In this document: in pieces, positions 1-64,000 of the stretch
Position numbering within the stretch: the stretch's first letter is position 1
Layout of the letters: each line of letters begins with the position of its first letter
Source: Tardiphaga alba
Lineage (GTDB): Bacteria; Pseudomonadota; Alphaproteobacteria; Rhizobiales; Xanthobacteraceae
Assembly: GCF_018279705.1 (NCBI RefSeq)
Contig: NZ_CP036498.1
Span: 310,001 to 374,000 of the forward strand
Length of the DNA stretch: 64,000 nt
Direction: 5' to 3'
Program-made: the position numbers and the translations under genes
Notes under the pieces: model-generated
What the model was told of the DNA's origin: nothing
What the model saw: only the letters and a program-made list of their open reading frames with translations
Database searches by the model: none

Positions 1-279
1 CTGTACCAGCGGGATGTGGAGAACATCGTGAATGCGATCCTCGACGAAATCGTCGCAGCGCTCGCGCGCGGTGATCGTGTCGAGCTGCGCGGTTTTGGCG
101 CTTTCTCCGTGAAGCATCGTCCTGCACGTGCGGGACGCAATCCGCGCACCGGCGAGCATGTCCCGGTCGATCAGAAGAGCGTTCCGTTCTTCAAGACCGG
201 CAAGGAAATGCGCGAGCGGCTGAACCGCGATCCGTCTGCGCCGGAGCCGGCTCAGGCCTCGGAAGCCAGCGCGTCGTAA
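1..279 (+). CDS. ihfB: Integration host factor subunit beta (5' end cut off by the window)
   Basis: This is the beta subunit of the IHF heterodimer, a DNA-bending nucleoid protein used in recombination, replication and promoter architecture. The reading frame is open from base 1 ([10 protein letters not shown]...), so the first 16 or so residues lie outside the window; the internal ATG at 16 is not the true start. The visible part contains the beta-arm signature [20 protein letters not shown], whose proline intercalates into DNA, then the conserved [14 protein letters not shown] helix. The tail is short and Ala/Glu/Pro-rich. Next come lapA and trpF in the same direction, an order I know from related rhizobia. 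Confidence 0.95.
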
Positions 280-386
280 GCCAGCGAATTGTAAGCGGGT
301 TCCGCGATCTTCGGATGAGTTGCCGCGATGACTGGGGCGGTCCCGTTACTGCTTCGCCTCGGTTCTGCTTCACTGTTACGTGAGAG

Positions 387-785
387 ATGTCGATGCGCAA
401 ATTCCTCACGGCTCTGGTCGTCATTCCCCTTGCCATTCTCCTGGTCGTCTTTGCCGTCGCCAATCGTCACCTGGTGACGGTCTCGTTCGATCCTTTCAAC
501 AGCAGCGATCCCTCGATCGGTGCGACGCTGCCGCTCTTCGTCGTCCTGATCGTGGTCGCCATTCTCGGCGTGTTCGCGGGTGGCATCGCCACCTGGATCC
601 GGCAGCGCCACTGGCGCCGCGCCGCCCGCCAGCATGAGGCCGATGCGCGCCGCGCGAAGTCCGAACTGGCCGATCTGCGGGCCGAAGTCGCCACCACGCG
701 CAATGCGGCCCAGAGGGCGCCCCTGGCCCTGTCTGGACCCGGTTATGCCGCGGGCGAGCGAGACAAGGCCGGCGCGACGTTGTAG
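387..785 (+). CDS. LapA-domain (DUF1049) inner-membrane protein
   Basis: A 132-residue protein with two hydrophobic segments (about residues 7-25 and 47-69) separated by a short polar loop, followed by a basic, heptad-like cytoplasmic helix (about 73-105). This is the layout of the lipopolysaccharide assembly protein A family; in E. coli LapA helps control LPS synthesis through LpxC turnover. The loop motif VANRHLVTVSFDPF fits the family. It lies between ihfB and trpF in the same direction. The second ATG, two codons downstream, is an alternative start. The family assignment is firm, but its exact role here is inferred. Confidence 0.85.
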   Translation: MSMRKFLTALVVIPLAILLVVFAVANRHLVTVSFDPFNSSDPSIGATLPLFVVLIVVAILGVFAGGIATWIRQRHWRRAARQHEADARRAKSELADLRAEVATTRNAAQRAPLALSGPGYAAGERDKAGATL

Positions 786-863
786 AACCCGCCCGGTTGC
801 GCGCCATTGCCGGCGCCGGCCTGACCGTTTCATCTTTTCCCGTTCGCAGCGGCTTTTGAGAGC

Positions 864-1517
864 ATGCCCCTGACCGTCAAAATTTGCGGCCTGTCCACGC
901 CGGAGACGCTCGATGCGGCTCTGGTCGCTGGCGCCGATATGGTCGGCTTCGTGTTCTTCCCGCCGTCGCCCCGTCACGTCTCGCTCGATGTCGCCGAGAA
1001 GCTCGGCCGTCAGGTCAAGAAGGCCGTGAAGGTCGCGCTCTCGGTGGATGCCGACGATGCGCTGCTCGCCAACAGCATCGAGGCGCTGCGTCCGCAGATC
1101 CTGCAGCTGCATGGCAAGGAAAGTGTCGCGCGCATTCGGGACATCAAGCAGAAATTCGGCCTGCCGGTGATGAAGGCCATCGCCGTCGAGACCGCAGCCG
1201 ATCTCGCAGCGCTCCCCGGCTATGCCGCTGTCTGCGATCGCATTCTGTTCGACGCGAAGGCCCCGAAGGATGCGACGCGACCGGGTGGCCTCGGTGCAGT
1301 CTTTGACTGGCACTTGCTCGAAGGGCTCGATCTCAAATTGCCCTTCATGGTGTCGGGTGGTTTGAACGAAGAGAATGTCGCTGAAGCCGTGCGGATCACG
1401 CGCGCCGGCGGTGTCGATATTTCGTCCGGCGTGGAAAGCGCGCCGGGCATCAAGGATCCCGACATGATCCGCAATTTCATCCGCGCCGCGCGCGCAACGG
1501 AAGAGCTGGCGACCTGA
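864..1517 (+). CDS. trpF: Phosphoribosylanthranilate isomerase
   Basis: Converts N-(5'-phosphoribosyl)anthranilate to the ribulose form, the third step of tryptophan synthesis. The 217-residue single-domain beta/alpha barrel is of normal length. The N-terminal [16 protein letters not shown] holds the catalytic Cys, and [16 protein letters not shown] and the C-terminal phosphate-binding [16 protein letters not shown] are classic. Its stop codon TGA (1515-1517) shares base A1517 with the trpB ATG, so the two genes are probably translationally coupled. It is monofunctional, not fused to trpC as in enteric bacteria. Confidence 0.96.
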
Positions 1518-2734
1518 TGACAACTGCCATCCCAAACTCCTATCGGACCGGCCCCGACGAGACCGGCCATTTCGGCATCTTCGGCGGTCGCTTCGTCGCC
1601 GAAACCCTGATGCCGCTAATCCTCGATCTGCAGAAGGCCTATGAAGATGCGAAGGCCGATCCTGCCTTCCGCAAGGAGATGGACGGTTATCTCAAGGCCT
1701 ATGTCGGCCGCCCGTCGCCGCTGTATCTGGCGGAGCGCCTCACCGAGCATCTTGGTGGCGCAAAAATCTATCTGAAGCGCGAAGAGCTCAACCACACCGG
1801 TTCGCACAAGGTCAACAATGTGCTCGGCCAGATCATGGTCGCGCGCCGCATGGGCAAGAAGCGCATCATCGCCGAAACCGGCGCCGGCCAGCATGGCGTG
1901 GCGACGGCGACGCTCTGCGCGCGCTTCGGCCTGGAATGCATCGTCTATATGGGCGCGGTGGACGTCGAACGGCAGCAACCCAATGTGATCCGCATGGAAA
2001 TGCTCGGCGCCAAGGTGGTGCCGGTGCAGGTCGGTGCGCGCACGCTGAAGGACGCCATGAACGAGGCGATGCGCGATTGGGTGACCAATGTGCACAACAC
2101 GTTCTATTGCATCGGCACCGTCGCCGGCCCGCATCCCTATCCGATGATGGTGCGCGACTTCCAGTCGATCATCGGCGACGAGACCAAGGTTCAGATGCAG
2201 GAGATCGAAGGCCGCCTGCCGGATTCGCTGATCGCCTGCATCGGCGGCGGCTCCAATGCGATGGGCCTGTTTCATCCGTTCCTTGATGACACGTCCGTCG
2301 ATATCTACGGTGTCGAAGCCGCCGGCCACGGCCTCACCGGCCTGCATGCCGCGTCGATCGCGGGCGGTCGTCCCGGCGTGCTGCATGGCAACCGCACCTA
2401 TCTCTTGATGGATGAAGACGGCCAGATCCAGGAAGGCCATTCGATCTCGGCTGGTCTCGATTATCCCGGCATCGGCCCGGAGCATTCCTGGCTGCATTCC
2501 ATCGGTCGTGTGAAATATCTCTCCGCGACGGACGAGGAAGCATTGGCGGCATTCCAGCTGCTGTCGAAACTCGAAGGCATCATCCCGGCACTCGAGCCGG
2601 CGCATGCCTTGGCCAAGGTCAGTGAACTCGCGCCAAAACTGCCGAAGGATCACCTGATGGTCGTCAACCTCTCCGGCCGCGGCGACAAGGACGTCCCGCA
2701 GGTGGGTGATATTTTGAAGGGCCGCCAGTCGTGA
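1517..2734 (+). CDS. trpB: Tryptophan synthase beta chain
   Basis: The PLP-dependent beta subunit condenses indole with L-serine to give tryptophan in the alpha2beta2 complex. The 405-residue length is typical. The PLP lysine is Lys98 in [14 protein letters not shown]. The phosphate-binding glycine loop is [12 protein letters not shown], and the COMM-region motif [12 protein letters not shown] is present. The stop overlaps the GTG start of trpA by four bases (GTGA), giving a coupled trpF-trpB-trpA operon. The other trp genes are not in the window, so this is a split trp pathway, as is usual for alphaproteobacteria. Confidence 0.98.
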
Positions 2735-3567
2735 CCACCCGCATCGATACCCGTTTCGCCGAACTCAAAGCCGAAGGCCGTTCGGCTTTTGTGACTTTCG
2801 TCATGGCCGGCGATCCCGATCTCGCGACCGCGCTGGAGATCGTCAAGGCGCTGCCGAAGGCTGGTGCCGATATCATCGAGCTCGGCATGCCCTTCACCGA
2901 TCCGATGGCCGATGGCCCATCGATCCAGGCGGCGGGCTTGCGCGCGCTGCAGGCCGGCATGACGCTGCGCAAGACGCTGCAGCTGGTGCGCGACTTCCGC
3001 AAGACCGACGACAAGACGCCCATCGTGCTGATGGGCTACTACAATCCGATCTATATCTACGGCGTCGACAAGTTCCTGCCCGATGCCAAGGAAGCCGGCG
3101 TCGATGGTCTGATCATCGTCGATTTGCCGCCGGAAGAAGACAACGAGCTCTGCATCCCCGCGATGAAGGCCGGTCTCAACTTCATCCGCCTCGCGACGCC
3201 GACCACGGACGACAAGCGCTTGCCGGCCGTGCTCGCGAACACCTCGGGCTTTGTCTATTACGTCTCCGTCACCGGCATCACTGGCGCGGCCGCTGCCGAT
3301 GCATCCGTGGTCGGCACTGCGGTGGCGCGCATCAAGCGCCATACCAAGCTGCCGGTCTGCGTCGGCTTCGGTATTCGCACCCCGGAAGCCGCGAAGGCGA
3401 TCGCCAGCCATGCCAATGGCGCAGTGGTCGGTACGGCGCTGATCGACGCCCTCAAGGGCTCGCTGGACGCGGACGGCAAGGCGACGGCAAAGACGGTGTC
3501 TGCCGTCGCAGACCTCACTGCAGCGCTGGCCGCAGGCGTCCGCGGCGCAAAACAGGCCGCAGAATAA
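2731..3567 (+). CDS. trpA: Tryptophan synthase alpha chain
   Basis: Cleaves indole-3-glycerol phosphate to indole and glyceraldehyde-3-phosphate; indole is then channelled to TrpB. At 278 residues it is a TIM barrel of usual size. The catalytic Glu and Asp sit in [19 protein letters not shown], and the phosphate-binding C-terminal part has [14 protein letters not shown] and [12 protein letters not shown]. It starts with GTG inside the trpB stop overlap. The 105 bp to accD holds a small CCCC/GGGG hairpin without a T-run, so no clear terminator separates trp from accD-folC. Confidence 0.97.
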
Positions 3568-3672
3568 GCTGAATTTCCCCGTATTGGGGACGAACCGCGG
3601 TTGCCGGGCATGGCCCGGGCCGCCATATGAATACCAAATGCGACGCTCGATCCACGCGACGCGGAGACTGAT

Positions 3673-4596
3673 ATGAACTGGCTCACCAATGTCGTCCGTC
3701 CGAAAATCCGCAACATTCTGCGGCGCGAGACGCCGGAGAATCTCTGGATCAAATGTCCGGATACCGGCCAGCTCGTGTTCTACAAGGACGTCGAGAGCAA
3801 CCAGTTCGTCATTCCCGGCTCGAACTATCACATGCGCATGGGCGCCACCGCGCGCCTGAAGTCGGTGTTCGACAACGAGACCTGGTACGACGTGGCGCTG
3901 CCCGACGTGGTCGCCGATCCGCTCAAGTTTCGCGACGAGCGCAAATATGTCGATCGCATCAAGGATGCCCGCACCAAGACCGGCATGGTCGATTCCGTGA
4001 AGGTCGGTTACGGCAAGATGGAAGGCATGGGCACCGTGGTGGCCGTGCAGGACTTCGATTTTATGGGTGGCTCGCTCGGCATGGCTGCCGGCGAAGCGCT
4101 GGTCCGCGGCCTCGAACTCGCGGTCGAAAAGAAATCGCCCTTTATCGTCTTCGCGGCCTCCGGCGGCGCGCGTATGCAGGAAGGCATTCTGTCGCTGATG
4201 CAGCTGCCGCGCACCACCGTGGGCGTGCAGATGCTGCGCGAAGCCAAGCTGCCTTACATCGTCGTGCTCACCAATCCGACCACCGGTGGCGTCACCGCGT
4301 CCTATGCGATGCTCGGTGACATCCAGATCGCCGAGCCCGGCGCGCTGATCGGTTTTGCCGGCGCCCGCGTCATCGAACAGACCATCCGTGAGAAGCTGCC
4401 CGAAGGTTTCCAGCGCGCCGAATATCTGCGCGATCACGGCATGGTGGACATGGTCGTGCATCGCCATGATCTGAAGCCGACCCTGGCGCGCCTCTGCCGC
4501 CTGCTGATGAAGGCACCGGCTCAGGAAGCAGCTCCGCGCGTGCTGCCCGAGCAGATCGCCGTGGCGCCCGACGCGGTGCCGGCCCCGCAAGCGTGA
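3673..4596 (+). CDS. accD: Acetyl-CoA carboxylase carboxyltransferase subunit beta, zinc ribbon degenerate
   Basis: The beta half of the carboxyltransferase that moves CO2 from carboxybiotin to acetyl-CoA, forming malonyl-CoA for fatty acid synthesis. The carboxyltransferase core (about residues 55-290) is complete, including [29 protein letters not shown] and [16 protein letters not shown]. The N-terminal four-Cys zinc ribbon of the E. coli enzyme is largely lost: only Cys28 remains (WIKCPDTG), and the other three positions read Thr31, Ile47 and Ser50. I recall the same loss in related rhizobia, so it is probably a lineage trait. The stop overlaps the GTG start of folC by four bases. Confidence 0.97.
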
Positions 4597-5921
4597 GCCA
4601 GACCGCGCCGACATCGTCGCCGCTTGGCGAGATTTTGGCGCGACTGTCGTCGTTGCATCCGAACACGATCGACCTGTCGCTGGAGCGGATGCAGCGCCTG
4701 ATGGCGCAGCTCGGCAATCCCGAGCGCCGATTGCCGCCGGTGATCCATGTCGCCGGCACCAATGGCAAGGGCTCGACCATCGCGTATCTGCGCGCGATCC
4801 TTGAGGCCGCCGGCCTGGGCGTTCACGTCTATACCTCGCCGCATCTCGTCCGCATGAATGAGAGCATCCGTCTCGGCGGCATGCTGGTGAGCGATGACGA
4901 CCTCCGCGATGCCTTCGCCTATGTGGAAGCCGTCAATGCCGGCGCGCCGATCACGCTGTTCGAGGCGGAGACGGCGGTGGCGTTCCACATCTTCGCCAGC
5001 CATCCTGCCGATGTGCTGTTGCTCGAAGTCGGCCTCGGCGGCCGGCTCGATGCCACCAATGTGATCGAGGCGCCGATCGCCTCCGTCATCACGCCCATCG
5101 CTATCGATCACACGGATTTTCTGGGCGACACCATCGCGAAGATCGCAGCGGAAAAAGCCGGCATCATCAAGCGCCGCGCGCCAGTGATCATCGCCGAACA
5201 AATCCCCGACGTGGCCGCCGTTCTCGAAGGCGAAGCGCGCAGGCAACATGCACCAACCCACAGCGCCGGACAGGAATGGCACATCAGCGTCGAGCGTGGC
5301 CGTCTCGTCTACCAGGACGATCGCGGGTTGATGGATCTCGCCGCGCCGCGTCTGTTCGGGCATCATCAGTTCGGCAATGCCGGTCTTGCCATCGCGACAT
5401 TGCGTGCACTCCCGCAATTCAAGTTCGATCCCGCGGTCTATGAGCACGGCGTTGCCAGCGCCGAGTGGCCCGCGCGCATGCAGCGGCTCACCTCCGGCAA
5501 ACTGCTATCACTCGCACCCGATGAGTCCGAGCTCTGGCTCGATGGGGGCCACAATGCCGAAGGCGGGCGCGTCATTGCCGAAGCGCTCGGTGATCTCGAA
5601 GAGCGCGTGCCGCGACCCCTCGTGGTGATCGTCGGCATGATGGGCAACAAGGATGCGACTGGCTTTCTCGCCAATTTCGCGGGTCTCACGCGCCACATCA
5701 TCGCAGTGCCGATTCCTGATCGCGCGGGTGTCATGCCGGTTGAAAAACTCGTCGATGCCGGCCGCGCGCTCGGCATGCGTGTGGAGACGGCGGAGAGCGC
5801 CAGCGCCGCGCTGCAGTCGCTGCGGCGGCTGGCCTATGAAGTGCCGCCACGCGTGCTGATATCAGGCTCGCTCTATCTCGCCGGCCATGTGCTTGCGGAG
5901 AACGGCACGCTGCCGGTGTAG
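4593..5921 (+). CDS. folC: Bifunctional dihydrofolate synthase / folylpolyglutamate synthase
   Basis: Adds glutamate to dihydropteroate, then to folates, in an ATP-dependent Mur-ligase-type reaction. At 442 residues it has normal length. The ATP P-loop is [14 protein letters not shown]. The omega-loop and metal region includes [15 protein letters not shown], and the family motif [14 protein letters not shown] is present. The C-terminal domain contains [12 protein letters not shown]. The GTG start lies inside the accD stop (GTGA). The accD-folC pair is a common operon. A palindromic repeat begins 6 bases after the stop, so transcription probably ends or is processed there. Confidence 0.97.
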
Positions 5922-5926
5922 CTCCC

Positions 5927-6015
5927 GTAGCCCGGATGGAGCGAAGCGCAATCCGGAGACCGGCGCTTCAACATGCTGCCGGTCCCTGCGTTGCGCTGCG
6001 CTCCATGCAGGCTAC
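5927..6015. repeat. Palindromic repeat, family A (GTAGCCCGGATGGAGCG)
   Basis: The element begins GTAGCCCGGATGGAGCGAAG and ends with the imperfect reverse complement (GCGCTCCATGCAGGCTAC). Transcribed, it would fold into one long hairpin. The same element occurs at 20277-20367 and, in a diverged form, at 57350-57472. It sits just after folC and before the phosphoesterase gene. No protein is encoded. Confidence 0.85.
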
Positions 6016-6080
6016 GATTTCTCGCTCCACGGCACGCTCCATGCATGTAGTGTTCCCAACTATCTTTGGGAGAAGGCAAA

Positions 6081-6821
6081 ATGCGTTTCGCTGTTCTTGC
6101 CGATGTTCATGGCAACTATCTCGCCCTCGAAGCCGTGCTTGCTGACATCAAAAGGCAGGGCGTCACCGAAATCGTCAATCTCGGCGACATGGTCTCCGGC
6201 CCGATGGACGCCCATCGCACGGTCGAGCTCATGATGGGCATGAATGCCGTCTGCGTGCGCGGCAATCACGATCGTTATGTCACCGACTGGACGTTGGACG
6301 AGATGTATCCGTCGGATCGTCTCGCGCACAGTCAACTCACACCGGCGCAGATGGACTGGCTGCGCGCATTGCCCCACAGCGCGATCTATCGCGATGAGGT
6401 CTATTGCGTGCACGCCACGCCGGATGACGACAACACCTACTGGATGGAAGCCGTAACACCAGAGGGCGTGGTGCATATGGCTGCGATCGAGGACATCGAG
6501 GCGAAAGCGGCGGGCATCCCGCAATCGCTGATCCTCTGCGCGCACACGCATATCGCGCGCTCGATTCGCCTTCGCGATGGTCGCATGATCGTCAATCCCG
6601 GCAGCGTCGGCGGCCCCGGCTACCGCGATGTCGTGCCATATCCGCATGCGCTCGAAGTCGGCACGCCCGATGCGTGCTATGCGATCGTTGAAAAGCGGGA
6701 CGGGCGCTGGGACGTGACGTTTCGGCAGGTGCCGTATGATCACGAGAAGATGGCCGCGCTGGCGCGCAAGAATGAGCGCGCGGAATGGGCGAATGCGCTG
6801 GCGACGGGGTGGATCAGGTAG
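6081..6821 (+). CDS. Calcineurin-like metallophosphoesterase (YfcE/MJ0936-type)
   Basis: A 246-residue protein with the metal-binding motifs of the calcineurin-like phosphoesterases in order: FAVLADVHGNYLAL (D-x-H), VNLGDMVSGP (GD), CVRGNHDRYV (GNHD), CAHTHIARS (H-x-H) and VNPGSVGGPGYRD. It probably hydrolyses phosphodiesters or phosphomonoesters in the cytoplasm with two bound metals; the substrate cannot be read from the sequence. I chose the ATG at 6081 because GGGAGA lies 7 bases upstream. The upstream in-frame TTG at 6066 is less likely. It is a single gene between two repeat elements. Confidence 0.88.
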   Translation: MRFAVLADVHGNYLALEAVLADIKRQGVTEIVNLGDMVSGPMDAHRTVELMMGMNAVCVRGNHDRYVTDWTLDEMYPSDRLAHSQLTPAQMDWLRALPHSAIYRDEVYCVHATPDDDNTYWMEAVTPEGVVHMAAIEDIEAKAAGIPQSLILCAHTHIARSIRLRDGRMIVNPGSVGGPGYRDVVPYPHALEVGTPDACYAIVEKRDGRWDVTFRQVPYDHEKMAALARKNERAEWANALATGWIR

Positions 6822-6830
6822 TCCATACCC

Positions 6831-6926
6831 GTCTGTCGTTGCCCGGCTTGACCGGGCAACCCAGTACACATCGCTGTGACTGAGTTTACTGGGTCACCCG
6901 GTCAAGCCGGGTGACGACAAGCGGGG
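6831..6926. repeat. Long inverted repeat (TTGCCCGG..TTGACCGGGCAA)
   Basis: Two short hairpins face each other: TTGCCCGGCTTGACCGGGCAA with CCCAGTA, then TACTGGG with TCACCCGGTCAAGCCGGGTGA. The two halves are themselves roughly reverse complements, so the RNA can form one long hairpin or two small ones. It lies in the convergent gap between the phosphoesterase gene and trxA and is related in style to the family at 58665-58789. Confidence 0.8.
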
Positions 6927-6943
6927 TTAAAACCGCAAATAAA

Positions 6944-6973
6944 AACGGCCGGCGAGTCACCTCACCGGCCGTT
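6944..6973 (-). terminator. Rho-independent terminator of trxA
   Basis: The stem AACGGCCGG / CCGGCCGTT surrounds a short loop. On the minus strand it is followed by TTTTT (AAAAA at 6941-6945 on the plus strand), 24 bases beyond the trxA stop. This is a standard intrinsic terminator ending the leftward addB-addA-trxA transcript. Confidence 0.85.
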
Positions 6974-6997
6974 CTTCAAACTCATATCACCCGTGGC

Positions 6998-7318
6998 TTA
7001 CACCGCCGACGAAATCCACTGCTGCAGCTTCGCCTTCGGGGCGGCGCCGACCTGGCGGGAGGCCATTTCGCCGCCCTTGAAGATCATCAGCGTCGGGATC
7101 GACATCACGCCATATTTCGAAGCGGTCTTAGGATTCTCGTCGACATTCAGCTTCACGATGGTGACCTTCTCGCCCATGGCGGCGGAGATCTCGTCGAGGG
7201 CCGGCGCAATCATGCGGCAGGGGCCGCACCATTCGGCCCAGAAATCGACGACCACCGGGCCCGTCGCGCCGAGCACTGCGGTTTCGAAATCGGCGTCTGA
7301 AACCTTGCCAACACCCAT
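6998..7318 (-). CDS. trxA: Thioredoxin 1
   Basis: A 106-residue cytoplasmic disulfide reductant with the active site [10 protein letters not shown] (Cys31 and Cys34). The cis-proline loop is [11 protein letters not shown], and the buried Asp is in [10 protein letters not shown] chose the ATG at 7318 because GAGGA lies 8 bases upstream and the product then matches the usual thioredoxin N-terminus; the frame stays open 8 codons further to a GAC-preceded ATG without support. It lies 101 bases downstream of addA, on the same strand, and ends in a strong terminator. The addB-addA-trxA order is common in alphaproteobacteria. Confidence 0.97.
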
Positions 7319-7419
7319 GGTCTTATTCCTCGTTCTGTCCAATGAAAGGCGCGGATTGGAATCGCGCGCCGGAATGATGCATCCAACCTATGAACGCCCC
7401 TTGCCGGGTCAAGGCATGC

Positions 7420-10400
7420 TCACGCAGCGATGATGGCGGCCAGCTCCGCGTCCAGCGCGGCGCTGGAAATCTCCATCATCTCAATGGTTTCCGTCCAGAG
7501 CAGCGCCGCGCGCACCGGCCTGTCCGGATAAAGCTTGGCCAGCACCCCGCGATACAGCGCGAGCTGCCGGATATAGGCCTTTGGCGCCGCCACCAGCTTG
7601 CGCGGCGGGTTGTGGTTGGTCTTGTAATCGACGATCCGCACCTCCGTCGGTGTCACCACCAGCCGGTCGATCTGGCCGGACACGAGGAAGGTCGAGCCGT
7701 CCAGCCGGCTCAGCCGCCCGGCCACCGCCACTTCCGCCCGGCTGCCCGGCGCGAACAGCGCGGCGAGGCCGGGTTCTGCCAGCAGCGTCAGCACCTGTTT
7801 CGCCAGCGTGCCCCGCTCGATGTCGGTCCAGCCGTCCTTCTGCTCCGCCTTGCGGTTGAGGAAACCCATCGCCGTATCGCGGCGCTTGTCGGCGGCAACG
7901 TCCGGCAGCGATTGCAGCAGCCGATGCACGAGCGTGCCGCGCTGCATGGCCATCTTGCGCTGCCGCTCGGCTTCGCCAGGCAGAGCGGTGAAGCGGTCAT
8001 CATCCTCGGCGTCCGAAGGCCGCAGCAGGCTCTCGCGCCGGGGTTGGTCGCCGATCGTGCCGTGCAGCCAGGCGGGCAGTTCAACCGGCGCAGCCGTCGC
8101 CACGGTCGCCGCAGCGCTCAGCGCCGGCACAGGCTCGCCCGGCTTGGTGTAGCGCTTCACCGTGCCATCCGGCGGCGGCACCTGCTGCATGTGCAGGCCG
8201 GAATTCTCCAGCCCTTTCTGGATCAGGTCATACCAGGAGTGCTCGCGCACAGCGTTGCGGTTGCCGGGCATGCAGCCGCCGACGATCAGCCGGTCCGCCG
8301 CGCGTGTCATCGCCACATAGAGCAGCCGCCGATACTCGTCCTCGGTGTCCTGGATCATGGCCGCGCGCGCCAGCGCCACGGCTTCCGGATCGTCGCTCTT
8401 CTTGCCGGCCCACACCACCACGCCGGATGGACCCGGCGCGGCATTGCCCTGCGGCACATGGATCAGGTTCATCCGCTGCGAATCCGATGGCGATGACGTG
8501 GTGTCGATCATGAACACCACGGGCGCCTCGAGGCCCTTGGCGCCATGTACCGTCATCACCCGCACCTCGTCGCGGGTGATCTCCATGTCGCGCTTCACTT
8601 CGGTGTCCGCTGCGCGCAGCCAGGCGACAAAGCCCTGCAACGAGGCCGGCGCCTTGCGTTCATAGCCGAGCGCGAGTTCGAGGAACTCGTCGAGCGCATC
8701 ATTGGCCTCGAAGCCGAGGCGCTTCAGGATGCGCGCCCGCCCGCCATCACCGCCGAGCAGCCACGCATAGAAGGCGAATGGCGTCTCGCTGGCAAAACGC
8801 CGTTCACAGGCGATCAGCCGCGTCAGCGCATTGTTCAGCTTCGCATCGCTTGCGGCCTTCACGCCGAGCGCGTCGCGCAGCGATCCCGTTCGCTCCCATG
8901 CGATGGTGTAGAGATCGTCGTCATCAAGCCCGAACAGCGGGCTCTTCAGCACCGTGGCGAGCGCCAGATCGTCTTGCGGCAGCAGCAGTGCGTCCGCGAG
9001 ATTCATCAGATCAATGATGGCGATATGTTCGGTGAGCTTCAGCCGGTCGGCGCCGGCCACGGGCACGCCGGCATGTTTCAGCGCCTGGATGATGGCATCG
9101 AACGCCGCGCCACGCCGCCGCACCAGGATCAGCATGTCGCCGTAAGACAGCCGTCGCCTTTTGCCGAGCGGTCCGGTCTCCGTCTTGGCTGCGATCAGCT
9201 CCTTGATCTCGGCCTGCACGCGCCGCGCCAGCTTCACTTCCGGGCTGGTCTCGGAGCGCTTGTCGAACGGCGCATCCCAGCCTTCGATGCTGGGGCGCTC
9301 GTCCGGCTGTTCCAGCTCCCACAGGTCGATCAGGCTCGGGCCGGCATCGTCCAGCGATTCATGCTGTGGATAGGCGCTCTCATTGTGGATGCTGCGATAG
9401 ATCGCCTCATCGCGAAACACATGATCGACCGATTGCAGGATCGCGGCACCGGTGCGAAACGAATAAGTGAAGGCGACCGGATCGAATTGCAGCCCGGCCT
9501 TAGTGAAACGCGACTGCAATGCGCGCCGCCGCTCGTCGAATTCGCGCGGCGCCGCGCCCTGGAACGAGAAGATCGATTGCTTCTCGTCGCCCACCGCGAA
9601 AATGGTGCGCTTGACGCCGTCGCGCGCGCCTTCGCCGGAGGTGAATTCCGCGATCAGATGCGTGAGGATGTCCCATTGCCGCGGGCTCGTATCCTGCGCC
9701 TCGTCGATCAGCACGTGATCGACGCCGCGGTCGAGCTTGTAATGCACCCAGCCGGCCGCGCCGGATTCCAGCAGCGTCAGCGTGCGGTCGATCAGGTCGT
9801 CGTAATCCAGCAGTCCGCGCTCGATCTTCTCGCGGCGATAGTTTTCGGCCACCTGGCTTGCGATCACCAACAGCGATTCCGTGCGCTCGCGCATGGCAAC
9901 ACCGCGGCGGCGATCCAGCAGGGTGATGATGCGATCGCCCTCACGCTGAAGCGTGGCGATGACGCCGGGATAGTTGTCGACGATCTTCTTGGTCGCGAGC
10001 GATTTGCGGAGGGACTGTTCCTTGGTCAGGAACAGTTCAAGATATTTCTCGACCTGCTCGGTGCCGGAGAGAACCAGCGCATCGCGCAGCCGCGTGGCCT
10101 GATCGCCATCGGTCTTGCTGCCGGTGCCGAGAATCTCGGCGACCGCGATCCATTCCTTGCGTGGCAAATGCGGACCATCGACGATCTCCAGCTCGATCGC
10201 CTCGCGCGTGTCGGTCGATGACACACCCAGCGTCGCGCAAAGCTGCGCCATCGCCACCTCGGTGGAGCCGGCACGTGCGATCCAGGCCAGGAACTGATCG
10301 CGGCTGAGGCTCGCCTCGCGCACCACGTCGCGGAAGGTGACGTCCGCCGCAGATGTCATCGCAATAGTCAGCGCGCGGCCTTCGGCGCTGTTTGGCGCCG

Positions 10401-10917
10401 CCGCGGCCGCAAGCAGCACCGCCAGCGACGCGCGCTCCATCATCTCGTTCTGGTCGCGGTCATCCAGCACGCTGAAACGGGCAGGGATATTCGCCTCGAA
10501 TGGAAACTGCTGCAGCAGCCGCGTGCACAGCGCGTGGATGGTCTGCACCTTCAGCCCGCCCGGCGTCTCCAGCGCAGAGGCAAACAACTCGCGCGCCCGG
10601 GCGCGCAGCTTCGCATTCGGTGTGGCTACGCCTGCGTTTCTGATTTCTGCGTCGAGTTCGGCGTCGCTGAGCGTGACCCAGTGGCCGAGCCGTGTGAACA
10701 CGCGCTCCGCCATGTTGGCGGCAGCGGCCTTGGTGAAAGTGACGCAGAGGATTTTCTCCGGCTGCACGTCATTGAGCAGCAGGCGGATAACGCGATTGAC
10801 CAGCACATAGGTCTTGCCCGAGCCGGCATTGGCCGAGACGAACACCGAGGCGGTCGGGTCGGACGCCAGCTTCTGTTTGGCCGTGGCTGCATCAGGGATT
10901 ACACGCGGGCCGCTCAT
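7420..10917 (-). CDS. addA: Double-strand break repair helicase-nuclease AddA
   Basis: The large subunit of AddAB, the alphaproteobacterial counterpart of RecBCD, which unwinds and resects DNA ends for RecA. The UvrD-type helicase has Walker A VSANAGSGKTYVLVNR, the DEXX box VDHVLIDEAQDTSP and motif VI LLYVAMTRAADRLIVG. The C-terminal RecB-like nuclease keeps VRIVDYKTNHNPP and QLALYRG. The product is 1165 residues. I use the ATG at 10917, preceded by GGGAGGCGAGG. The frame runs 27 codons further upstream, but that part lies inside addB. The start overlaps the addB stop (ATGA), so the subunits are co-translated. Confidence 0.96.
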   Translation of the reverse strand: MSGPRVIPDAATAKQKLASDPTASVFVSANAGSGKTYVLVNRVIRLLLNDVQPEKILCVTFTKAAAANMAERVFTRLGHWVTLSDAELDAEIRNAGVATPNAKLRARARELFASALETPGGLKVQTIHALCTRLLQQFPFEANIPARFSVLDDRDQNEMMERASLAVLLAAAAAPNSAEGRALTIAMTSAADVTFRDVVREASLSRDQFLAWIARAGSTEVAMAQLCATLGVSSTDTREAIELEIVDGPHLPRKEWIAVAEILGTGSKTDGDQATRLRDALVLSGTEQVEKYLELFLTKEQSLRKSLATKKIVDNYPGVIATLQREGDRIITLLDRRRGVAMRERTESLLVIASQVAENYRREKIERGLLDYDDLIDRTLTLLESGAAGWVHYKLDRGVDHVLIDEAQDTSPRQWDILTHLIAEFTSGEGARDGVKRTIFAVGDEKQSIFSFQGAAPREFDERRRALQSRFTKAGLQFDPVAFTYSFRTGAAILQSVDHVFRDEAIYRSIHNESAYPQHESLDDAGPSLIDLWELEQPDERPSIEGWDAPFDKRSETSPEVKLARRVQAEIKELIAAKTETGPLGKRRRLSYGDMLILVRRRGAAFDAIIQALKHAGVPVAGADRLKLTEHIAIIDLMNLADALLLPQDDLALATVLKSPLFGLDDDDLYTIAWERTGSLRDALGVKAASDAKLNNALTRLIACERRFASETPFAFYAWLLGGDGGRARILKRLGFEANDALDEFLELALGYERKAPASLQGFVAWLRAADTEVKRDMEITRDEVRVMTVHGAKGLEAPVVFMIDTTSSPSDSQRMNLIHVPQGNAAPGPSGVVVWAGKKSDDPEAVALARAAMIQDTEDEYRRLLYVAMTRAADRLIVGGCMPGNRNAVREHSWYDLIQKGLENSGLHMQQVPPPDGTVKRYTKPGEPVPALSAAATVATAAPVELPAWLHGTIGDQPRRESLLRPSDAEDDDRFTALPGEAERQRKMAMQRGTLVHRLLQSLPDVAADKRRDTAMGFLNRKAEQKDGWTDIERGTLAKQVLTLLAEPGLAALFAPGSRAEVAVAGRLSRLDGSTFLVSGQIDRLVVTPTEVRIVDYKTNHNPPRKLVAAPKAYIRQLALYRGVLAKLYPDRPVRAALLWTETIEMMEISSAALDAELAAIIAA

Positions 10918-13900
10918 GCCTCGCCTCCCGCGCCGCCATTGGCGGACCATTCCTTGATGCGGGCAAGATCGTCGTAGGCGCCGAAGCGGTTCGACCACAT
11001 GGACAGCGCCAGCGATGTATAGCCGGTGTCCTCATTCTCGAATTTGCGGATCAGCGCTTCCAGCTTTGCGCGCGCCTCGATGGCGGCATCGTCGGGATGC
11101 TGTGGCTCGTCCTTGCGCTCGATGCGCAATTCGATCGGCCTTTCCTCGCCTGGCGGATTGTTACCGCTGAGGCGAACATAAGTGAGCTCGCTCACCGACG
11201 ATCCTGCAGCGATGCCACGGAAACCACCTTCGCGCAGGATGGCGGCTTCCAATGTCAGCTGCGGTGACAAGCCCATGCGCACCTGCTTGCCGGTGGGCGG
11301 ATTGCCGGTCTTGTAATCCAGCAGCGCAAAGGTGCGGTCGGTGCGGTGCTCGATGCGGTCCGCGCGCGCGGTGAGGCGGAAGACGCGGCCGTGATCGAGC
11401 GGGATGTCGATCTGGCCATCCGTCTCGGCATCGATGCTGGCCACATTGATGCGGCGCTCGATTTCCCAATTGGCGAACCATGAGGCGATACGCAGGAAGC
11501 GCGGCCACCACAGCGCCTGCGCTTCGGGCCTGTTCATCAGCGGATCGAAATGCACCTTGCCGATGGCGCGCAGGGCGGCAGCGGGATCGTCCGGCAGCGC
11601 CTTGTTATGTTCCACCGTGAAATCGCCGATCGCATTGTGGATCGCCGAGCCGCGATCGGCGGCGGAGAGTGGCATGTCCACGGGCTCGAGCGGCGCGAGG
11701 CCGAGAATATATCGCGCGTAGATCGAATAGGGATCGCGCAGCCATGTCTCGATGGCGGTGACGGAGAGGCGCAGCGGTCGCGAGTCGCGCGGCGGTTTTG
11801 GCTCCGGCTGCGAGACGGGTTTGACCTCGTCCGGCTGATCCAGCATCTCGGCATAGAGCACATATTTTTCGCCGGCCTTGTTCGCCGCCTTCCAGCGCAC
11901 GTCGCCGGCCACGGCTTCCATGCGATGCAGGAAGCGCGAGGCCACCGCCGGCGCGCCGCCGACTTTCGCCGCATGGCTGAGGATCACCTCGTCATGGCCG
12001 AGCAATTGCACGAAGTCATGCGCGGTGAGGCCGATGCGGCGCTCAGGCAGATCGAGGCCGAGCTGATTGCGCATGGGACGGCTGAGCCAGGGATCGGTGC
12101 GCGGCGAGGGCGGCCAGATGCCTTCGACGAGGCCGCCGAGAATGACGCGATCCGATTGCGTAAGCCGCGCTTCGAGCTGGCCATAGATGCGCAGTTTTGC
12201 ATCGGCGACTTCCGGCCGGCGCACGATGCGATCGGCAAAGGCGGTCTGGAATACTTCGGGGTAATCGCGGAGCTGCAGCGTCAAGCCGGAGAGGACGAGA
12301 CGATCCTCGCTGCCGTCCTCCGGCGTTTCCTTCACGCAGAGATCGTCGAACGCCTTTGCCAGCGCAGTGCCGCCGGTGCGGCCGCCGAGCGCGACGATGC
12401 CGCCTTTGTCGTCGGTCGATAGCAGTTCGATCGCCTGCCGATGGCGCTGCGCCACCGCAGCGAAATCGATCGGCCGGACCGGATGAATGCTCTCCAGCGG
12501 GGCGAGCGCCTTCTGCAATTCCGAGATCAGGTCGTCGACACGATCGAGCGCGTCGCCCTTTAGTTTTGCGCGCGGCTCGGCGCCATGCACCATGGATGGC
12601 TCGCGGCGATGCAGTTTGCCGAGCTCCTCGCGAAACCGCGCAAAATCCTGCTTGAGCCCCATCGTGCCCGGCGCCGGTCGCGTCCCGCGCAGCAGCGCGA
12701 TCTCCAGCGTCTCGATGGCGTCTTTCCAGCCATGCGCGGGCGCGCCGAGACGAAACAGCGGATGTTTCAGCAGCGCGAGCAGCGTTGCGGGCTCCAGTTG
12801 CTCGGCCGCAGTCTCTGCCACGAGCCTCGCAAAGATGCCGGCCGATGTTTCGGTCAGCGCATCGCCGCCGGAATCGTCGAACAGCAGATTCCAGCGTCCC
12901 AGCGCCGCCATCACGCGCCGTGCCAATGCACGGTCGGGCGTCACCAGTGCGGCGGATTTCTTCTGTTCATGCGCCTCGCGCATCGCGATCGCGATGGCGA
13001 GTGCTTCCATTTCGGGATTGGCGGCAGCGATGACCGAGAGTTTCGTCATGCCGGCCGCGATCTTCTGCTCCACCGCGGGATCGCTCAGCCGCTTGTGCCA
13101 CTGCGCTGTCGCATTGGACGGCCGCATCGCTTCCGAGGCCAGCAACTCACGCCCGTGCGGGGATGGCGTGCCGAGGATGGTCACATCGCTGCGCTTGATT
13201 GCAAAGCGCTCCAGCAGCGCATGCAGCGCATATTGCGGATGGTTGGATGCGGAAGCCTCGACAAAACCGAGCATGTCGCGGTGGCCGCCGATCAGCGTCC
13301 ATGAGGCTTCGTCGAGATCGGTGTCGAGCCCTGGCAGCACCACGGCGCCCTGCGCGAGTTGCGCCACCGCATGCAGGAATTTCGCCGTGGTCGGCATCGA
13401 GCCGGTGGAGCCGGCGGCGATGATCGGCCCACCCGTATGCGCCTTCAACCGCGCGGCTTCCGCATCGATCAGCAGGTCGCGCCGCACCGCCGGTTCGATG
13501 CGGTCGCGGCCTATGAGTTCGGCAGGCCACCACTCACGCGCGATTTTGAGAAAGCCGAGTGTGAGTTGCCAGTATCGGTCATGCGCATCGGGCACCAGCG
13601 CGTCGAGATTGGACCAATCGACTTTTCGCGTCGCCATGTCGTCCATCAGCCGCGCGAGGTCGTCGCCGAGCGCGAGCATGGAGGCGGGGCCGCCAGCCAC
13701 CAGTGGCGCCTGCGTGGTGTCTTCGGGCCTGATCTGCTTTGCCCAGGCGCCGATCAGCTGCGCCAACAGTAAGCGGCGCTGCAAGCCATCGAGCGCTTCC
13801 GGCACATCCGGCAGATCGAGTGCGTCAGGCGCTGCGGCATGTGCGAAAGCGAGTTCTTCCTCGTCCACATCGCCGAGCGGCACGATGCGCGGCAGCAGCA

Positions 13901-14099
13901 CCGCGTCGCCGCCGAGCACATCGAGGAACACCTCCTGCGCCATGCGCCCGGCGCGGCGGGTCGGGAGATAGAGCGTGACGGTGGCGAGTTTTGCGCGATC
14001 GCTGCGTGCCTCGAAGCCCGGCACGAGGGTGCCATCTACCAGCGCGGCAATCAGCGTGCGCAGGAATGGCACTGATGATGGAATGGTGAAAACGCGCAT
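10914..14099 (-). CDS. addB: Double-strand break repair protein AddB
   Basis: The second subunit of the AddAB helicase-nuclease (1061 residues), with a degenerate helicase-like front half and a C-terminal PD-(D/E)XK nuclease: TFALLDYKTGNPPTGKQV is the nuclease core, and QLTLEAAIL the following helix. The start MRVFTIPSSVPFL at 14099 matches the family. The frame stays open about 72 codons upstream, but that extension translates a palindromic repeat (14171-14304) and is not coding. I see no four-Cys iron-sulfur motif around the nuclease, unlike the Bacillus subunit. It overlaps addA by four bases. Confidence 0.94.
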   Translation of the reverse strand: MRVFTIPSSVPFLRTLIAALVDGTLVPGFEARSDRAKLATVTLYLPTRRAGRMAQEVFLDVLGGDAVLLPRIVPLGDVDEEELAFAHAAAPDALDLPDVPEALDGLQRRLLLAQLIGAWAKQIRPEDTTQAPLVAGGPASMLALGDDLARLMDDMATRKVDWSNLDALVPDAHDRYWQLTLGFLKIAREWWPAELIGRDRIEPAVRRDLLIDAEAARLKAHTGGPIIAAGSTGSMPTTAKFLHAVAQLAQGAVVLPGLDTDLDEASWTLIGGHRDMLGFVEASASNHPQYALHALLERFAIKRSDVTILGTPSPHGRELLASEAMRPSNATAQWHKRLSDPAVEQKIAAGMTKLSVIAAANPEMEALAIAIAMREAHEQKKSAALVTPDRALARRVMAALGRWNLLFDDSGGDALTETSAGIFARLVAETAAEQLEPATLLALLKHPLFRLGAPAHGWKDAIETLEIALLRGTRPAPGTMGLKQDFARFREELGKLHRREPSMVHGAEPRAKLKGDALDRVDDLISELQKALAPLESIHPVRPIDFAAVAQRHRQAIELLSTDDKGGIVALGGRTGGTALAKAFDDLCVKETPEDGSEDRLVLSGLTLQLRDYPEVFQTAFADRIVRRPEVADAKLRIYGQLEARLTQSDRVILGGLVEGIWPPSPRTDPWLSRPMRNQLGLDLPERRIGLTAHDFVQLLGHDEVILSHAAKVGGAPAVASRFLHRMEAVAGDVRWKAANKAGEKYVLYAEMLDQPDEVKPVSQPEPKPPRDSRPLRLSVTAIETWLRDPYSIYARYILGLAPLEPVDMPLSAADRGSAIHNAIGDFTVEHNKALPDDPAAALRAIGKVHFDPLMNRPEAQALWWPRFLRIASWFANWEIERRINVASIDAETDGQIDIPLDHGRVFRLTARADRIEHRTDRTFALLDYKTGNPPTGKQVRMGLSPQLTLEAAILREGGFRGIAAGSSVSELTYVRLSGNNPPGEERPIELRIERKDEPQHPDDAAIEARAKLEALIRKFENEDTGYTSLALSMWSNRFGAYDDLARIKEWSANGGAGGEA

Positions 14100-14170
14100 G
14101 ATGGGCCCGATTCGGAGAACGGGCGCATCATGGCATGACGAGGGAAGCGGCGGGAGTCGCGAAGCTCCGT

Positions 14171-14304
14171 TCACCTCTCCCCACCGGGGAGAGGTCGCGC
14201 GCCCTTGCGCGCGGGTGAGGGGGCTACACGTAACGTCGGCGTGTGGGGCACCCCTCACCCGGCTTGCTACGCAATCCGACCTCTCCCCGGTGGGGAGAGG
14301 TGAA
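14171..14304. repeat. Palindromic repeat, family B (CACCTCTCCCC..GGGGAGAGGT)
   Basis: Outer arms TCACCTCTCCCCACCGGGGAG and CTCTCCCCGGTGGGGAGAGG enclose inner copies of CCTCACCC / GGGTGAGG, giving nested hairpins. Close relatives are at 17401-17533, 42881-43087 and 45466-45602. It lies between murU and addB. It could affect the minus-strand transcript linking them. Confidence 0.85.
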
Positions 14305-14336
14305 CAGAGCGCCATCTCAAGAATGAATGAAAAGAG

Positions 14337-15059
14337 TTACGCCACGCTGGCGAGGAACGCGTCTTCTGCGGCGCGGACGGCGTCGGGCGTGCCGACATGC
14401 ATCCACACGCCGTCCATGCGCAATCCGTAAAGCCGCTCGTCTTCATTGGCGCGGTCGAACAGCAGTGTCAGCGGAAACTCGCCGTCCGGGACGTCCTTGA
14501 AAATCGCCGGGGAGATGATCGCGACGCCGGCATAGACGAACGGCACCACCTGGTTTTCCTTGCGGCGGCGCAGCGTGCCGTCGGTACGCATCTCGTAGTC
14601 GCCCTTGCCCGAATAGCCGATGCTGTTCGCGGTCGGCGCCATCAGAAGCAGAATGTCCATCTTGGCCGGATCGAAACTTTCCGCGAGGCGCGCGAGATTC
14701 GGTCGCGCCCCGTCGATCCACATCGTATCGGCATTGAGATGATAGAACGGCGCATCGCCGAGCAGCGGCAGCGCCTTCACCACGCCGCCGCCGGTACCGA
14801 GCACCTGATCGCGTTCGTCGGAGATCGTCATCTTTGGCGCGCTGCGCGACTTCACATGATCGATGATCATGTCCGGCAGGTAGTGCACATTGACCACGGC
14901 CTCGCTGATATCGGCGGCAGCCAGCTTGTCGAGCACGTGATCCAGCAAAGGCTGGCCGGCGACAGGCACGAGCGGCTTCGGCATGGTCTCGGTCAGCGGG
15001 CGCATGCGCAGGCCGAGGCCGGCAGCGAGAACCATGGCTTTGGTGGGTTTCACGGACAT
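14337..15059 (-). CDS. murU: Nucleotidyltransferase, probably N-acetylmuramate alpha-1-phosphate uridylyltransferase
   Basis: A 240-residue single-domain NTP-transferase with the signature MVLAAGLGLRMRPLTETMPKP, the substrate loop VLGTGGGVVKALPLLG and the metal-binding LNADTMW. The size and nearest-neighbour context match MurU, which makes UDP-MurNAc from MurNAc-1-phosphate in the cell-wall recycling route of Pseudomonas and Caulobacter. The MurNAc kinase of that route, AmgK, is encoded in the fusion gene at 15864-17387, which supports the call. Other sugar-1-phosphate nucleotidyltransferase activities are possible. It is transcribed leftward toward addB. Confidence 0.8.
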   Translation of the reverse strand: MSVKPTKAMVLAAGLGLRMRPLTETMPKPLVPVAGQPLLDHVLDKLAAADISEAVVNVHYLPDMIIDHVKSRSAPKMTISDERDQVLGTGGGVVKALPLLGDAPFYHLNADTMWIDGARPNLARLAESFDPAKMDILLLMAPTANSIGYSGKGDYEMRTDGTLRRRKENQVVPFVYAGVAIISPAIFKDVPDGEFPLTLLFDRANEDERLYGLRMDGVWMHVGTPDAVRAAEDAFLASVA

Positions 15060-15242
15060 GTCGTTTCGTCTCGGCGTCGATTCTTATCAATTGCGGAGAG
15101 TGTAGCACGGCGCGCGTGGCCGCGCATAAATTGGTCGAGCAATAATGAGGCGACATGACGGAGGTGCGACACCATCACGCGCTGAGTGTGGATCTACACA
15201 CGAACTGATTTGAAACCTTGTCGTCGCGCGATGGGAGCATGC

Positions 15243-15569
15243 TCAGGCATCTGCTTCCTCATTCTCGGTGCGCCGTGCAGCTTTCTTCTTCTTGTCGCCA
15301 GGTTTGAGGAAATTCACACCGATCTGGTCGCCATTCACCCAGCCAAGCTCACAGCGGCGATAGGCCAGACCCGTCGATGAGAGCAGCAGAAAGAATTCTT
15401 TTAGATTGAGGCCTTCGACGGAGGTCTCGACGGTCAGCTTGGCACCGACTTCGGAAACGTCCTCGAGGATGCAGGAACGCCGCCAGGTGCCGTCGATGCC
15501 CATCATCTGCGCGGGAAAGCCGCGCTCGAAAACCACCCTGTGATCCGTTCGCCGTTCAGTGGTCGCCAT
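15243..15569 (-). CDS. Small PilZ-domain protein
   Basis: A 108-residue protein made almost entirely of one PilZ domain. The c-di-GMP signature is recognisable: an arginine-rich N-terminal segment (ERRTDHR, residues 5-11) and DVSEVGAKL (D/N-x-S-x-x-G). It ends in a Lys/Arg-rich, acidic-tipped tail (KKKKAARR). It probably binds cyclic di-GMP and changes the activity of a partner, which is unknown. It lies between murU and the tsaE-amgK fusion, with a 183-base gap to murU that shows no other gene. Confidence 0.85.
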   Translation of the reverse strand: MATTERRTDHRVVFERGFPAQMMGIDGTWRRSCILEDVSEVGAKLTVETSVEGLNLKEFFLLLSSTGLAYRRCELGWVNGDQIGVNFLKPGDKKKKAARRTENEEADA

Positions 15570-15672
15570 GATCGATCCCTACTCAGTACCGAAAGCCCCA
15601 CAGGTGAGGCTTGGCCGATCTTGGTGCCGAGAGTAAGTCGATCAGGGCTAAGATTGCGTTAAGGATTTCCTT

Positions 15673-15842
15673 TCCCTCCCCCAAGCGGCGCAGCCGCGCG
15701 GTGGGGAGGGTGGATCGAAGCGAGCGTTTAGCGAGTTTCGAGACGGGTGGGGTGCTTCCACAAGCTCTGACGTCGCGTGGGGAGAGACCCCACCCGGCGC
15801 TGCGCGCCACCCTCCCCATTCGCTCCGCTCCGGGGAGGGAAA
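15673..15842. repeat. Palindromic repeat, family C (CCCTCCCC..GGGGAGGG)
   Basis: Nested arms TTTCCCTCCCCCAAGCGGCG..GGTGGGGAGGG and CCACCCTCCCC..CGGGGAGGGAAA, with a central GTGGGGTGCTTCCACAAGC / GCGTGGGGAGAGACCCCAC segment. Relatives are at 41821-41976 and 62252-62459, where the centre (CCCCACGTgAnGTCAGAG) is clearly conserved. It fills the gap between the tsaE-amgK fusion and the PilZ gene. Confidence 0.85.
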
Positions 15843-15863
15843 AGCACTCTCGTCGCGTTCGAA

Positions 15864-17387
15864 CTATCCCTGCGGCGGCGGAACGTGCCGTTCATACCAA
15901 TCGCGAAACACCGCCAGGGTCGGATGCGCCAGCGAGCGGTTGAGATAGGTCCAGATGCGCGGCTGGTGTTTGAGATAATGCGGCTTGCCGTCGCGCCGAT
16001 TGAGCCGTGCGAAAGTGCCGAGCAGTCGTGTGTTCCGCTGTGCGGACATGATCGCGTATATTTCGGCAAATGACGCCGGATCGAAATCCGGCTCGGCGGC
16101 CAGGCGCGCCTTGATGTAGCGCGTCAGCATCGCCAGTTCGATCTGTTCGGGCACGTCGATTCGCGCGTCCTGCAGCAGCGACACCACGTCATAGGCGGCA
16201 GGGCCGAGCACGGTGTCCTGAAAATCGATGACGCCGACCTGATTGATGCCGTCGCGGTCACCGAGCCAGATCATGTTGGGCGAATGGAAATCGCGCAGCA
16301 CCCATGTTTTCGGCGCGGCTTCGATGGCGCTCAGCATGTCGCGCCACATGGCGAAGAATTCGGCTTGCAGCACTTCGCCCGGGGCAGCATCGCGGTCCGG
16401 AAGATACCACTCAGGCATCAGGCCGACTTCGATCAACAGTGCCTCGGTATCGAAGACGGGAATGGCGTAATCCTGATGCGGCAGCAGGGGCAGGCGCTCG
16501 GGCAGCGCCTTGCCATGCAGCATCGCCAGCATGTCGGTCGCGGCCTGATAGCGCTCCACGATCGGCGCGAAGGGTGTGCCCTCGATCACGCCTTCGGTGC
16601 CAAAGTCTTCCGTGATCAGGAAGCCGGCATCCAGATCGGCGTGATGAATCGCCGGCGCTGAAATGCCCTGCGCGCGCAGCCCGTTCGCGATGGCAACGAA
16701 AGGCCTGACGTCCTCGGCGAGATGCACCGCCGCGCTGTAGGACTTGCCGCCATAGACCGGCGCGCCGTCCGGCCGCTTCGGTGCATTCATCAGAATGAAG
16801 ACGCCGTCGTCGCGGATCAGACGTGCGTAGGAGCGTGTCGAGGCGTCGCCCGCCATGCGCCGGCGTCCGGCATCGAGATAGCGTGCTTCGTCAAGAAATT
16901 CGCGCAGCACCTGCAGTCGCTGTACGATGGCTGCGGCCTTGCCATGCCCGGTGATCTCTGCGGCGCGCGCCAGCGAGCCCAGCGCCGGGCGATGCGTCAG
17001 CGTGATTTCGATGCGGTCTGCCGGCAGATCGCCGTCGGCCCGCTCCGGCCATTCGATCAACGCCACCGTGCCTTCGGGCAGCGGAGACAGGCCGATTTCT
17101 TCCATCTCGCCGGGATCGGTGATGCGATAGAGATCGGCATGCACCAGCGGGAATGATGGCAGGTCGTAACTTTGCGCCAGCGTGAAAGTGGGGCTCGGCA
17201 CTTCGAGCTCGTCGTCGCCGGCGAGATAGCGGATCATCGCGCGGGCCGCGGACGTCTTGCCGGCGCCGAGATCGCCGGACAGCGTGATGACGTCACCGGC
17301 GCTGATCAGCAGCGCAAGGTCGGCCATCAAAGCGGCGGTGGCGTCTTCGTTCGGGAGTGCGAGGGAGAACGCGAAGGGCCCCGTCAT
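15864..17387 (-). CDS. tsaE: TsaE-AmgK fusion: tRNA t6A ATPase joined to an aminoglycoside-type sugar kinase
   Basis: A 507-residue fusion. Residues 1 to about 150 are TsaE, the ATPase of the TsaBDE complex that makes N6-threonylcarbamoyl-adenosine-37 in tRNA: Walker A is LSGDLGAGKTSAARAM, with SPTFTLAQSY and HADLYRITDPGEMEEIGL following. Residues from about 165 to the end are a phosphotransferase of the APH/AmgK type: LRDFHSPNMIW has catalytic Asp366 and Asn371, and VIDFQD (388-391) binds metal. AmgK phosphorylates MurNAc/GlcNAc at C1. I recall this fusion as common in rhizobia. MurU, which uses the AmgK product, is encoded nearby on the same strand. Confidence 0.92.
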   Translation of the reverse strand: MTGPFAFSLALPNEDATAALMADLALLISAGDVITLSGDLGAGKTSAARAMIRYLAGDDELEVPSPTFTLAQSYDLPSFPLVHADLYRITDPGEMEEIGLSPLPEGTVALIEWPERADGDLPADRIEITLTHRPALGSLARAAEITGHGKAAAIVQRLQVLREFLDEARYLDAGRRRMAGDASTRSYARLIRDDGVFILMNAPKRPDGAPVYGGKSYSAAVHLAEDVRPFVAIANGLRAQGISAPAIHHADLDAGFLITEDFGTEGVIEGTPFAPIVERYQAATDMLAMLHGKALPERLPLLPHQDYAIPVFDTEALLIEVGLMPEWYLPDRDAAPGEVLQAEFFAMWRDMLSAIEAAPKTWVLRDFHSPNMIWLGDRDGINQVGVIDFQDTVLGPAAYDVVSLLQDARIDVPEQIELAMLTRYIKARLAAEPDFDPASFAEIYAIMSAQRNTRLLGTFARLNRRDGKPHYLKHQPRIWTYLNRSLAHPTLAVFRDWYERHVPPPQG

Positions 17388-17400
17388 GGCCGGGCTCGCT

Positions 17401-17533
17401 CACCTCTCCCCACCGGGGAGAGGTCGACCGGCGAAGCCGGGCGGGTGAGGGGGCTTCCCCAAACTCTGTCGCCCGCGGTTGCCCCTCACCCGCGCGCAAG
17501 GGCGCGCGACCTCTCCCCGGCGGGGAGAGGTGA
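17401..17533. repeat. Palindromic repeat, family B
   Basis: Begins CACCTCTCCCCACCGGGGAG and ends CTCTCCCCGGCGGGGAGAGG, with CCTCACCCG inside; it is nearly superimposable on 14171-14304. It lies in the 186-base gap between the divL-like gene and the tsaE-amgK fusion, so two copies of one family flank this cell-wall and tRNA gene group. Confidence 0.85.
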
Positions 17534-17573
17534 CCGAGCGCCGTCGTGATTGTGGCGTGTGAGGAAAGGCCGC

Positions 17574-20087
17574 TCATTCGGCCGCGTTACGATGTGCGGT
17601 TTGGTCCAAAGGGAATTCACAGCTCACCGTGGTGCCCTTTCCGACCGTCGAATCGATCCGCACCTTGCCGCCATGGAGTTCGACGAAGGAGCGCACCAGC
17701 GACAGGCCGAGACCGGCGCCGCGATGGCGCGAGCCGTTGGCATGGCTCTCGAACCAGTCGAACATCTTGTCCTGCATGTCCGGCGGAATGCCGGGGCCGC
17801 GATCGGTCACCGAGAAGATGATCATGTGTTCGGTGCGCGCCGCGCGCAGCGTCACAGCCGAATCATGCGGTGCGAAGCCAACTGCATTGGCGAGCAGATT
17901 GTACAGCACCTGCACGACGCGGCTTTCATCGCCGATGAAGCTGCCGATGTTGGGATCCGCATCGATCTGCAACGCGATGCGGTCGCGCACCAGGCGATCC
18001 TGCACGCCTTCGGCCGCGGCATCGATGGTCTTGCGGATATCGATCGGACCGAGATTGAGCGACATCGCGCCGGCATCGATGGTGGCGAGATCCAGGATAT
18101 TATTGATGATCGCCAGCAAGGCGCTGGTCGATGTCGTGATGTAATCTAAATACTCGGCCTGCTTGGAGAGCAGCGGGCCAGTGGTCGGGTCGCTGAGCAG
18201 ATGCGCGAAGCCGATGATGGTGGTGAGCGGGGAGCGCAGCTCGTAGGAGACGTGGTGGACGAAATCCACCTTCATCTGGTCGGCGGCTTCCAGCGCCTCG
18301 TTGCGCTCGCGCAGCGCCCGCTCGACGTTCTCGGCGTCCGAAATGTCCTGGAAGGTCAGCATGGTCGCGCCGTCGGGCAGCGGCATGCTCATGCAGGCGA
18401 GCACGCTGCCGTCCTTGCGCTCCATCTTCAACGGCACGGGTGCACGATTGTCGATGGAGGTAATGGCGCCGCGGATCGTCTGCCAGACGGCGGGATCGTC
18501 GAACAGCGGCCGGCACAGCGTCTCGACCATTTCGATATGGGGCTCTTGCTCCAGCGTCTCGTCCGACAGCCGCCACATCTTGGCGAAGGACGGGTTGAAC
18601 AGCTGGGCACGGCCATTGCTGCCGAACACCGCGACGGCTTCGGCAAGGTTGTCGAGCGTCTCGCGCTGAACGCGGATCAACCCATCGAAGCGCCGTGCAA
18701 GATCCAGCCGCTCGGTGACGTCGTCATAGAGATAGGTGACGCCGCCTTCGGGATTCGGCGTGGTGACGATGGAGAGCGCGCGGCCGTCTGGCAGATACCA
18801 GACATCCTTATGCGCCTCATTGGCGTGATAGGCCTCGTGCAGCTTCGTCTTCCAGGCGCGGAAATTCGGCTGTTCCGGCAGCTTGCGCGCCGCACGCAGG
18901 CGGTCCAGCACGCTGGAGTCGTCGGGATTGCTGTCCAGGAATGCGCGGTCGAGATCCCACAGGCGACGATAGGCGTCGTTGTAGAAGGCGAGCCGGCGCT
19001 GGCCGTCGAATACGGCGACGCCGGAGGAGAGCTGGTCCAGCGTGCGGCGATGCGCTTCCGCCATGCGCAGCAATGCGGCCTTAAGTGCAGCAGCCTCACT
19101 GGCATCGATGGCCATGCCGGCGCTGCCATTGCCGATGCGCGCGGCATGGACGTCAAAGATGCGCCGTTCGCCAGAGATCACCACGGGAACGCGGGCCGTG
19201 AAGGGCTGATTGTCGTTCAGCACGCGCGTCAGGCTGGCGCGATGATCGCTGTCGAGCAGTTCGAGATTGCGCGCCACGGCATCGGTCACGTCGCTGGCTT
19301 CGGTGGCGTGCACATAGGCGACATTGGCAAAGCTGAGCTTGCCGTCGGCATGCCGCGCCCAGATCGGGAATGGCGCGGCATTGGCGAAGCCGCGCAGCGT
19401 CTCGCTCTCCTCGCTGAGTTCCCGGTAGCGCAGCGTCATCTCGGCCAGCTCGCGGCGCAGTCCGCTGAGTTCGCGAATGCGCAGGATCGCCTGGCCACCG
19501 ATGGCGCGGCCCATCGCTTCGATGGCGCGGCCGGTGGAGGTGGTGAGATTGAGCACAAAACCTTCGCCGGCATCGAGCAGCGCATCGACGGCGTGGTCCA
19601 TCCGCAGCGCGGGTTCTGGCGGCAGCCATGTGCCGAAAGCGAGGATGCGTTGCGGCTGGTGGGTCTGTGGGTCCTGCGACATCATGATCGCGGTGTCGCC
19701 GGAAATATCGGGGCGCTTGTCGCCGGCCGCCCAGGAAACCAGCACCTGCGGTTCGGTGAACAGCAAGGCGCGGAAACGGTCCGCTTCGGTCTGCAAGGCA
19801 TGCAGTTCGTTGCGCAACTTGGTCTCGGTGCGTGCTGCGCGCTGGCGGTTGCGCATCAGCAGGATGGCGCAGACGACGGAGAAGCCGAGCACGGCGCCGC
19901 CGGTGGTGAGCGCGGCGATTTCCTGGCGGTCGAGATCGAGCAGGCCGGCAAGCGTCAGCGGCGAGTCGTCCGCCGCAAGCGCGCAGGAGGCGAGTGCGGT
20001 GGACGCACCAATGCCGACAAGCCCGTCACGCACCATGGCAGTGCATGCGAGCCAGGTCCGACGCATCACTGCGGTCACGCCTGACAT
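17574..20087 (-). CDS. divL: DivL-like PAS-domain histidine-kinase homologue with Tyr at the phosphorylation site
   Basis: An 837-residue protein with an N-terminal hydrophobic region (a second membrane segment at about residues 56-75), several PAS domains (about 115-590), a DHp helix and an ATPase domain. The H-box reads FVHHVSYELRSPLTTIIGF: Tyr615 replaces the conserved His. The ATP lid motifs are kept (NLLANAVGF, DRGPGIPPD, GAGLGLSLV). This is the hallmark of DivL, which in Caulobacter controls the kinase CckA, and hence CtrA, in response to DivK. Adjacency to tsaE matches my memory of divL loci elsewhere. The ATG at 20087 is used; one at 20066 is possible. Confidence 0.87.
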   Translation of the reverse strand: MSGVTAVMRRTWLACTAMVRDGLVGIGASTALASCALAADDSPLTLAGLLDLDRQEIAALTTGGAVLGFSVVCAILLMRNRQRAARTETKLRNELHALQTEADRFRALLFTEPQVLVSWAAGDKRPDISGDTAIMMSQDPQTHQPQRILAFGTWLPPEPALRMDHAVDALLDAGEGFVLNLTTSTGRAIEAMGRAIGGQAILRIRELSGLRRELAEMTLRYRELSEESETLRGFANAAPFPIWARHADGKLSFANVAYVHATEASDVTDAVARNLELLDSDHRASLTRVLNDNQPFTARVPVVISGERRIFDVHAARIGNGSAGMAIDASEAAALKAALLRMAEAHRRTLDQLSSGVAVFDGQRRLAFYNDAYRRLWDLDRAFLDSNPDDSSVLDRLRAARKLPEQPNFRAWKTKLHEAYHANEAHKDVWYLPDGRALSIVTTPNPEGGVTYLYDDVTERLDLARRFDGLIRVQRETLDNLAEAVAVFGSNGRAQLFNPSFAKMWRLSDETLEQEPHIEMVETLCRPLFDDPAVWQTIRGAITSIDNRAPVPLKMERKDGSVLACMSMPLPDGATMLTFQDISDAENVERALRERNEALEAADQMKVDFVHHVSYELRSPLTTIIGFAHLLSDPTTGPLLSKQAEYLDYITTSTSALLAIINNILDLATIDAGAMSLNLGPIDIRKTIDAAAEGVQDRLVRDRIALQIDADPNIGSFIGDESRVVQVLYNLLANAVGFAPHDSAVTLRAARTEHMIIFSVTDRGPGIPPDMQDKMFDWFESHANGSRHRGAGLGLSLVRSFVELHGGKVRIDSTVGKGTTVSCEFPLDQTAHRNAAE

Positions 20088-20276
20088 GAATTGCCCCAAA
20101 AAGCCGCACGGATTCTCAGGCGGCCCCACACCACCTCAGACGAATCGTTGGACAGTATCTGCTTCGGGAGTCGGCCGGTAAGAGTCCAGACCGTGAACGA
20201 TGACCGCGGCCTTAAAAAATGCCGCCGCGTTTGAATCGAATTGCGCAGAGTGTGACGAAAAGACTCGGTCTATTGC

Positions 20277-20367
20277 GTAGCCCGGATGGAGCGAAGCGCA
20301 ATCCGGGGACCGGCGTTTCAGCTGGGTTGGCCTGTCCCTGCATTGCGCTGCGCTTCATGCAGGCTAC
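20277..20367. repeat. Palindromic repeat, family A
   Basis: Starts GTAGCCCGGATGGAGCGAAG and ends with GCGCTTCATGCAGGCTAC; very close to the copy at 5927-6015. It lies between the 3' end of dut and the start of the divL-like gene. The remaining about 190 bases of that gap (20088-20276) show no gene and presumably hold the divL promoter. Confidence 0.85.
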
Positions 20368-20378
20368 GGATTCGCGTT

Positions 20379-20837
20379 CTATCTTCCTGTCGATCCAAAC
20401 CCGCCACTGCCGCGTTCCGTTTCGCCGAGAGCTTGCACCAGCACGAGTTCCGCCTGGCTCACGGGCGCAATCACCATCTGCGCGATTCGCTCCCCGCGCT
20501 TGATCGTGAAGGCGGCGCTGCCGTGGTTGATCAGGATCACCGCGATCTCGCCGCGGTAATCCGCATCGATGGTGCCGGGTGAGTTCAGCACGGTAATGCC
20601 GTGCTTGGCGGCGAGGCCGGAGCGCGGGCGCACCTGCGCCTCATAACCGGGCGGCAGCGCGATGCTCAGTGCCGTCGGTACCATCGCGACCTTGCCGGGC
20701 TCCAGGATGACCGGTGCGGAATCCGGTACCGCTGCGAGAAGATCCATCCCCGCCGCATGCGCGGTCTGATAGGCCGGCAGCGGCAGGCCTGCGCCATGCG
20801 GCAATTGCTGGACTTCGACTTTGACAGTGCTGCTCAT
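20379..20837 (-). CDS. dut: Deoxyuridine 5'-triphosphate nucleotidohydrolase
   Basis: Hydrolyses dUTP to dUMP and pyrophosphate, keeping uracil out of DNA and feeding dTMP synthesis. All five trimeric dUTPase motifs are present in 152 residues: [48 protein letters not shown] and the C-terminal [10 protein letters not shown]. The ATG at 20837 overlaps the coaBC stop (ATGA); the longer frame to 20915 lies inside coaBC. The coaBC-dut pair is a familiar arrangement, also in enterics. Confidence 0.97.
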
Positions 20838-22276
20838 GATGTCTCTTTCGCGAGAGAGGAGGCGATGCGCGCGACCAGCGTCACGGCAACGTCCTCCTTG
20901 CTCATTGGCGCCCATGAATCAACGGCGATCTCGCCGCTCTCCTTGTCGCGCGTGAGCAAATTCACAGTGTTGCTGTCGCCGCCCATGATGCCGGTGGCTG
21001 GCGAGACGTCATTGGCGACGATCCAGTCGCAGCCCTTGCGCTTTATCTTGGCGGTCGCGTTGTCGATCAGATGCTCGGTCTCGGCGGCGAAGCCGATCAC
21101 CAGCGGCGGGCGGTTCGTTCCGCGCTTCGAGATGGTCGCGAGAATGTCGGGATTTTCGGTGAGCTGCAGCGGCGGCATCGCTTCGCCGGCCTTCTTCTTG
21201 ATCTTCTGCGCGCCCTCGCTGACGACGCGCCAGTCGGCGACCGCTGCCGCGAAGATCGCGATGTCGACCGGAAGTGCTGCTTCCACGGCGCTCAGCATGT
21301 CGCGCGCGGATTCCACATGCTTCACGTCCACGCCGCGGGGCTCATCAAGCTCCACCGGGCCGGACACCAGAATCACCTCAGCGCCCGCGGACCGCGCGGC
21401 ATCGGCAATCGCAAAGCCCTGCTTGCCCGAGGAGCGATTGGCGATATAGCGCACGGGATCGATGGGCTCATGCGTTGGCCCCGCGGTAATCAGGATGCGC
21501 TTGCCTTTCAGGGGCTGCGGACGCTGCGGCCGCAGCAGTGCATTCGCGGCTTCCGCAATCTCCGTCGGCTCCGCCATGCGGCCGGTGCCGGCTTCATTGC
21601 GCTCGGCCATCTCGCCGGCATTGGGCCCGATCATGCGGATGCCATCGCGCTGCAGCTGCGCGACATTGCGCTTTGTTGCGGCATTGCCCCACATCAGCGG
21701 GTTCATCGCCGGTGCGATCAGGATCGGTTTGTTGGAGGCGAGAAGGATGGCGGATGCCAGGTCATCCGCATGCCCGTTTGCCATCTTGGCCATCAGGTCC
21801 GCCGTCGCCGGCGCCACAACGATCAGGTCGCATTCGCGCGCCAGGCGGATATGCCCGGCATCGAACTCGCTCTGGGGGTCGAACAGGTCGGTATAGGCGC
21901 GCTCATTGGAGAGGGCGCTTGCCGCCAGTGCGGTAACGAATTTCTGCGCGGCCTGGGTGAGGACGACCCGAACGTGAATGCCGCGCTCCTTGATCCGGCG
22001 GATCAGGTCGAGCGACTTGTACGCCGCGATGCCGCCGCCGATGATCAGCGTGACCTTGGGCTGGGTGCCGGCCTGCGGCGGTGCCGTGTCGCGCGACGTC
22101 GGGGCGATCGGCGCGGTGTCCGCGGGCAGGCCGGCGGCCCCGGCGCGGCCACCTTGTGCCGCCTCACGCAGGATGACCCGGACTTCGTCCTCCACGGACC
22201 GCCCGTTGCGTGCGGCCCGGAGCCGGATGTCGTCCCGGATCGCGTCGTCGAGATTGCGAATGGAGAGATTGGCCAT
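20834..22276 (-). CDS. coaBC: CoaBC (phosphopantothenoylcysteine synthetase/decarboxylase) with N-terminal FitA-like RHH domain
   Basis: A 480-residue coenzyme A enzyme. CoaC (about 75-250) has the flavin motif [12 protein letters not shown] and the PxMNxxMW motif [11 protein letters not shown]. CoaB (about 262-480) has [24 protein letters not shown] and the dimer and CTP-binding KIKRK region. Unusually, residues 1-40 form a ribbon-helix-helix domain ([29 protein letters not shown]) very like antitoxin FitA, joined by an Ala/Pro linker (41-74). No ATG or GTG lies between the domains in frame, so this is one protein. E. coli Cys158 of CoaC appears missing ([12 protein letters not shown]). The ATG at 22276 follows GAGG. 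It overlaps dut. Confidence 0.93.
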
Positions 22277-22302
22277 GACCGCCTCGCATGATTTGACAGC
22301 AA

Positions 22303-22323
22303 TGCTAGCACAATATGCTAGCG
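22303..22323. promoter_or_regulatory. Candidate RHH operator: two TGCTAGC(A/G) boxes
   Basis: TGCTAGCA (22303-22310) and TGCTAGCG (22316-22323) are separated by CAATA. Each box is (nearly) its own reverse complement, so the pair is both a direct and an inverted repeat. They lie 27-47 bases upstream of the coaBC start, inside the 53-base gap after ubiB. From memory, the FitAB operator has half-sites close to TGCTATCA/TGATAGCA. The match to the RHH domain of CoaBC suggests autoregulation. This is inference; no binding is shown. Confidence 0.55.
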
Positions 22324-22329
22324 GTGCAA

Positions 22330-23898
22330 TCAGCGGACAGTGAGCAGGATCCCGATAAAGGTCAGCGCGATCACCCAGATGCCGATGGTTCGCCACCTGG
22401 TCTGCTTGGCCCGGATCCGGCCAATGGCGGCAATGGTCTCGTCGTCGAGCCGGACGCCATTGCGCGTCATGGTCTCGAGCTGCTCCAGCACCGTCATCGC
22501 GCGCGTCGCCAGCGCCGGCAATCCGGAGGCTGCCTTACCGAGTTCACCGGCCCCCGCCAGCGCGCCCTGGATCTTGCCGAGCGGCCCGAGATTGCGCTCG
22601 ATCCACTCGCGGACGACGGGATCGGCCACTTTCCAGATATCCAGTTTCGGATCGAAAGTGCGGGCGACGCCTTCGACCACCACCATGGTCTTCTGCAGCA
22701 GGATCAATTCCGGTCGCGTCTGCATGTCGAACAGGCCGGTGATTTCCAGCAGCAAGGTCAACAGCCTGGCCATGGAGATTTCTTCGGCCGTGCGGTTATG
22801 GATCGGCTCGCCGATCGCCCGGATCGCCTGCGCGAAATTCTCCACCGAGTGATGCGCCGGCACATAGCCGGCCTCGAAATGCACTTCGGCCACGCGACGA
22901 TAATTGCGGGTGATGAAGCCGAGCAGGATCTCGGCCAGAAATCTTCGCTCCTTCAGGCCGAGCCGGCCCATGATGCCGAAATCCACCGCAACAAGGCGGC
23001 CGTCATTACCGAGAAACAGGTTTCCCGGATGCATGTCGGCATGGAAGAAGCCGTCGCGCAACGCGTGGCGCAGGAAGCTCTGGATCACCTTGCGGCCGAG
23101 ATCGGGCAGATCGACATGCGATTCCGCCAGGCGCTTGTGATCGTTCAGCGCGATGCCGTCGATCCACTCCATCGTCAGCACATTGTGCGACGTGCGGTCC
23201 CAGTCGACTTCGGGGACGCGGAAATCCGGATCGTTCTTCGTGTTCTCCGCCATCTCCGAGAGTGCGGCGGCTTCCAGCCGCAAATCCATCTCCATCGCGA
23301 CCGAGCGCGACATCACGGTGATGATTTCGATCAGGCGCAGACGGCGCGCTTCGGCGGAATACTGCTCGGCATTGCGCGCGACGAAGAAGAAATCGCCGAG
23401 GTCGCGGCGGAATTGCGCGGACACATTCGGGCGCAGTACCTTCACGGCTACGGTCTTGCGTACGCCGTCTTTCACGATCTCCGCGCGATGCACCTGCGCG
23501 ATCGAGGCTGCAGCCACCGGTGGCGAGAAGCTCGCATAGAGCTGCGCCATCGGCCGTTCCAGCGAAGCCGCCACCACATGCTCGGCTTCGGTATTGGAGA
23601 AGGGCGGCAGGCGGTCCTGCAGGTTTTCGAGGTCGCGCGCCATGGCGACGCCGACCACGTCGGGCCGTGTCGCCAGAAATTGGCCGAGCTTCAAATAAGC
23701 CGGCCCCAGGCGCGTCAGCGCGCGGGAGAGCTTTGGTCCGGTCTGCGCATTCTTGCGTTCGATCAGCCGCGCGATTTTCACCGCCAGCAGCGCCGGCGGC
23801 GGTATCAGTGCGGGATCGACGGCGCCGAACACGCCTTCGCGCGCAAAGACGATGCCGGCGCGGGCGAGGCGCGTGATATGCGAGAGAGCAGAGATCAC
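22330..23898 (-). CDS. ubiB: UbiB, atypical kinase/ATPase of ubiquinone biosynthesis
   Basis: A 522-residue member of the UbiB/ADCK family, needed for coenzyme Q synthesis and possibly for lipid handling at the membrane. The signature KxGQ motif is in [18 protein letters not shown]. The A-rich loop replacing the kinase P-loop is [11 protein letters not shown]. The catalytic region is [15 protein letters not shown] and [11 protein letters not shown]. Two C-terminal hydrophobic stretches end in [14 protein letters not shown], a membrane anchor. The GTG start at 23898 overlaps the ubiE stop (GTGA). The gene ends 53 bases before coaBC. Confidence 0.96.
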
Positions 23899-24665
23899 AA
23901 ACGCCAGCCCGAATGCAGCGCGACGATGCCGCCGGAGAGCATGTCGTATTTCACCCTGTTGAATCCGGCATCGCGGATCATGTCGGTGAAGACGGGAGGC
24001 CGCGGAAACTTGCGGATGGATTCGACCAGATACTGGTAGGATTCGGAGTCGCCGGTGACCGCCTTGCCCATCGGTGGGATCACCTTGAACGAGAACAGGT
24101 CATAGATCTTGTCGAGGCCGGGCACGTCCACCGTCGAGAATTCGAGGCAGAGGAAGCGGCTGCCGGGCTTCAGCACGCGATAGGCCTCTTTCAGCGCGCG
24201 GTCGATGCGCGGCACGTTGCGGATGCCGAAGGCGATCGTATAAGCGTCGAAGCTCTTGTCTTCGAATGGCAGCTCCTCGGCATTGCCCTCGATGAACGAG
24301 ACCTGATGTTCCAGATGCTGCTTGATGGCGCGCTCGCGGCCGACCTCGAGCATCCCCGTATTGATGTCGCAGACCGTGGCCGCGAAGCCGAGGCCCGAGG
24401 CCTTGGCAGCGCGGAACGAGATGTCGCCGGTACCGCCGGCGACGTCGAGCAGCGCGAAGGGCGCGTCCGAGCGCGGCGGGTTCAGCGTGTTGATCATCAC
24501 GTCTTTCCAGACGCGATGCATGCCGCCGGACATCAGGTCGTTCATCAGGTCGTAGCGCTGGGCCACGCTGTGAAACACCTCATTCACCAGCGTCTGCTTC
24601 TCGCCGACGGGAACGTCCCGGAAGCCGAAATGCGTGGTGTCGCCCGGCTGATCCATGCTGCTCAT
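23895..24665 (-). CDS. ubiE: Bifunctional demethylmenaquinone / 2-methoxy-6-polyprenyl-benzoquinol methyltransferase
   Basis: The SAM-dependent C-methyltransferase of ubiquinone synthesis. Its 256 residues contain the UbiE signature [21 protein letters not shown] motif [14 protein letters not shown] and the second UbiE signature [16 protein letters not shown] use the ATG at 24665 (MSSMDQPG); an ATG three codons further in is equally possible, and the upstream extension has no support. It is the first gene of the leftward ubiE-ubiB-coaBC-dut operon and is divergent from mutM across an 87-base gap that must hold both promoters. Confidence 0.97.
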
Positions 24666-24752
24666 CTCAAAAAACCTCGATTGCGGCGGACCATAGCCTG
24701 CCGGCGGCAAAGGGGCTATCACGTCAGCCCCTCAAGGTGAATGACCCATCTC

Positions 24753-25634
24753 ATGCCCGAGCTCCCCGAAGTCGAAACCGTCCGACGCGGCCTGCAGCCG
24801 GCCATGGAGGGCGCCAGAATTGACCGTCTCGAACTCCGTCGTGGGGACCTCAGGTTTCCGTTTCAGCCCGATTTTGCCGCGCGGTTGCAGGGGCGGGTGG
24901 TCACCAGCCTTGGTCGCCGGGCCAAATATCTGCTTGCCGATCTCGATTCCGGCGATGTCCTGCTGATGCATCTCGGCATGTCCGGCTCGTTCCGCGTTGT
25001 CTCCGACGGGACGAATGAGATGCCGGGCGCCTTCCATCATCCGCGCAGCGACGAGCGCGCCCATGATCATGTGGTCTTCCACATGTCGTCGGGGCCCTCG
25101 GTGATCTACAACGATCCCCGCCGCTTCGGTTTCATGAAAATCTTTGCACGTAGCGAGGCGGAGCAGGAGCCGTTCATCAAGGACATCGGCCCGGAGCCGC
25201 TCGGCAACGAGTTCGATGCCGCGATGCTGGCGGAGGCCTGCCGCAACAAGAAGACCAGTTTGAAAGCAGCCCTGCTCGACCAGACCGTGGTTGCCGGTCT
25301 CGGCAATATCTATGTCTGCGAGGCGCTATTCCGCTCGCATTTGTCGCCGCGCCGTCTGGCTGCGACGCTCTCCACGAAGAAAGGCGAACCGACCGAGCGC
25401 GCCACGCATCTGGTCGATGCCATTCACGATGTGCTCAACCTCGCCATCAAGGCCGGCGGCTCATCATTGCGCGACCATCGCCAGACCTCCGGTGAACTCG
25501 GCTATTTCCAGCACTCGTTCCAGGTCTATGATCGCGAAGGCGAGCCCTGCAAAACCGATGGCTGCAGCGGCATCGTGAAACGCTTCGTGCAGAACGGGCG
25601 ATCGACCTTCTGGTGCCCGAAGTGTCAGAAATAA
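24753..25634 (+). CDS. mutM: Formamidopyrimidine-DNA glycosylase (Fpg)
   Basis: A base-excision repair enzyme that removes 8-oxoguanine and formamidopyrimidines and nicks the strand. The start at 24753 gives the obligatory N-terminal [16 protein letters not shown], in which Pro1 of the mature protein is the nucleophile and Glu2 is catalytic; the ATG at 24741 would block this. The beta-hairpin Lys lies in [16 protein letters not shown]. The helix-two-turn-helix part has [12 protein letters not shown]. The C-terminal zinc finger [12 protein letters not shown]...FWCPKCQK is complete. The length, 293 residues, is normal. Confidence 0.97.
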
Positions 25635-25635
25635 T

Positions 25636-25719
25636 CGTCAATGCGAGCGCAGCGAAGTAGCCCCGCTTCACGAGAAGAAAGAACTGGATTGCTTCGTCGC
25701 TACGCGCCTTGCAATGACG
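25636..25719. repeat. Palindromic repeat, family F (CATTGCGAGCGCAGCGAAG)
   Basis: Arms CGTCAATGCGAGCGCAGCGA and GCTACGCGCCTTGCAATGACG enclose an inner CTGGATTGCTTCGTCGC. The cleaner copy at 55556-55641 shows the same ends (CGTCATTGCGAGCGCAGCGA .. CTCGCAATGACGG). It lies directly after mutM and overlaps the nominal 5' end of the next open frame. Confidence 0.8.
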
Positions 25720-26534
25720 CCAAGAAGGATTGGTGCAATGACCGACATCTCCTCCCCTCCGTCCGCTTCAACGATGGCGCTGCCTATGAGCGCATGATGG
25801 GTGTGTGGAGCCGGCTTGCCGGCGAGCAGTTTCTCGACTGGCTTGCGCCGAAACAAAATCTCGCCTGGGTCGATGTCGGCTGCGGGAATGGCGCGTTCAC
25901 CGAGTTGATCGTGCAGCGTTGTGCGCCTCATGCGGTCGATGGCGTCGATCCGTCCGACGGCCAGCTCGATTACGCGCGCAAGCGGCCGGGCACGGCGATG
26001 GCCGCCTATTATCAGGGCGATGCGATGGCCTTGCCATTCGGTGATGACGCCTTCGATGCGGCCGTGATGGCACTGGTGATCTTCTTCGTGCCGGAGCCGC
26101 CGCGCGGCGTTGCCGAGATGGCGCGCGTCGTGAAACCGGGCGGTCAGGTCGCCGCCTATGCGTGGGATATGGATGGCGGTGGTTTCCCGCTGCAGCCTGT
26201 GTTGCGCGAATTGCGGGCCATGGGCTCTGTGCCGCAACCGCCGCCCCATCCGGATGCGTCGCGGACCGAGAACCTCGTTGCGTTGTGGCAGGGCGCCGGT
26301 CTCGTCGATATCGAGACGCGCCGCATCGACGTCACCCGTCGCTTCGAGAGCTTTGAGGATTTCTGGGCGGCATCTACGTCCGGCTCCACCGTCAAGCCGG
26401 CGGTGGCTGCGATGACACCAGAGGTGCTTGCTGAATTGCAGCGCCGCGTGCGCGCGCACGTGACGATGCGGCCGGACGGGACTGTCAGCTATGACGCTTT
26501 CGCCAATGCCATCAAAGGGCGGGCACCGGGCTGA
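25641..26534 (+). CDS. Class I SAM-dependent methyltransferase, 5' end doubtful (possible frameshift)
   Basis: The Rossmann methyltransferase fold is clear: WVDVGCGNGAFTELIV (motif I), GVDPSDGQLDYAR (acidic end of strand 2), GDAMALPFGDDAFD and VKPGGQVAAYAWD. The substrate is unknown; a small molecule is likely. The frame opens at an ATG inside palindromic repeat family F, so its first 33 or so residues are repeat-encoded. A more natural start, ATG at 25738 (MTDISSPP...), is in another frame and hits a stop after 19 codons. Family members usually begin a few residues before VRFNDGAAYERMMGVW. A one-base shift between 25741 and 25775 would restore this. The next in-frame ATG is at 25794. Confidence 0.7.
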   Translation: MRAQRSSPASREERTGLLRRYAPCNDAKKDWCNDRHLLPSVRFNDGAAYERMMGVWSRLAGEQFLDWLAPKQNLAWVDVGCGNGAFTELIVQRCAPHAVDGVDPSDGQLDYARKRPGTAMAAYYQGDAMALPFGDDAFDAAVMALVIFFVPEPPRGVAEMARVVKPGGQVAAYAWDMDGGGFPLQPVLRELRAMGSVPQPPPHPDASRTENLVALWQGAGLVDIETRRIDVTRRFESFEDFWAASTSGSTVKPAVAAMTPEVLAELQRRVRAHVTMRPDGTVSYDAFANAIKGRAPG

Positions 26535-26675
26535 GACGGGCCAATACGACAAATCGCCGGCAATATTTTATCAACTTAAGAGGGTATATAAATAACGAGA
26601 TAACCAAGGCGCGCGTAAATGCTCGCCTTGCCGCGTTTTCTATGGTGGTGGATTATTACCGTAGGAGCCGGTCCC

Positions 26676-27350
26676 GTGTCCGTCGAAAAATTCCTCAGGC
26701 AGCGCGCCGTCAATGTCGTGGTCGGCGGCCAGTATACGTTGTCGAACTGGCTCGATCCGAAGGGGCGGCCGCGCAGCTTTGCCTGCCGCACCAGCCGCGT
26801 GTCGCCGTTTCGCATGATCGTCGAAGTGCCCGTCATCGGCCGTATCGGCGATCGGATCGGCACCTATTTCGGCGATTTCGGAAAGATGGAAGGCGAGATC
26901 AGCGACACCGTGTCGGGCAGCTTCCTGCTCGAACTGATGCTGACGCGCCCGCAGCGGCAGAAGATGTCGGATCAACTGACCTGGCTGGAGAAGAAGCAGA
27001 AAGACCCCAGCATCAAGGACGGGCGCAAGCAGGCTCGCATCGTGCCGGCTAGCCCGCATTCCATGCTGACCTTCGCCGATGGCACGGTGAAAAGCTGTTT
27101 CGTGATCGACATGTCGCCGTCGGGCGCAGCCGTATCCGCCGATATGCGCCCGGAGATCGGCACGCCGCTCGCCGTCGGCGCCTGTGTCGGGCGCGTGGTC
27201 CGTCATCTCGATGGCGGCTTTGCCGTGAAGTTTATCGAAGAACAGGCGCGCGACGTGCTGGAGCGCCGCGTGATCCGTCCAATGGCAACTCCTCGCCGAC
27301 GGCACGAGACGACGCTGGCGCAGCGCATGGACCGGATGGAAGAAGCGTGA
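26676..27350 (+). CDS. PilZ-domain protein with PilZ-like N-terminal domain
   Basis: A 224-residue cytoplasmic protein. Residues from about 10 to 88 look like a diverged PilZ-type barrel (NVVVGGQYTLSNW...GSFLLELMLT). Residues from about 115 to 205 are a PilZ domain with RKQARIVP and DMSPSGAAV, the c-di-GMP signature in weakened form. The start is the GTG at 26676 (VSVEKFLRQRAV), with AGGAG 9 bases upstream; the frame further upstream encodes an implausible hydrophobic leader. The gap before it (26535-26675) is A/T-rich and contains TATATAAAT at 26585, a likely promoter. Partner and output are unknown. Confidence 0.8.
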   Translation: MSVEKFLRQRAVNVVVGGQYTLSNWLDPKGRPRSFACRTSRVSPFRMIVEVPVIGRIGDRIGTYFGDFGKMEGEISDTVSGSFLLELMLTRPQRQKMSDQLTWLEKKQKDPSIKDGRKQARIVPASPHSMLTFADGTVKSCFVIDMSPSGAAVSADMRPEIGTPLAVGACVGRVVRHLDGGFAVKFIEEQARDVLERRVIRPMATPRRRHETTLAQRMDRMEEA

Positions 27351-27362
27351 GCGGCGCGCGGC

Positions 27363-28712
27363 CTATTTCCTGACGCAGATCAGGCGGACCATCGATGCCT
27401 TTGCATCGCTGGTCTTGCCGGCTTCCGTGGCCACGCCATTCGCTTTCACGAAATTGCGCACCGCATCCGCTGACGCCAGCACGGCTTGCGTCGCTGCGGG
27501 TGTGGGACCGGCGACCACGACCGGCTTCAACTGCGTGACACCGGCAAACGCACCATCGCCATCGATCGCCGCAGCGCCGGCAAAGCCGATGCCGGGCGCG
27601 GGTGACAATGTCGTCTCGCTACCAGCGCCCTGTGCGGTCGCTGCTCTGACGGTGCTGACTGCCGATCCCCCGGCCTGGTTCTGCGGATCGGCGATCCCGA
27701 CGAGTGTGAGATCAGGCTTCGCCGTACCCGTCCCGAGCGCGAGCGGCTTCAGGTCGCGGGCGCCGTAGATGCGCAGCAATGCGAGGTCGCGTGCCTTGTC
27801 CTCTGCGACCTTGTCGGCATTGCCATGGCCGGCCACGGTGATGGAGAGACAGCCATCCACGGCCTGACGATCGGTGACAATGGCGCCATCGGCGCTCACC
27901 ACGATGCCGGATGCATATTCGACCTTTTTACGCGGCGGCGGGCCCATGGCTTGTACGCCAGCGGGAAATGCATCGAAGGCCGAGGACATGGCGATTACCA
28001 CCGGCTCCATGGTGCCTTCGGTCGCCTGATCGTAGAGGATGGTGAGCATGCGGACTTCATCGCCCTTGAGCTGGCCGCGGATATAGAACTTCTTCTGGTT
28101 CTGCAGCCCGGACAGCACGAAGAAATCCGGCTTCACCGCGCTGTAGTCGAGCTTGCGGCCGGGTTGTTTGCGCTCGGCCTCCGCAAGCTTGGCGGTGGAA
28201 GGCGCCTCTTCCTTGCGGCGCGTGAGCAGGATCTGGATCGTGCCGGTGGAAGACTGCCACTTGCTTCCGTTGGCATCGGAGATCTGCTGCGGCACCAGTT
28301 TGCCGGGAATGCCGAGCTTCGCGCCCGTCACCATATCGGTGACGATCTTCCAACCGACATTGTCGCGCGGCTTCTTAGCCGTGGCGGCGAGCACGCCGCG
28401 CTCTTGCGGATTCAGCACGCCGGTCTGCTTGCCGCCATTGTCTTTCTGGAAAGCCTTGATGGCATTGACCATGCGCTCGGAAACTTCGCCATTGATGGCG
28501 CCATTATAGTGCCCACTCCATGCGAGGTCCGACTGGATGGTCAGACGCTCGGTCTGGGTCATGTCCTTGGCCGTGTCGGCGGGCGTCTGCATGGCCGGGC
28601 GCACCGGCACGGTGGCGACAGGCTTCGGCTTCGCGGGCGTAGGGGCGGGTGTTTGCGCATAGGCCGCGGACGCCAACATGATCATCGCGGTTGCCGACAG
28701 CATCGATCTCAT
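27363..28712 (-). CDS. Secreted protein: peptidoglycan-binding-like domain plus trypsin-like pseudoprotease domain
   Basis: A 449-residue protein with a signal peptide (cleavage near AYAQ, residue 19), a Pro/Ala-rich linker, and a PG_binding_1-like helix bundle (about 55-110: QSDLAWSGHYNGAINGEV). The C-terminal domain has the look of an HtrA/trypsin fold (ASGIVVSADGAIVTDRQAV, DLALLRIYG). The catalytic triad is not intact: the His position reads Arg/Gln in TDRQAV, Asp is kept in DLALL, and no GxSG motif follows (GFAGAAAIDGDG instead). It is probably a periplasmic, non-proteolytic protein bound to the cell wall. Function unknown. Confidence 0.75.
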   Translation of the reverse strand: MRSMLSATAMIMLASAAYAQTPAPTPAKPKPVATVPVRPAMQTPADTAKDMTQTERLTIQSDLAWSGHYNGAINGEVSERMVNAIKAFQKDNGGKQTGVLNPQERGVLAATAKKPRDNVGWKIVTDMVTGAKLGIPGKLVPQQISDANGSKWQSSTGTIQILLTRRKEEAPSTAKLAEAERKQPGRKLDYSAVKPDFFVLSGLQNQKKFYIRGQLKGDEVRMLTILYDQATEGTMEPVVIAMSSAFDAFPAGVQAMGPPPRKKVEYASGIVVSADGAIVTDRQAVDGCLSITVAGHGNADKVAEDKARDLALLRIYGARDLKPLALGTGTAKPDLTLVGIADPQNQAGGSAVSTVRAATAQGAGSETTLSPAPGIGFAGAAAIDGDGAFAGVTQLKPVVVAGPTPAATQAVLASADAVRNFVKANGVATEAGKTSDAKASMVRLICVRK

Positions 28713-28827
28713 GACATGTCCCGGTGGTGAAGCCTGCGATTGATTTCGAGGGAATTAAGCACATCTGCTGGGTCGGTGACAGCCGCGCCATGGTTCACGA
28801 TGCGGCTGACGGAGAGATGACGAGACG

Positions 28828-29628
28828 ATGCTGAGCGGCGAAGAACTCGAGCGTTATGCGCGCCATATCGTGCTGCGCGAGGTCGGAGGTCCCGGCCAGG
28901 CGAAGCTCCGCGCGGCAAAGGTGCTGGTGATCGGCGCCGGTGGCCTGGGTGCGCCTGCATTGATGTATCTCGCGGCGGCAGGCATCGGCACGCTCGGCGT
29001 GGTCGATGACGACGAGGTGTCGCTGTCGAATCTGCAGCGGCAGATCATTCACGCCACACCGGATGTCGGCTTGCTGAAAGTCGATAGCGCCGCGGCGAAG
29101 ATCCAGGCGCTCAATCCGCATGTGAATTTCATCGGCCATGGCGAGCGATTGACGGCCGCGAATGCGATGGCGCTGATCGGCGGTTACGATCTGGTGCTCG
29201 ACGGTTCCGATAACTTCACCACGCGCTATCTCGTCTCGGATGCATGTTGCCTTGCCGGCAAGCCGCTGATCTCTGCTGCGCTCGGCACCTTCGATGCATC
29301 GCTGACAACCCTGCGTCCGCATGAGCGCAATGATAAAGGCCAGCTCAATCCGACCTATCGCTGCCTATTCCCGGAAGCGCCCCCGCCCGGCACGGTGCCA
29401 AGCTGCCAGGAGGCCGGCGTCATGGGCGCGCTGGCGGGGATGATCGGCTCGATGATGGCGCTGGAGGCGATCCGCGAGATCGTCGGGTTCGGCGAAGGGT
29501 TGGTCGGGCGGCTTCTGATGATCGATGCGAGGTCGATGCGGTTCGAGACGCTGCGTTATGCGCGCGATCCCGACAATCCGCTCAATGGCGAGGCGCCGAC
29601 CATCGTGGATCTGTCGGCATATCGCTGA
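28828..29628 (+). CDS. moeB: HesA/MoeB/ThiF-family adenylyltransferase
   Basis: An E1-like enzyme that adenylates the C-terminal Gly-Gly of a ubiquitin-like sulfur carrier (MoaD or ThiS) for molybdopterin or thiamine synthesis. Its 266 residues hold the ATP motif VLVIGAGGLGAPALMYLAAAG, the NLQRQIIH motif, LDGSDNFTTRYLVSDAC, and the likely catalytic Cys193 in VPSCQEAGVMG. The structural zinc site of MoeB is mostly gone: CxxC before LFPE reads TYRC (only Cys179), and the C-terminal CPxC is replaced by DNPLNG. No rhodanese domain is fused. MoeB and ThiF cannot be separated by sequence alone. Confidence 0.85.
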   Translation: MLSGEELERYARHIVLREVGGPGQAKLRAAKVLVIGAGGLGAPALMYLAAAGIGTLGVVDDDEVSLSNLQRQIIHATPDVGLLKVDSAAAKIQALNPHVNFIGHGERLTAANAMALIGGYDLVLDGSDNFTTRYLVSDACCLAGKPLISAALGTFDASLTTLRPHERNDKGQLNPTYRCLFPEAPPPGTVPSCQEAGVMGALAGMIGSMMALEAIREIVGFGEGLVGRLLMIDARSMRFETLRYARDPDNPLNGEAPTIVDLSAYR

Positions 29629-29849
29629 GGTATTTTGTTGCGCTGCACACATTCGATCTGTGTGGCAACAATCAGATGCTGCATCGCAGCAAATCTGAGC
29701 TCGAAAGCCAGAAAGCACTGAAATTACTCGCGGATTTTCGGTGGCACGACGGCAAATGCGGCGCGACGCGTGGCGGTTGAGCGAGTTGTTGCGCAATCTA
29801 CTTGTCGGTGGCCGTCAAAATTGCTGCGGCAATGCTGCAGCAAAAAGCG

Positions 29850-30947
29850 CTAACTCGGGATCGCTGAGGTTGGCTCGCGGGTCTGCCAGAAGGTCAGCAC
29901 CCGCTGCGCAGTGGCCGGAACCAGCCGCGAGAAGTTTTGCCGCGCTTCCTCGACATCATGTGGGGCCGGCGAACGGCCGGGTCCGACGCGCAGGGCGATC
30001 AGGGCGCGCACGGTGGCCCAGGAAATCCCGATTGATTTGCCGAGGATCAGCATGGGGTCGTCGCGGTCGCCCTTTAGCAGCTGGTCGATGGTCGCGATCC
30101 GCACGCCGGACATGGCTGCCAGGGCCGCGGCTGTTTCCTCATACTGATGCGCACGGGCGAAGCGCAGCAAGGCGCCCTCATTGAGTTCGGCGCTTTGCTG
30201 CAGCTTGCGCACGGTGCGCTGGGCGCTGGCAAAATCGCGCGTCAAACCAAGATGTTGCGGGGCGCCCGAAATGTCCTGCATGGCGCGGTTGATGGCCGCG
30301 CGCAGTTCCGGGGCCGCGGTGTCGAACAGCCTGCGCCGGACGACTTCGACCGATTGGGCGAGCAGGTGCTTGAGCTGCTCGGCCGACAGGTCGTCGCGCT
30401 GGCCGACAGTGACGGCAAGCGCACCGTCGTCGCCGGCGCGGCGGATCAAGCCGTGATAGCCGAGCTGCGAGAAGATAGCGCCGGCATTCCCGGCCACGCG
30501 CCGGATCACCTCGCGATCGCCGCGGCGGATAATGACATCGGTCAGGCGCGGGCCCAGCATCGGCCGGTCGGAGATCGCCAGCAAATGCGGCTGACCCTTC
30601 ACCTTCGCGATATCGAGGAGGGTAGGCTCATCGATCTGCGGCGAGCGGCGGAGCAGGGGGCCGGCAATCAGGATTTCGTCGTCGCGCACCAGCATGGAGA
30701 CCAGCTGCGGCGGCGCGTTCACGAGCTCGGCCAGCCTTTCGGCCAGCGTGCGGCGCGCTTCAACCTCGGTCTGCGGGACAAGGCTGGTGAGGATGCTGTC
30801 GAACAGGTCCACATGGGACGGCTGGAACCGGGATGCGCCCTGCAGGAACAGGTCGGCGATCTTCCGGACTGCCTCGCCGCGGCGAGCGGGATCGCCGTTA
30901 CGGACGATGTCCTCAAGCCCCGGGATGAGGGATTTGGCCTCTGCCAT
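29850..30947 (-). CDS. DUF2336 domain protein
   Basis: A 365-residue, all-helical protein of the DUF2336 family, common in Rhizobiales and Caulobacter relatives and without a firm biochemical role. The sequence shows HEAT-like helical pairs ([38 protein letters not shown]) and no catalytic motif, signal peptide or membrane segment. I use the ATG at 30947 ([15 protein letters not shown]); the longer frame to 30974 is not supported. It is divergent from the rimP operon. The 221 bases between moeB and its stop hold TGCTGC/GCAGCA inverted repeats (29672-29690 and near 29820) but no gene. Confidence 0.8.
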
Positions 30948-31103
30948 CAAAGAATACTCAACTACGCCAAACACAAAGGCCTGCGCAGCGTAATGGCGCT
31001 TTGTGAAAGAAGGGTTAGTCTAAGGCGGCATAGATGCCAGAGTTTACAATGGCTTAAGATGGAACCGGCTTTTACGCGGGCTTTCTCGTCGCGAATCCTT
31101 CCC

Positions 31104-31132
31104 TTGCCGTCGTGTCGAAAAAGGTCTATATC
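31104..31132 (+). promoter_or_regulatory. Candidate promoter of the rimP-nusA-infB operon
   Basis: TTGCCG (31104-31109) and TATATC (31127-31132) are separated by exactly 17 bases, matching the housekeeping sigma-factor pattern moderately well. A start near 31139 would give a leader of about 110 bases before rimP that includes the terminator-like hairpin at 31168-31199. The rest of the 303-base gap between the DUF2336 gene and rimP shows no coding sequence. Confidence 0.5.
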
Positions 31133-31167
31133 GGCCGCAACTTACAGTTCTCATACAGATCGTTTGA

Positions 31168-31199
31168 GAGTGGGGCCCCGGGGACCCGCTCTTTTTTAT
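31168..31199 (+). terminator. Premature (attenuator-like) terminator in the rimP leader
   Basis: The stem AGAGTGGG / CCCGCTCT (one G-T wobble), with a GC-rich loop, is directly followed by TTTTTTAT. It lies 52 bases upstream of the rimP ATG, on the coding strand, with no gene ending in front of it on that strand. It therefore looks like a leader terminator controlling entry into rimP-nusA-infB. NusA, which affects pausing and termination, is encoded in the operon, so feedback is plausible but unproven. Confidence 0.65.
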
Positions 31200-31250
31200 T
31201 ACCTGAATGGCCCCGAACACCAATTCGAACCTGGACTGCTGCACGCCGCT

Positions 31251-32030
31251 ATGACTGACCCGATCGAACCCACCATGGATGATGCCGAGCTGCTCGCAGA
31301 GCCGCGTCTGGTCGTCGAGCCGGGTGCCGGCGCGCGCGTGGCGGCCATCGCGGCCCCGGTGCTCGAAGGCATGGGCTATCGGCTGGTGCGCATCAAGATT
31401 TCCGCCGAAGCCGGCTGCACCGTGCAGATCATGGCAGAGCGGCCCGATGGCTCGATGCATGTCGAGGATTGTGAAGCGATTTCGAATGCGCTGTCGCCGG
31501 TGCTCGATATTGAGGATCCGATCCAGCGCGCCTATCGGCTCGAGATTTCATCGCCGGGCATCGATCGCCCGCTGGTGCGCCGTTCGGACTTCCTGCGCTT
31601 CCAGACGCATCTCGTGAAGGTCGACATGGCGGTGGCCGTCGGTGGCCGCAAGCGGTTTCGCGGTTGGATCGCCGGCGTCGAGGGCGGTGAAGTCCTGATC
31701 GACCGCGAAGGCGCGCGCGACGGCGAAGATCCGATCACGCGCCTGCCGATGGAAGATATCGGCAGCGCCAATCTGGTGCTGACCGACGAGCTGGTCGCCG
31801 AGTCCATGCGCCGGGGCAAGCATGCCGAACAGGATCTCAAGCGCGAGCTTGGTATCGAGGCGCCGGCGGCGCCGCACGCCAAGCGCAGCGATCCGAAGAA
31901 GAGTTTTGCGCCGAAGCCCAAGGGCAAGGCTGCGAAGACCGCCAAGAAGCCGCTGCCGAAGAACACCAAGGCCCACCGCCTGGCCAAGAATGCTGGCCGC
32001 GGCGACATCGATTCCCCCGAAGGAGACTGA
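31251..32030 (+). CDS. rimP: Ribosome maturation factor RimP
   Basis: Needed for assembly of the 30S subunit. The 259-residue product has the usual two-domain RimP fold (about residues 20-175), including [32 protein letters not shown] and [14 protein letters not shown]. It is followed by a long Lys/Ala/Pro-rich tail (about 190-259, [20 protein letters not shown]) typical of rhizobial RimP and probably RNA-contacting. I chose the ATG at 31251; ATG at 31275 is an alternative. It is the first gene of the operon, 3 bases before nusA. Confidence 0.95.
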
Positions 32031-32033
32031 GCC

Positions 32034-33641
32034 ATGGCCGCTATCAGCGCCAACCGACTTGAACTCTTGCAGATCGCCGACGCCGTTGCCCGCGAGAAAA
32101 CGATTGATCGCAGCATCGTCATCTCGGCGATGGAAGAGGCGATCGCGAAGGCAGCGCGTGCGCGTTACGGCTCGGAAACCGATGTTCACGCCGAAATCCA
32201 TCCGAAGACCGGCCAGCTCTCGCTGACCCGCCACATGCTGGTGGTCGAGGATGTCGAGAACGCGTCGAACCAGATCTCGCTCAACGATGCGCAGCGCGCC
32301 AATCCGGGCGCCCAGGTCGGCGACACCATCGCCGATACGCTGCCGCCGCTGGAATACGGCCGTATCGCCGCGCAGTCGGCAAAGCAGGTCATCGTGCAGA
32401 AGGTGCGCGAAGCCGAGCGTGATCGTCAGTACCAGGAATTCAAGGATCGCATCGGCGAGATCGTCAACGGCGTCGTCAAGCGCGTCGAATACGGTTCGGT
32501 GATCGTCGATCTCGGCCGTGGCGAAGCCATTGTCCGCCGCGACGAAATGCTGCCGCGCGAAGTGTTCCGCAACGGCGACCGCGTGCGCGCCTATGTGTTC
32601 GACGTGCGCCGCGAGACCCGCGGGCCGCAGATCTTCCTGTCGCGCACCCATCCGCAGTTCATGGCGAAGCTGTTCGCGCAGGAAGTGCCGGAAATCTATG
32701 ACGGCATCGTCGAGATCAAGGCGGTTGCCCGTGATCCCGGTTCGCGCGCGAAGATCGGCGTGATCTCGCGCGATTCCTCGGTGGATCCGGTCGGCGCCTG
32801 CGTCGGTATGCGCGGTTCGCGCGTGCAGGCCGTGGTGAATGAGCTGCAGGGCGAAAAGATCGACATCATCCCGTGGTCGCCGGATATCGCGACCTTCGTG
32901 GTCAATGCGCTGGCACCGGCGGAAGTCTCCAAGGTCGTCATCGACGAAGACCGCGAGCGCATCGAAGTCGTGGTGCCGGATACCAACAACCAGCTCTCGC
33001 TGGCCATCGGCCGTCGCGGTCAGAACGTGCGTCTGGCGTCGCAGCTCACTGGCTGGGACATCGACATCCTCACCGAGCAGGAAGAATCCGAGCGTCGCCA
33101 GGCCGACTTCGAGAACGCCACCCGCGTGTTCATGGAAGCGCTGAATGTCGACGAAGTCGTCGGCCAGCTGCTGGCGTCGGAAGGCTTTACGAATGTCGAA
33201 GAACTCGCACTGGTCGATGCCAAGGAACTGGCCAGCATCGAAGGCTTCGATGACGAGACTGCCGAAGAACTGCAGAGCCGTGCGCGCGAATATCTCGAGC
33301 AGCTCGAGGCCGAACTGAGCGGCCGCTGCAAGGAGCTCGGCGTTGACGAAGCCATGCGCGACGTCCCCGGCGTGACCCTGCAGATGATGGTCAAGTTCGG
33401 CGAAAACGACGTCAAGACCGTCGAGGACCTCGCGGGCTGCGCCACCGACGACATCGTCGGCTGGACCGAGCGCAAGGAAGGCTCCGAGCCGGTCAAGCAT
33501 GCCGGTTTCCTCGATGCCAACGAGATGTCGCGTGAAGATGCCGAGCGCATGATCATGGAAGCGCGCGTCGTCGCCGGCTGGATCACCCGCGAAGATCTCG
33601 ACAAGGGCACCGAGCCTGAGTCCGAAGAAGCCGAAGCGTAA
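32034..33641 (+). CDS. nusA: Transcription termination/antitermination factor NusA
   Basis: Binds RNA polymerase and modulates pausing, termination and antitermination. The 535 residues include the N-terminal polymerase-binding domain (1-130), an S1 domain (GEIVNGVVKRVEYGSVIVDLG), two KH domains (VGMRGSRVQAVVNELQGEKID; AIGRRGQNVRLASQLTGWDID) and two C-terminal helix-hairpin-helix repeats (EGFTNVEELALVDAKEL; MMVKFGENDVKTVEDLAGC). The tail is acidic. It lies between rimP and ylxR. Confidence 0.98.
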   Translation: MAAISANRLELLQIADAVAREKTIDRSIVISAMEEAIAKAARARYGSETDVHAEIHPKTGQLSLTRHMLVVEDVENASNQISLNDAQRANPGAQVGDTIADTLPPLEYGRIAAQSAKQVIVQKVREAERDRQYQEFKDRIGEIVNGVVKRVEYGSVIVDLGRGEAIVRRDEMLPREVFRNGDRVRAYVFDVRRETRGPQIFLSRTHPQFMAKLFAQEVPEIYDGIVEIKAVARDPGSRAKIGVISRDSSVDPVGACVGMRGSRVQAVVNELQGEKIDIIPWSPDIATFVVNALAPAEVSKVVIDEDRERIEVVVPDTNNQLSLAIGRRGQNVRLASQLTGWDIDILTEQEESERRQADFENATRVFMEALNVDEVVGQLLASEGFTNVEELALVDAKELASIEGFDDETAEELQSRAREYLEQLEAELSGRCKELGVDEAMRDVPGVTLQMMVKFGENDVKTVEDLAGCATDDIVGWTERKEGSEPVKHAGFLDANEMSREDAERMIMEARVVAGWITREDLDKGTEPESEEAEA

Positions 33642-33656
33642 GGATATGCGCCACGC

Positions 33657-34388
33657 ATGTTCGCCATTGATGACCCCGCAGATCTTGATCGCGGCCCCCG
33701 AGACACCAAATCGGGGACTGAGCGGATGTGCGTGGTCACGCGGCGTGTGCGTCCGATCGATGAACTGATCCGTTTCGTCCTTTCGCCCACCGGCGAGCCT
33801 GTTCCCGATCTCAAGCGCAAGCTGCCAGGCCGGGGATTGTGGATTTCGGCGTCGCATAAAGCGGTTGCCGAGGCGGCGAAGCGCAATCTTTTCGCCCGGG
33901 GATTCAAGAAAAACGTCAAGGTATCGGCTGATATCGCCGATGAAACCGATAAATTGATGTTGCGCGGCGTGACCGATGCTCTGGCCATGGTGGCCAAAGC
34001 CGGGCAGGTCGTCTCCGGATTTACCAAGGTCGAAGACACATTACGGCGTAATACCGCCGAAATCTTGCTCCATGCTACCAACGGTGCCGCCGACGGAATT
34101 CGCAAGCTCGACGGCATTGTCCGGCAAAATGCCGCCTTCCATGACGAAACCGACCAGATTCCGATCATAACGCTGCTCAGCAGTGACGAATTGGATTTGG
34201 CATTGGGGCGGTCAAATGTGATACATGCTGCCGTGCTCACAGGCCCGGCGGGCAAAACGTTCCTGTCGCGCAGCCAGAACCTGGTCCGATACCGGATGGC
34301 TGACGCCGACATCAACGCAAGCGCCAAACCATCGAAGACCCATGCGTCGCCGGACACGGTGCCGCCGGACGACGATTTCGCCGATTGA
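33657..34388 (+). CDS. YlxR-L7Ae fusion RNA-binding protein
   Basis: A 243-residue protein. Residues from about 18 to 95 are a YlxR/DUF448 domain with the signature ERMCVVTRRVRPIDELIRFV and PGRGLWIS. Residues from about 100 to 190 resemble an L7Ae/YlxQ-type kink-turn-binding domain (GVTDALAMVAKAGQVVSGF). In Firmicutes, YlxR and YlxQ are separate genes between nusA and infB; here they are joined, as I remember for other alphaproteobacteria. The tail is disordered and acidic. AAGGA sits 11 bases upstream of the ATG. Likely role: RNA binding in ribosome assembly or RNase P modulation. Confidence 0.82.
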   Translation: MFAIDDPADLDRGPRDTKSGTERMCVVTRRVRPIDELIRFVLSPTGEPVPDLKRKLPGRGLWISASHKAVAEAAKRNLFARGFKKNVKVSADIADETDKLMLRGVTDALAMVAKAGQVVSGFTKVEDTLRRNTAEILLHATNGAADGIRKLDGIVRQNAAFHDETDQIPIITLLSSDELDLALGRSNVIHAAVLTGPAGKTFLSRSQNLVRYRMADADINASAKPSKTHASPDTVPPDDDFAD

Positions 34389-34446
34389 AATTCGAACGAT
34401 GACGAATGTGCGACCGCGCACACCGCAAAAGGACTAGGACTGCTGA

Positions 34447-37293
34447 ATGGTTGATACGAAAACGCCTGGCGACAAGACTCTGAGCGTTCCCAGCAAGACC
34501 TTGACGCTGAAGCCGCGCGTCGAGCAGAGCACTGTGCGCCAGAGCTTCAGCCAGGGCCGTAGCAAGCAGGTGGTCGTCGAGAAACGCGGCAAGCGCCGCA
34601 TTCCCGGCGAAGCCGCCAGCACCGAAGCCGCTGCACCCGCGCCGACGCCCGTGTCTGCGCCGACGCCAGCACCGGCGCCGGCAGCCCCTGCTGCTGCGCA
34701 GGCTGCGCCCGCACCGGCGCCTGCCGCTCCCGTCGCTGCCGCTGCTCCAGCCCCGGTTGCAGCTGCGCCGGCTGCGCCCGTCCGCGCCGCTGCGCCGGCC
34801 GCTCCGGTTCGCCCGGCTGTGCCCGCAGCTCCGGTTCGCACCTCTTCATCCGGCTCGTCGTCCCGCGCGCCGGCAGCGCCCTCGCGTTCGGCTTCGCCGC
34901 CGCCCCGCAGTGGTTCGGGTCGTCCGCAGCCGCCGCAGCGCAGCGGTTCCGGCGTCGTGTTGCGCACGCTGACCGAGGACGAGCGTAACGCCCGCGCCAG
35001 CGCGCTGGCCGATGCGCGCGCCCGCGAGGTCGAAGAGCGTCGCCTTGCCGAGGCTGAAGCAGCCCGCCGCAACACCAAGGAATACAAGGAACAGATGGAG
35101 CGCGAGGCCGCCGAGGCCCGTCGCAAGGCCGAGGAAGAGCGCCACCGTCTGGAGGAAGAAGCCAAGCGCAAGGCGGAAGCCGAAGCCAAGCGTCGCGAAG
35201 CCGAGGCGGAAGCCAAGGCCAAGGCGGCGGCCCGCTCGACCAGCACCACTGCCCGCGCACCGATCGCCACCACCTCGGGCCGTCCGGCCGTTGCCGCCGA
35301 TGGCAGCGACGAGGACGAGGCGCCGCGCGTCATTCGTCGTCCCGGCAGCCCGGCACGTCCGGTCATCGCGCCGAAGCCGACGGCCAAGCCCGGTCCGCAG
35401 AAAGAGCGCGGCCGTCTCACCGTCGTCACCGCGCTGTCGGCCGGCGACGTCCGTGAGCGTTCGATCGCCTCGTTCCGCCGCCGCACCCAGCGCCTCAAGG
35501 GTCATCAGTCGAGCGAGCCGAAGGAAAAGCTCGTCCGCGAAGTGACGATCCCGGAAGCGATCACCATTCAGGAACTCGCGAACCGCATGGCGGAGCGCGC
35601 GGTGGACATCATCCGCATGCTGATGAAGCAGGGCGCGATGCACAAGATCACCGATGTGATCGATGCCGATACCGCGCAGCTGATCGCTGAAGAACTGGGC
35701 CACACCGTCAAGCGCGTCGCCGCGTCGGACGTTGAAGAAGGTCTGTTCGACGTCGTCGACGATTCCACCGATACCGAGCCGCGCTCGCCGGTGGTCACCG
35801 TCATGGGCCACGTCGACCACGGTAAGACGTCGCTGCTCGACGCGCTGCGTCAGGCCAATGTCGTGTCGGGTGAAGCCGGCGGCATTACCCAGCATATCGG
35901 CGCTTATCAGGTCACTTCGCCGCTCGGCGGCAAGATCACCTTCATCGATACGCCGGGCCACGCCGCGTTCACCGCGATGCGCGCCCGCGGTGCCAAGGTC
36001 ACCGACATCGTCATCCTCGTGGTGGCGGCCGATGACGGCGTGATGCCGCAGACGATCGAAGCCATCAACCACGCCAAGGCGGCGGGTGTGCCGATGATCG
36101 TGGCGATCAACAAGATCGACAAGCCTGATTCCAAGCCGGAGCGCGTGCGCACCGAGCTGCTGCAGCATGACGTGCAGGTCGAATCCTTCGGCGGCGACGT
36201 CGTCGATGTGGAAGTGTCGGCGAAGAACAAGACCAATCTCGACAAGCTGCTCGAGATGATCTCGCTGCAGGCCGAAATCCTCGACCTGAAGACCAATTCG
36301 GAGCGTCCGGCCGAAGGCACCGTGATCGAAGCCAAGCTCGATCGTGGTCGCGGTCCGGTTGCCACCGTGCTGGTTCAGCGCGGCACCCTGCGCGTGGGCG
36401 ACATCATCGTCGCCGGCGCCGAAATGGGCCGCGTCCGTGCGCTGATCTCCGATCAGGGCGATACGTTGCAGGAGGCCGGCCCTTCGGTGCCGGTGGAAGT
36501 GCTCGGCTTCAACGGCCCGCCGGAAGCCGGCGATCGTATGGCCGTGGTCGAGAACGAAGCCCGCGCCCGTCAGATCACCGACTACCGTACCCATGCCAAG
36601 CGCGAGAAGCTCGCTGCATCGGCCTCGGGCATGCGTGGTTCGCTCGAGCAGATGATGAGCCAGTTGAAGACCTCGGGCCGCAAGGACTTCCCGTTGGTCA
36701 TCAAGGCCGACGTGCAGGGCTCGCTCGAAGCGATCCTCGGCTCGCTGGAGAAGCTCGGCACCGACGAAGTCGCAGCCCGCATCCTGCATGCAGGCGTCGG
36801 CGGCATCTCGGAATCGGACGTCACGCTGGCGGAAGGCTTCAACGCCGCCATCATCGGCTTCTCGGTTCGTGCCAACAAGGAAGCGACGGCGCTCGCCAAG
36901 CGCAACGGCATCGAAATCCGTTACTACAACATCATCTACGACCTCGTGGATGACGTGAAGAAGGCCATGTCCGGCCTGCTCGCGCCGACCCTGCGCGAAA
37001 CCATGCTGGGCAATGCGCAGATCCTCGAAGTGTTCAACATCTCGAAGGTCGGCAAGGTTGCGGGTTGCCGCGTCACCGATGGCACCGTGGAACGCGGCGC
37101 CAATGTGCGCCTGATCCGCGACAACGTCGTCGTTCACGAAGGCAAGCTGTCGACGCTGAAGCGCTTCAAGGACGAAGTGAAGGAAGTTGCGTCAGGCCAG
37201 GAATGTGGCATGGCGTTCGAGAACTACTCCGACATGCGTGCCGGTGACGTGATCGAGTGTTATCGCATCGAGACCATCCAGCGCTCGCTGTAA
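34447..37293 (+). CDS. infB: Translation initiation factor IF-2
   Basis: The GTPase that places initiator tRNA on the 30S subunit. At 948 residues it is long because of an N-terminal Ala/Pro-rich segment (about 55-150) and a charged coiled-coil region (about 175-275). The IF2_N motif [20 protein letters not shown] precedes the G domain, which starts near residue 454: [12 protein letters not shown] (G1), DTPGHAAFT (G3) and NKIDKPD (G4). Domains II to IV follow to [14 protein letters not shown]. The low-complexity N-terminus explains long shadow frames on the other strand. An internal start is possible, as in E. coli. Confidence 0.98.
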
Positions 37294-37328
37294 GTCCAAG
37301 TCTTACAGAGAGCCGGATTTTGAGAAGG

Positions 37329-37442
37329 ACGTCATGCCCGGCGTAATGCCGGGCATCCACGTCTTATTTTTCACAGAACAGACGTGGATGGCCGGGACAT
37401 CCAGCGAAGCAGCGCTTCGCGCCTTTGCCCGGCCATGACGTC
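37329..37442. repeat. Palindromic repeat, family D (CGTCATGGCCGGGC)
   Basis: Begins ACGTCATGCCCGGCGTAATG (itself a hairpin, ATGCCCGGC/GCCGGGCAT), continues with CCACGTCT / AGACGTGG, and ends GCCCGGCCATGACGTCG. Related copies are at 48161-48246 and 54077-54163. It lies between infB and rbfA within an otherwise continuous operon, so it may be an RNA processing or stability site. Confidence 0.85.
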
Positions 37443-37463
37443 GTTTATTGTTGGCTAGGAAAG

Positions 37464-37895
37464 ATGCCCAAGCATCATCAGAAATCTGCGACGCCTGGCG
37501 GCTCGCAGCGTCAATTGCGTGTCGGCGAACTGATGCGCCACGCGATCGCCGATATCCTTTCGCAGGGTGGGGTCTACGATCCCGTGCTGCAGACCAACAT
37601 CATCACGGTGCCGGAGGTGCGGATGTCTCCGGACCTCAAGCTGGCCACCGTCTATGTGATGCCGCTCGGCGGCAAGAACACCGAGCCCGTGCTCAAGGCA
37701 CTGGCTGCGAACAAGAGCTTCCTGCGCACCGAAGCCGCGCATCGGGTGAACCTGAAATACGCGCCCGATCTGCGCTTCCGCATCGACGAACGTTTCGACG
37801 AAGCTGAACGCATCGACAAACTTCTGCGCACCCCCGCGGTGGCGCGTGACCTCAAACAAGACTCAGACAATCAAGATTCGGACGAAAACGAATGA
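37464..37895 (+). CDS. rbfA: Ribosome-binding factor A
   Basis: A 30S maturation factor that binds 16S rRNA near helix 1. The 143-residue product has the KH-like core ([55 protein letters not shown]) and an acidic tail. I chose the ATG at 37464, which is preceded by CTAGGAAAG; the frame is open to 37425 but that part is the palindromic repeat. The stop overlaps the truB ATG (ATGA). Confidence 0.96.
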
Positions 37896-38971
37896 CTGTG
37901 ACGACGACCAAGACCGAAACCGGCCTTGAGGTAAGCCCGCTTCCGCAGGGCGCTCGCGAGCCGCGCGGCAATAACGATCCGCGCCATCAGGGTGGCAAGC
38001 AGCGCCAGGGGCAGGTTCGCCGCGACAAACGCGACGTCCATGGCTGGGTCATTCTCGACAAGCCGCTCGGCATGACCTCGACCCAGGCTGTCGCTGTCGC
38101 CAAACGCCTGTTCCAGGCCAAGCGCGCCGGCCATGCCGGCACTCTCGATCCGCTCGCCTCGGGCGGCCTGCCGATCGCGCTGGGCGAAGCCACCAAGACC
38201 GTTCCTTTCGTGATGGATGGCCGCAAGCGCTATCGTTTCACCGTCGCCTGGGGCGCCGAGCGCGATACCGACGACACCGAAGGCCGCGTCACCCAGACCT
38301 CGGACGCCCGGCCGACGGCGGAGCAGATCCGCGCGCTGCTGCCGCAATTTACCGGCAATATCGAGCAGACCCCGCCGCAATATTCGGCCATCAAGATCCA
38401 GGGCGAGCGCGCCTATGACCTCGCGCGCGACGGCGAAACCGTCCCGCTAGTTCCGCGCCCGGTCGTGATTCATGAATTAGTTCTTACAGAACAACCAGAT
38501 AACGACCATGCGGTGTTCGAAGCCGAATGCGGCAAGGGCACCTATGTGCGCGCGCTGGCCCGTGACATCGGCCGTCTGCTCGGCTGCTACGGACATATCT
38601 CGTCGCTGCGCCGGACCCTGGTCGGTCCCTTCGCCGAAGCTGATATGATTCCACTGGCAGAATTAGAGGCTTTGTGCGATAGAGCCGCGTCTGGCGAGGG
38701 AAGCCTCGCCGACGCGCTACTGCCCGTTGAGACCGCGCTGGACGACATCCCGGCGCTGGCCGTCACACGGTCAGATGCGGCAAGGCTCCATCGGGGTCAG
38801 GCCGTTTTGTTGCGCGGACGGGATGCGCCTCATTGCAATGGCACGGTTTATGTCACGGTGTCGGGCCGACTTCTGGCCCTCGCCGAACTCAGCAATGGTG
38901 AACTCATCCCCAAGCGCGTGTTCAACCTCTCCGGATTGACTGCCAATCCGGTCCAGAAAGAAAGTCATTGA
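37892..38971 (+). CDS. truB: tRNA pseudouridine-55 synthase
   Basis: Makes pseudouridine 55 in the T-loop of tRNAs. The 359 residues include the catalytic Asp in [15 protein letters not shown], the [11 protein letters not shown] motif and [22 protein letters not shown]. It has an N-terminal basic extension (1-45) typical of the group and a PUA-like C-terminus. It is coupled to rbfA by a four-base overlap and ends 2 bases before rpsO. Confidence 0.97.
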
Positions 38972-38973
38972 CG

Positions 38974-39243
38974 ATGTCGATTGCCGCAGAACGCAAAGCG
39001 GAAGTCATCAAGAACAGCGCCCTCAAGGCCGGCGATACCGGTTCGCCTGAGGTTCAGGTTGCCATCCTCTCGGAGCGCATCACCAACCTCACCGAACACT
39101 TCAAGACCCACACGAAGGATAATCATTCCCGTCGTGGTCTGCTGAAGCTGGTGTCCACCCGTCGTTCGCTTCTCGATTACATCAAGAAGAAGGACGAGGC
39201 CCGGTACAAGGCCCTGCTCGCAAAGCACGGCATTCGCCGCTAA
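38974..39243 (+). CDS. rpsO: 30S ribosomal protein S15
   Basis: An 89-residue protein that binds the 16S rRNA central domain; motifs include [34 protein letters not shown] and the C-terminal [10 protein letters not shown] use the ATG at 38974; the TTG at 38968 overlaps the truB stop and would add only two residues. A strong intrinsic terminator begins 8 bases after the stop, partly separating it from pnp. Confidence 0.98.
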
Positions 39244-39251
39244 GCGATTTA

Positions 39252-39278
39252 ACGCGCGCAGCTTCTGCGCGCGTTTTC
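39252..39278 (+). terminator. Rho-independent terminator of rpsO
   Basis: A perfect 10-base-pair stem, ACGCGCGCAG / CTGCGCGCGT, with a CTT loop is followed by TTTTC. It closes the rimP-to-rpsO transcript; read-through could still feed pnp. Confidence 0.9.
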
Positions 39279-39319
39279 GCATGGATAGGTCCCAAACAAC
39301 CCAACCATGCCATCACGTA

Positions 39320-39446
39320 GTGCAGGCCAAGAGTGGCCCGCACGATAGCGTCCAGCCGCAATCCGGCAGCTGGGCGATGACAGGCAAGGAGCCTGTCGCG
39401 CGGAGTGGAGCTAGAAGGCTCCAAACCGCGACCATCGGAAGGATGG
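39320..39446 (+). ncRNA. Candidate structured RNA: four consecutive hairpins in the rpsO-pnp gap
   Basis: Four hairpins follow one another: 39320-39343 (GTGC/GCAC and GGCCA/TGGCC, loop AGAG), 39379-39397 (GACAGGC/GCCTGTC, loop AAGGA), 39399-39430 (CGCGG/CCGCG outside GGAGC/GCTCC, loop TAGAAG) and 39432-39446 (CCATC/GATGG, loop GGAAG). All loops are purine-rich, two contain GGA, and none is followed by a T-run. They occupy the 343-base gap before pnp, which holds no gene. This is either a long pnp leader or a separate small RNA. In E. coli the pnp leader is the site of autoregulation by RNase III and PNPase. Confidence 0.5.
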
Positions 39447-39586
39447 ACGCCATTCGAAATTCAAAGGTCATGGCAGGATCGCCGGACGCTGTTTTCGCGG
39501 ATTCGCGGACAGCTTCTTGCCGTCTTGCGCATGGCCTTTTTGTTTTCGGCGCCACGTCTTCCGTGAACCCATGAAAGATACCAAAG

Positions 39587-41737
39587 ATGTTTAAACCTCA
39601 TTCCGTCGAGATCGATTGGGGCGGCCGTCCGCTCAAGTTGGAAACCGGCAAGATTGCCCGTCAGGCTGATGGCGCCGTCATGGCCACCTATGGCGAGACC
39701 ATCGTTCTCGCGACCGTCGTCGCCGCCAAGTCGCCGCGCGAAGGCGTCGATTTTCTGCCGCTGACCGTCGACTATCAGGAAAAGGCTTACGCAGCCGGCC
39801 GCATTCCCGGTGGCTACTTCAAGCGCGAAGGCCGTCCGACCGAAAAGGAAACCCTGGTTTCCCGCCTGATCGACCGTCCGATCCGTCCGCTGTTCGCCGA
39901 TGGCTGGCGCAACGAGACCCAGGTGATCGTGACCGTGCTCTCGCACGACATGGAAAACGATCCCGACGTGCTGGCCATGGTCGCCGCTTCGGCTGCGCTG
40001 ACCCTGTCGGGCGCACCGTTCAAGGGCCCGATCGGCGCTGCCCGCGTCGCTTTCGCCAATGACGAATACATCCTCAACCCGACCCTCGACGAGATGACCG
40101 ACACCCAGCTCGAGCTGGTCGTCGCCGGCACCTCGGACGCCGTGTTGATGGTGGAATCGGAAGCCAAGGAGCTTTCGGAAGAAATCATGCTCGGCGCCGT
40201 GATGTTCGGTCACCGCCACTTCCAGCCGGTGATCAAGGCGATCATCGAGCTCGCCGAGAAGGCCGCCAAGGAGCCGCGCGAAGTCACCGTCGTCGACGAC
40301 AGCGCGCTCGAAAAGGAAATGCTCGGCATGGTCGAGCAGGAGCTGCGCGCTGCTTACGCCATCCCGGTGAAGCAGGATCGCTACGCCGCCGTCGGCGTCG
40401 TGAAGAAGAAGGTCATGGATCACTACTTCCCGGAAGGGAAGGAGCCCGCTTACGACAAGCTGCGCGTTGCCGGCGTGTTCAAGGAGCTGGAATCCAAGAT
40501 CGTGCGCTGGAACGTGCTCGACACCGGCAAGCGCATCGATGGTCGCGACAACAAGACCGTTCGCAGCATCCTGTCGGAAGTCGGCGTGCTGCCGCGCGCC
40601 CACGGTTCGGCGCTGTTCACCCGCGGTGAAACCCAGGCCGTGGTCGTCACCACCCTCGGTACCGGTGAAGACGAGCAGTACATCGACTCGCTGGCCGGAA
40701 CGTACAAAGAAACGTTCCTGCTGCACTACAACTTCCCTCCCTACTCGGTCGGTGAGACCGGTCGTCTGGGCGGCACCAAGCGTCGCGAAATCGGCCACGG
40801 CAAGCTCGCCTGGCGCGCGATCCGTCCGGTGCTCCCGGGCCACCACGAATTCCCCTACACCATCCGCGTGGTGTCGGAGATCACCGAGTCGAACGGTTCG
40901 TCCTCGATGGCCTCGGTCTGCGGCGCATCGCTCGCGCTGATGGATGCCGGCGTGCCGTTGAAGCGTCCGACGGCGGGTATCGCCATGGGCCTGATCCTCG
41001 AAGGTTCGCGCTACGCAGTTCTGTCGGACATCCTGGGTGATGAAGATCACCTCGGCGACATGGACTTCAAGGTGGCCGGTACCGAAGTCGGCATCACCTC
41101 GCTGCAGATGGACATCAAGATCGCCGGTATCACCGAAGAGATCATGAAGGTCGCTCTCGCCCAGGCGAAGGACGGCCGCGTGCACATCCTCGGCGAAATG
41201 GCGAAGGCGCTCACCAATGCCCGCGCCGAGCTCGGCGAATACGCACCGCGCATCGAAACCTTCAAGATCGCCACCGACAAGATCCGCGAAGTGATCGGCA
41301 CCGGCGGCAAGGTGATCCGCGAGATCGTCGAAAAGACCGGCGCCAAGGTCAACATCGAAGACGACGGCACCGTGAAGGTGGCTTCGTCGGACGGCGAGGC
41401 CATGAAGGCCGCCATCAAGTGGATCAAGTCGATCGCTTCCGATCCGGAAGTCGGCCAGATCTACGAGGGCACCGTCGTCAAGGTGATGGAGTTCGGCGCG
41501 TTCGTGAACTTCTTCGGCGCCAAGGACGGTCTCGTGCATATCAGCCAGCTCGCCGCCGGCCGCGTGCAGAAGACCTCGGACGTCATCAAGGAAGGCGACA
41601 AGGTCAAGGTCAAGCTGCTCGGCTTCGACGATCGCGGCAAGACGCGTCTGTCGATGAAGGTCGTCGACCAGGAGACTGGCGAAGACCTCGAGGCCAAGCA
41701 GAAGGCCGAAGGCGAAGCCGCTCCGGCTGCTGAGTAA
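39587..41737 (+). CDS. pnp: Polyribonucleotide nucleotidyltransferase (PNPase)
   Basis: A 3'-5' phosphorolytic exonuclease of the RNA degradosome (716 residues). Two RNase PH domains (about 1-210 and 320-540) contain [31 protein letters not shown] and [19 protein letters not shown]. The KH domain has [19 protein letters not shown], and the S1 domain [18 protein letters not shown]. The tail is short and Ala-rich. The ATG at 39587 follows AAAG, a weak ribosome-binding site, which may matter for regulation through the structured leader. A terminator follows the stop. Confidence 0.98.
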
Positions 41738-41757
41738 GCTTTCCGACATAGACTACG

Positions 41758-41786
41758 AAAAGGGCGGCCGAGAGGTCGCCCTTTTT
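41758..41786 (+). terminator. Rho-independent terminator of pnp
   Basis: The stem AAAAGGGCG / CGCCCTTTT, with an inner GCC-GAGA-GGT extension, ends in TTTTTG, 20 bases after the pnp stop. This marks the end of the large translation/RNA operon. Confidence 0.9.
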
Positions 41787-41820
41787 GTTTATGGGGTGTG
41801 AGATGCGCAATTACTCATGG

Positions 41821-41976
41821 TCTCCCTCCCCGGAGCGAAGCGAATGGGGAGGGTCGGCCGATAGGCCGGGGTGGGGACTCTCCCCACGTGAAGTCAGAGT
41901 TTGTAGAAACACCCCACCCGTCCGCGCTTCGCGCGGCCACCCTCCCCACGGCGCGGCTTCGCCGCTTGGGGAGGGA
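41821..41976. repeat. Palindromic repeat, family C
   Basis: Begins CTCCCTCCCCGGAGCGAAGC and ends GCTTGGGGAGGGAC, with a central GGTGGGGACTCTCCCCACG and AACACCCCACCC. It shares ends and centre with 15673-15842 and 62252-62459. It lies between pnp and the superoxide dismutase gene. Confidence 0.85.
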
Positions 41977-42122
41977 CAAGGAGCACGCGTTGCGTTGCAT
42001 CACACCTCCCCGATACGTGATCTGTTAAGCCCGGATGCGTCACAATGCCCGCATACGAAACTGGCAGTGATGCGTTGCGTATTTACTCGGCACGCCGGCC
42101 AAATTTTTCAGGGAGATCTTCC

Positions 42123-42872
42123 ATGTCATCGATGTCTCGACGCCATCTCATGTTTGCTGCGACCGGCATCGCTGCCGCCGCGGTCGCCCCCCGTTTCGCC
42201 TTCGCTCAGGCTGCCGCGCCCGCCGCTGCTCCGGCAGCTGGCAATGCGCCCTTCATCCTGCCGCCGCTGACCTATCCGGTGAATGCGCTGGAGCCGCATA
42301 TCGATGCCAAGACGATGGAAATCCATCACGGCAAGCATCACTCCACCTATGTCGCCAACATGAACACCTTCGCCAAGGACACGCCGATGCTCGGCGAGAA
42401 GCCGCTGGTGGAGGTGCTGGGCAATCTGAACAGCGTGCCCGAGGCGATCCGCACCGGCGTGCGCAACAATCTCGGCGGCCACGCCAACCACACCATGTTC
42501 TGGCAGATCATGGGCCCCAATGGCGGCAAGCCGTCGGGTGAGGTACTCGCCGCGATCGATCGCGATCTCGGCGGCCTGGAGAAATTCCAGACCGACTTCA
42601 ATGGCGCGGGCGGCCGTCAGTTCGGTTCGGGCTGGGCGTTCGTGATCGTCGACAAGGCCGGCAAGCTATCGATCGAAACGCGTCCGAACCAGGACAACCC
42701 GATCATGGACGGCAAGCGCGCGCTGATGGGCAACGACGTTTGGGAGCACGCCTATTACCTCAACTATCAGAACCGCCGTGCGGACTATCTGAAGGCATGG
42801 TGGAACACGGTGAACTGGAGCAAGATCGGCGAACGCTATGCCGCCGCGAAGGCCGGTACGCTGACGGTGTAA
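42123..42872 (+). CDS. Superoxide dismutase (Fe/Mn family) with Tat signal peptide
   Basis: Dismutates superoxide. The 249-residue protein has the metal ligands of the Fe/Mn family: EIHHGKHHSTYV, GGHANHTMFW and the pair in NDVWEHAYYLNY. Unlike the cytoplasmic enzyme it has an N-terminal extension, MSSMSRRHLMFAATG, with the twin-arginine motif SRRHLMF, a hydrophobic stretch and a cleavage site near AFAQA (residue 30). It is therefore probably folded with its metal in the cytoplasm and exported. The start at 42123 follows AGGGAGA. Fe or Mn preference is not decidable by eye. Confidence 0.92.
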   Translation: MSSMSRRHLMFAATGIAAAAVAPRFAFAQAAAPAAAPAAGNAPFILPPLTYPVNALEPHIDAKTMEIHHGKHHSTYVANMNTFAKDTPMLGEKPLVEVLGNLNSVPEAIRTGVRNNLGGHANHTMFWQIMGPNGGKPSGEVLAAIDRDLGGLEKFQTDFNGAGGRQFGSGWAFVIVDKAGKLSIETRPNQDNPIMDGKRALMGNDVWEHAYYLNYQNRRADYLKAWWNTVNWSKIGERYAAAKAGTLTV

Positions 42873-42880
42873 GGTGATTC

Positions 42881-43087
42881 CTTCTCCCCGCAATTTGCGC
42901 GGGGAGATGGTGTCCGCGCGTAGCGCGGACGGATGAGGGGCAGGGCACAAGGCCAGCTTCACGACCAAACTATCGGGTCGATGAATGGTGAGATCCGATG
43001 TAACGCAATATGTTGAGATCGTGCGCCATGCCCCTCACCCGCCGCGAAGACGCGGCGACCTCTCCCCGTAAAGAACGGGGCGAGGTT
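42881..43087. repeat. Palindromic repeat, family B (diverged)
   Basis: Contains TTCTCCCCGC..GCGGGGAGA, GTCCGCGCGTAGCGCGGAC, GATGAGGGGCA and, on the far side, TGCCCCTCACCCGCCGCGAA, GACCTCTCCCCG and CGGGGCGAGG. It fills the convergent gap between the superoxide dismutase gene and yciB and could end transcripts from both sides. Confidence 0.75.
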
Positions 43088-43100
43088 AAGAAAGAAGCGG

Positions 43101-43715
43101 CTACTTCGTCACATCACCCGCGTCGCGCTCGCTCTCGGCAAGCGACGCGGGTTCGATGCTGTAGCGCTTGATCAGCGGCATCTGCGCGACGGCGAAGGCC
43201 ATGGTCAGCGGGATCACGCCGAACGCCTTGAAGGTCACCCAGAAGTCGGTGCTCTGGGTGCGCCAGATCACTTCGTTGAGCACGCCCATCGCCGCGAAGA
43301 ACAGCGCCCAGCGCAATGTCAGCGCGCGCCAGCCGTCCGGTGTCAGGTTGAACACCTGGTCGAACATGATGGCGATGAAGGAGCGGCCGAACAGAAGTCC
43401 GCCGCCGAGCACGACAGCGAACAGGCCGTAGATGATGGTCGGCTTGACCTTGATGAAGGTCTCGTCATGCAGCCACAGCGTCAGCCCGCCGAACACCAGC
43501 ACCACGAAGGCCGTGACGATGGCCATGATCGGCACATGCTTGACGACCACGTAGGACGCGATCATCGCCGCCACGATCGCCACCATGAAGGCGCCGGTGG
43601 CCGCGAACAGGCCGAACTTCGAATTGGCGACGAAGAAAATGATCAGCGGGCCAAGCTCGGTCGCGAGCTTGAACAGCGGATGCGGCTGCTTCTTGTTGAT
43701 GACGTTGCTGCTCAT
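43101..43715 (-). CDS. yciB: YciB/IspZ-family inner-membrane septation protein
   Basis: A 204-residue polytopic membrane protein with about five or six hydrophobic helices and the family motifs [26 protein letters not shown] and [15 protein letters not shown]. YciB proteins help keep the cell envelope and division site in order; in Shigella the homologue is needed for intracellular septation. It lies 5 bases downstream of ftsY on the same strand, so the two are co-transcribed. Confidence 0.92.
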
Positions 43716-43720
43716 GGTCT

Positions 43721-44665
43721 TCAGCTTTCGATTCCTGCAACGGCCTTGGCGAAATCGCTCGCCGTGAACGGCGCGAGATCGTCGATGCCTTCGCCGACGC
43801 CGATGAAATGCACCGGCAGTTTGTATTTCTCGGATAGCGCGACAAGGATGCCGCCGCGCGCGGTGCCGTCGAGCTTGGTCATCACGAGGCCGGTGACGCC
43901 AGCCGTACGATGAAACGCCTCGACCTGCGACAGCGCGTTTTGTCCCACCGTGGCATCGAGCACCAGCAGCACGGCATGCGGTGCGGTCGCGTCCACCTTC
44001 TTGATGACGCGCACGACCTTTTCGAGCTCATTCATCAGCTCGGCCTTGTTCTGCAGCCGGCCGGCGGTGTCGATCAGCACAACGTCGCGATTGTCGTCGC
44101 GTGCGGCGGTGACGGCATTGAAGGCGAGGCTGGCGGAATCGGAGCCCTGTGCACCCGCAATGACGGGCACCTTGTTGCGGTCACCCCAGACCTTCAGCTG
44201 TTCGATAGCCGCAGCGCGAAACGTGTCACCGGCGGCGAGCATCACCTTGCGGCCTTCGGCGGTGAGCTTCGAGGTCAGCTTGCCGATGGTGGTGGTCTTG
44301 CCGGACCCGTTGACGCCGACCACCAGCAGGACGAACGGCTTCTTGCTGCCGTCGATCTCGAGCGGCTTGGCGACAGGCGCCAGCACCTTCTCGACCTCCG
44401 CGGCCACGACGGCCTTCACTTCATCGGCGGAGATCGCCTTGTCGAAGCGGCCCTGGCCGACCGCCTTGGCGATACGGGCGGCCACGTCGGAACCGAGATC
44501 GGCGCGCAGCAGCACGTCCTCGATATCCTCGAGCATCGCGCGGTCGAGCTTGCGCTTGGTCACGAGATCCGCGACCGCCGAGCCGATGGAGCTCGAGGTG
44601 CGTTTCAGGCCGTCGGAGAGCCGTCGCCACCAGCTCGCTTTTGGCGTTTCGGGAGTGTCGTTCAT
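43721..44665 (-). CDS. ftsY: Signal recognition particle receptor FtsY
   Basis: The membrane-docking GTPase for SRP. It is 314 residues long, with a short N-terminal region ([18 protein letters not shown]) in place of the long acidic A domain of E. coli FtsY, then the NG domain: [15 protein letters not shown] (G1), [21 protein letters not shown] (G3) and [10 protein letters not shown] (G4). Its partner Ffh is encoded at 50234. It is divergent from the RluA-type gene by only 28 bases. Confidence 0.97.
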
Positions 44666-44693
44666 GTCGGGGGTGTGTTAGCCGTTTCGCGCC

Positions 44694-45455
44694 ATGAATC
44701 AAAGCAATGCCAGTGAAAGTGATACCGACGCCCTGCCGATTGCCGTCGTCGAGCCGGCTCTGGTCGGCGATCTGACCGAAGCCGACATTCTGTCGCGGGT
44801 GCTGCATCGGGACGGTCTGATGCTGGTGATCGACAAGCCTGCCGGCCTGCCGGTGCATCGTGGCCCCAAAGGTGGGCCGAATTTGGAGAATTCGTTTCGG
44901 TTCCTGCAATATGGCCTGCCGCGCGCGCCGGTGCTGGCGCATCGGCTGGATCGCGATACGTCGGGCTGCCTGGTGCTGGGCCGCCATCGCAAGGCCACGG
45001 CCTCGCTCGGGCTGCTGTTCAAGCATAGCCGCATCTCAAAAACTTATTGGGCCGTGGTCGAAGGTGGGCCAGAGGCCGATGCGGGCGTGATCGACATGCC
45101 GCTCGGGCGGCTCAATGCCGAGCGCGGCTGGTGGATGAAGCCGGATCCCGAAGGGCTGCCGTCGGTCTCGAATTTTAGGGTGCTGGGTCGCGGTGGCGGC
45201 ATGGCCTGGCTGGCGCTGGAGCCGGTCACCGGCCGCACGCACCAGCTCCGCGTGCACACGTCAGCCTCGGGCTATCCGATCGTCGGTGACAATATCTACG
45301 GCAACGGGCCGCGCTTCGGCGAGCCGACACTGCATCTGCATGCGCGGGAGATCGTAATCCCGATTTCGAAGAACAAGGACCCGGTGCGCGTGGTGGCGCC
45401 GATGCCGCCGCATCTGCAGCAGCGGATGCGGGCATGCGGGTGGAACGGGGAGTAG
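44694..45455 (+). CDS. RluA-family RNA pseudouridine synthase
   Basis: A 253-residue pseudouridine synthase without an S4 domain. The catalytic Asp is in LAHRLDRDTSGCLVLG. Other family motifs are VIDKPAGLPVHRGPKGG, KTYWAVVEG, TGRTHQLRVHTS and HLHAREIVIP. Lacking the S4 domain, it most resembles RluA/TruC-type enzymes acting on 23S rRNA or tRNA; the target base cannot be read from the sequence. Confidence 0.9.
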   Translation: MNQSNASESDTDALPIAVVEPALVGDLTEADILSRVLHRDGLMLVIDKPAGLPVHRGPKGGPNLENSFRFLQYGLPRAPVLAHRLDRDTSGCLVLGRHRKATASLGLLFKHSRISKTYWAVVEGGPEADAGVIDMPLGRLNAERGWWMKPDPEGLPSVSNFRVLGRGGGMAWLALEPVTGRTHQLRVHTSASGYPIVGDNIYGNGPRFGEPTLHLHAREIVIPISKNKDPVRVVAPMPPHLQQRMRACGWNGE

Positions 45456-45465
45456 GTGTGTTCTT

Positions 45466-45602
45466 TCCCTCTCCCCTTGTGGGAGAGGGTGGCTGCGCGA
45501 AGCGCAGACGGGTGAGGGGTGCCACAAGCTCCGAGCCCAGCAGTACCCCTCATCCGTCGCGAACTACGTTCGCGCCACCTTCTCCCACAGGGGGAGAAGG
45601 AA
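45466..45602. repeat. Palindromic repeat, family B
   Basis: Begins CCCTCTCCCCTTGTGGGAGAG and ends CTTCTCCCACAGGGGGAGAAG, with GACGGGTGAGGGGT and ACCCCTCATCCGTC inside. It fills the convergent gap between the RluA-type gene and dapF. Confidence 0.85.
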
Positions 45603-45608
45603 GAAAGA

Positions 45609-46484
45609 TCACGCCACTGCTTCAAACAGCGCTGGGTCGAGCGTCCCCTCATATTCGAACGTCGCGCCGCCGGTCATCAGCACGTGGTCGTCGCTCTCGC
45701 GCCAGTCGATGACGAGTTCGCCGCCGGGCAGGGTCATATGCACCTTGCGTTCGGTGCGGCGCAGGCGGGCTGCAGACACCGCCGTGGCACAGGCCGCCGT
45801 GCCGCAGGCCTTGGTGAGGCCGGCACCGCGTTCCCAGGTCCGCATCACGATATGCTCGCGATCCACGATATGGGCGAGGGTGATGTTGGCGCGTTCGGGG
45901 AAGATCGGGTGGTTTTCCAGCAGCGGCCCGAACCGTTCGAGGTCGTAGGCATGGATGTCGTCGACCCAGAAGATCGCGTGCGGATTGCCCATGCTGGCCA
46001 CCGACGGCGTATGCAGGATCGGCGCATCGATCGGGCCGATCTGCAATTCGATGCCGCGGGTATCGCGGAATTCCTCGGCGAGCGGGATGTCCTGCCAGCC
46101 GAACTTCGGCACGCCCATATCGACGGTGAAGGTCTCGCCATCCGTCCCGCGCCAGCAATTGATCAGGCCGGCCCGCGTCTCGAAAGTGAGCCCGGTCTTG
46201 TCATTGCCGGCAAAGGTCTGCCGCGCCACGCAGCGCATGCCGTTGCCGCAGGCTCCGGCTTCGGAGCCGTCATTGTTGTAGATCGAGACGAAAGCCTCGG
46301 TGCCGGGCAGGCGCGGCCTGGTCAGCACCATCAGCTGGTCATAGGCGATGCCGCCCTCGGCCGCCGCCACGGCGCGCGCATCGGCCGGGGTGATCTTTGC
46401 TGCGGTGTCCCGCATGTCGATCACGACGATCTCGTTACCGATGCCATTCATCTTGGCGAAGGAGTGGTTGGCCAGCGCGCTCAT
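45609..46484 (-). CDS. dapF: Diaminopimelate epimerase
   Basis: Converts LL- to meso-diaminopimelate for lysine and peptidoglycan synthesis, without cofactors. The 291-residue protein has the two catalytic cysteines in [13 protein letters not shown] and [11 protein letters not shown], plus [17 protein letters not shown] at the N-terminus. I chose the ATG at 46484 ([11 protein letters not shown]); the longer frame lacks similarity. A convergent palindromic repeat lies directly behind the stop. Confidence 0.96.
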
Positions 46485-46607
46485 GTCTTGTCCTGATGTT
46501 GCCTGCTTTATATGGCGAGACGGACAGGAATGGCCAGTGCGGCCATTGGCGACGCATGTTACCATCGGTAAGTATCGCCGCGCCGGCTGCCATTGGAGAC
46601 GTCCTGC

Positions 46608-47381
46608 ATGTTCCGCTCTTTGTCCCGCTTCGCCACCGCTGCCGCGCTGACCTCGGCCGCCGCGCTGTCGCTGAACACTGCAAGCTGGGCGCAGTCGCCA
46701 CCCGCCACCCCGCCAGCCGAGACCAAGCCGGCCGAGGCAAAGCCAGCCGAGACCACGCCGACACCGCCCGCCCCGGCGGCTACCCCTGCTCCCGCAACAC
46801 CGGCCGCGCCCGCTGCTCCGGCGACCCCACCCGCTGCCGCACAGGCGCCGGCGACCCCAGCCACTCCCGCGAACCCGGCTCCTCCGGCTGCGGCCGTAAC
46901 ACCGGCTCCGGTGCAGACCGCCGATCCGTTCGGTGAGGAAAACACGCTGACGCCGAAGCAGGTGCTGATGTTCACCGGTAAGGCGAACTGGGACAACGCT
47001 TTCGACACGCTGATGGATGCGTTCAAGCAGCTCTCGACTTACCTGGACAAGCAGAAGGTCAAGTCATCCGGCAATCCGCTGATCGTCTACACCTCCACCG
47101 ATGACACCGGCTTCACCTTCTTCGCCGAGATGCCGGTGGATCAGGAGCTGAAGAACCTCCCGAAGAATATGAGCATGGGCAAGTCGCCGGACGGCAAGGC
47201 GCTGAAATTCGTCCATCGCGGTTCCTACGACAATATGGACAACACCTATGAGGCGATCACCAATCACCTCGATGACAAGAAGCTGGAAGCGAAAGACACC
47301 TTCATCGAGGAATACATGACCGACCCGCTAAAGACCGCAGAAGACAAGCTGGTCATCAACGTGTTCGTGCCGCTGAAGTGA
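46608..47381 (+). CDS. Secreted GyrI-like (effector-binding) domain protein
   Basis: A 257-residue protein with a signal peptide (about 1-28, cleavage near SWAQS), a long Ala/Pro/Thr linker (about 30-105) and a C-terminal domain resembling the GyrI/AraC effector-binding fold (about 115-257: [39 protein letters not shown]). The fold binds small molecules or proteins; a periplasmic version attached by a flexible linker is unusual among better-known members. GGAG precedes the ATG at 46608. Function unknown. Confidence 0.75.
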
Positions 47382-47423
47382 TGCGGCCATAAAGAAGCCG
47401 CGGACGGTTCCGACAAACCCGGT

Positions 47424-48134
47424 ATGAAAAATCATCTGACTCTTGCCGCTTTCGGCATTGCGCTTATCGCCACGCCTGCCTTCGCGCAGGCGCCGACACC
47501 ACCCATGATCACCGTGTCCGGTGAAGGCACCGTCTCGGTGCCGCCGGATCTCGCCCTCGTCGATGGCGGCGTGACCAGCGACGCGAAGACGGCGCGTGAA
47601 GCGTCCGACGCGAACAATGCCGCCATGGCCAAGGTGCTGGCCGCGCTGAAGGCCGCCGGCATCGCCGAGAAGGACATGCAGACGTCGCGATTGTCGCTGT
47701 TTCCGCAATATGCGCAGCAGCAGCGGCCGAATGGCGGTCCGAACGTGGTCACCGGCTATCGTGCCAGCAATCGCGTGACCATCCGCGTGCGTGACGTGAC
47801 CAAGGTCGCAGGCACCATCGACACGCTGGTGACGTCGGGCGCCAATGAAGTCGGCGGCATCAATTTCATCGTCACCAAGGCGTCCGAACTGCTGGATGAA
47901 GCCCGCACCCAAGCCGTCGCCGATGCACGCCGTAAGGCTGAGCTTTATGCGAAAGCGGCCGGTGTCACGCTGGGATCGCCAATCAGTATTTCCGAAGACG
48001 GCGCCAATCCGCCGCCCGCCCCGATGATGCTGCGCAAGGCCGTCGCCGATTTCGCCTCCGCGCCAGTGGCGCAGGGCGAAGAAACGTTGCGTGTGAATGT
48101 CAGCGTGAGCTGGGAGATCAAGGCGAAGCAGTGA
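47424..48134 (+). CDS. SIMPL-domain (DUF541) periplasmic protein
   Basis: A 236-residue exported protein with a signal peptide (cleavage near AFAQA, residue 22) and a full SIMPL domain: ITVSGEGTVSVPPDLALVDGGV, a central helix pair, and RLSLFPQY. SIMPL proteins (for example BP26 in Brucella) form oligomeric periplasmic or outer-membrane assemblies of uncertain role. It follows the GyrI-like gene by 42 bases, so the two secreted proteins are probably co-expressed. Confidence 0.88.
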   Translation: MKNHLTLAAFGIALIATPAFAQAPTPPMITVSGEGTVSVPPDLALVDGGVTSDAKTAREASDANNAAMAKVLAALKAAGIAEKDMQTSRLSLFPQYAQQQRPNGGPNVVTGYRASNRVTIRVRDVTKVAGTIDTLVTSGANEVGGINFIVTKASELLDEARTQAVADARRKAELYAKAAGVTLGSPISISEDGANPPPAPMMLRKAVADFASAPVAQGEETLRVNVSVSWEIKAKQ

Positions 48135-48160
48135 GTGCTGTCACCGCCGTGATCACACTC

Positions 48161-48246
48161 CGTTATGGCCGGGCTTGTCCCGGCCATCTACGTCTTTGCA
48201 CGTCGCTTAGACGTGGATCGCGGGACAAGCCCGCGCATGACGATGG
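48161..48246. repeat. Palindromic repeat, family D
   Basis: Begins CGTTATGGCCGGGCTTGTCC and continues CCGGCCATCTACGTC, then GACGTGGATCGCGGGACAAGC and CCCGCGCATGACG: outer and inner arms pair. It is nearly identical in plan to 54077-54163. It fills the convergent gap between the SIMPL gene and the metallo-hydrolase gene. Confidence 0.85.
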
Positions 48247-48262
48247 GAGAGATCACAGCTCT

Positions 48263-49324
48263 CTAAATCTCGAACACCTGCCCCGGCTTTAGCGCCACGA
48301 ATTTGTCCTTCGGCAGCTCGGCCGCATCACACGCCGCGGTCAGCCCCTTCACCGGCCCATCGATCGCTTCATCCGTTAGCTGGAACGTCGAATGATGGCT
48401 CGCCAGCGCCTGCTGTGCGCCGCAGTCCTTCAGCGCTTTCACAGCGTCTTCCGGGTTCATGTGCTGGTCCTTCATGAACCAGCGCGGCTCATAGGCGCCG
48501 ATCGGCAGGATCGCGAGCCGGATGTCGCCATGCGCCTCGCGCACGCGGCGGAAGTGTCCGCCGTCGCCATAGCCGCTATCGCCGACGATGTAGAGCTTGC
48601 CCGCCGGCGTCTCCAGCACAAAACTTGCCCACAGGCAGCGGTTGCGATCGAACAGTCCGCGCGCAGACCAGTGCCGTGTCGGCACCAGCGTCACCGCAAG
48701 CCCGTTGCCGAGTTCGACGCGATCGATCCAGTCATAGGCTTCGGCCTTGATGGCGCTGTCGCCGCTCTTCATCGTCACGTCATTGCCCAAGGGCGTGATC
48801 ACCCGCGGCGCGAAACTCGCCTGCAGCTTCGACAGCGTGGGAATATCGAGATGGTCGTAATGTCCATGCGACACCAGAACGACATCGATCTTCGGCAGCT
48901 TGTCGAATGCGATGCCGGGCGCGTTGTGCCGCTGCGGTCCGGCGAAGGAGAAGGGCGAGACGCGGTCCGACCACACCGGATCGAACAGAATGTTGATGCC
49001 AGCCGTCTGGATCAGCCAGGAGGCATGGCCGACATAGGTCAGCCGTACACCACTCTCGACTTTGCCCGGTGGCGTATCGGCGAATTCGTTCTCCACCCAG
49101 TCCGGCCAGACCTCCCGCTTGCGGCCGCCGCCGAACTGCCAGCGCAGCACCTCGCCGAGCGACTTCGGCGGCACCCCATCGGGATCGAAAAAGACCTTGC
49201 CGTCGAAATGATCGGAAACCGGGCCGGTATAATTGGGCATACGGGAAATCCAGAAAGCGGAGATGCCGGCCGTGGCGGTGACGGCGCCGAGGGAGGCGAG
49301 GAGCTTGCGGCGGGAGATCGACAT
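48263..49324 (-). CDS. MBL-fold metallo-hydrolase with Tat signal (NAPE-PLD/UlaG-like)
   Basis: A 353-residue metallo-beta-lactamase-fold hydrolase. The N-terminus MSISRRKLLASLG carries a twin-arginine signal and hydrophobic segment, so it is probably exported. The metal-binding motif is VSHGHYDHLD, with further ligands in PTRHWS, VGDSGYGDG and SHHSTFQ. The LTYVGHASWLIQ strand and spacing resemble the N-acylphosphatidylethanolamine phospholipase D group. The substrate is not known; a phosphodiester or lactone is plausible. It ends in a convergent repeat and begins 12 bases downstream of the PIN gene. Confidence 0.85.
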   Translation of the reverse strand: MSISRRKLLASLGAVTATAGISAFWISRMPNYTGPVSDHFDGKVFFDPDGVPPKSLGEVLRWQFGGGRKREVWPDWVENEFADTPPGKVESGVRLTYVGHASWLIQTAGINILFDPVWSDRVSPFSFAGPQRHNAPGIAFDKLPKIDVVLVSHGHYDHLDIPTLSKLQASFAPRVITPLGNDVTMKSGDSAIKAEAYDWIDRVELGNGLAVTLVPTRHWSARGLFDRNRCLWASFVLETPAGKLYIVGDSGYGDGGHFRRVREAHGDIRLAILPIGAYEPRWFMKDQHMNPEDAVKALKDCGAQQALASHHSTFQLTDEAIDGPVKGLTAACDAAELPKDKFVALKPGQVFEI

Positions 49325-49336
49325 ATAGGCGCTTTA

Positions 49337-49747
49337 TCACGCCGCCATCAGGGCCACACCCTCGGCCGCGGCCGCACGCACCAAAGCGTGATCGAGTGTG
49401 GCGAGGGCGATGTCTTCGCGCAGCGCGAGTTCGAGATAGGCGGCGTCGTAGAAGGAGAGCTGATGGCGGCGGGCGAGATCGAGGATCGTTCCCGGATCAG
49501 ATCCTTGCACGATCGTGATCGGTAAAGCGCCGACGAAAAGCAAAAATTGCTCGGTTTGTTGCAGTGTTGCGCGATTGCGCCGCTCGCCGCGCAAGAGCAT
49601 CTGATGAATCTCGAACCACCAGATGCCAGGGACGCGAACATCAAGAATTCGCCGCTCAAGCGAATCGAGTAGCGCCACGCTCTCGATGCGATATTCGTCG
49701 GCAAAATGCCAGCTCGCCATGACGGAGACGTCGATGACGAGCTGCAT
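49337..49747 (-). CDS. PIN-domain toxin-like RNase (VapC type)
   Basis: A 136-residue PIN domain with the expected acidic residues: Asp6 (LVIDVSVM), Glu46 (WFEIHQML), Asp101 (YDAAYLELAL) and Asp119 (LATLDHAL). Such proteins cut tRNA or rRNA and are neutralised by an antitoxin. The gene upstream, two bases away, encodes a small Phd/YefM-like protein, so this is a complete type II toxin-antitoxin module. The active-site set appears intact, so the toxin is probably functional. Confidence 0.85.
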   Translation of the reverse strand: MQLVIDVSVMASWHFADEYRIESVALLDSLERRILDVRVPGIWWFEIHQMLLRGERRNRATLQQTEQFLLFVGALPITIVQGSDPGTILDLARRHQLSFYDAAYLELALREDIALATLDHALVRAAAAEGVALMAA

Positions 49748-49749
49748 GA

Positions 49750-49983
49750 CTATTCGCGCCCTTCATTCTTCCAGGCGATGATCTCTTCGACCGAAACCGG
49801 TTTGGTGTGTTTGCGCAATTCCTTGATGCCTTCGATCGCCCAGCGGATGCGAGCCGCGCGCGCCTCCTCCTCCTCTGGAGTTAGAGGGGCGTCGGGCTGG
49901 ATGGTCACGGCCTCACCGCTTTCGACCGTCCTGAGCACGTCGTCGATATTCGCCTTTGCCTCGGACAAACTGACATTCTTCAT
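49750..49983 (-). CDS. Phd/YefM-like antitoxin of the PIN module
   Basis: A 77-residue protein beginning MKNVSLSEAKANIDDVLRTVESGEAV, the Phd/YefM N-terminal DNA-binding pattern, followed by an acidic linker (TPEEEEARAAR) and a C-terminal helix that would wrap the PIN toxin. I chose the ATG at 49983, preceded by AGGAG 9 bases upstream. A TATAAT box lies on the minus strand at 50008-50013. The longer frame upstream is not supported. It probably represses its own promoter. Confidence 0.85.
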   Translation of the reverse strand: MKNVSLSEAKANIDDVLRTVESGEAVTIQPDAPLTPEEEEARAARIRWAIEGIKELRKHTKPVSVEEIIAWKNEGRE

Positions 49984-50233
49984 GGCGTGATATCTCCTGA
50001 TACACGCATTATAACACCTCCCGGGGCGTTTACACCCTCCGGTTCCATCTCCGGTCATTGACTTCCCGGCCATTCCCCGTCATTAAACCCGCCAAATTCT
50101 CGGAAAGTCTTCTTTTCGACCCGCCGACCGGACCGAGAGTCCGGAGGTCAACGCCCGACAGCGCGATGCGCCCTCGGGCGCGAAAGTGTTTTGTTCGTCG
50201 CCATTTCAGGATGGCATTGGGAAGCGGTACGCG

Positions 50234-51751
50234 ATGTTCGACAATCTGTCGGAACGGCTTGGCGGAATTCTCGATAAGCTCACCGGGCGCGGTGCGCTGT
50301 CGGAGGCCGATGTCGATTCCGCGATGCGCGAAGTGCGCCGAGCGCTGCTGGAAGCCGACGTCGCGCTCGACGTGGTCCGCTCCTTCACCGATCGTGTCCG
50401 CGAACAGGCCGTCGGCGCCACCATCGTCAAGTCGGTCAAGCCCGGCCAGATGGTCGTCAAGATCGTCCATGACGAGCTGGTCGCCACGCTGGGCGGCGAA
50501 GGCGAGGGCGGTCTCGACTTCAATGCGGTGCCGCCCGTCGCCATCATGATGGTCGGTCTGCAGGGCTCCGGTAAGACCACCACCACCGCAAAGCTCGCCC
50601 GCCGCCTCACCCAGCGCGACAAGCGCAAGGTGCTGATGGCCTCGCTCGACGTCTATCGCCCGGCCGCCATGGAGCAGCTCGCGGTGCTCGGCCGCGATCT
50701 CGACGTGCCGACCCTGCCGATCGTTGCCGGCCAGCAGCCGGAGCAGATCGCCAAGCGCGCCATCGAGGCGGCCAAGCTCGGTGGCTACGACGTCGTGCTG
50801 CTGGACACTGCCGGCCGCACCACGCTCGACGAAGACATGATGGCGGAGGCGGCGACCATCAAGTCGACCGCCAATCCGCATGAAGTGCTACTGGTCGCGG
50901 ACTCCTTGACCGGTCAGGACGCCGTCAATCTCGCGCGCTCGTTCAACGAGCGCGTCGGCCTCACCGGCATCGTGCTCACCCGCGTGGACGGCGATGGCCG
51001 CGGCGGCGCCGCGCTGTCGATGCGCGCCGTCACCGGCAAGCCGATCAAGCTGATCGGCACCGGTGAAAAGACCGATGCGCTGGAAGACTTCCATCCGAGC
51101 CGCATCGCCGGCCGGATTCTCGGCATGGGCGACGTCGTCTCGCTGGTCGAGAAGGCCGCCGCCAGCATCGATGCAGAAAAGGCCGCGCGCACCGCCGAGC
51201 GCATGCGCAAGGGTCAGTTCGATCTGAACGACATGCGCGAGCAGCTTATCCAGATGACCAATATGGGCGGTCTGTCCGGCCTGATGGGCATGATGCCCGG
51301 CATCGCCAAGATGAAGAACCAGATCGCCGCCGCCGGTCTCGACGACCGCGTGGTGAAGCGCCAGATCGCCGTCATCGATTCCATGACGCGCCAGGAGCGC
51401 AAGTCGCCCGACATCCTCAAGGCCAGCCGCAAGAAGCGCATCGCTGCCGGCGCCGGCCTGAAGGTCGAGGAAGTCAACAAGGTGCTGAAGATGCACCGGA
51501 ACATGGCCGACATGATGAAGGCCATGGGCTCCGGCAAGCGCGGTCCGATGGCTGGCCTCGCCCAGGCGATGGGCTTTGGTGGCAGTGGCATGCCGTCGCC
51601 CGAGCAGGTTAAGGCGATGGCCGAGAAGCTGCCGCAGGGGCCGGGCGCGCTGCCGGCCACATTGCCGAAAGATTTCCCGGGCCTGCCAGGTCTGGGCAAA
51701 CCAACGCTGCCTGGTTTGGGCGGCTTTCCCGGTTTCGGGAAAAAGAAATAA
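50234..51751 (+). CDS. ffh: Signal recognition particle protein Ffh
   Basis: The GTPase and RNA-binding subunit of SRP, which delivers membrane proteins to FtsY. The 505 residues have the N domain, G1 GLQGSGKTTTTAKLARRL, DTAGRTTLDEDM, TRVDGDGRGGAALS, and the Met-rich M domain (MTNMGGLSGLMGMMPGIAKM) with a Gly/Pro/Leu/Lys tail. I chose the ATG at 50234 (MFDNLSERLGGILDKL), the family N-terminus. It begins the ffh-rpsP-rimM-trmD-rplS group. The 250 bases upstream contain no other gene on this strand. Confidence 0.97.
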   Translation: MFDNLSERLGGILDKLTGRGALSEADVDSAMREVRRALLEADVALDVVRSFTDRVREQAVGATIVKSVKPGQMVVKIVHDELVATLGGEGEGGLDFNAVPPVAIMMVGLQGSGKTTTTAKLARRLTQRDKRKVLMASLDVYRPAAMEQLAVLGRDLDVPTLPIVAGQQPEQIAKRAIEAAKLGGYDVVLLDTAGRTTLDEDMMAEAATIKSTANPHEVLLVADSLTGQDAVNLARSFNERVGLTGIVLTRVDGDGRGGAALSMRAVTGKPIKLIGTGEKTDALEDFHPSRIAGRILGMGDVVSLVEKAAASIDAEKAARTAERMRKGQFDLNDMREQLIQMTNMGGLSGLMGMMPGIAKMKNQIAAAGLDDRVVKRQIAVIDSMTRQERKSPDILKASRKKRIAAGAGLKVEEVNKVLKMHRNMADMMKAMGSGKRGPMAGLAQAMGFGGSGMPSPEQVKAMAEKLPQGPGALPATLPKDFPGLPGLGKPTLPGLGGFPGFGKKK

Positions 51752-51788
51752 CCCGCGAATTCAAACGAACACACGCTAGGAGCTACAC

Positions 51789-52109
51789 ATGTCCGTCGTT
51801 ATCCGTCTCGCCCGCGCAGGCACCAAGAAGCGTCCCGTCTATCACGTCGTCGTCGCCGACTCGCGCTTCCCGCGCGATGGCCGCTTCATCGAGCGTCTCG
51901 GCTACTTCAACCCGCTGCTCGCCAAGGACAACGAGCTGCGCCTGAAGCTCGACCTCGAGAAGGTAAAGTCCTGGCTCGCCAAGGGCGCACAGCCGTCGGA
52001 CCGCGTGTCGCGCTTCCTCGACGCTGCCGGCATCATCAAGCGCGAAGCCCGCAACAATCCCGAGAAGGCTGTGCCCCGCAAGGAGCGCAAGGCTGCTGAA
52101 GCCAAGTAA
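51789..52109 (+). CDS. rpsP: 30S ribosomal protein S16
   Basis: A 106-residue ribosomal protein that stabilises the 30S body. The hallmark [20 protein letters not shown], the [14 protein letters not shown] motif and [12 protein letters not shown] are clear, with a short basic tail. TAGGAG lies just upstream of the ATG. It is followed by rimM 6 bases later, the classic order. Confidence 0.98.
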
Positions 52110-52115
52110 GACGAC

Positions 52116-52646
52116 ATGACCACCGCGCAAATCTGCGTCGCGCGCATCGGCGCGCCGCATGGGGTGCGCGGCCAGGTCCGGCTGTGGACCTTCACCGAAG
52201 ATCCCTTTGCCGTTTGCGACTACGGCCCGCTTGCCACCAAGGACGGCAAGCGGACCATCGAGATCGACAATGTGCGTGAGGCCAAGGGCCATCTGGTGGC
52301 GACGCTGAAAGGCGTCACCGATCGCGATGCCGCCGCCCGCCTCAATGGCGTCGAGCTCTATGTGGCGCGCGACGCGCTGCCCGACACCGAAGACGGTGAA
52401 TATTACCACGCCGACCTGATCGGACTTGCCGCGGTGAATGCCGCCGACGAGGCGATCGGCCGCGTCGTCGCGATGCATGACTTCGGCGCCGGCGATATCA
52501 TCGAGATCGCGCCGCCCTCGGGGCCGACGCTGCTGCTGCCGTTTACGGATGCCGTGGTGCCGACAGTGGATATCGCGGGTGGCAAGGTGGTGATCGAGAT
52601 GCCTGGCGAGATCGTCGATGACGATCCCGCCGCCGCTGACGACTAG
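52116..52646 (+). CDS. rimM: Ribosome maturation factor RimM
   Basis: Binds S19 and assists 30S head assembly. It is 176 residues long, with an N-terminal barrel ([20 protein letters not shown]) and a C-terminal PRC-barrel domain ([38 protein letters not shown]). It is followed, unusually, by a gene on the opposite strand whose stop overlaps its own by four bases; trmD comes only 1.5 kb later. Confidence 0.96.
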
Positions 52647-53509
52647 GCTTTCAGAGCTTCCGCAATCGTATCGGCGAATGGCGTGGTCGGTCGTCCGATC
52701 AGTTTGCTCAGTGCATGCCCCTCATCGAACAGCGCGCCGTCCGCTGCCGCGGTGTTCGACGTCGCAATCAGCTCCGCCAGTTCTTCCGGCAGTCCTGCAT
52801 TGAGCATGATCGCCTTGAACTCTGATTCCGGCAGGCGAATGTAAGGGATCGTCTTGCCCGACTGCTTGCTGATCTCTGCCGCGAAATCATCCAGCGTGAA
52901 GGCCTCGTCGCCCGCCAGCTCATAGACGTGGCCTGCATGACCTTCTCCGGCCAGTATGGCCGCAGCCGCCGCTGCATAGTCCTCACGTGATGCCGATGCG
53001 ATACGGCCATCTTTGGCGCTGCTCACCAGCGCATCATGCGCCAGCGCGGCCGGGATCGAGGCCGTGTAGTTTTCCGTGTACCAGCCATTGCGCAGCAGGA
53101 CGAAGGGCACGCCGGAGGCGCGGATCAGCTCTTCCGTCGGCAGATGCTCGCGCGCCACGGATAGTTTCGACGTGTCCGCACGCAGCACGCTCGTATAGGC
53201 GAGCAGCTTCGCGCCGGCGCGCTTGGCCGCGTCGATGACGTTGCGATGCTGCGCCACGCGTTGGCCGAGTTCGTTGGACGAGATCAGCAGCACCTCATCA
53301 ATGCCCTTCAGTGCGGCATCCAGCGTCTCTGGCTTGCTGTAATCGGCCGCGACAACGGTGATGCCTTTTGCGGCGAGGTCGGCGCCCTTGGCGGGGTCGC
53401 GCATGCCGGCGACGATCTGGCTGGCGGGAACGCGCTTCAGCAGCGCATCCAAGGTGAGGCGGCCGAGCTGGCCATTGGCGGCGGTGACAAGAATACGGTG
53501 GTTCGACAT
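52643..53509 (-). CDS. NAD(P)H:quinone oxidoreductase of the NmrA/QorB (YtfG) type
   Basis: A 288-residue atypical short-chain-dehydrogenase fold: NAD(P)-binding [47 protein letters not shown] and [14 protein letters not shown] match E. coli QorB (YtfG). No classical YxxxK site is needed in this family. It probably reduces quinones or related electrophiles. It is divergent from an HxlR-type regulator, the same pairing as ytfG/ytfH, so the regulator probably controls it. Its stop overlaps that of rimM. Confidence 0.88.
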
Positions 53510-53596
53510 GCGGGCTTCCTATATGGTCTCTGATGGGCAGTAGGTCTTGAATAGAGACCGCATCCCGTTTCCGTAAGGAGGCAGGTTTTTCGCCCC

Positions 53597-53616
53597 AGGT
53601 TACTTGGAAGTGACCT
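53597..53616. promoter_or_regulatory. Candidate HxlR-type operator between the qorB-like gene and its regulator
   Basis: AGGTTACTTGGAAGTGACCT is an imperfect palindrome (8 of 10 base pairs match), containing TACTT/AAGTg half-sites like those bound by HxlR-family redox regulators. It lies 24 bases before the regulator ATG in the 131-base divergent gap. A second inverted repeat, GGTCTCT...AGAGACC, is at about 53526-53560, nearer the oxidoreductase gene. Confidence 0.5.
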
Positions 53617-53640
53617 CCCTCCGGCCCGAAGGAGTCCCCG

Positions 53641-54063
53641 ATGCCGAATGATGCGCCCCTGGCGACCCGTTTCGATGAATGGCAGGCGCAGGGTTTTGAT
53701 GCCGAGGCCTGCCCGGTCCGCAATGTGCTGGACCGTATCGGCGACAAATGGACGTCGCTCCTGCTGGTGGCGCTGGCCGCCAAGCCGCGCCGCTTTAGCG
53801 AGTTGCACCGCGCCGTGCCGGATATCTCCAAGCGGATGCTCACCCAGTCACTGCGCGATCTGCAGCGCGATGGGCTGATCACCCGCCATGTGTTTCCGAC
53901 CAAGCCACCTTCGGTGGAATACCGCCTGTCGCCGCTCGGTCAGTCCGCCATGGCGCCGCTGGCAAGCCTGATCGACTGGGCCGAGCGCAGTTTTGCGAAG
54001 ATCAAGGCCTCCCGCGCAGCCTTCGATGCGGCTGACACCAGCGAGCATGTGGCGGCGGCTTGA
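53641..54063 (+). CDS. HxlR-family (YtfH-like) winged-helix regulator
   Basis: A 140-residue DNA-binding protein with the HxlR signature: [20 protein letters not shown], in which the Cys is the usual redox or electrophile sensor, [20 protein letters not shown] (recognition helix) and [19 protein letters not shown] (wing). The C-terminal helix would dimerise. It is divergent from the quinone oxidoreductase gene and probably releases its promoter when the Cys is modified by quinones. Confidence 0.9.
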
Positions 54064-54076
54064 CTGACATTCACTC

Positions 54077-54163
54077 CGTCATGGCCGGGCCCGTCCCGGC
54101 CATCCACGTCTTGCGGTGCTTGCAACAAGGCGTGGATACGCGGGACAAGCCCGCGCATGACGG
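54077..54163. repeat. Palindromic repeat, family D
   Basis: Begins CGTCATGGCCGGGCCCGTCC, then CCGGCCATCCACGTC, and ends CGGGACAAGCCCGCGCATGACG. The copy at 48161-48246 is very similar. It separates the HxlR gene from trmD, both rightward. Confidence 0.85.
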
Positions 54164-54204
54164 GGAGGGTTTGACGCCCCGCGCGCAACGCGCGATGGAG
54201 AGGC

Positions 54205-54960
54205 ATGACTGCTTCACCGACACCATGGCGCGCGACTGTCCTCACGCTGTTTCCCGAGATGTTTCCGGGGCCGCTGGGCATCAGTCTGGCCGGCCGTGCG
54301 CTGGCTTCCGGCCTGTGGTCGCTGGAAGCCCGGGATATCCGTGCTTCGGCTACCGACAAGCATCGTAGCGTCGATGATACGCCGGCTGGCGGAGGGCCGG
54401 GCATGGTGCTGCGCGCCGATGTGCTGGCTGCGGCCATCGATGCCGTCGATGCCGCCGCCGAGCGGCCCAGGCTGATGATGAGCCCGCGTGGTCGGCCATT
54501 GACCCAGGCGCGCGTGGCGGAACTTGCGGCCGGGCCGGGGCCGCTGATCGTCTGCGGTCGCTTTGAGGGCATCGACCAGCGCGTCATCGATGGGCGACAG
54601 CTTGAGGAAGTCTCGATCGGCGATTACGTGCTGTCGGGCGGTGAAATCGCTGCCATGACCCTGATCGATGCCTGCGTACGGCTGCTGCCGGGCGTGATGG
54701 GCAAGCTGGAGTCCGGTTCCGACGAGAGTTTCTCGGATGGCCTACTGGAGTACCCGCAATACACCCGCCCGCAGGTTTTCGAGGGCCGGCCGATCCCGGA
54801 CGTCCTTTTGTCTGGCGATCACGCCAAGGTAGCCGCCTGGCGCCTTGCGGAATCCGAGGCTTTGACGGAAAAACGGCGGCCCGACCTATGGGCAGCGCGC
54901 CCAAAAGCGCCGGAATCAGGCAGGAAGCGAAAATCGCCAAAATTCACGACGCCCGAGTGA
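54205..54960 (+). CDS. trmD: tRNA (guanine37-N1)-methyltransferase
   Basis: Methylates G37 next to the anticodon, preventing frameshifts. Its 251 residues form a SPOUT trefoil-knot enzyme: [43 protein letters not shown] and [15 protein letters not shown] (knot and SAM site), and [13 protein letters not shown]. It is separated from rimM by the oxidoreductase/HxlR pair and a repeat, so it probably needs its own promoter or read-through. rplS follows. Confidence 0.97.
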
Positions 54961-55082
54961 CACAGACGGGTGACAACGGCTTTGCTTTGCTGTAGAGCAG
55001 CGCCACATCCGTGCACTGGCAGGGTAAGAGTTTCGCGCGCAGCCCGCGCCGACGTCTGGGCGCGCCGCCGATGGAGATTTCG

Positions 55083-55481
55083 ATGAACCTCATTCAGACG
55101 CTCGAAAAAGAGCAGTTCGACCGCTTGTCCGCAACCAAGTCGATTCCGGAATTCGGTCCGGGCGACACCGTCATCGTCAACGTGAAGGTTGTCGAAGGCG
55201 AGCGCACCCGCGTGCAGGCCTATGAAGGCGTCTGCATCGGCCGCAACGGCGGTGGCATCAATGAGAGCTTCACCGTGCGCAAGATTTCGTATGGCGAGGG
55301 TGTCGAGCGCGTGTTCCCGCTGCTCTCCCCGATGATCGACTCGATCAAGGTCGTGCGCCGCGGCAAGGTGCGTCGCGCCAAGCTGTATTACCTGCGCGAT
55401 CTGCGCGGCAAGTCGGCCCGCATCACCGAGAAGAAGACCGAGCGTCCGGCCAAGGCCAAGGTCGCGGCTGCCGCCGAGTAA
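55083..55481 (+). CDS. rplS: 50S ribosomal protein L19
   Basis: A 132-residue protein at the 30S-50S interface. Motifs: [49 protein letters not shown] and [20 protein letters not shown], with an Ala/Lys tail. The ATG at 55083 ([11 protein letters not shown]) follows GGAGA. The open frame upstream to 55011 is a GC-rich leader without similarity to L19. It ends with a strong terminator. Confidence 0.98.
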
Positions 55482-55514
55482 TTTTTCGCGTCACGCGAAG
55501 ATTTTCGAATTCGG

Positions 55515-55542
55515 AAAAGCGCGGCGCAAGCCGCGCTTTTTT
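55515..55542 (+). terminator. Rho-independent terminator of rplS
   Basis: A perfect 11-base-pair stem, AAAAGCGCGGC / GCCGCGCTTTT, closed by a GCAA tetraloop and followed by TTTTTTG. It ends the trmD-rplS transcript. Confidence 0.93.
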
Positions 55543-55555
55543 GTTGTGCTCCCTC

Positions 55556-55641
55556 CGTCATTGCGAGCGCAGCGAAGCAATCCAGTCTTTCTTTGTTTGG
55601 CTCTGGATTGCTTCGTCGCCGAGAGGCTCCTCGCAATGACG
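55556..55641. repeat. Palindromic repeat, family F
   Basis: Begins CGTCATTGCGAGCGCAGCGA, contains AGCAATCCAG / CTGGATTGCT, and ends CTCGCAATGACGG: a clean long hairpin. A diverged copy is at 25636-25719. It lies just behind the rplS terminator. Confidence 0.9.
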
Positions 55642-55673
55642 GTCTTATTGGCGTCTTCACGCCGCGATGCTAT

Positions 55674-55815
55674 ATGACTGGAATGTTTCTAGACCTGCAC
55701 CAGCACGCTTTGCGCATCGTCATCGACGATCACAGCCGGCTGCCCGGTCGCTTCTTCGGCCGCTTCACGACCTCCATCGTGGGTGCGCTTAGAAGCGCGT
55801 GAGCAGTCTCACGCG
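55674..55815 (+). other. leuC leader: possible 42-codon upstream ORF ending in a hairpin
   Basis: In the 441-base gap between rplS and leuC an ATG at 55674 (or 55683) opens a short frame (MTGMFLDLHQHALRIVIDDH...) that stops at 55800-55802. The stop lies within the perfect hairpin CGCGTGAG-CAGT-CTCACGCG (55796-55815), about 110 bases before leuC. No T-run follows, and Leu codons are scattered, not clustered, so this is not a textbook leucine attenuator. No strong ribosome-binding site is visible. It may be a leader ORF or chance. The rest of the gap holds the rplS terminator and a family F repeat. Confidence 0.3.
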
Positions 55816-55922
55816 TTAAGCCTTCCTCGCGTTGCGCGCCTCTGTCGCCCCTGCGGCACATTCTGGCAGCAGCAACCGGTCCGAAATTCTCAAAAAGAAA
55901 TTCCAAGTCAGGCTCAAGCAAA

Positions 55923-57335
55923 ATGACAACATCCAAGCCGACCACTTTGTACGACAAGATCTGGGACGACCACGTCGTCGAGCAAGCCGATGACGGCACC
56001 TGCCTGCTCTATATCGATCGCCATCTGGTGCATGAAGTGACCTCGCCGCAGGCCTTTGAAGGTCTGCGCGCCGCCGGTCGCAAGGTGCATGCGCCGGGCA
56101 AGACGCTCGCCGTCGTCGATCACAACGTGCCGACCACCGATCGCACGCTGCCCAATCCCGATCCGGAAAGCGCCGAGCAGATCAGGACGCTGGAAGAGAA
56201 TGTCCGCGAATTCGGCATCGAATATTACAACGAATTCGACAAGCGCCAGGGCATCGTCCATGTCATCGGCCCCGAGCAGGGTTTTACGCTGCCGGGCACG
56301 ACCGTTGTTTGCGGTGATAGCCACACTTCGACGCATGGTGCCTTCGGCGCGCTCGCGCACGGCATCGGTACGTCGGAGGTCGAGCATGTTCTGGCGACGC
56401 AAACGCTGATCCAGAAGAAGGCGAAGAACATGCGTGCCATCGTCGATGGCAAGCTGCCCGACGGTGTCACCGCCAAGGACATCATTCTGGCGATCATCGG
56501 CGAGATCGGCACCGCCGGCGGCACCGGCTATGTGCTGGAATATGCCGGCGAGGCGATCCATTCGCTGTCGATGGAAGGCCGCATGACGGTCTGCAACATG
56601 TCCATCGAAGGCGGCGCCCGCGCCGGCCTGATCGCGCCGGACGAAGTCGCCTATGAATTCCTGAAAGGCCGTCCGATGTCGCCGAAAGGCGAGATGTGGG
56701 ACAAGGCCGTCGCCTATTGGAATACGCTGCGCACCGATGAAGGCGCGCATTTCGATCACGAGATCCGTCTCGACGCTGCCAAGCTGCCGCCCATCGTCAC
56801 CTGGGGCACGTCGCCCGAGGACGTCATCTCGATCGCCGGCAAGGTGCCGAACCCTGCTGACATCGCCGACGAAGCCAAGCGTCTCTCCAAGGAGCGTGCG
56901 CTGGCCTATATGGGCCTCACCGCCGGCACCAAGATCACCGATATCAAGATCGATCGCGTCTTCATCGGCTCCTGCACCAATGGCCGTATCGAGGACATGC
57001 GCGCTGCGGCCAAGATGATCGACGGCAAGACCATCAACGGCAATGTCTCGGGCATGATCGTGCCGGGCTCGGGCCTGGTGAAGGAGCAAGCGGAAGCCGA
57101 AGGTCTCGACAAGATCTTCATCAAGGCCGGCTTCGAATGGCGCGAGCCCGGTTGCTCCATGTGCCTGGCGATGAACCCGGACAAGTTGAAGCCGGAAGAG
57201 CGCTGCGCCGCCACCTCGAACCGCAACTTTGAAGGCCGCCAGGGCCACAAGGGCCGCACCCATCTGGTGTCGCCGGCGATGGCAGCCGCTGCCGCGATCG
57301 CAGGCCACTTCGTGGATATCCGCGACTGGCACTGA
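55923..57335 (+). CDS. leuC: 3-isopropylmalate dehydratase large subunit
   Basis: Isomerises 2- to 3-isopropylmalate in leucine synthesis with a [4Fe-4S] cluster. It is 470 residues of the aconitase family: [37 protein letters not shown] and [15 protein letters not shown] supply the three cluster cysteines, and [18 protein letters not shown] the C-terminal signature. Its partner leuD lies 4.3 kb downstream, with unrelated genes between; leuA and leuB are not in the window. Confidence 0.98.
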
Positions 57336-57349
57336 GCCAGCGATAATCG

Positions 57350-57472
57350 GTAGCCTGGATGGAGCCAACGGGTCGCGCGAGGCGGCCCAATGATAAACTC
57401 CGCGAAATCCAGGTACCGGCCAGCGAGTTGAAGCGCGAGTTCCCGGATTGCGCTTCGCTCCATCCGGGCTAC
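57350..57472. repeat. Palindromic repeat, family A (diverged)
   Basis: Begins GTAGCCTGGATGGAGCCAAC and ends GATTGCGCTTCGCTCCATCC followed by GGGCTAC, the reverse complement of the family A start. The centre differs from the other two copies. It lies between leuC and the YcaQ-type gene, and the nominal upstream extension of that gene would translate it. Confidence 0.8.
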
Positions 57473-57481
57473 TTTCTGCGG

Positions 57482-58651
57482 ATGCCTCGCTCGCCCGCCA
57501 CTCCGGTACCTATTTCCACCTCCGCTGCCCGCCGCATTTGGCTGCGGGCACAGCGGCTCGATGAGCGCGCGCCGTTTGGCGAAGGCCCGGACGCCGTGGC
57601 GCGTGCCGTCGCGCATCTCGGCTATGTGCAGATCGACACGATCAACGTCATCGAGCGCTGCCACCATCATATCCTGTTTGCGCGCATCCCGAATTATCGT
57701 CGCGGTGATCTCAAACAGGCTCAGTCCATCGACAAGAGCGTGTTCGAATACTGGACCCATGCGCTTGCTTATGTGCCGAGCGCGGATCTGCCCTTCTTCA
57801 TTCCCGACATGAAGTATTATCGCGCCAATGGCCATGGCTGGTGCGCGACGGTGACGCCGGCGGAGAAACGCAAGGTGATGCGGCTGGCGAAAGCAGGTCC
57901 GCTGTCGATCCGCGACATCGAGGACGACGTGCTGCGCGAGAAGGACCATGAATGGGCCAGCCGCAAGCCGTCGAAGCGCGCGCTGCAGCTCGCCTTCTTC
58001 GAAGGGCATCTGACCGTTTCCGAACGCACGGGGATGCTGAAGACCTATGACTTTCTGCTCCGGCATTTCGGCTGGGATCGCTTGCCGAAGGCCGCGACGG
58101 GTGGTGAGATTTTCGCCTATCTGCTCGACCGTGCGCTGCGCTCGCAAGGCATCGTCAGTCTCGATTCGATCTGCCATCTCGATGCGCCCTCAAAAGCCGG
58201 CGTGCGCAAGCTGATCGAGACGCGAGTCCGCAAGGGTATGTTGCTGCCTGTCGCGCTCGAAGGCGCCGGCAAGCAGGAGCATTGGGCGACGCCGGAGATC
58301 ATCGAGGCGACCGAGAATGCGCCGCACGATCTCGTGCATCTGCTGTCGCCCTTCGATCCGCTGATCATCCAGCGCAAGCGCACGCATCTTGTCTTCGGCC
58401 ACGACCATCGTTTTGAGGCGTATGTGCCGAAGGAGAAGCGCAAGCTCGGCTATTTCGCATTGCCGGTGCTGGTCGATGACAAGATCGTTGCTGCGATCGA
58501 TCTCAAGACCGATCGACAGAACCGGAAGCTCCTGATGCAGCAATGGAGCTGGGTCGGCGAGGGGCTCGAGAAGAAAGCGCCGCGAAAAGAATGGAAGCGC
58601 CGCATCGAGGATGAGCTGCATCGCTTCGAGGCGTTTCAGTTAGGAGAGTAG
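57482..58651 (+). CDS. YcaQ/AlkX-family winged-helix DNA glycosylase
   Basis: A 389-residue member of the HTH_42 (DUF1006) family. E. coli YcaQ unhooks DNA interstrand crosslinks made by nitrogen mustards. The catalytic QxD motif is Gln50-Ile-Asp52 in GYVQIDTINVIERCHHH. Further family motifs are EYWTHALAYVP, KPSKRALQLAFFEGHL and LLSPFDPLIIQRKR. I chose the ATG at 57482 (MPRSPATP); the frame upstream runs through a palindromic repeat. It is a single gene between two repeats. Confidence 0.88.
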   Translation: MPRSPATPVPISTSAARRIWLRAQRLDERAPFGEGPDAVARAVAHLGYVQIDTINVIERCHHHILFARIPNYRRGDLKQAQSIDKSVFEYWTHALAYVPSADLPFFIPDMKYYRANGHGWCATVTPAEKRKVMRLAKAGPLSIRDIEDDVLREKDHEWASRKPSKRALQLAFFEGHLTVSERTGMLKTYDFLLRHFGWDRLPKAATGGEIFAYLLDRALRSQGIVSLDSICHLDAPSKAGVRKLIETRVRKGMLLPVALEGAGKQEHWATPEIIEATENAPHDLVHLLSPFDPLIIQRKRTHLVFGHDHRFEAYVPKEKRKLGYFALPVLVDDKIVAAIDLKTDRQNRKLLMQQWSWVGEGLEKKAPRKEWKRRIEDELHRFEAFQLGE

Positions 58652-58664
58652 CAACACTCTCCCA

Positions 58665-58789
58665 TGTCGTCCGCGGGCTTGACCCGCGGACCCATCTTCC
58701 CCTTTGGGTCAGTAAAGATGGGTGACCGGGCTTTCGCCGCGCCGAAGGGCTTCAGCCCCGCAGGCGGATCAAGCCCGGCCATGACGGAG
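58665..58789. repeat. Palindromic repeat, family E
   Basis: Begins GTCGTCCGCGGGCTTGACCC-GCGGA, then CCCATCTT / AAGATGGGT, and ends GGATCAAGCCCGGCCATGACG. It combines the GGGCTTGACCC core seen at 6831-6926 with the CCGGCCATGACG end of family D. It fills the convergent gap between the YcaQ-type gene and the Gly-rich secreted protein gene. Confidence 0.75.
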
Positions 58790-58792
58790 TAT

Positions 58793-59449
58793 TTAGGAGC
58801 GCTCACCAATACGCATGAAACCGGTGATGATGCCGATAGTGCCAGTGGCGGTGATGCCAGGGCGGTAACGGCAGATTTTTCGCGGGCCGTAATAGGTCCA
58901 GATCACACGGCAAAAGCGGTGCGGGCCGTAATAATAGCGGGGCCCATAATAGCGCGGCGCGTAGCCGTAATAACGCGGCCCGAAATAACGGTGGCGATGG
59001 AAGTGGCGGCGGTGGCCGTAATAGGCCGGCGCATAAACGCCGCGCCGGACGAAGGCCGGTCCGCCGTATCGAATGCCGCCGCCATGGAATGCGGGTCCGC
59101 GCCTGAAACCGCCGCCGGCAAAAGTGGGGCGATGAAACCCTCCGCCACGGAATGCCGGTGCAGCCGCGCGGAATCCGCCGCCGCGAAAGCCGCCGCCATG
59201 AAAAGCATGTCCGCCACCGCGGAATCCGCCGCCACCGCGAAAGCCACCCCCGCCGCCACCGCGGCCGCGATGCTGAACCTGCGTGGTGAGCGCATCGCGT
59301 GCCTGCTTCGCGGCCGGCGCCATGCCGGGATTGCTCAATGACAGCGCTTGTGCGCTTGGCGCGAGAGACAGCATCACGGTCGCCGTCGCGGCGATACCGA
59401 GCGCGCGCGTGACGGCATTCCGAATTGCAGAGGCCCGATCGATTGTCAT
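58793..59449 (-). CDS. Secreted Gly/Phe/His/Tyr-rich protein 1
   Basis: A 218-residue protein with a signal peptide (about 1-36, cleavage near AQALS). The mature start SLSNPGMAPAAKQARDALTTQ is followed by FRGGG repeats (about 70-125) and a Tyr/His/Arg region rich in YYGPRYY and HRHRYFG. Two cysteines flank a short loop near the end (FCRVIWTYYGPRKICRY). The ATG at 59449 follows GGGAGG. The mature N-terminus resembles the protein at 60222-60518. It may bind metal or surfaces; I do not know a function. Confidence 0.75.
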   Translation of the reverse strand: MTIDRASAIRNAVTRALGIAATATVMLSLAPSAQALSLSNPGMAPAAKQARDALTTQVQHRGRGGGGGGFRGGGGFRGGGHAFHGGGFRGGGFRAAAPAFRGGGFHRPTFAGGGFRRGPAFHGGGIRYGGPAFVRRGVYAPAYYGHRRHFHRHRYFGPRYYGYAPRYYGPRYYYGPHRFCRVIWTYYGPRKICRYRPGITATGTIGIITGFMRIGERS

Positions 59450-59648
59450 GACTATCACCCTCCCAGAGGCGGATCGCGCAGCAGTTCTCGTTGCCGCAGA
59501 TGGTGATCTGCGTGCGGTGGCCGTGCGCGTGTTGTGTGCCCTTGGGTGAAAGCTAGGAGCGTCGATCTGAACGCATCATGAATGAATGCGTCAAAATGAA
59601 ACGGGCACCGCGAAGGCGCCCGTTATGATGGTCTGCGATGTGCAGTGC

Positions 59649-60095
59649 TTACCAGCGGCCGAACGAGAAACCGACGCTGATCGGACCGCCACCGAAGCGC
59701 GGTCCGTAGCCATAGGCGCCGTAGGGGCGGTAGCCGTAGGGCCGATAACCGTAGCCGCTGTAATAGGTCGGAGCGTAGTAGGAGCGATAGACCGGGCGAT
59801 AGCCATAGCCGTAACGCGGTCCGTAATATGGCCGGTAGCCGTAGTGACGGTGGCCCCAGTGACGGTGATGGCCCCAATGACGATGGCCGAAGTGGCGATG
59901 GCCGTGGAAATGACGGTGATGATGGCGATAGTGCCGGTGCTGCGAGCTGAAGTCGGTCACGCGCGCCTTGTCTTGCGCGGCTTTGTCCTGCACGGCGGCC
60001 TTTGCCGGCGAAGCGGCCAGCGCAGGCGCTGCTGCGAATGCACCGCCGAGTGAAACAGTTGCAGCTATCAGAGCTGCGCCTACCCATGTTCTCAT
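59649..60095 (-). CDS. Secreted His/Tyr/Gly-rich protein 2
   Basis: A 148-residue protein: signal peptide (MRTWVGAALIAATVSLGGAF, cleavage near ALAAS), a short Ala/Lys/Asp segment, then a His-rich block (HRHYRHHHRHFHGHRHFGHR) and a Tyr/Gly/Pro block (YGYRPYYGPRYGYG) up to the terminal GFSFGRW. I use the ATG at 60095; the frame further upstream lacks a plausible start. The His run suggests metal binding. It is the second of four consecutive leftward secreted-protein genes. Confidence 0.75.
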   Translation of the reverse strand: MRTWVGAALIAATVSLGGAFAAAPALAASPAKAAVQDKAAQDKARVTDFSSQHRHYRHHHRHFHGHRHFGHRHWGHHRHWGHRHYGYRPYYGPRYGYGYRPVYRSYYAPTYYSGYGYRPYGYRPYGAYGYGPRFGGGPISVGFSFGRW

Positions 60096-60221
60096 GATTG
60101 TCCTCGCTGAAATCTGTTTGTCGCCTTGATCACTCAACGCGTTCGTTCGATCCAATTTCCCGCGACAAGGAGACGCGGTGAAATGCGCGATGTGGAATTG
60201 CTCCACATCGCGCGCGTTCTG

Positions 60222-60518
60222 TTAGCGCCAGTGGCGATGACGGTGGTGGCCGTAATGCGGGCGATGCCAGCCGTGATGGCGGCGGACATGGTGATGACGA
60301 TGCCAGCCATGGTGGCGACGCACGTGATGATGGCGATAGCCGCGGTGATGATGATGGCGACGATACTGCACGTCGGTCTTCAGGCCTTCGCCAGCGCCTT
60401 GCACCGTTGCGGCCACGCCGGGATTGTTGAGCGAGACTGCGTTCGCCTGCTGCGACGGTGCAGCCACGAACATCAGGCCGGCAACGGCGGCAAGGCCGAA
60501 AAGCTTTTTCAAGTTCAC
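60222..60518 (-). CDS. Secreted His-rich protein 3
   Basis: A 98-residue protein starting with GTG at 60518 (VNLKKLFGLAAVAGLMF), preceded by AGGAGAG. The signal peptide ends near ANAVS. The mature part begins SLNNPGVAATVQGAGEGLKT, similar to protein 1, and then is almost only His, Arg, Trp and Gly with the repeated unit VRRHHGWHR (two copies). It is probably a periplasmic or extracellular metal-binding or structural peptide. Confidence 0.75.
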   Translation of the reverse strand: MNLKKLFGLAAVAGLMFVAAPSQQANAVSLNNPGVAATVQGAGEGLKTDVQYRRHHHHRGYRHHHVRRHHGWHRHHHVRRHHGWHRPHYGHHRHRHWR

Positions 60519-60743
60519 GAGTACTCTCCTGGATTCCGCGGGCATCTGAACATGCACGCTGCATGGGGTTCATTGCCCATGCGCAGACGCTAGGTCTCGT
60601 GAGGTGAACGCAAAATGAATATGCGCCGCGCGTTATGCCGCACGGTTTTTGGTCGCAGGATTGGAACGAATGCGCGTTGGCGCGGTGCATGTTGCACGGT
60701 TGTGCCGCGTGGCGCGCACCACATCAAGGTGGTGCGTTTCGCG

Positions 60744-61043
60744 TTATCCGCGGCGCCAGTAGCAATGCGTGCGCGGCACGATCACGGTGCCACTCGGCCG
60801 ATGCTCCTGCACCAGCTGCGCCGTGCAATCGCGCACCGCATTCGGGCCGGGATTGTAGCGGGGATACACGCCGCGGGTGTCGTCGTCGCGATAGATGCGC
60901 ACACGCGGGCGCCCGCTGCTGCTCTGGGCCGAGATATCGGTGGAGCGCTTGGCGGAGGGCGCGGTCTGCGCGATGGCGCCATCGATCGACAGGCTGCCGA
61001 GCGCGAGTGCCGCCACTGCCAATGTCGCTGTCATGATCCGCAT
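60744..61043 (-). CDS. Small secreted protein 4 (two Cys)
   Basis: A 99-residue protein with a signal peptide (MRIMTATLAVAALALGSLSI, cleavage near AIAQT), a Ser/Ala linker and a short conserved-looking C-terminal module: RVRIYRDDDTRGVYPRYNPG, RDCTAQLVQEHRPSGTVIV, THCYWRRG. The two cysteines could form a disulfide. It is not His-rich like its three neighbours but is in the same orientation. I do not recognise a characterised relative. Confidence 0.7.
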   Translation of the reverse strand: MRIMTATLAVAALALGSLSIDGAIAQTAPSAKRSTDISAQSSSGRPRVRIYRDDDTRGVYPRYNPGPNAVRDCTAQLVQEHRPSGTVIVPRTHCYWRRG

Positions 61044-61155
61044 TTGACGCCCCAGAACCGATGTCTCTTTCCGGCCGCAAAGTCTCCGATTGAGGCGGTC
61101 GCGTCAACCGTTGCGCCGCCTTGCCAACAGAACGAGATCGGCTAGACAGGAACTC

Positions 61156-61599
61156 ATGTGGCATCTGGCAAAAGCTCCCGACCTCGCAGACATGGAAGTC
61201 ATGGCGCATGAGATGTTTGCGCTGCTGCCGGAGGGCTTTCGCAAGCTCTGCGAGGGCTTGATCATCCGGGTCGATGACTTTCCCACCGATGAGGTGCTGG
61301 AGGAGCTGCAGGCCGAGACAGAATTCGACCTGCTCGGCCTGTTTCAGGGCGTCGGCCTGCCGTTCCAGTCGGGGGAGGTGTCTGGCCAGATGCCCAATAT
61401 GATCTGGCTGTATCGCCGGCCGATCCTGGATTACTGGGCCGAGCATGACGAGACCCTCGGCCATATCGTCCGCCACGTGCTGGTCCACGAGATCGGCCAC
61501 CATTTCGGCCTCTCCGACGACGATATGGAGGCCATCGAGGCTCAGGTGACTGACGAGGCTGCAGAAATGCCGCTTGGAGCGCCCGCCCGATCGGGCTAA
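61156..61599 (+). CDS. Small zincin-type metallopeptidase (MMP-like, DUF1025)
   Basis: A 147-residue cytoplasmic protein with one metal-binding motif, [13 protein letters not shown] (His111, Glu112, His115, Asp121), that is, HExxHxxxxxD, as in the minimal zincins of this family. The fold preceding it includes [21 protein letters not shown]. The substrate is unknown. I chose the ATG at 61156 because AGGAA lies just upstream and it yields the family N-terminus. It is 29 bases upstream of leuD in the same direction. Confidence 0.85.
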
Positions 61600-61628
61600 A
61601 AAGCGCGCTCAATTCCCGAGGACACGTC

Positions 61629-62234
61629 ATGGACAAGTTCACCACGCTCGAAGGCGTCGCTGCACCGATGAAGGTGATCAATGTCGATACCGACATGATC
61701 ATCCCAAAGCAGTACCTGAAGACCATCAAGCGCACCGGCCTTGGCAAGGGGCTTTTCGCGGATGCCCGCTACAATGACGACGGCAGCGAGAACCCGGATT
61801 TCGTGCTGAACAAGCCCGCTTATCGCCAGGCCAAGATCATGGTCGCCGGCGACAATTTCGGCTGCGGCTCGTCGCGCGAGCATGCGCCCTGGGCGCTGCT
61901 GGATTTCGGCATCCGCTGCGTGATCTCGACCTCGTTCGGCGATATTTTCTACAATAACTGCTTCAAGAACGGCGTGCTGCCGATCCGCGTCTCGCAGAAG
62001 GATCTCGACGCGCTGTTTGACGATGCCGAGCGCGGCGCCAATGCCACCATCACCATCGATCTGCCGAACCAGGAGATCCGTGGTCCCGATGGCGGCACTG
62101 TGAAATTCGAGATCGACCCGTTCCGCAAGCACTGCCTGATCAACGGTCTCGACGATATCGGCCTGACCATGGAGAAGAAGACCTCCATCGACAGCTACGA
62201 AGACAAGCTGAAGGCCGAACGCGCCTGGGCGTAA
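61629..62234 (+). CDS. leuD: 3-isopropylmalate dehydratase small subunit
   Basis: The swivel-domain partner of LeuC. It is 201 residues long with [60 protein letters not shown] and the C-terminal [32 protein letters not shown] precedes the ATG. It lies 4.3 kb from leuC; the metallopeptidase gene is co-directional immediately upstream. Confidence 0.98.
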
Positions 62235-62251
62235 GCCGAGGCGCTGATGGC

Positions 62252-62459
62252 CTCCCTCCCTCCAGCCGCGAAGCGGCGCAGCGGGGTCCGACGGACGAAT
62301 TCGTCCGTCGTAGGTGGCGCGTAGCGCCGGGTGGGGTTTCTCCCCACGTAACGTCAGAGCTTGCGGAAACACCCCGCCCGTCTCGCCGGCCCACGCGAAG
62401 CAAAGCTTCGCTGGGCCGTCGATCCACCCTCCCCAGTCGCTTCGCTCCGGGGAGGGAAA
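62252..62459. repeat. Palindromic repeat, family C (long copy)
   Basis: Begins CCTCCCTCCCTCCAGCCGCG and ends CGCTTCGCTCCGGGGAGGGA, with the conserved centre GGTGGGGTTTCTCCCCACGT and AACACCCCGCCC. An additional inner inverted repeat (GGACGAATTCGTCC) is at about 62292-62305. It fills the convergent gap between leuD and the CoA-ester lyase gene. Confidence 0.85.
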
Positions 62460-62482
62460 AGAAATAGCCCTTCTCGTTAGCT

Positions 62483-63361
62483 TCAGCTTCCCATTGCCGC
62501 GATGGCATCGGCGATCGCAATGGTCCGCTTCGCCATTTCCGCGTGCAGGCGCTCGACCATCTTGCCATCCATCTGGATCGCGCCGCGGCTTGCATTTTCC
62601 GGCTGCTCGAACGCCGCGATGATGCGGCGGGCCTGGGCGACTTCCTCGGCTGGCGGCGTGAACACCTTGTTGCTGGCTTCGATCTGCGCGGGATGGATCA
62701 GTGTCTTGCCGTCGAAGCCGATGTCTCGGCCCTGTTCGGCCTCGGCGATGAAACCGTCATTGTCGTTGAAATTGCTGTAGGGGCCGTCGAGGATGTCGAG
62801 GCCGTACATGCGCGCCGCCAGCACGCACTGGGTGATCATGCCGAGCATCGATGCGCGGCCCGGCATCATGCGGATGCGCGTCTCGCGGGCGATGTCGTTG
62901 GGGCCCCAGACGAAGCCGGCCAGACGAATCTCGGTATCCTTCGCGCAAGCGGCGATTTCTTCCACATGCAGGATCGCACGCGCGGTCTCGATCATCGCCC
63001 AGACCTTGATCGACGCGTCGGCATTGAGATCGCTGAGACGATCGGCCACCGCATTGAGATCCTCGACGCTGGAGACCTTCGGCACCAGAATGCCGTCGGG
63101 CTTGGCCTTGGCGGCCATGGCGACGTCATCGACCCACCACGGCGAATCCAGCGCGTTGATGCGCACCAGCATTTCACGCTTGCCGAAGCCGCCTTTGCCG
63201 AGCGCTTCGGCGATGGCGTCGCGCGCGGTGCCCTTGGAATCCGGCGCCACCGCATCTTCGAGGTCGAGAATGATGCCATCGGCGGCGACCGTGCGCGCCT
63301 TTTCCAGCGCACGCGGATTGGAGCCTGGCATGAACAAATGGCTGCGGCGCGGGCGTGTCAT
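62483..63361 (-). CDS. CoA-ester lyase of the HpcH/HpaI (CitE/malyl-CoA lyase) family
   Basis: A 292-residue TIM-barrel lyase: RRSHLFMPGSNPRALEKA at the N-terminus, the Mg-binding acidic residues in GIILDLEDAVAPDSK and AMIETARAILH, the strand LAGFVWGPNDIARETR, and FDGKTLIHPAQIEASN, typical of citrate-lyase beta-like enzymes. Candidate substrates are malyl-CoA, citramalyl-CoA or beta-methylmalyl-CoA; the sequence alone does not decide. It is a single gene, convergent with leuD and divergent from the carbonic anhydrase. Confidence 0.9.
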   Translation of the reverse strand: MTRPRRSHLFMPGSNPRALEKARTVAADGIILDLEDAVAPDSKGTARDAIAEALGKGGFGKREMLVRINALDSPWWVDDVAMAAKAKPDGILVPKVSSVEDLNAVADRLSDLNADASIKVWAMIETARAILHVEEIAACAKDTEIRLAGFVWGPNDIARETRIRMMPGRASMLGMITQCVLAARMYGLDILDGPYSNFNDNDGFIAEAEQGRDIGFDGKTLIHPAQIEASNKVFTPPAEEVAQARRIIAAFEQPENASRGAIQMDGKMVERLHAEMAKRTIAIADAIAAMGS

Positions 63362-63489
63362 GGCGTCATTTCCTCAGGATAGGTGTCTGCTTATGGGTTC
63401 CATTCCGAACTAGCATCTTGATCCCTCACCCGGAAGGCTTGTTCGCGCCTGCGACCTATGGTTATCCGTGTGGACCCACGAGGCACATC

Positions 63490-64000
63490 ATGACCGCAAC
63501 ATTCCCGCAGCAACTCATCACCGGCTACCAGACCTTCTCGTCGGAGCGTCTGCCGACCGAGCAGGCACGGTTCCGCGAATTGTCGGAGAAGGGCCAGTTC
63601 CCCGAAGTGATGGTGATCGGCTGCTGCGACTCGCGCGTGTCGCCGGAGGTCATCTTCGATGCCTCGCCGGGCGAATTGTTCGTGGTGCGCAACATCGCCA
63701 ATCTGGTGCCGCCCTATCAGCCCGACGGCAATGCGCATGGCGTCTCGGCTGCGCTGGAATATGCGGTGCAGGTGCTGAAGGTGAAGCACATCGTCATTCT
63801 CGGCCATGCGCAATGTGGCGGCATCCGCGCATTCGTCGACAAGGCCGCGCCGCTGTCACCCGGCGACTTCATCGGCCGCTGGATGTCGATGTTCACCAAG
63901 CCAGGTGAGACCGTAGAAATTCGCGATCACGAGACCATGCAGGATTTCGTCACCCGCATCGAGAAGGCCGCCGTATTCCGCAGCCTCGAAAACCTGATGA
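63490..64000 (+). CDS. Beta-class carbonic anhydrase (3' end cut off by the window)
   Basis: Interconverts CO2 and bicarbonate. The first 170 residues are present and the frame is still open at the window edge. The zinc ligands are visible: Cys-Asp-Ser-Arg in MVIGCCDSRVSPEVIF and His/Cys in VILGHAQCGGIRAFV, with the helix GVSAALEYAVQVLKVKH between. The ATG at 63490 follows GAGGCACATC, a weak ribosome-binding site. The enzyme may supply bicarbonate for carboxylases such as acetyl-CoA carboxylase. Confidence 0.95.
   Translation, partial: MTATFPQQLITGYQTFSSERLPTEQARFRELSEKGQFPEVMVIGCCDSRVSPEVIFDASPGELFVVRNIANLVPPYQPDGNAHGVSAALEYAVQVLKVKHIVILGHAQCGGIRAFVDKAAPLSPGDFIGRWMSMFTKPGETVEIRDHETMQDFVTRIEKAAVFRSLENLM

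Follow-up and report, generated by a model that had tools for sequence, protein, structure and literature searches.

A FitA-like DNA-binding domain fused to CoaBC and putative operator boxes before its gene

CoaBC is an essential enzyme and a drug target, and to our knowledge little has been learnt of how the transcription of CoA biosynthesis is controlled in proteobacteria. In a 64,000-nucleotide stretch of the Tardiphaga alba genome (hereafter the window), coaBC raises this question in a specific form, as its product opens with a segment resembling the DNA-binding part of the antitoxin FitA and palindromic boxes lie just before its start codon. A preliminary description of the locus read this as a CoA biosynthetic enzyme acting as its own repressor. 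Do domain and boxes belong together, where did they come from, and what might they do? The comparisons below lead us to conclude that the CoaBC of this lineage is probably an enzyme with a built-in autorepressor, whose ribbon-helix-helix (RHH) domain would have been captured repeatedly from a FitA-type antitoxin.

A FitA-like domain in front of a complete enzyme

The coaBC gene, its domains and its neighbours have the following positions in the window.

20379..20840, minus strand: dut (dUTP diphosphatase), downstream neighbour of coaBC, by gene order and domain match
20834..22276, minus strand: coaBC, ATG at 22276, 480 amino acids (aa); FitA-like RHH, linker, CoaC and CoaB
20957..21511, minus strand: CoaB domain (phosphopantothenate-cysteine ligase), aa 256-440, Pfam DFP
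21548..22057, minus strand: CoaC flavoprotein domain (phosphopantothenoylcysteine decarboxylase), aa 74-243, Pfam Flavoprotein
22058..22156, minus strand: CoaBC linker, aa 41-73, variable, disordered in the model
22157..22273, minus strand: FitA-like RHH domain, aa 2-40, Pfam FitA-like_RHH (PF22513)
22330..23898, minus strand: ubiB, upstream neighbour of coaBC, by gene order and domain match

Residues 2-40 of CoaBC match PF22513 with an E-value of 1.5e-14 (54.1 bits, cut-off 27) across the whole 39-position model (positions 1-39), and FitA is the nearest solved relative, which bears out the FitA-like domain that had been read at residues 1-40. The enzyme part is complete, scoring 389.8 bits against a cut-off of 219.7 for the NCBIfam equivalog TIGR00521, and we infer from this family membership that it is active; Pfam, TIGR00521 and the structural model alike place enzyme and DNA-binding domain in a single chain. 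Among solved structures, residues 1-79 come closest to the FitA chains 2h1o/2bsq (E 7e-4, and 7e-9 when residues 1-50 are searched as an alignment). The AlphaFold model of residues 1-50 likewise has 2bsq, FitAB on DNA, as its top match (r.m.s.d. 1.3, 44% identity), with a Foldseek E-value of only 0.036 for so short a chain; the PutA RHH, 2jxg, ranks 34 among the structure matches. In the full-length model the linker is disordered at residues 42-70 (pLDDT <50), and its median length is 33 residues across 79 fused proteins. None of the 13 solved sequences that match CoaBC at E 1e-10 covers its first 70 residues, and M. smegmatis CoaBC (6tgv) aligns with CoaC and CoaB, at query residues 73-443. 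PADLOC gave no match for CoaBC, and the only PF22513 match found in the window's genome, with 150 of 161 first-look candidates scored, is that of CoaBC.

The genes ubiE, ubiB, coaBC and dut follow one another on the minus strand, with overlaps between ubiE and ubiB (23895-23898) and between coaBC and dut (20834-20840). The 53 bases separating ubiB from coaBC (22277-22329) are the sole gap among these four genes, and within them the earlier description of this as the only gap in the operon holds. Because dut overlaps the end of coaBC, it is probably under the same control; that the downstream gene is dut, and not one for a PIN toxin, means that a hallmark of FitA antitoxins is absent. Within the first 90 codons after the ATG, the one in-frame start is a GTG, which falls within the RHH at codon 28, and codons 29-90 contain no in-frame ATG, GTG or TTG. 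It follows that no alternative start separates RHH from CoaC, as had been claimed.

Spread and conservation of the fusion

The preliminary description had proposed charting the architecture by genus, and fusions indeed occur in genera such as Tardiphaga, Bradyrhizobium, Nitrobacter, Rhodopseudomonas, Afipia and Pseudolabrys, and in three families. In the window's genus, 18 genomes (the window's included) align from the RHH onwards, save that G008 and G015 are cut or masked at that point. A search with the RHH only returned, among the best 80 of 512 loci, 76 fusions by scripted call, L190 with its broken frame among them, 3 stand-alone antitoxins, and L178, a fusion cut by a contig end. In a survey of 248 genomes of the family, the matches listed start at residue 1-3 except in G015, G259 and G262, and a repeat search of 38 family genomes, mostly outside that first listing, found many unfused genera. 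Among the matches listed for 297 genomes of the order, those outside the family that start at residue 1 are G499 (family f16) and G469, G350, G450 and G380 (family f24), and among the matches listed for 240 genomes of the class, none outside the order starts at residue 1.

Mean pairwise identity across the 79 fused proteins is 0.68 for the RHH, 0.14 for the linker (aa 41-71), 0.75 for CoaC and 0.71 for CoaB; the RHH is thus close to the enzyme in conservation while the linker is not, which argues for selection on the RHH. G015 (masked bases) and G262 were left out of the conservation and box counts. In G262, at the same locus as L190, the frame is broken after 53 aa, perhaps through an assembly error in a MAG. 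R7 is kept in 79/79 fused proteins and a T or S at position 5 in 78/79, so that the residues expected to contact DNA are conserved among orthologues, a point on which the preliminary description had made its reading depend. A passage of PMC3325190 notes that FitA has Val at a DNA-facing strand position that is hydrophilic in most RHH proteins, and we infer that position 5 of CoaBC corresponds to it. The modelled fold, with 2bsq as its best match, comes with its strand residues kept, their DNA-facing identity being taken over from FitA.

Boxes in the ubiB-coaBC gap

Two boxes, 5 bases apart, had been described in the gap; they are found at 22303-22310 and 22316-22323, and two more accompany them, giving four TGNNNNCA-like boxes in the gap and the end of ubiB.

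22325..22332, minus strand: box 1, TGATTGCA, opening with the TGA stop codon of ubiB
22316..22323, minus strand: box 2, CGCTAGCA, from sequence reading
22303..22310, minus strand: box 3, TGCTAGCA, from sequence reading
22294..22301, minus strand: box 4, TGCTGTCA, from sequence reading
22302..22329, minus strand: possible promoter within the boxes, TTGCAC-N16-TAGCAT; a consensus match only, weak

The boxes start at 0, 9, 22 and 31, boxes 2 and 3 being the two separated by 5 bases, and lie 18-56 bp before the coaBC start codon. The array at coaBC is more than chance: the loose pattern TGMWDKCA-N-TGMWDKCA has three sites in the 5.86-Mb genome, and only the coaBC site contains, as an exact copy, one of the six octamers counted below. 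With one FitA-like domain and one exact-octamer site, no other FitA-like protein was found that could use this site. The strict pattern TGMWWKCA-N-TGMWWKCA finds 0 sites in the window's genome, box 4 being a variant. As for the possible promoter, a genus mate (G005) has the same layout, TTGCAA-N16-TAGCAT, and the scripted pick for the window is a different, equally weak site.

Boxes and fusion across genomes

Of the 79 fused genomes, 74 have one or more of six exact octamers in the gap, as against none of 55 unfused genomes without a toxin-antitoxin (TA) module, where 300 bp upstream stood in for the gap if ubiB was not adjacent (8/79 fused, 17/55 unfused) and where G095, whose fused gene is divided between contig ends, is excluded from the 55. 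The other five fused genomes (G004, G024, G020, G450 and G127) have variants such as TGATGGCATTGCCATCA, read by eye. Boxes therefore accompany the fusion, whose lack of them the preliminary description had named as fatal to its reading. The association has a Fisher p of 3e-32, a value that ignores relatedness; by genus-level group, with several genera of other families pooled under two labels, an exact octamer lies in the gap in 28/30 fused and 0/30 unfused groups. Genomes with a TA module or its scraps have it in 3 of 6 cases. On well supported branches there are 6 independent pairs, with G095 counted as unfused, of which 4.4 change in the same direction and 0 in the opposite one (median p 0.125), a number of pairs too small to reach significance.

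Other counts point the same way. The generic pattern TGNNNNCA-N-TGNNNNCA is present within 320 bp in 73/79 fused genomes, for which shuffling expects 0.2, as against 0/55 unfused ones, G095 among the 55. Within 110 bp, exact TGATTGCA/TGCAATCA is found in 65/79 fused and 1/61 unfused genomes, the 61 including the six TA or scrap genomes and G095; the single unfused genome must be G181, which holds module scraps. FitA half-sites are close to TGCTATCA/TGATAGCA, and the FitA operator is one inverted repeat. Exact copies of these half-sites lie within 110 bp in 15/79 fused and 0/61 unfused genomes, and with one mismatch allowed in 76/79 and 9/61, where shuffling gives 5.5 and 2.2. The three fused genomes without such a near match comprise two in which exact boxes come directly behind ubiB and precede an insert, and G127, with variant boxes in that place. 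The octamer set was taken from the fused genomes before counting, and the gap, 110-bp and generic-pattern counts are not blind; the blind counts are the strict-pattern search and the sample of stand-alone FitA-like genes given below.

Across the 79 fused genomes, box starts are most often 9 bp apart (95 pairs), followed by 22 (36), 31 (21), 18 (21), 13 (17) and 23 (13), a layout of tandem pairs with a 9-bp period, and of pairs set 13 apart. The letters of the boxes vary, and what recurs is their TG..CA frame with the 9-bp spacing. In 70/79 fused genomes a box is overlapped by the best promoter-like site, for example TTGATT-N16-TATAAT in G155, and promoter-like scores are slightly above those of unfused genomes, both weak signals that we do not count among the main evidence.

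The box pattern also marks stand-alone FitA-like genes

The strict pattern was searched in 61 genomes of the window's family and is present in 32 of them, at 40 merged sites; a control with the pattern reversed hit three genomes, at one site in each. Of the 40, 25 lie beside coaBC (within 500 bp), 24 of them fused and 1 before an in-gap antitoxin. Ten of the 15 sites away from coaBC are 10-39 bp before a stand-alone match to the FitA-like RHH, and a profile search, with a profile built from sequences of this analysis, found no such domain near the remaining 5. A pattern derived from the coaBC gap thus finds other FitA-like antitoxin genes, which indicates, from sequence, that the double box marks the operator of this domain family. 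Elsewhere in the class, among 15 readable loci of 24 outside the window (two of the 15 being the same place), an exact box precedes the stand-alone FitA-like gene in 9/15 and is absent in 6/15, and a double box is present in 6/15.

Toxin-antitoxin modules in the gap and the probable origin of the fusion

In unfused relatives, the same gap can hold an entire TA module. In G118, of the window's family, it contains an operator, a 93-aa FitA-like antitoxin, tail included, and a PIN toxin of 145 aa (for which PADLOC gave no match); G084, of the same family, and G487, of family f24, each have a complete fitAB of different sequence there, making three unfused relatives from two families with complete in-gap modules. 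G026 and G089 have kept the in-gap antitoxin with the toxin mostly deleted. An exact octamer lies in the gap of G118 and G089, and none in that of G026, G084 or G487; the gap of G487 has a variant box, TGACTGCATTGCAGTCA. In an alignment that leaves row G092 out of account, G118 and G089 line up with the fused g3 genomes over the operator and the beginning of the RHH.

In a tree of the CoaBC core, G089 and G181 share a starred clade with four genomes that have the fusion, and the fusions of f24 and f16 group with their own families. Monophyly of the fused CoaBCs is rejected (AU p 3.6e-49 overall, 0.001 within the window's family, f1), and the state of fusion changes 11 times on 93 rows (quick tree, LG+G4). 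Fusions have thus arisen, or been lost, several times. On a plain reading, placement at the family level would imply at least three origins; transfer of the 5' part of coaBC may have taken the place of separate ones.

The RHH was most likely captured from a fitAB module formerly between ubiB and coaBC, and its position suggests that fusion came about by deletion inside the resident module. This route rests on position because the in-gap RHHs are not clearly closer to fused than to stand-alone ones: the in-gap antitoxin of G118 has an identity of 0.75 to fused RHHs versus 0.72 to stand-alone RHHs elsewhere. RHH identity was accordingly set aside as a marker of descent from in-gap antitoxins, in-gap-to-fused identity not being separable from in-gap-to-stand-alone identity. 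Fossils of the module in the linker were also sought and rejected, with a toxin C-terminus in 3/79 and an antitoxin tail in 5/79 at p 0.05, about chance; the toxin-binding tail motif that was searched for is in 0/79 linkers.

Proposed mechanism and alternatives

RHH domains contact DNA in dimeric form, and self-repression of the operon is common among type II antitoxins. In line with the preliminary description, we consider it most likely that RHH-CoaBC binds the boxes upstream of coaBC; the conserved strand residues, the boxes in fused genomes and their absence from 55/55 unfused genomes without a TA module all favour this. Paired RHHs would bind the array of 8-bp boxes, 9 bp apart, and cover the coaBC-dut promoter, so that transcription would fall as CoaBC accumulates and control would extend to dut. 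The CoaBCs of M. smegmatis and M. tuberculosis are dodecamers according to sections of PMC7794376, and by analogy a dodecameric core is expected here. One particle would on this expectation carry twelve RHHs forming six dimers on flexible linkers, able to grip two to four boxes by avidity; with several dimers on adjacent boxes, binding would rise steeply with enzyme concentration. In its history, the toxin and the toxin-binding tail of the antitoxin would have been lost, and the DNA-binding part and operator kept, with the capture by CoaBC happening more than once.

The strongest alternative, which we consider possible yet doubtful, is a metabolic trigger enzyme, in which occupancy of the CoaB or CoaC site by CoA thioesters, CTP or phosphopantothenate would shift the oligomer or the pairing of RHHs and with them the affinity for DNA; the preliminary description had suggested this with PutA and BirA as models. 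The domain layout is like that of PutA-like enzymes, and the enzyme family may contain a sensor site, since CoA and acyl-CoAs inhibit the CoaB of M. tuberculosis by competing with CTP and PPA, in the portion of PMC7794376 that deals with it. Against this stands a long linker, variable in sequence and disordered, across which direct conformational coupling is less to be expected than simple avidity. A wider reading joins sensing to origin: the ubiB-coaBC gap of the order would be a settling place for fitAB, and in at least three families the DNA-binding half of the antitoxin would independently have become the N terminus of CoaBC, so that an addiction module would have given way to a homeostatic, CoA-pathway-sensing autorepressor of an essential enzyme. 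We put this forward tentatively, as conceivable rather than probable.

It is unlikely that the RHH acts on the boxes as an activator or architectural protein, even if the RHH protein AmrZ both activates and represses, as a passage of PMC3325190 describes. The boxes of the window, 18-56 bp from the start codon, and the weak promoter-like sites that overlap boxes in 70 of 79 genomes, are in the usual place of a repressor. Autorepression is also the common behaviour of type II antitoxins. Very improbable is that domain and boxes are functionless remains of an old TA module. Modules and their decay products do occur in the same gap, but the RHH is conserved nearly like the enzyme and the linker is not, boxes are found in 74/79 fused genomes and are absent where there is neither fusion nor module, and the box letters vary while frame and spacing recur. 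A continuing antitoxin role of the fused RHH, which would restrain a PIN toxin elsewhere in the cell, agrees with the domain's membership of the FitA-like family and is scarcely plausible given dut in place of a toxin gene and linkers devoid of the tail motif. Most improbable of all is an annotation artefact, with the true start at CoaC and the RHH frame due to chance or a separate leader. In its favour, in-frame ATG, GTG or TTG codons fall within the linker stretch in 55/79 fused genes; against it, the remaining 24, the window's included, have none there, and the RHH frame is conserved at the protein level.

Autorepression by CoaBC is therefore the reading that we carry forward. Across a large group of bacteria from soil, nodulating and phototrophic ones among them, the regulator would seem to be the enzyme itself. 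The locus would be an unusually readable case of a selfish TA module passing into housekeeping regulation, and as related genomes still show the intact, decaying and fused states at a single locus, the stages of the takeover are testable.

Comparison with known systems

An enzyme acting as its own repressor is a known kind, PutA being the example; what look new here are the enzyme, the source of the domain and the repeated takeover. In the open-licence literature we found no paper on a DNA-binding or antitoxin domain on CoaBC. The main text of the TA survey of Makarova et al. 2009 (PMC2701414) has none of the terms pantothen, Dfp and FitA, and that of a Bradyrhizobium start-site paper (PMC4842269) none of coaBC, dfp and ubiB; domain databases may list the RHH-CoaBC architecture.

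The CoaBC (Dfp) of M. smegmatis, 6tgv, shares CoaC and CoaB with the protein of the window and lacks an RHH in front of them. The FitAB system of N. gonorrhoeae (2bsq, 2h1o) offers the nearest RHH in sequence and fold, and its operator half-sites are also 8 bp, as stated in part of PMC6118392. As for FitA antitoxins, operator-like boxes stand before the gene itself. Unlike FitA, the fused domain is joined to a CoA biosynthetic enzyme, without a toxin or a recognizable toxin-binding tail, and the window has four boxes in 9-bp pairs where FitA has one inverted repeat.

PutA and other trigger enzymes have an RHH in front of a metabolic enzyme and an operator before their own gene or operon. Fused CoaBC has the same combination, with a putative operator before its own gene, but its RHH is not close to that of PutA, its pathway is essential and biosynthetic, and a redox or ligand switch is a feature of the PutA type. 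In MetJ, RHH dimers read tandem 8-bp met boxes; the tandem 8-bp boxes before coaBC suggest, by analogy, cooperative binding to an array. They differ from met boxes in their 9-bp period and TGNNNNCA sequence, and whereas MetJ is not an enzyme, CoaBC is one.

Boxes in the wider FitA-like RHH family

Pairs of the form TGATATCA-N-TGATATCA lie 10-19 bp upstream of FitA-like ribbon-helix-helix (RHH) matches that are not joined to CoaBC (L260, L263, L266, L271, L272 and L273), an arrangement repeated across several genera. The letters of the box may follow the sequence of the RHH domain, a possible specificity code.

Variation at the coaBC locus

In three loci (L122, L125 and L133, from genomes G127, G083 and G077), repeat-like insertions separate the boxes from the coaBC start; the boxes themselves remain adjoining ubiB, as exact members of the counted octamer set in two of the three and as a variant in G127. 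Three unfused relatives from genera g19 and g7 (L034, L061 and L089) carry an extra long, coding-looking stretch inside the ubiB-coaBC gap, perhaps a GNAT-like acetyltransferase from a by-eye reading of the DNA, and the gap therefore takes insertions in several lineages.

In an Afipia MAG (G262; L105/L190), a stop after 53 codons interrupts the fused RHH-CoaBC frame, although RHH, boxes and CoaBC are otherwise present, perhaps reflecting an assembly error or a recent split. A 482-aa RHH-CoaBC fusion (L228) sits on a contig labelled Deltaproteobacteria, possibly misbinned or mislabelled MAG sequence.

The gene beyond dut

After dut, the window encodes:

17574-20129, (-) strand, PAS/HisKA/HATPase protein, 851 aa

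None of the best 25 NCBIfam models listed for this protein reached its cut-off. Its H-box reads VSYELRSPL, with Tyr at the expected phosphoacceptor His position, and the protein looks like a DivL orthologue.
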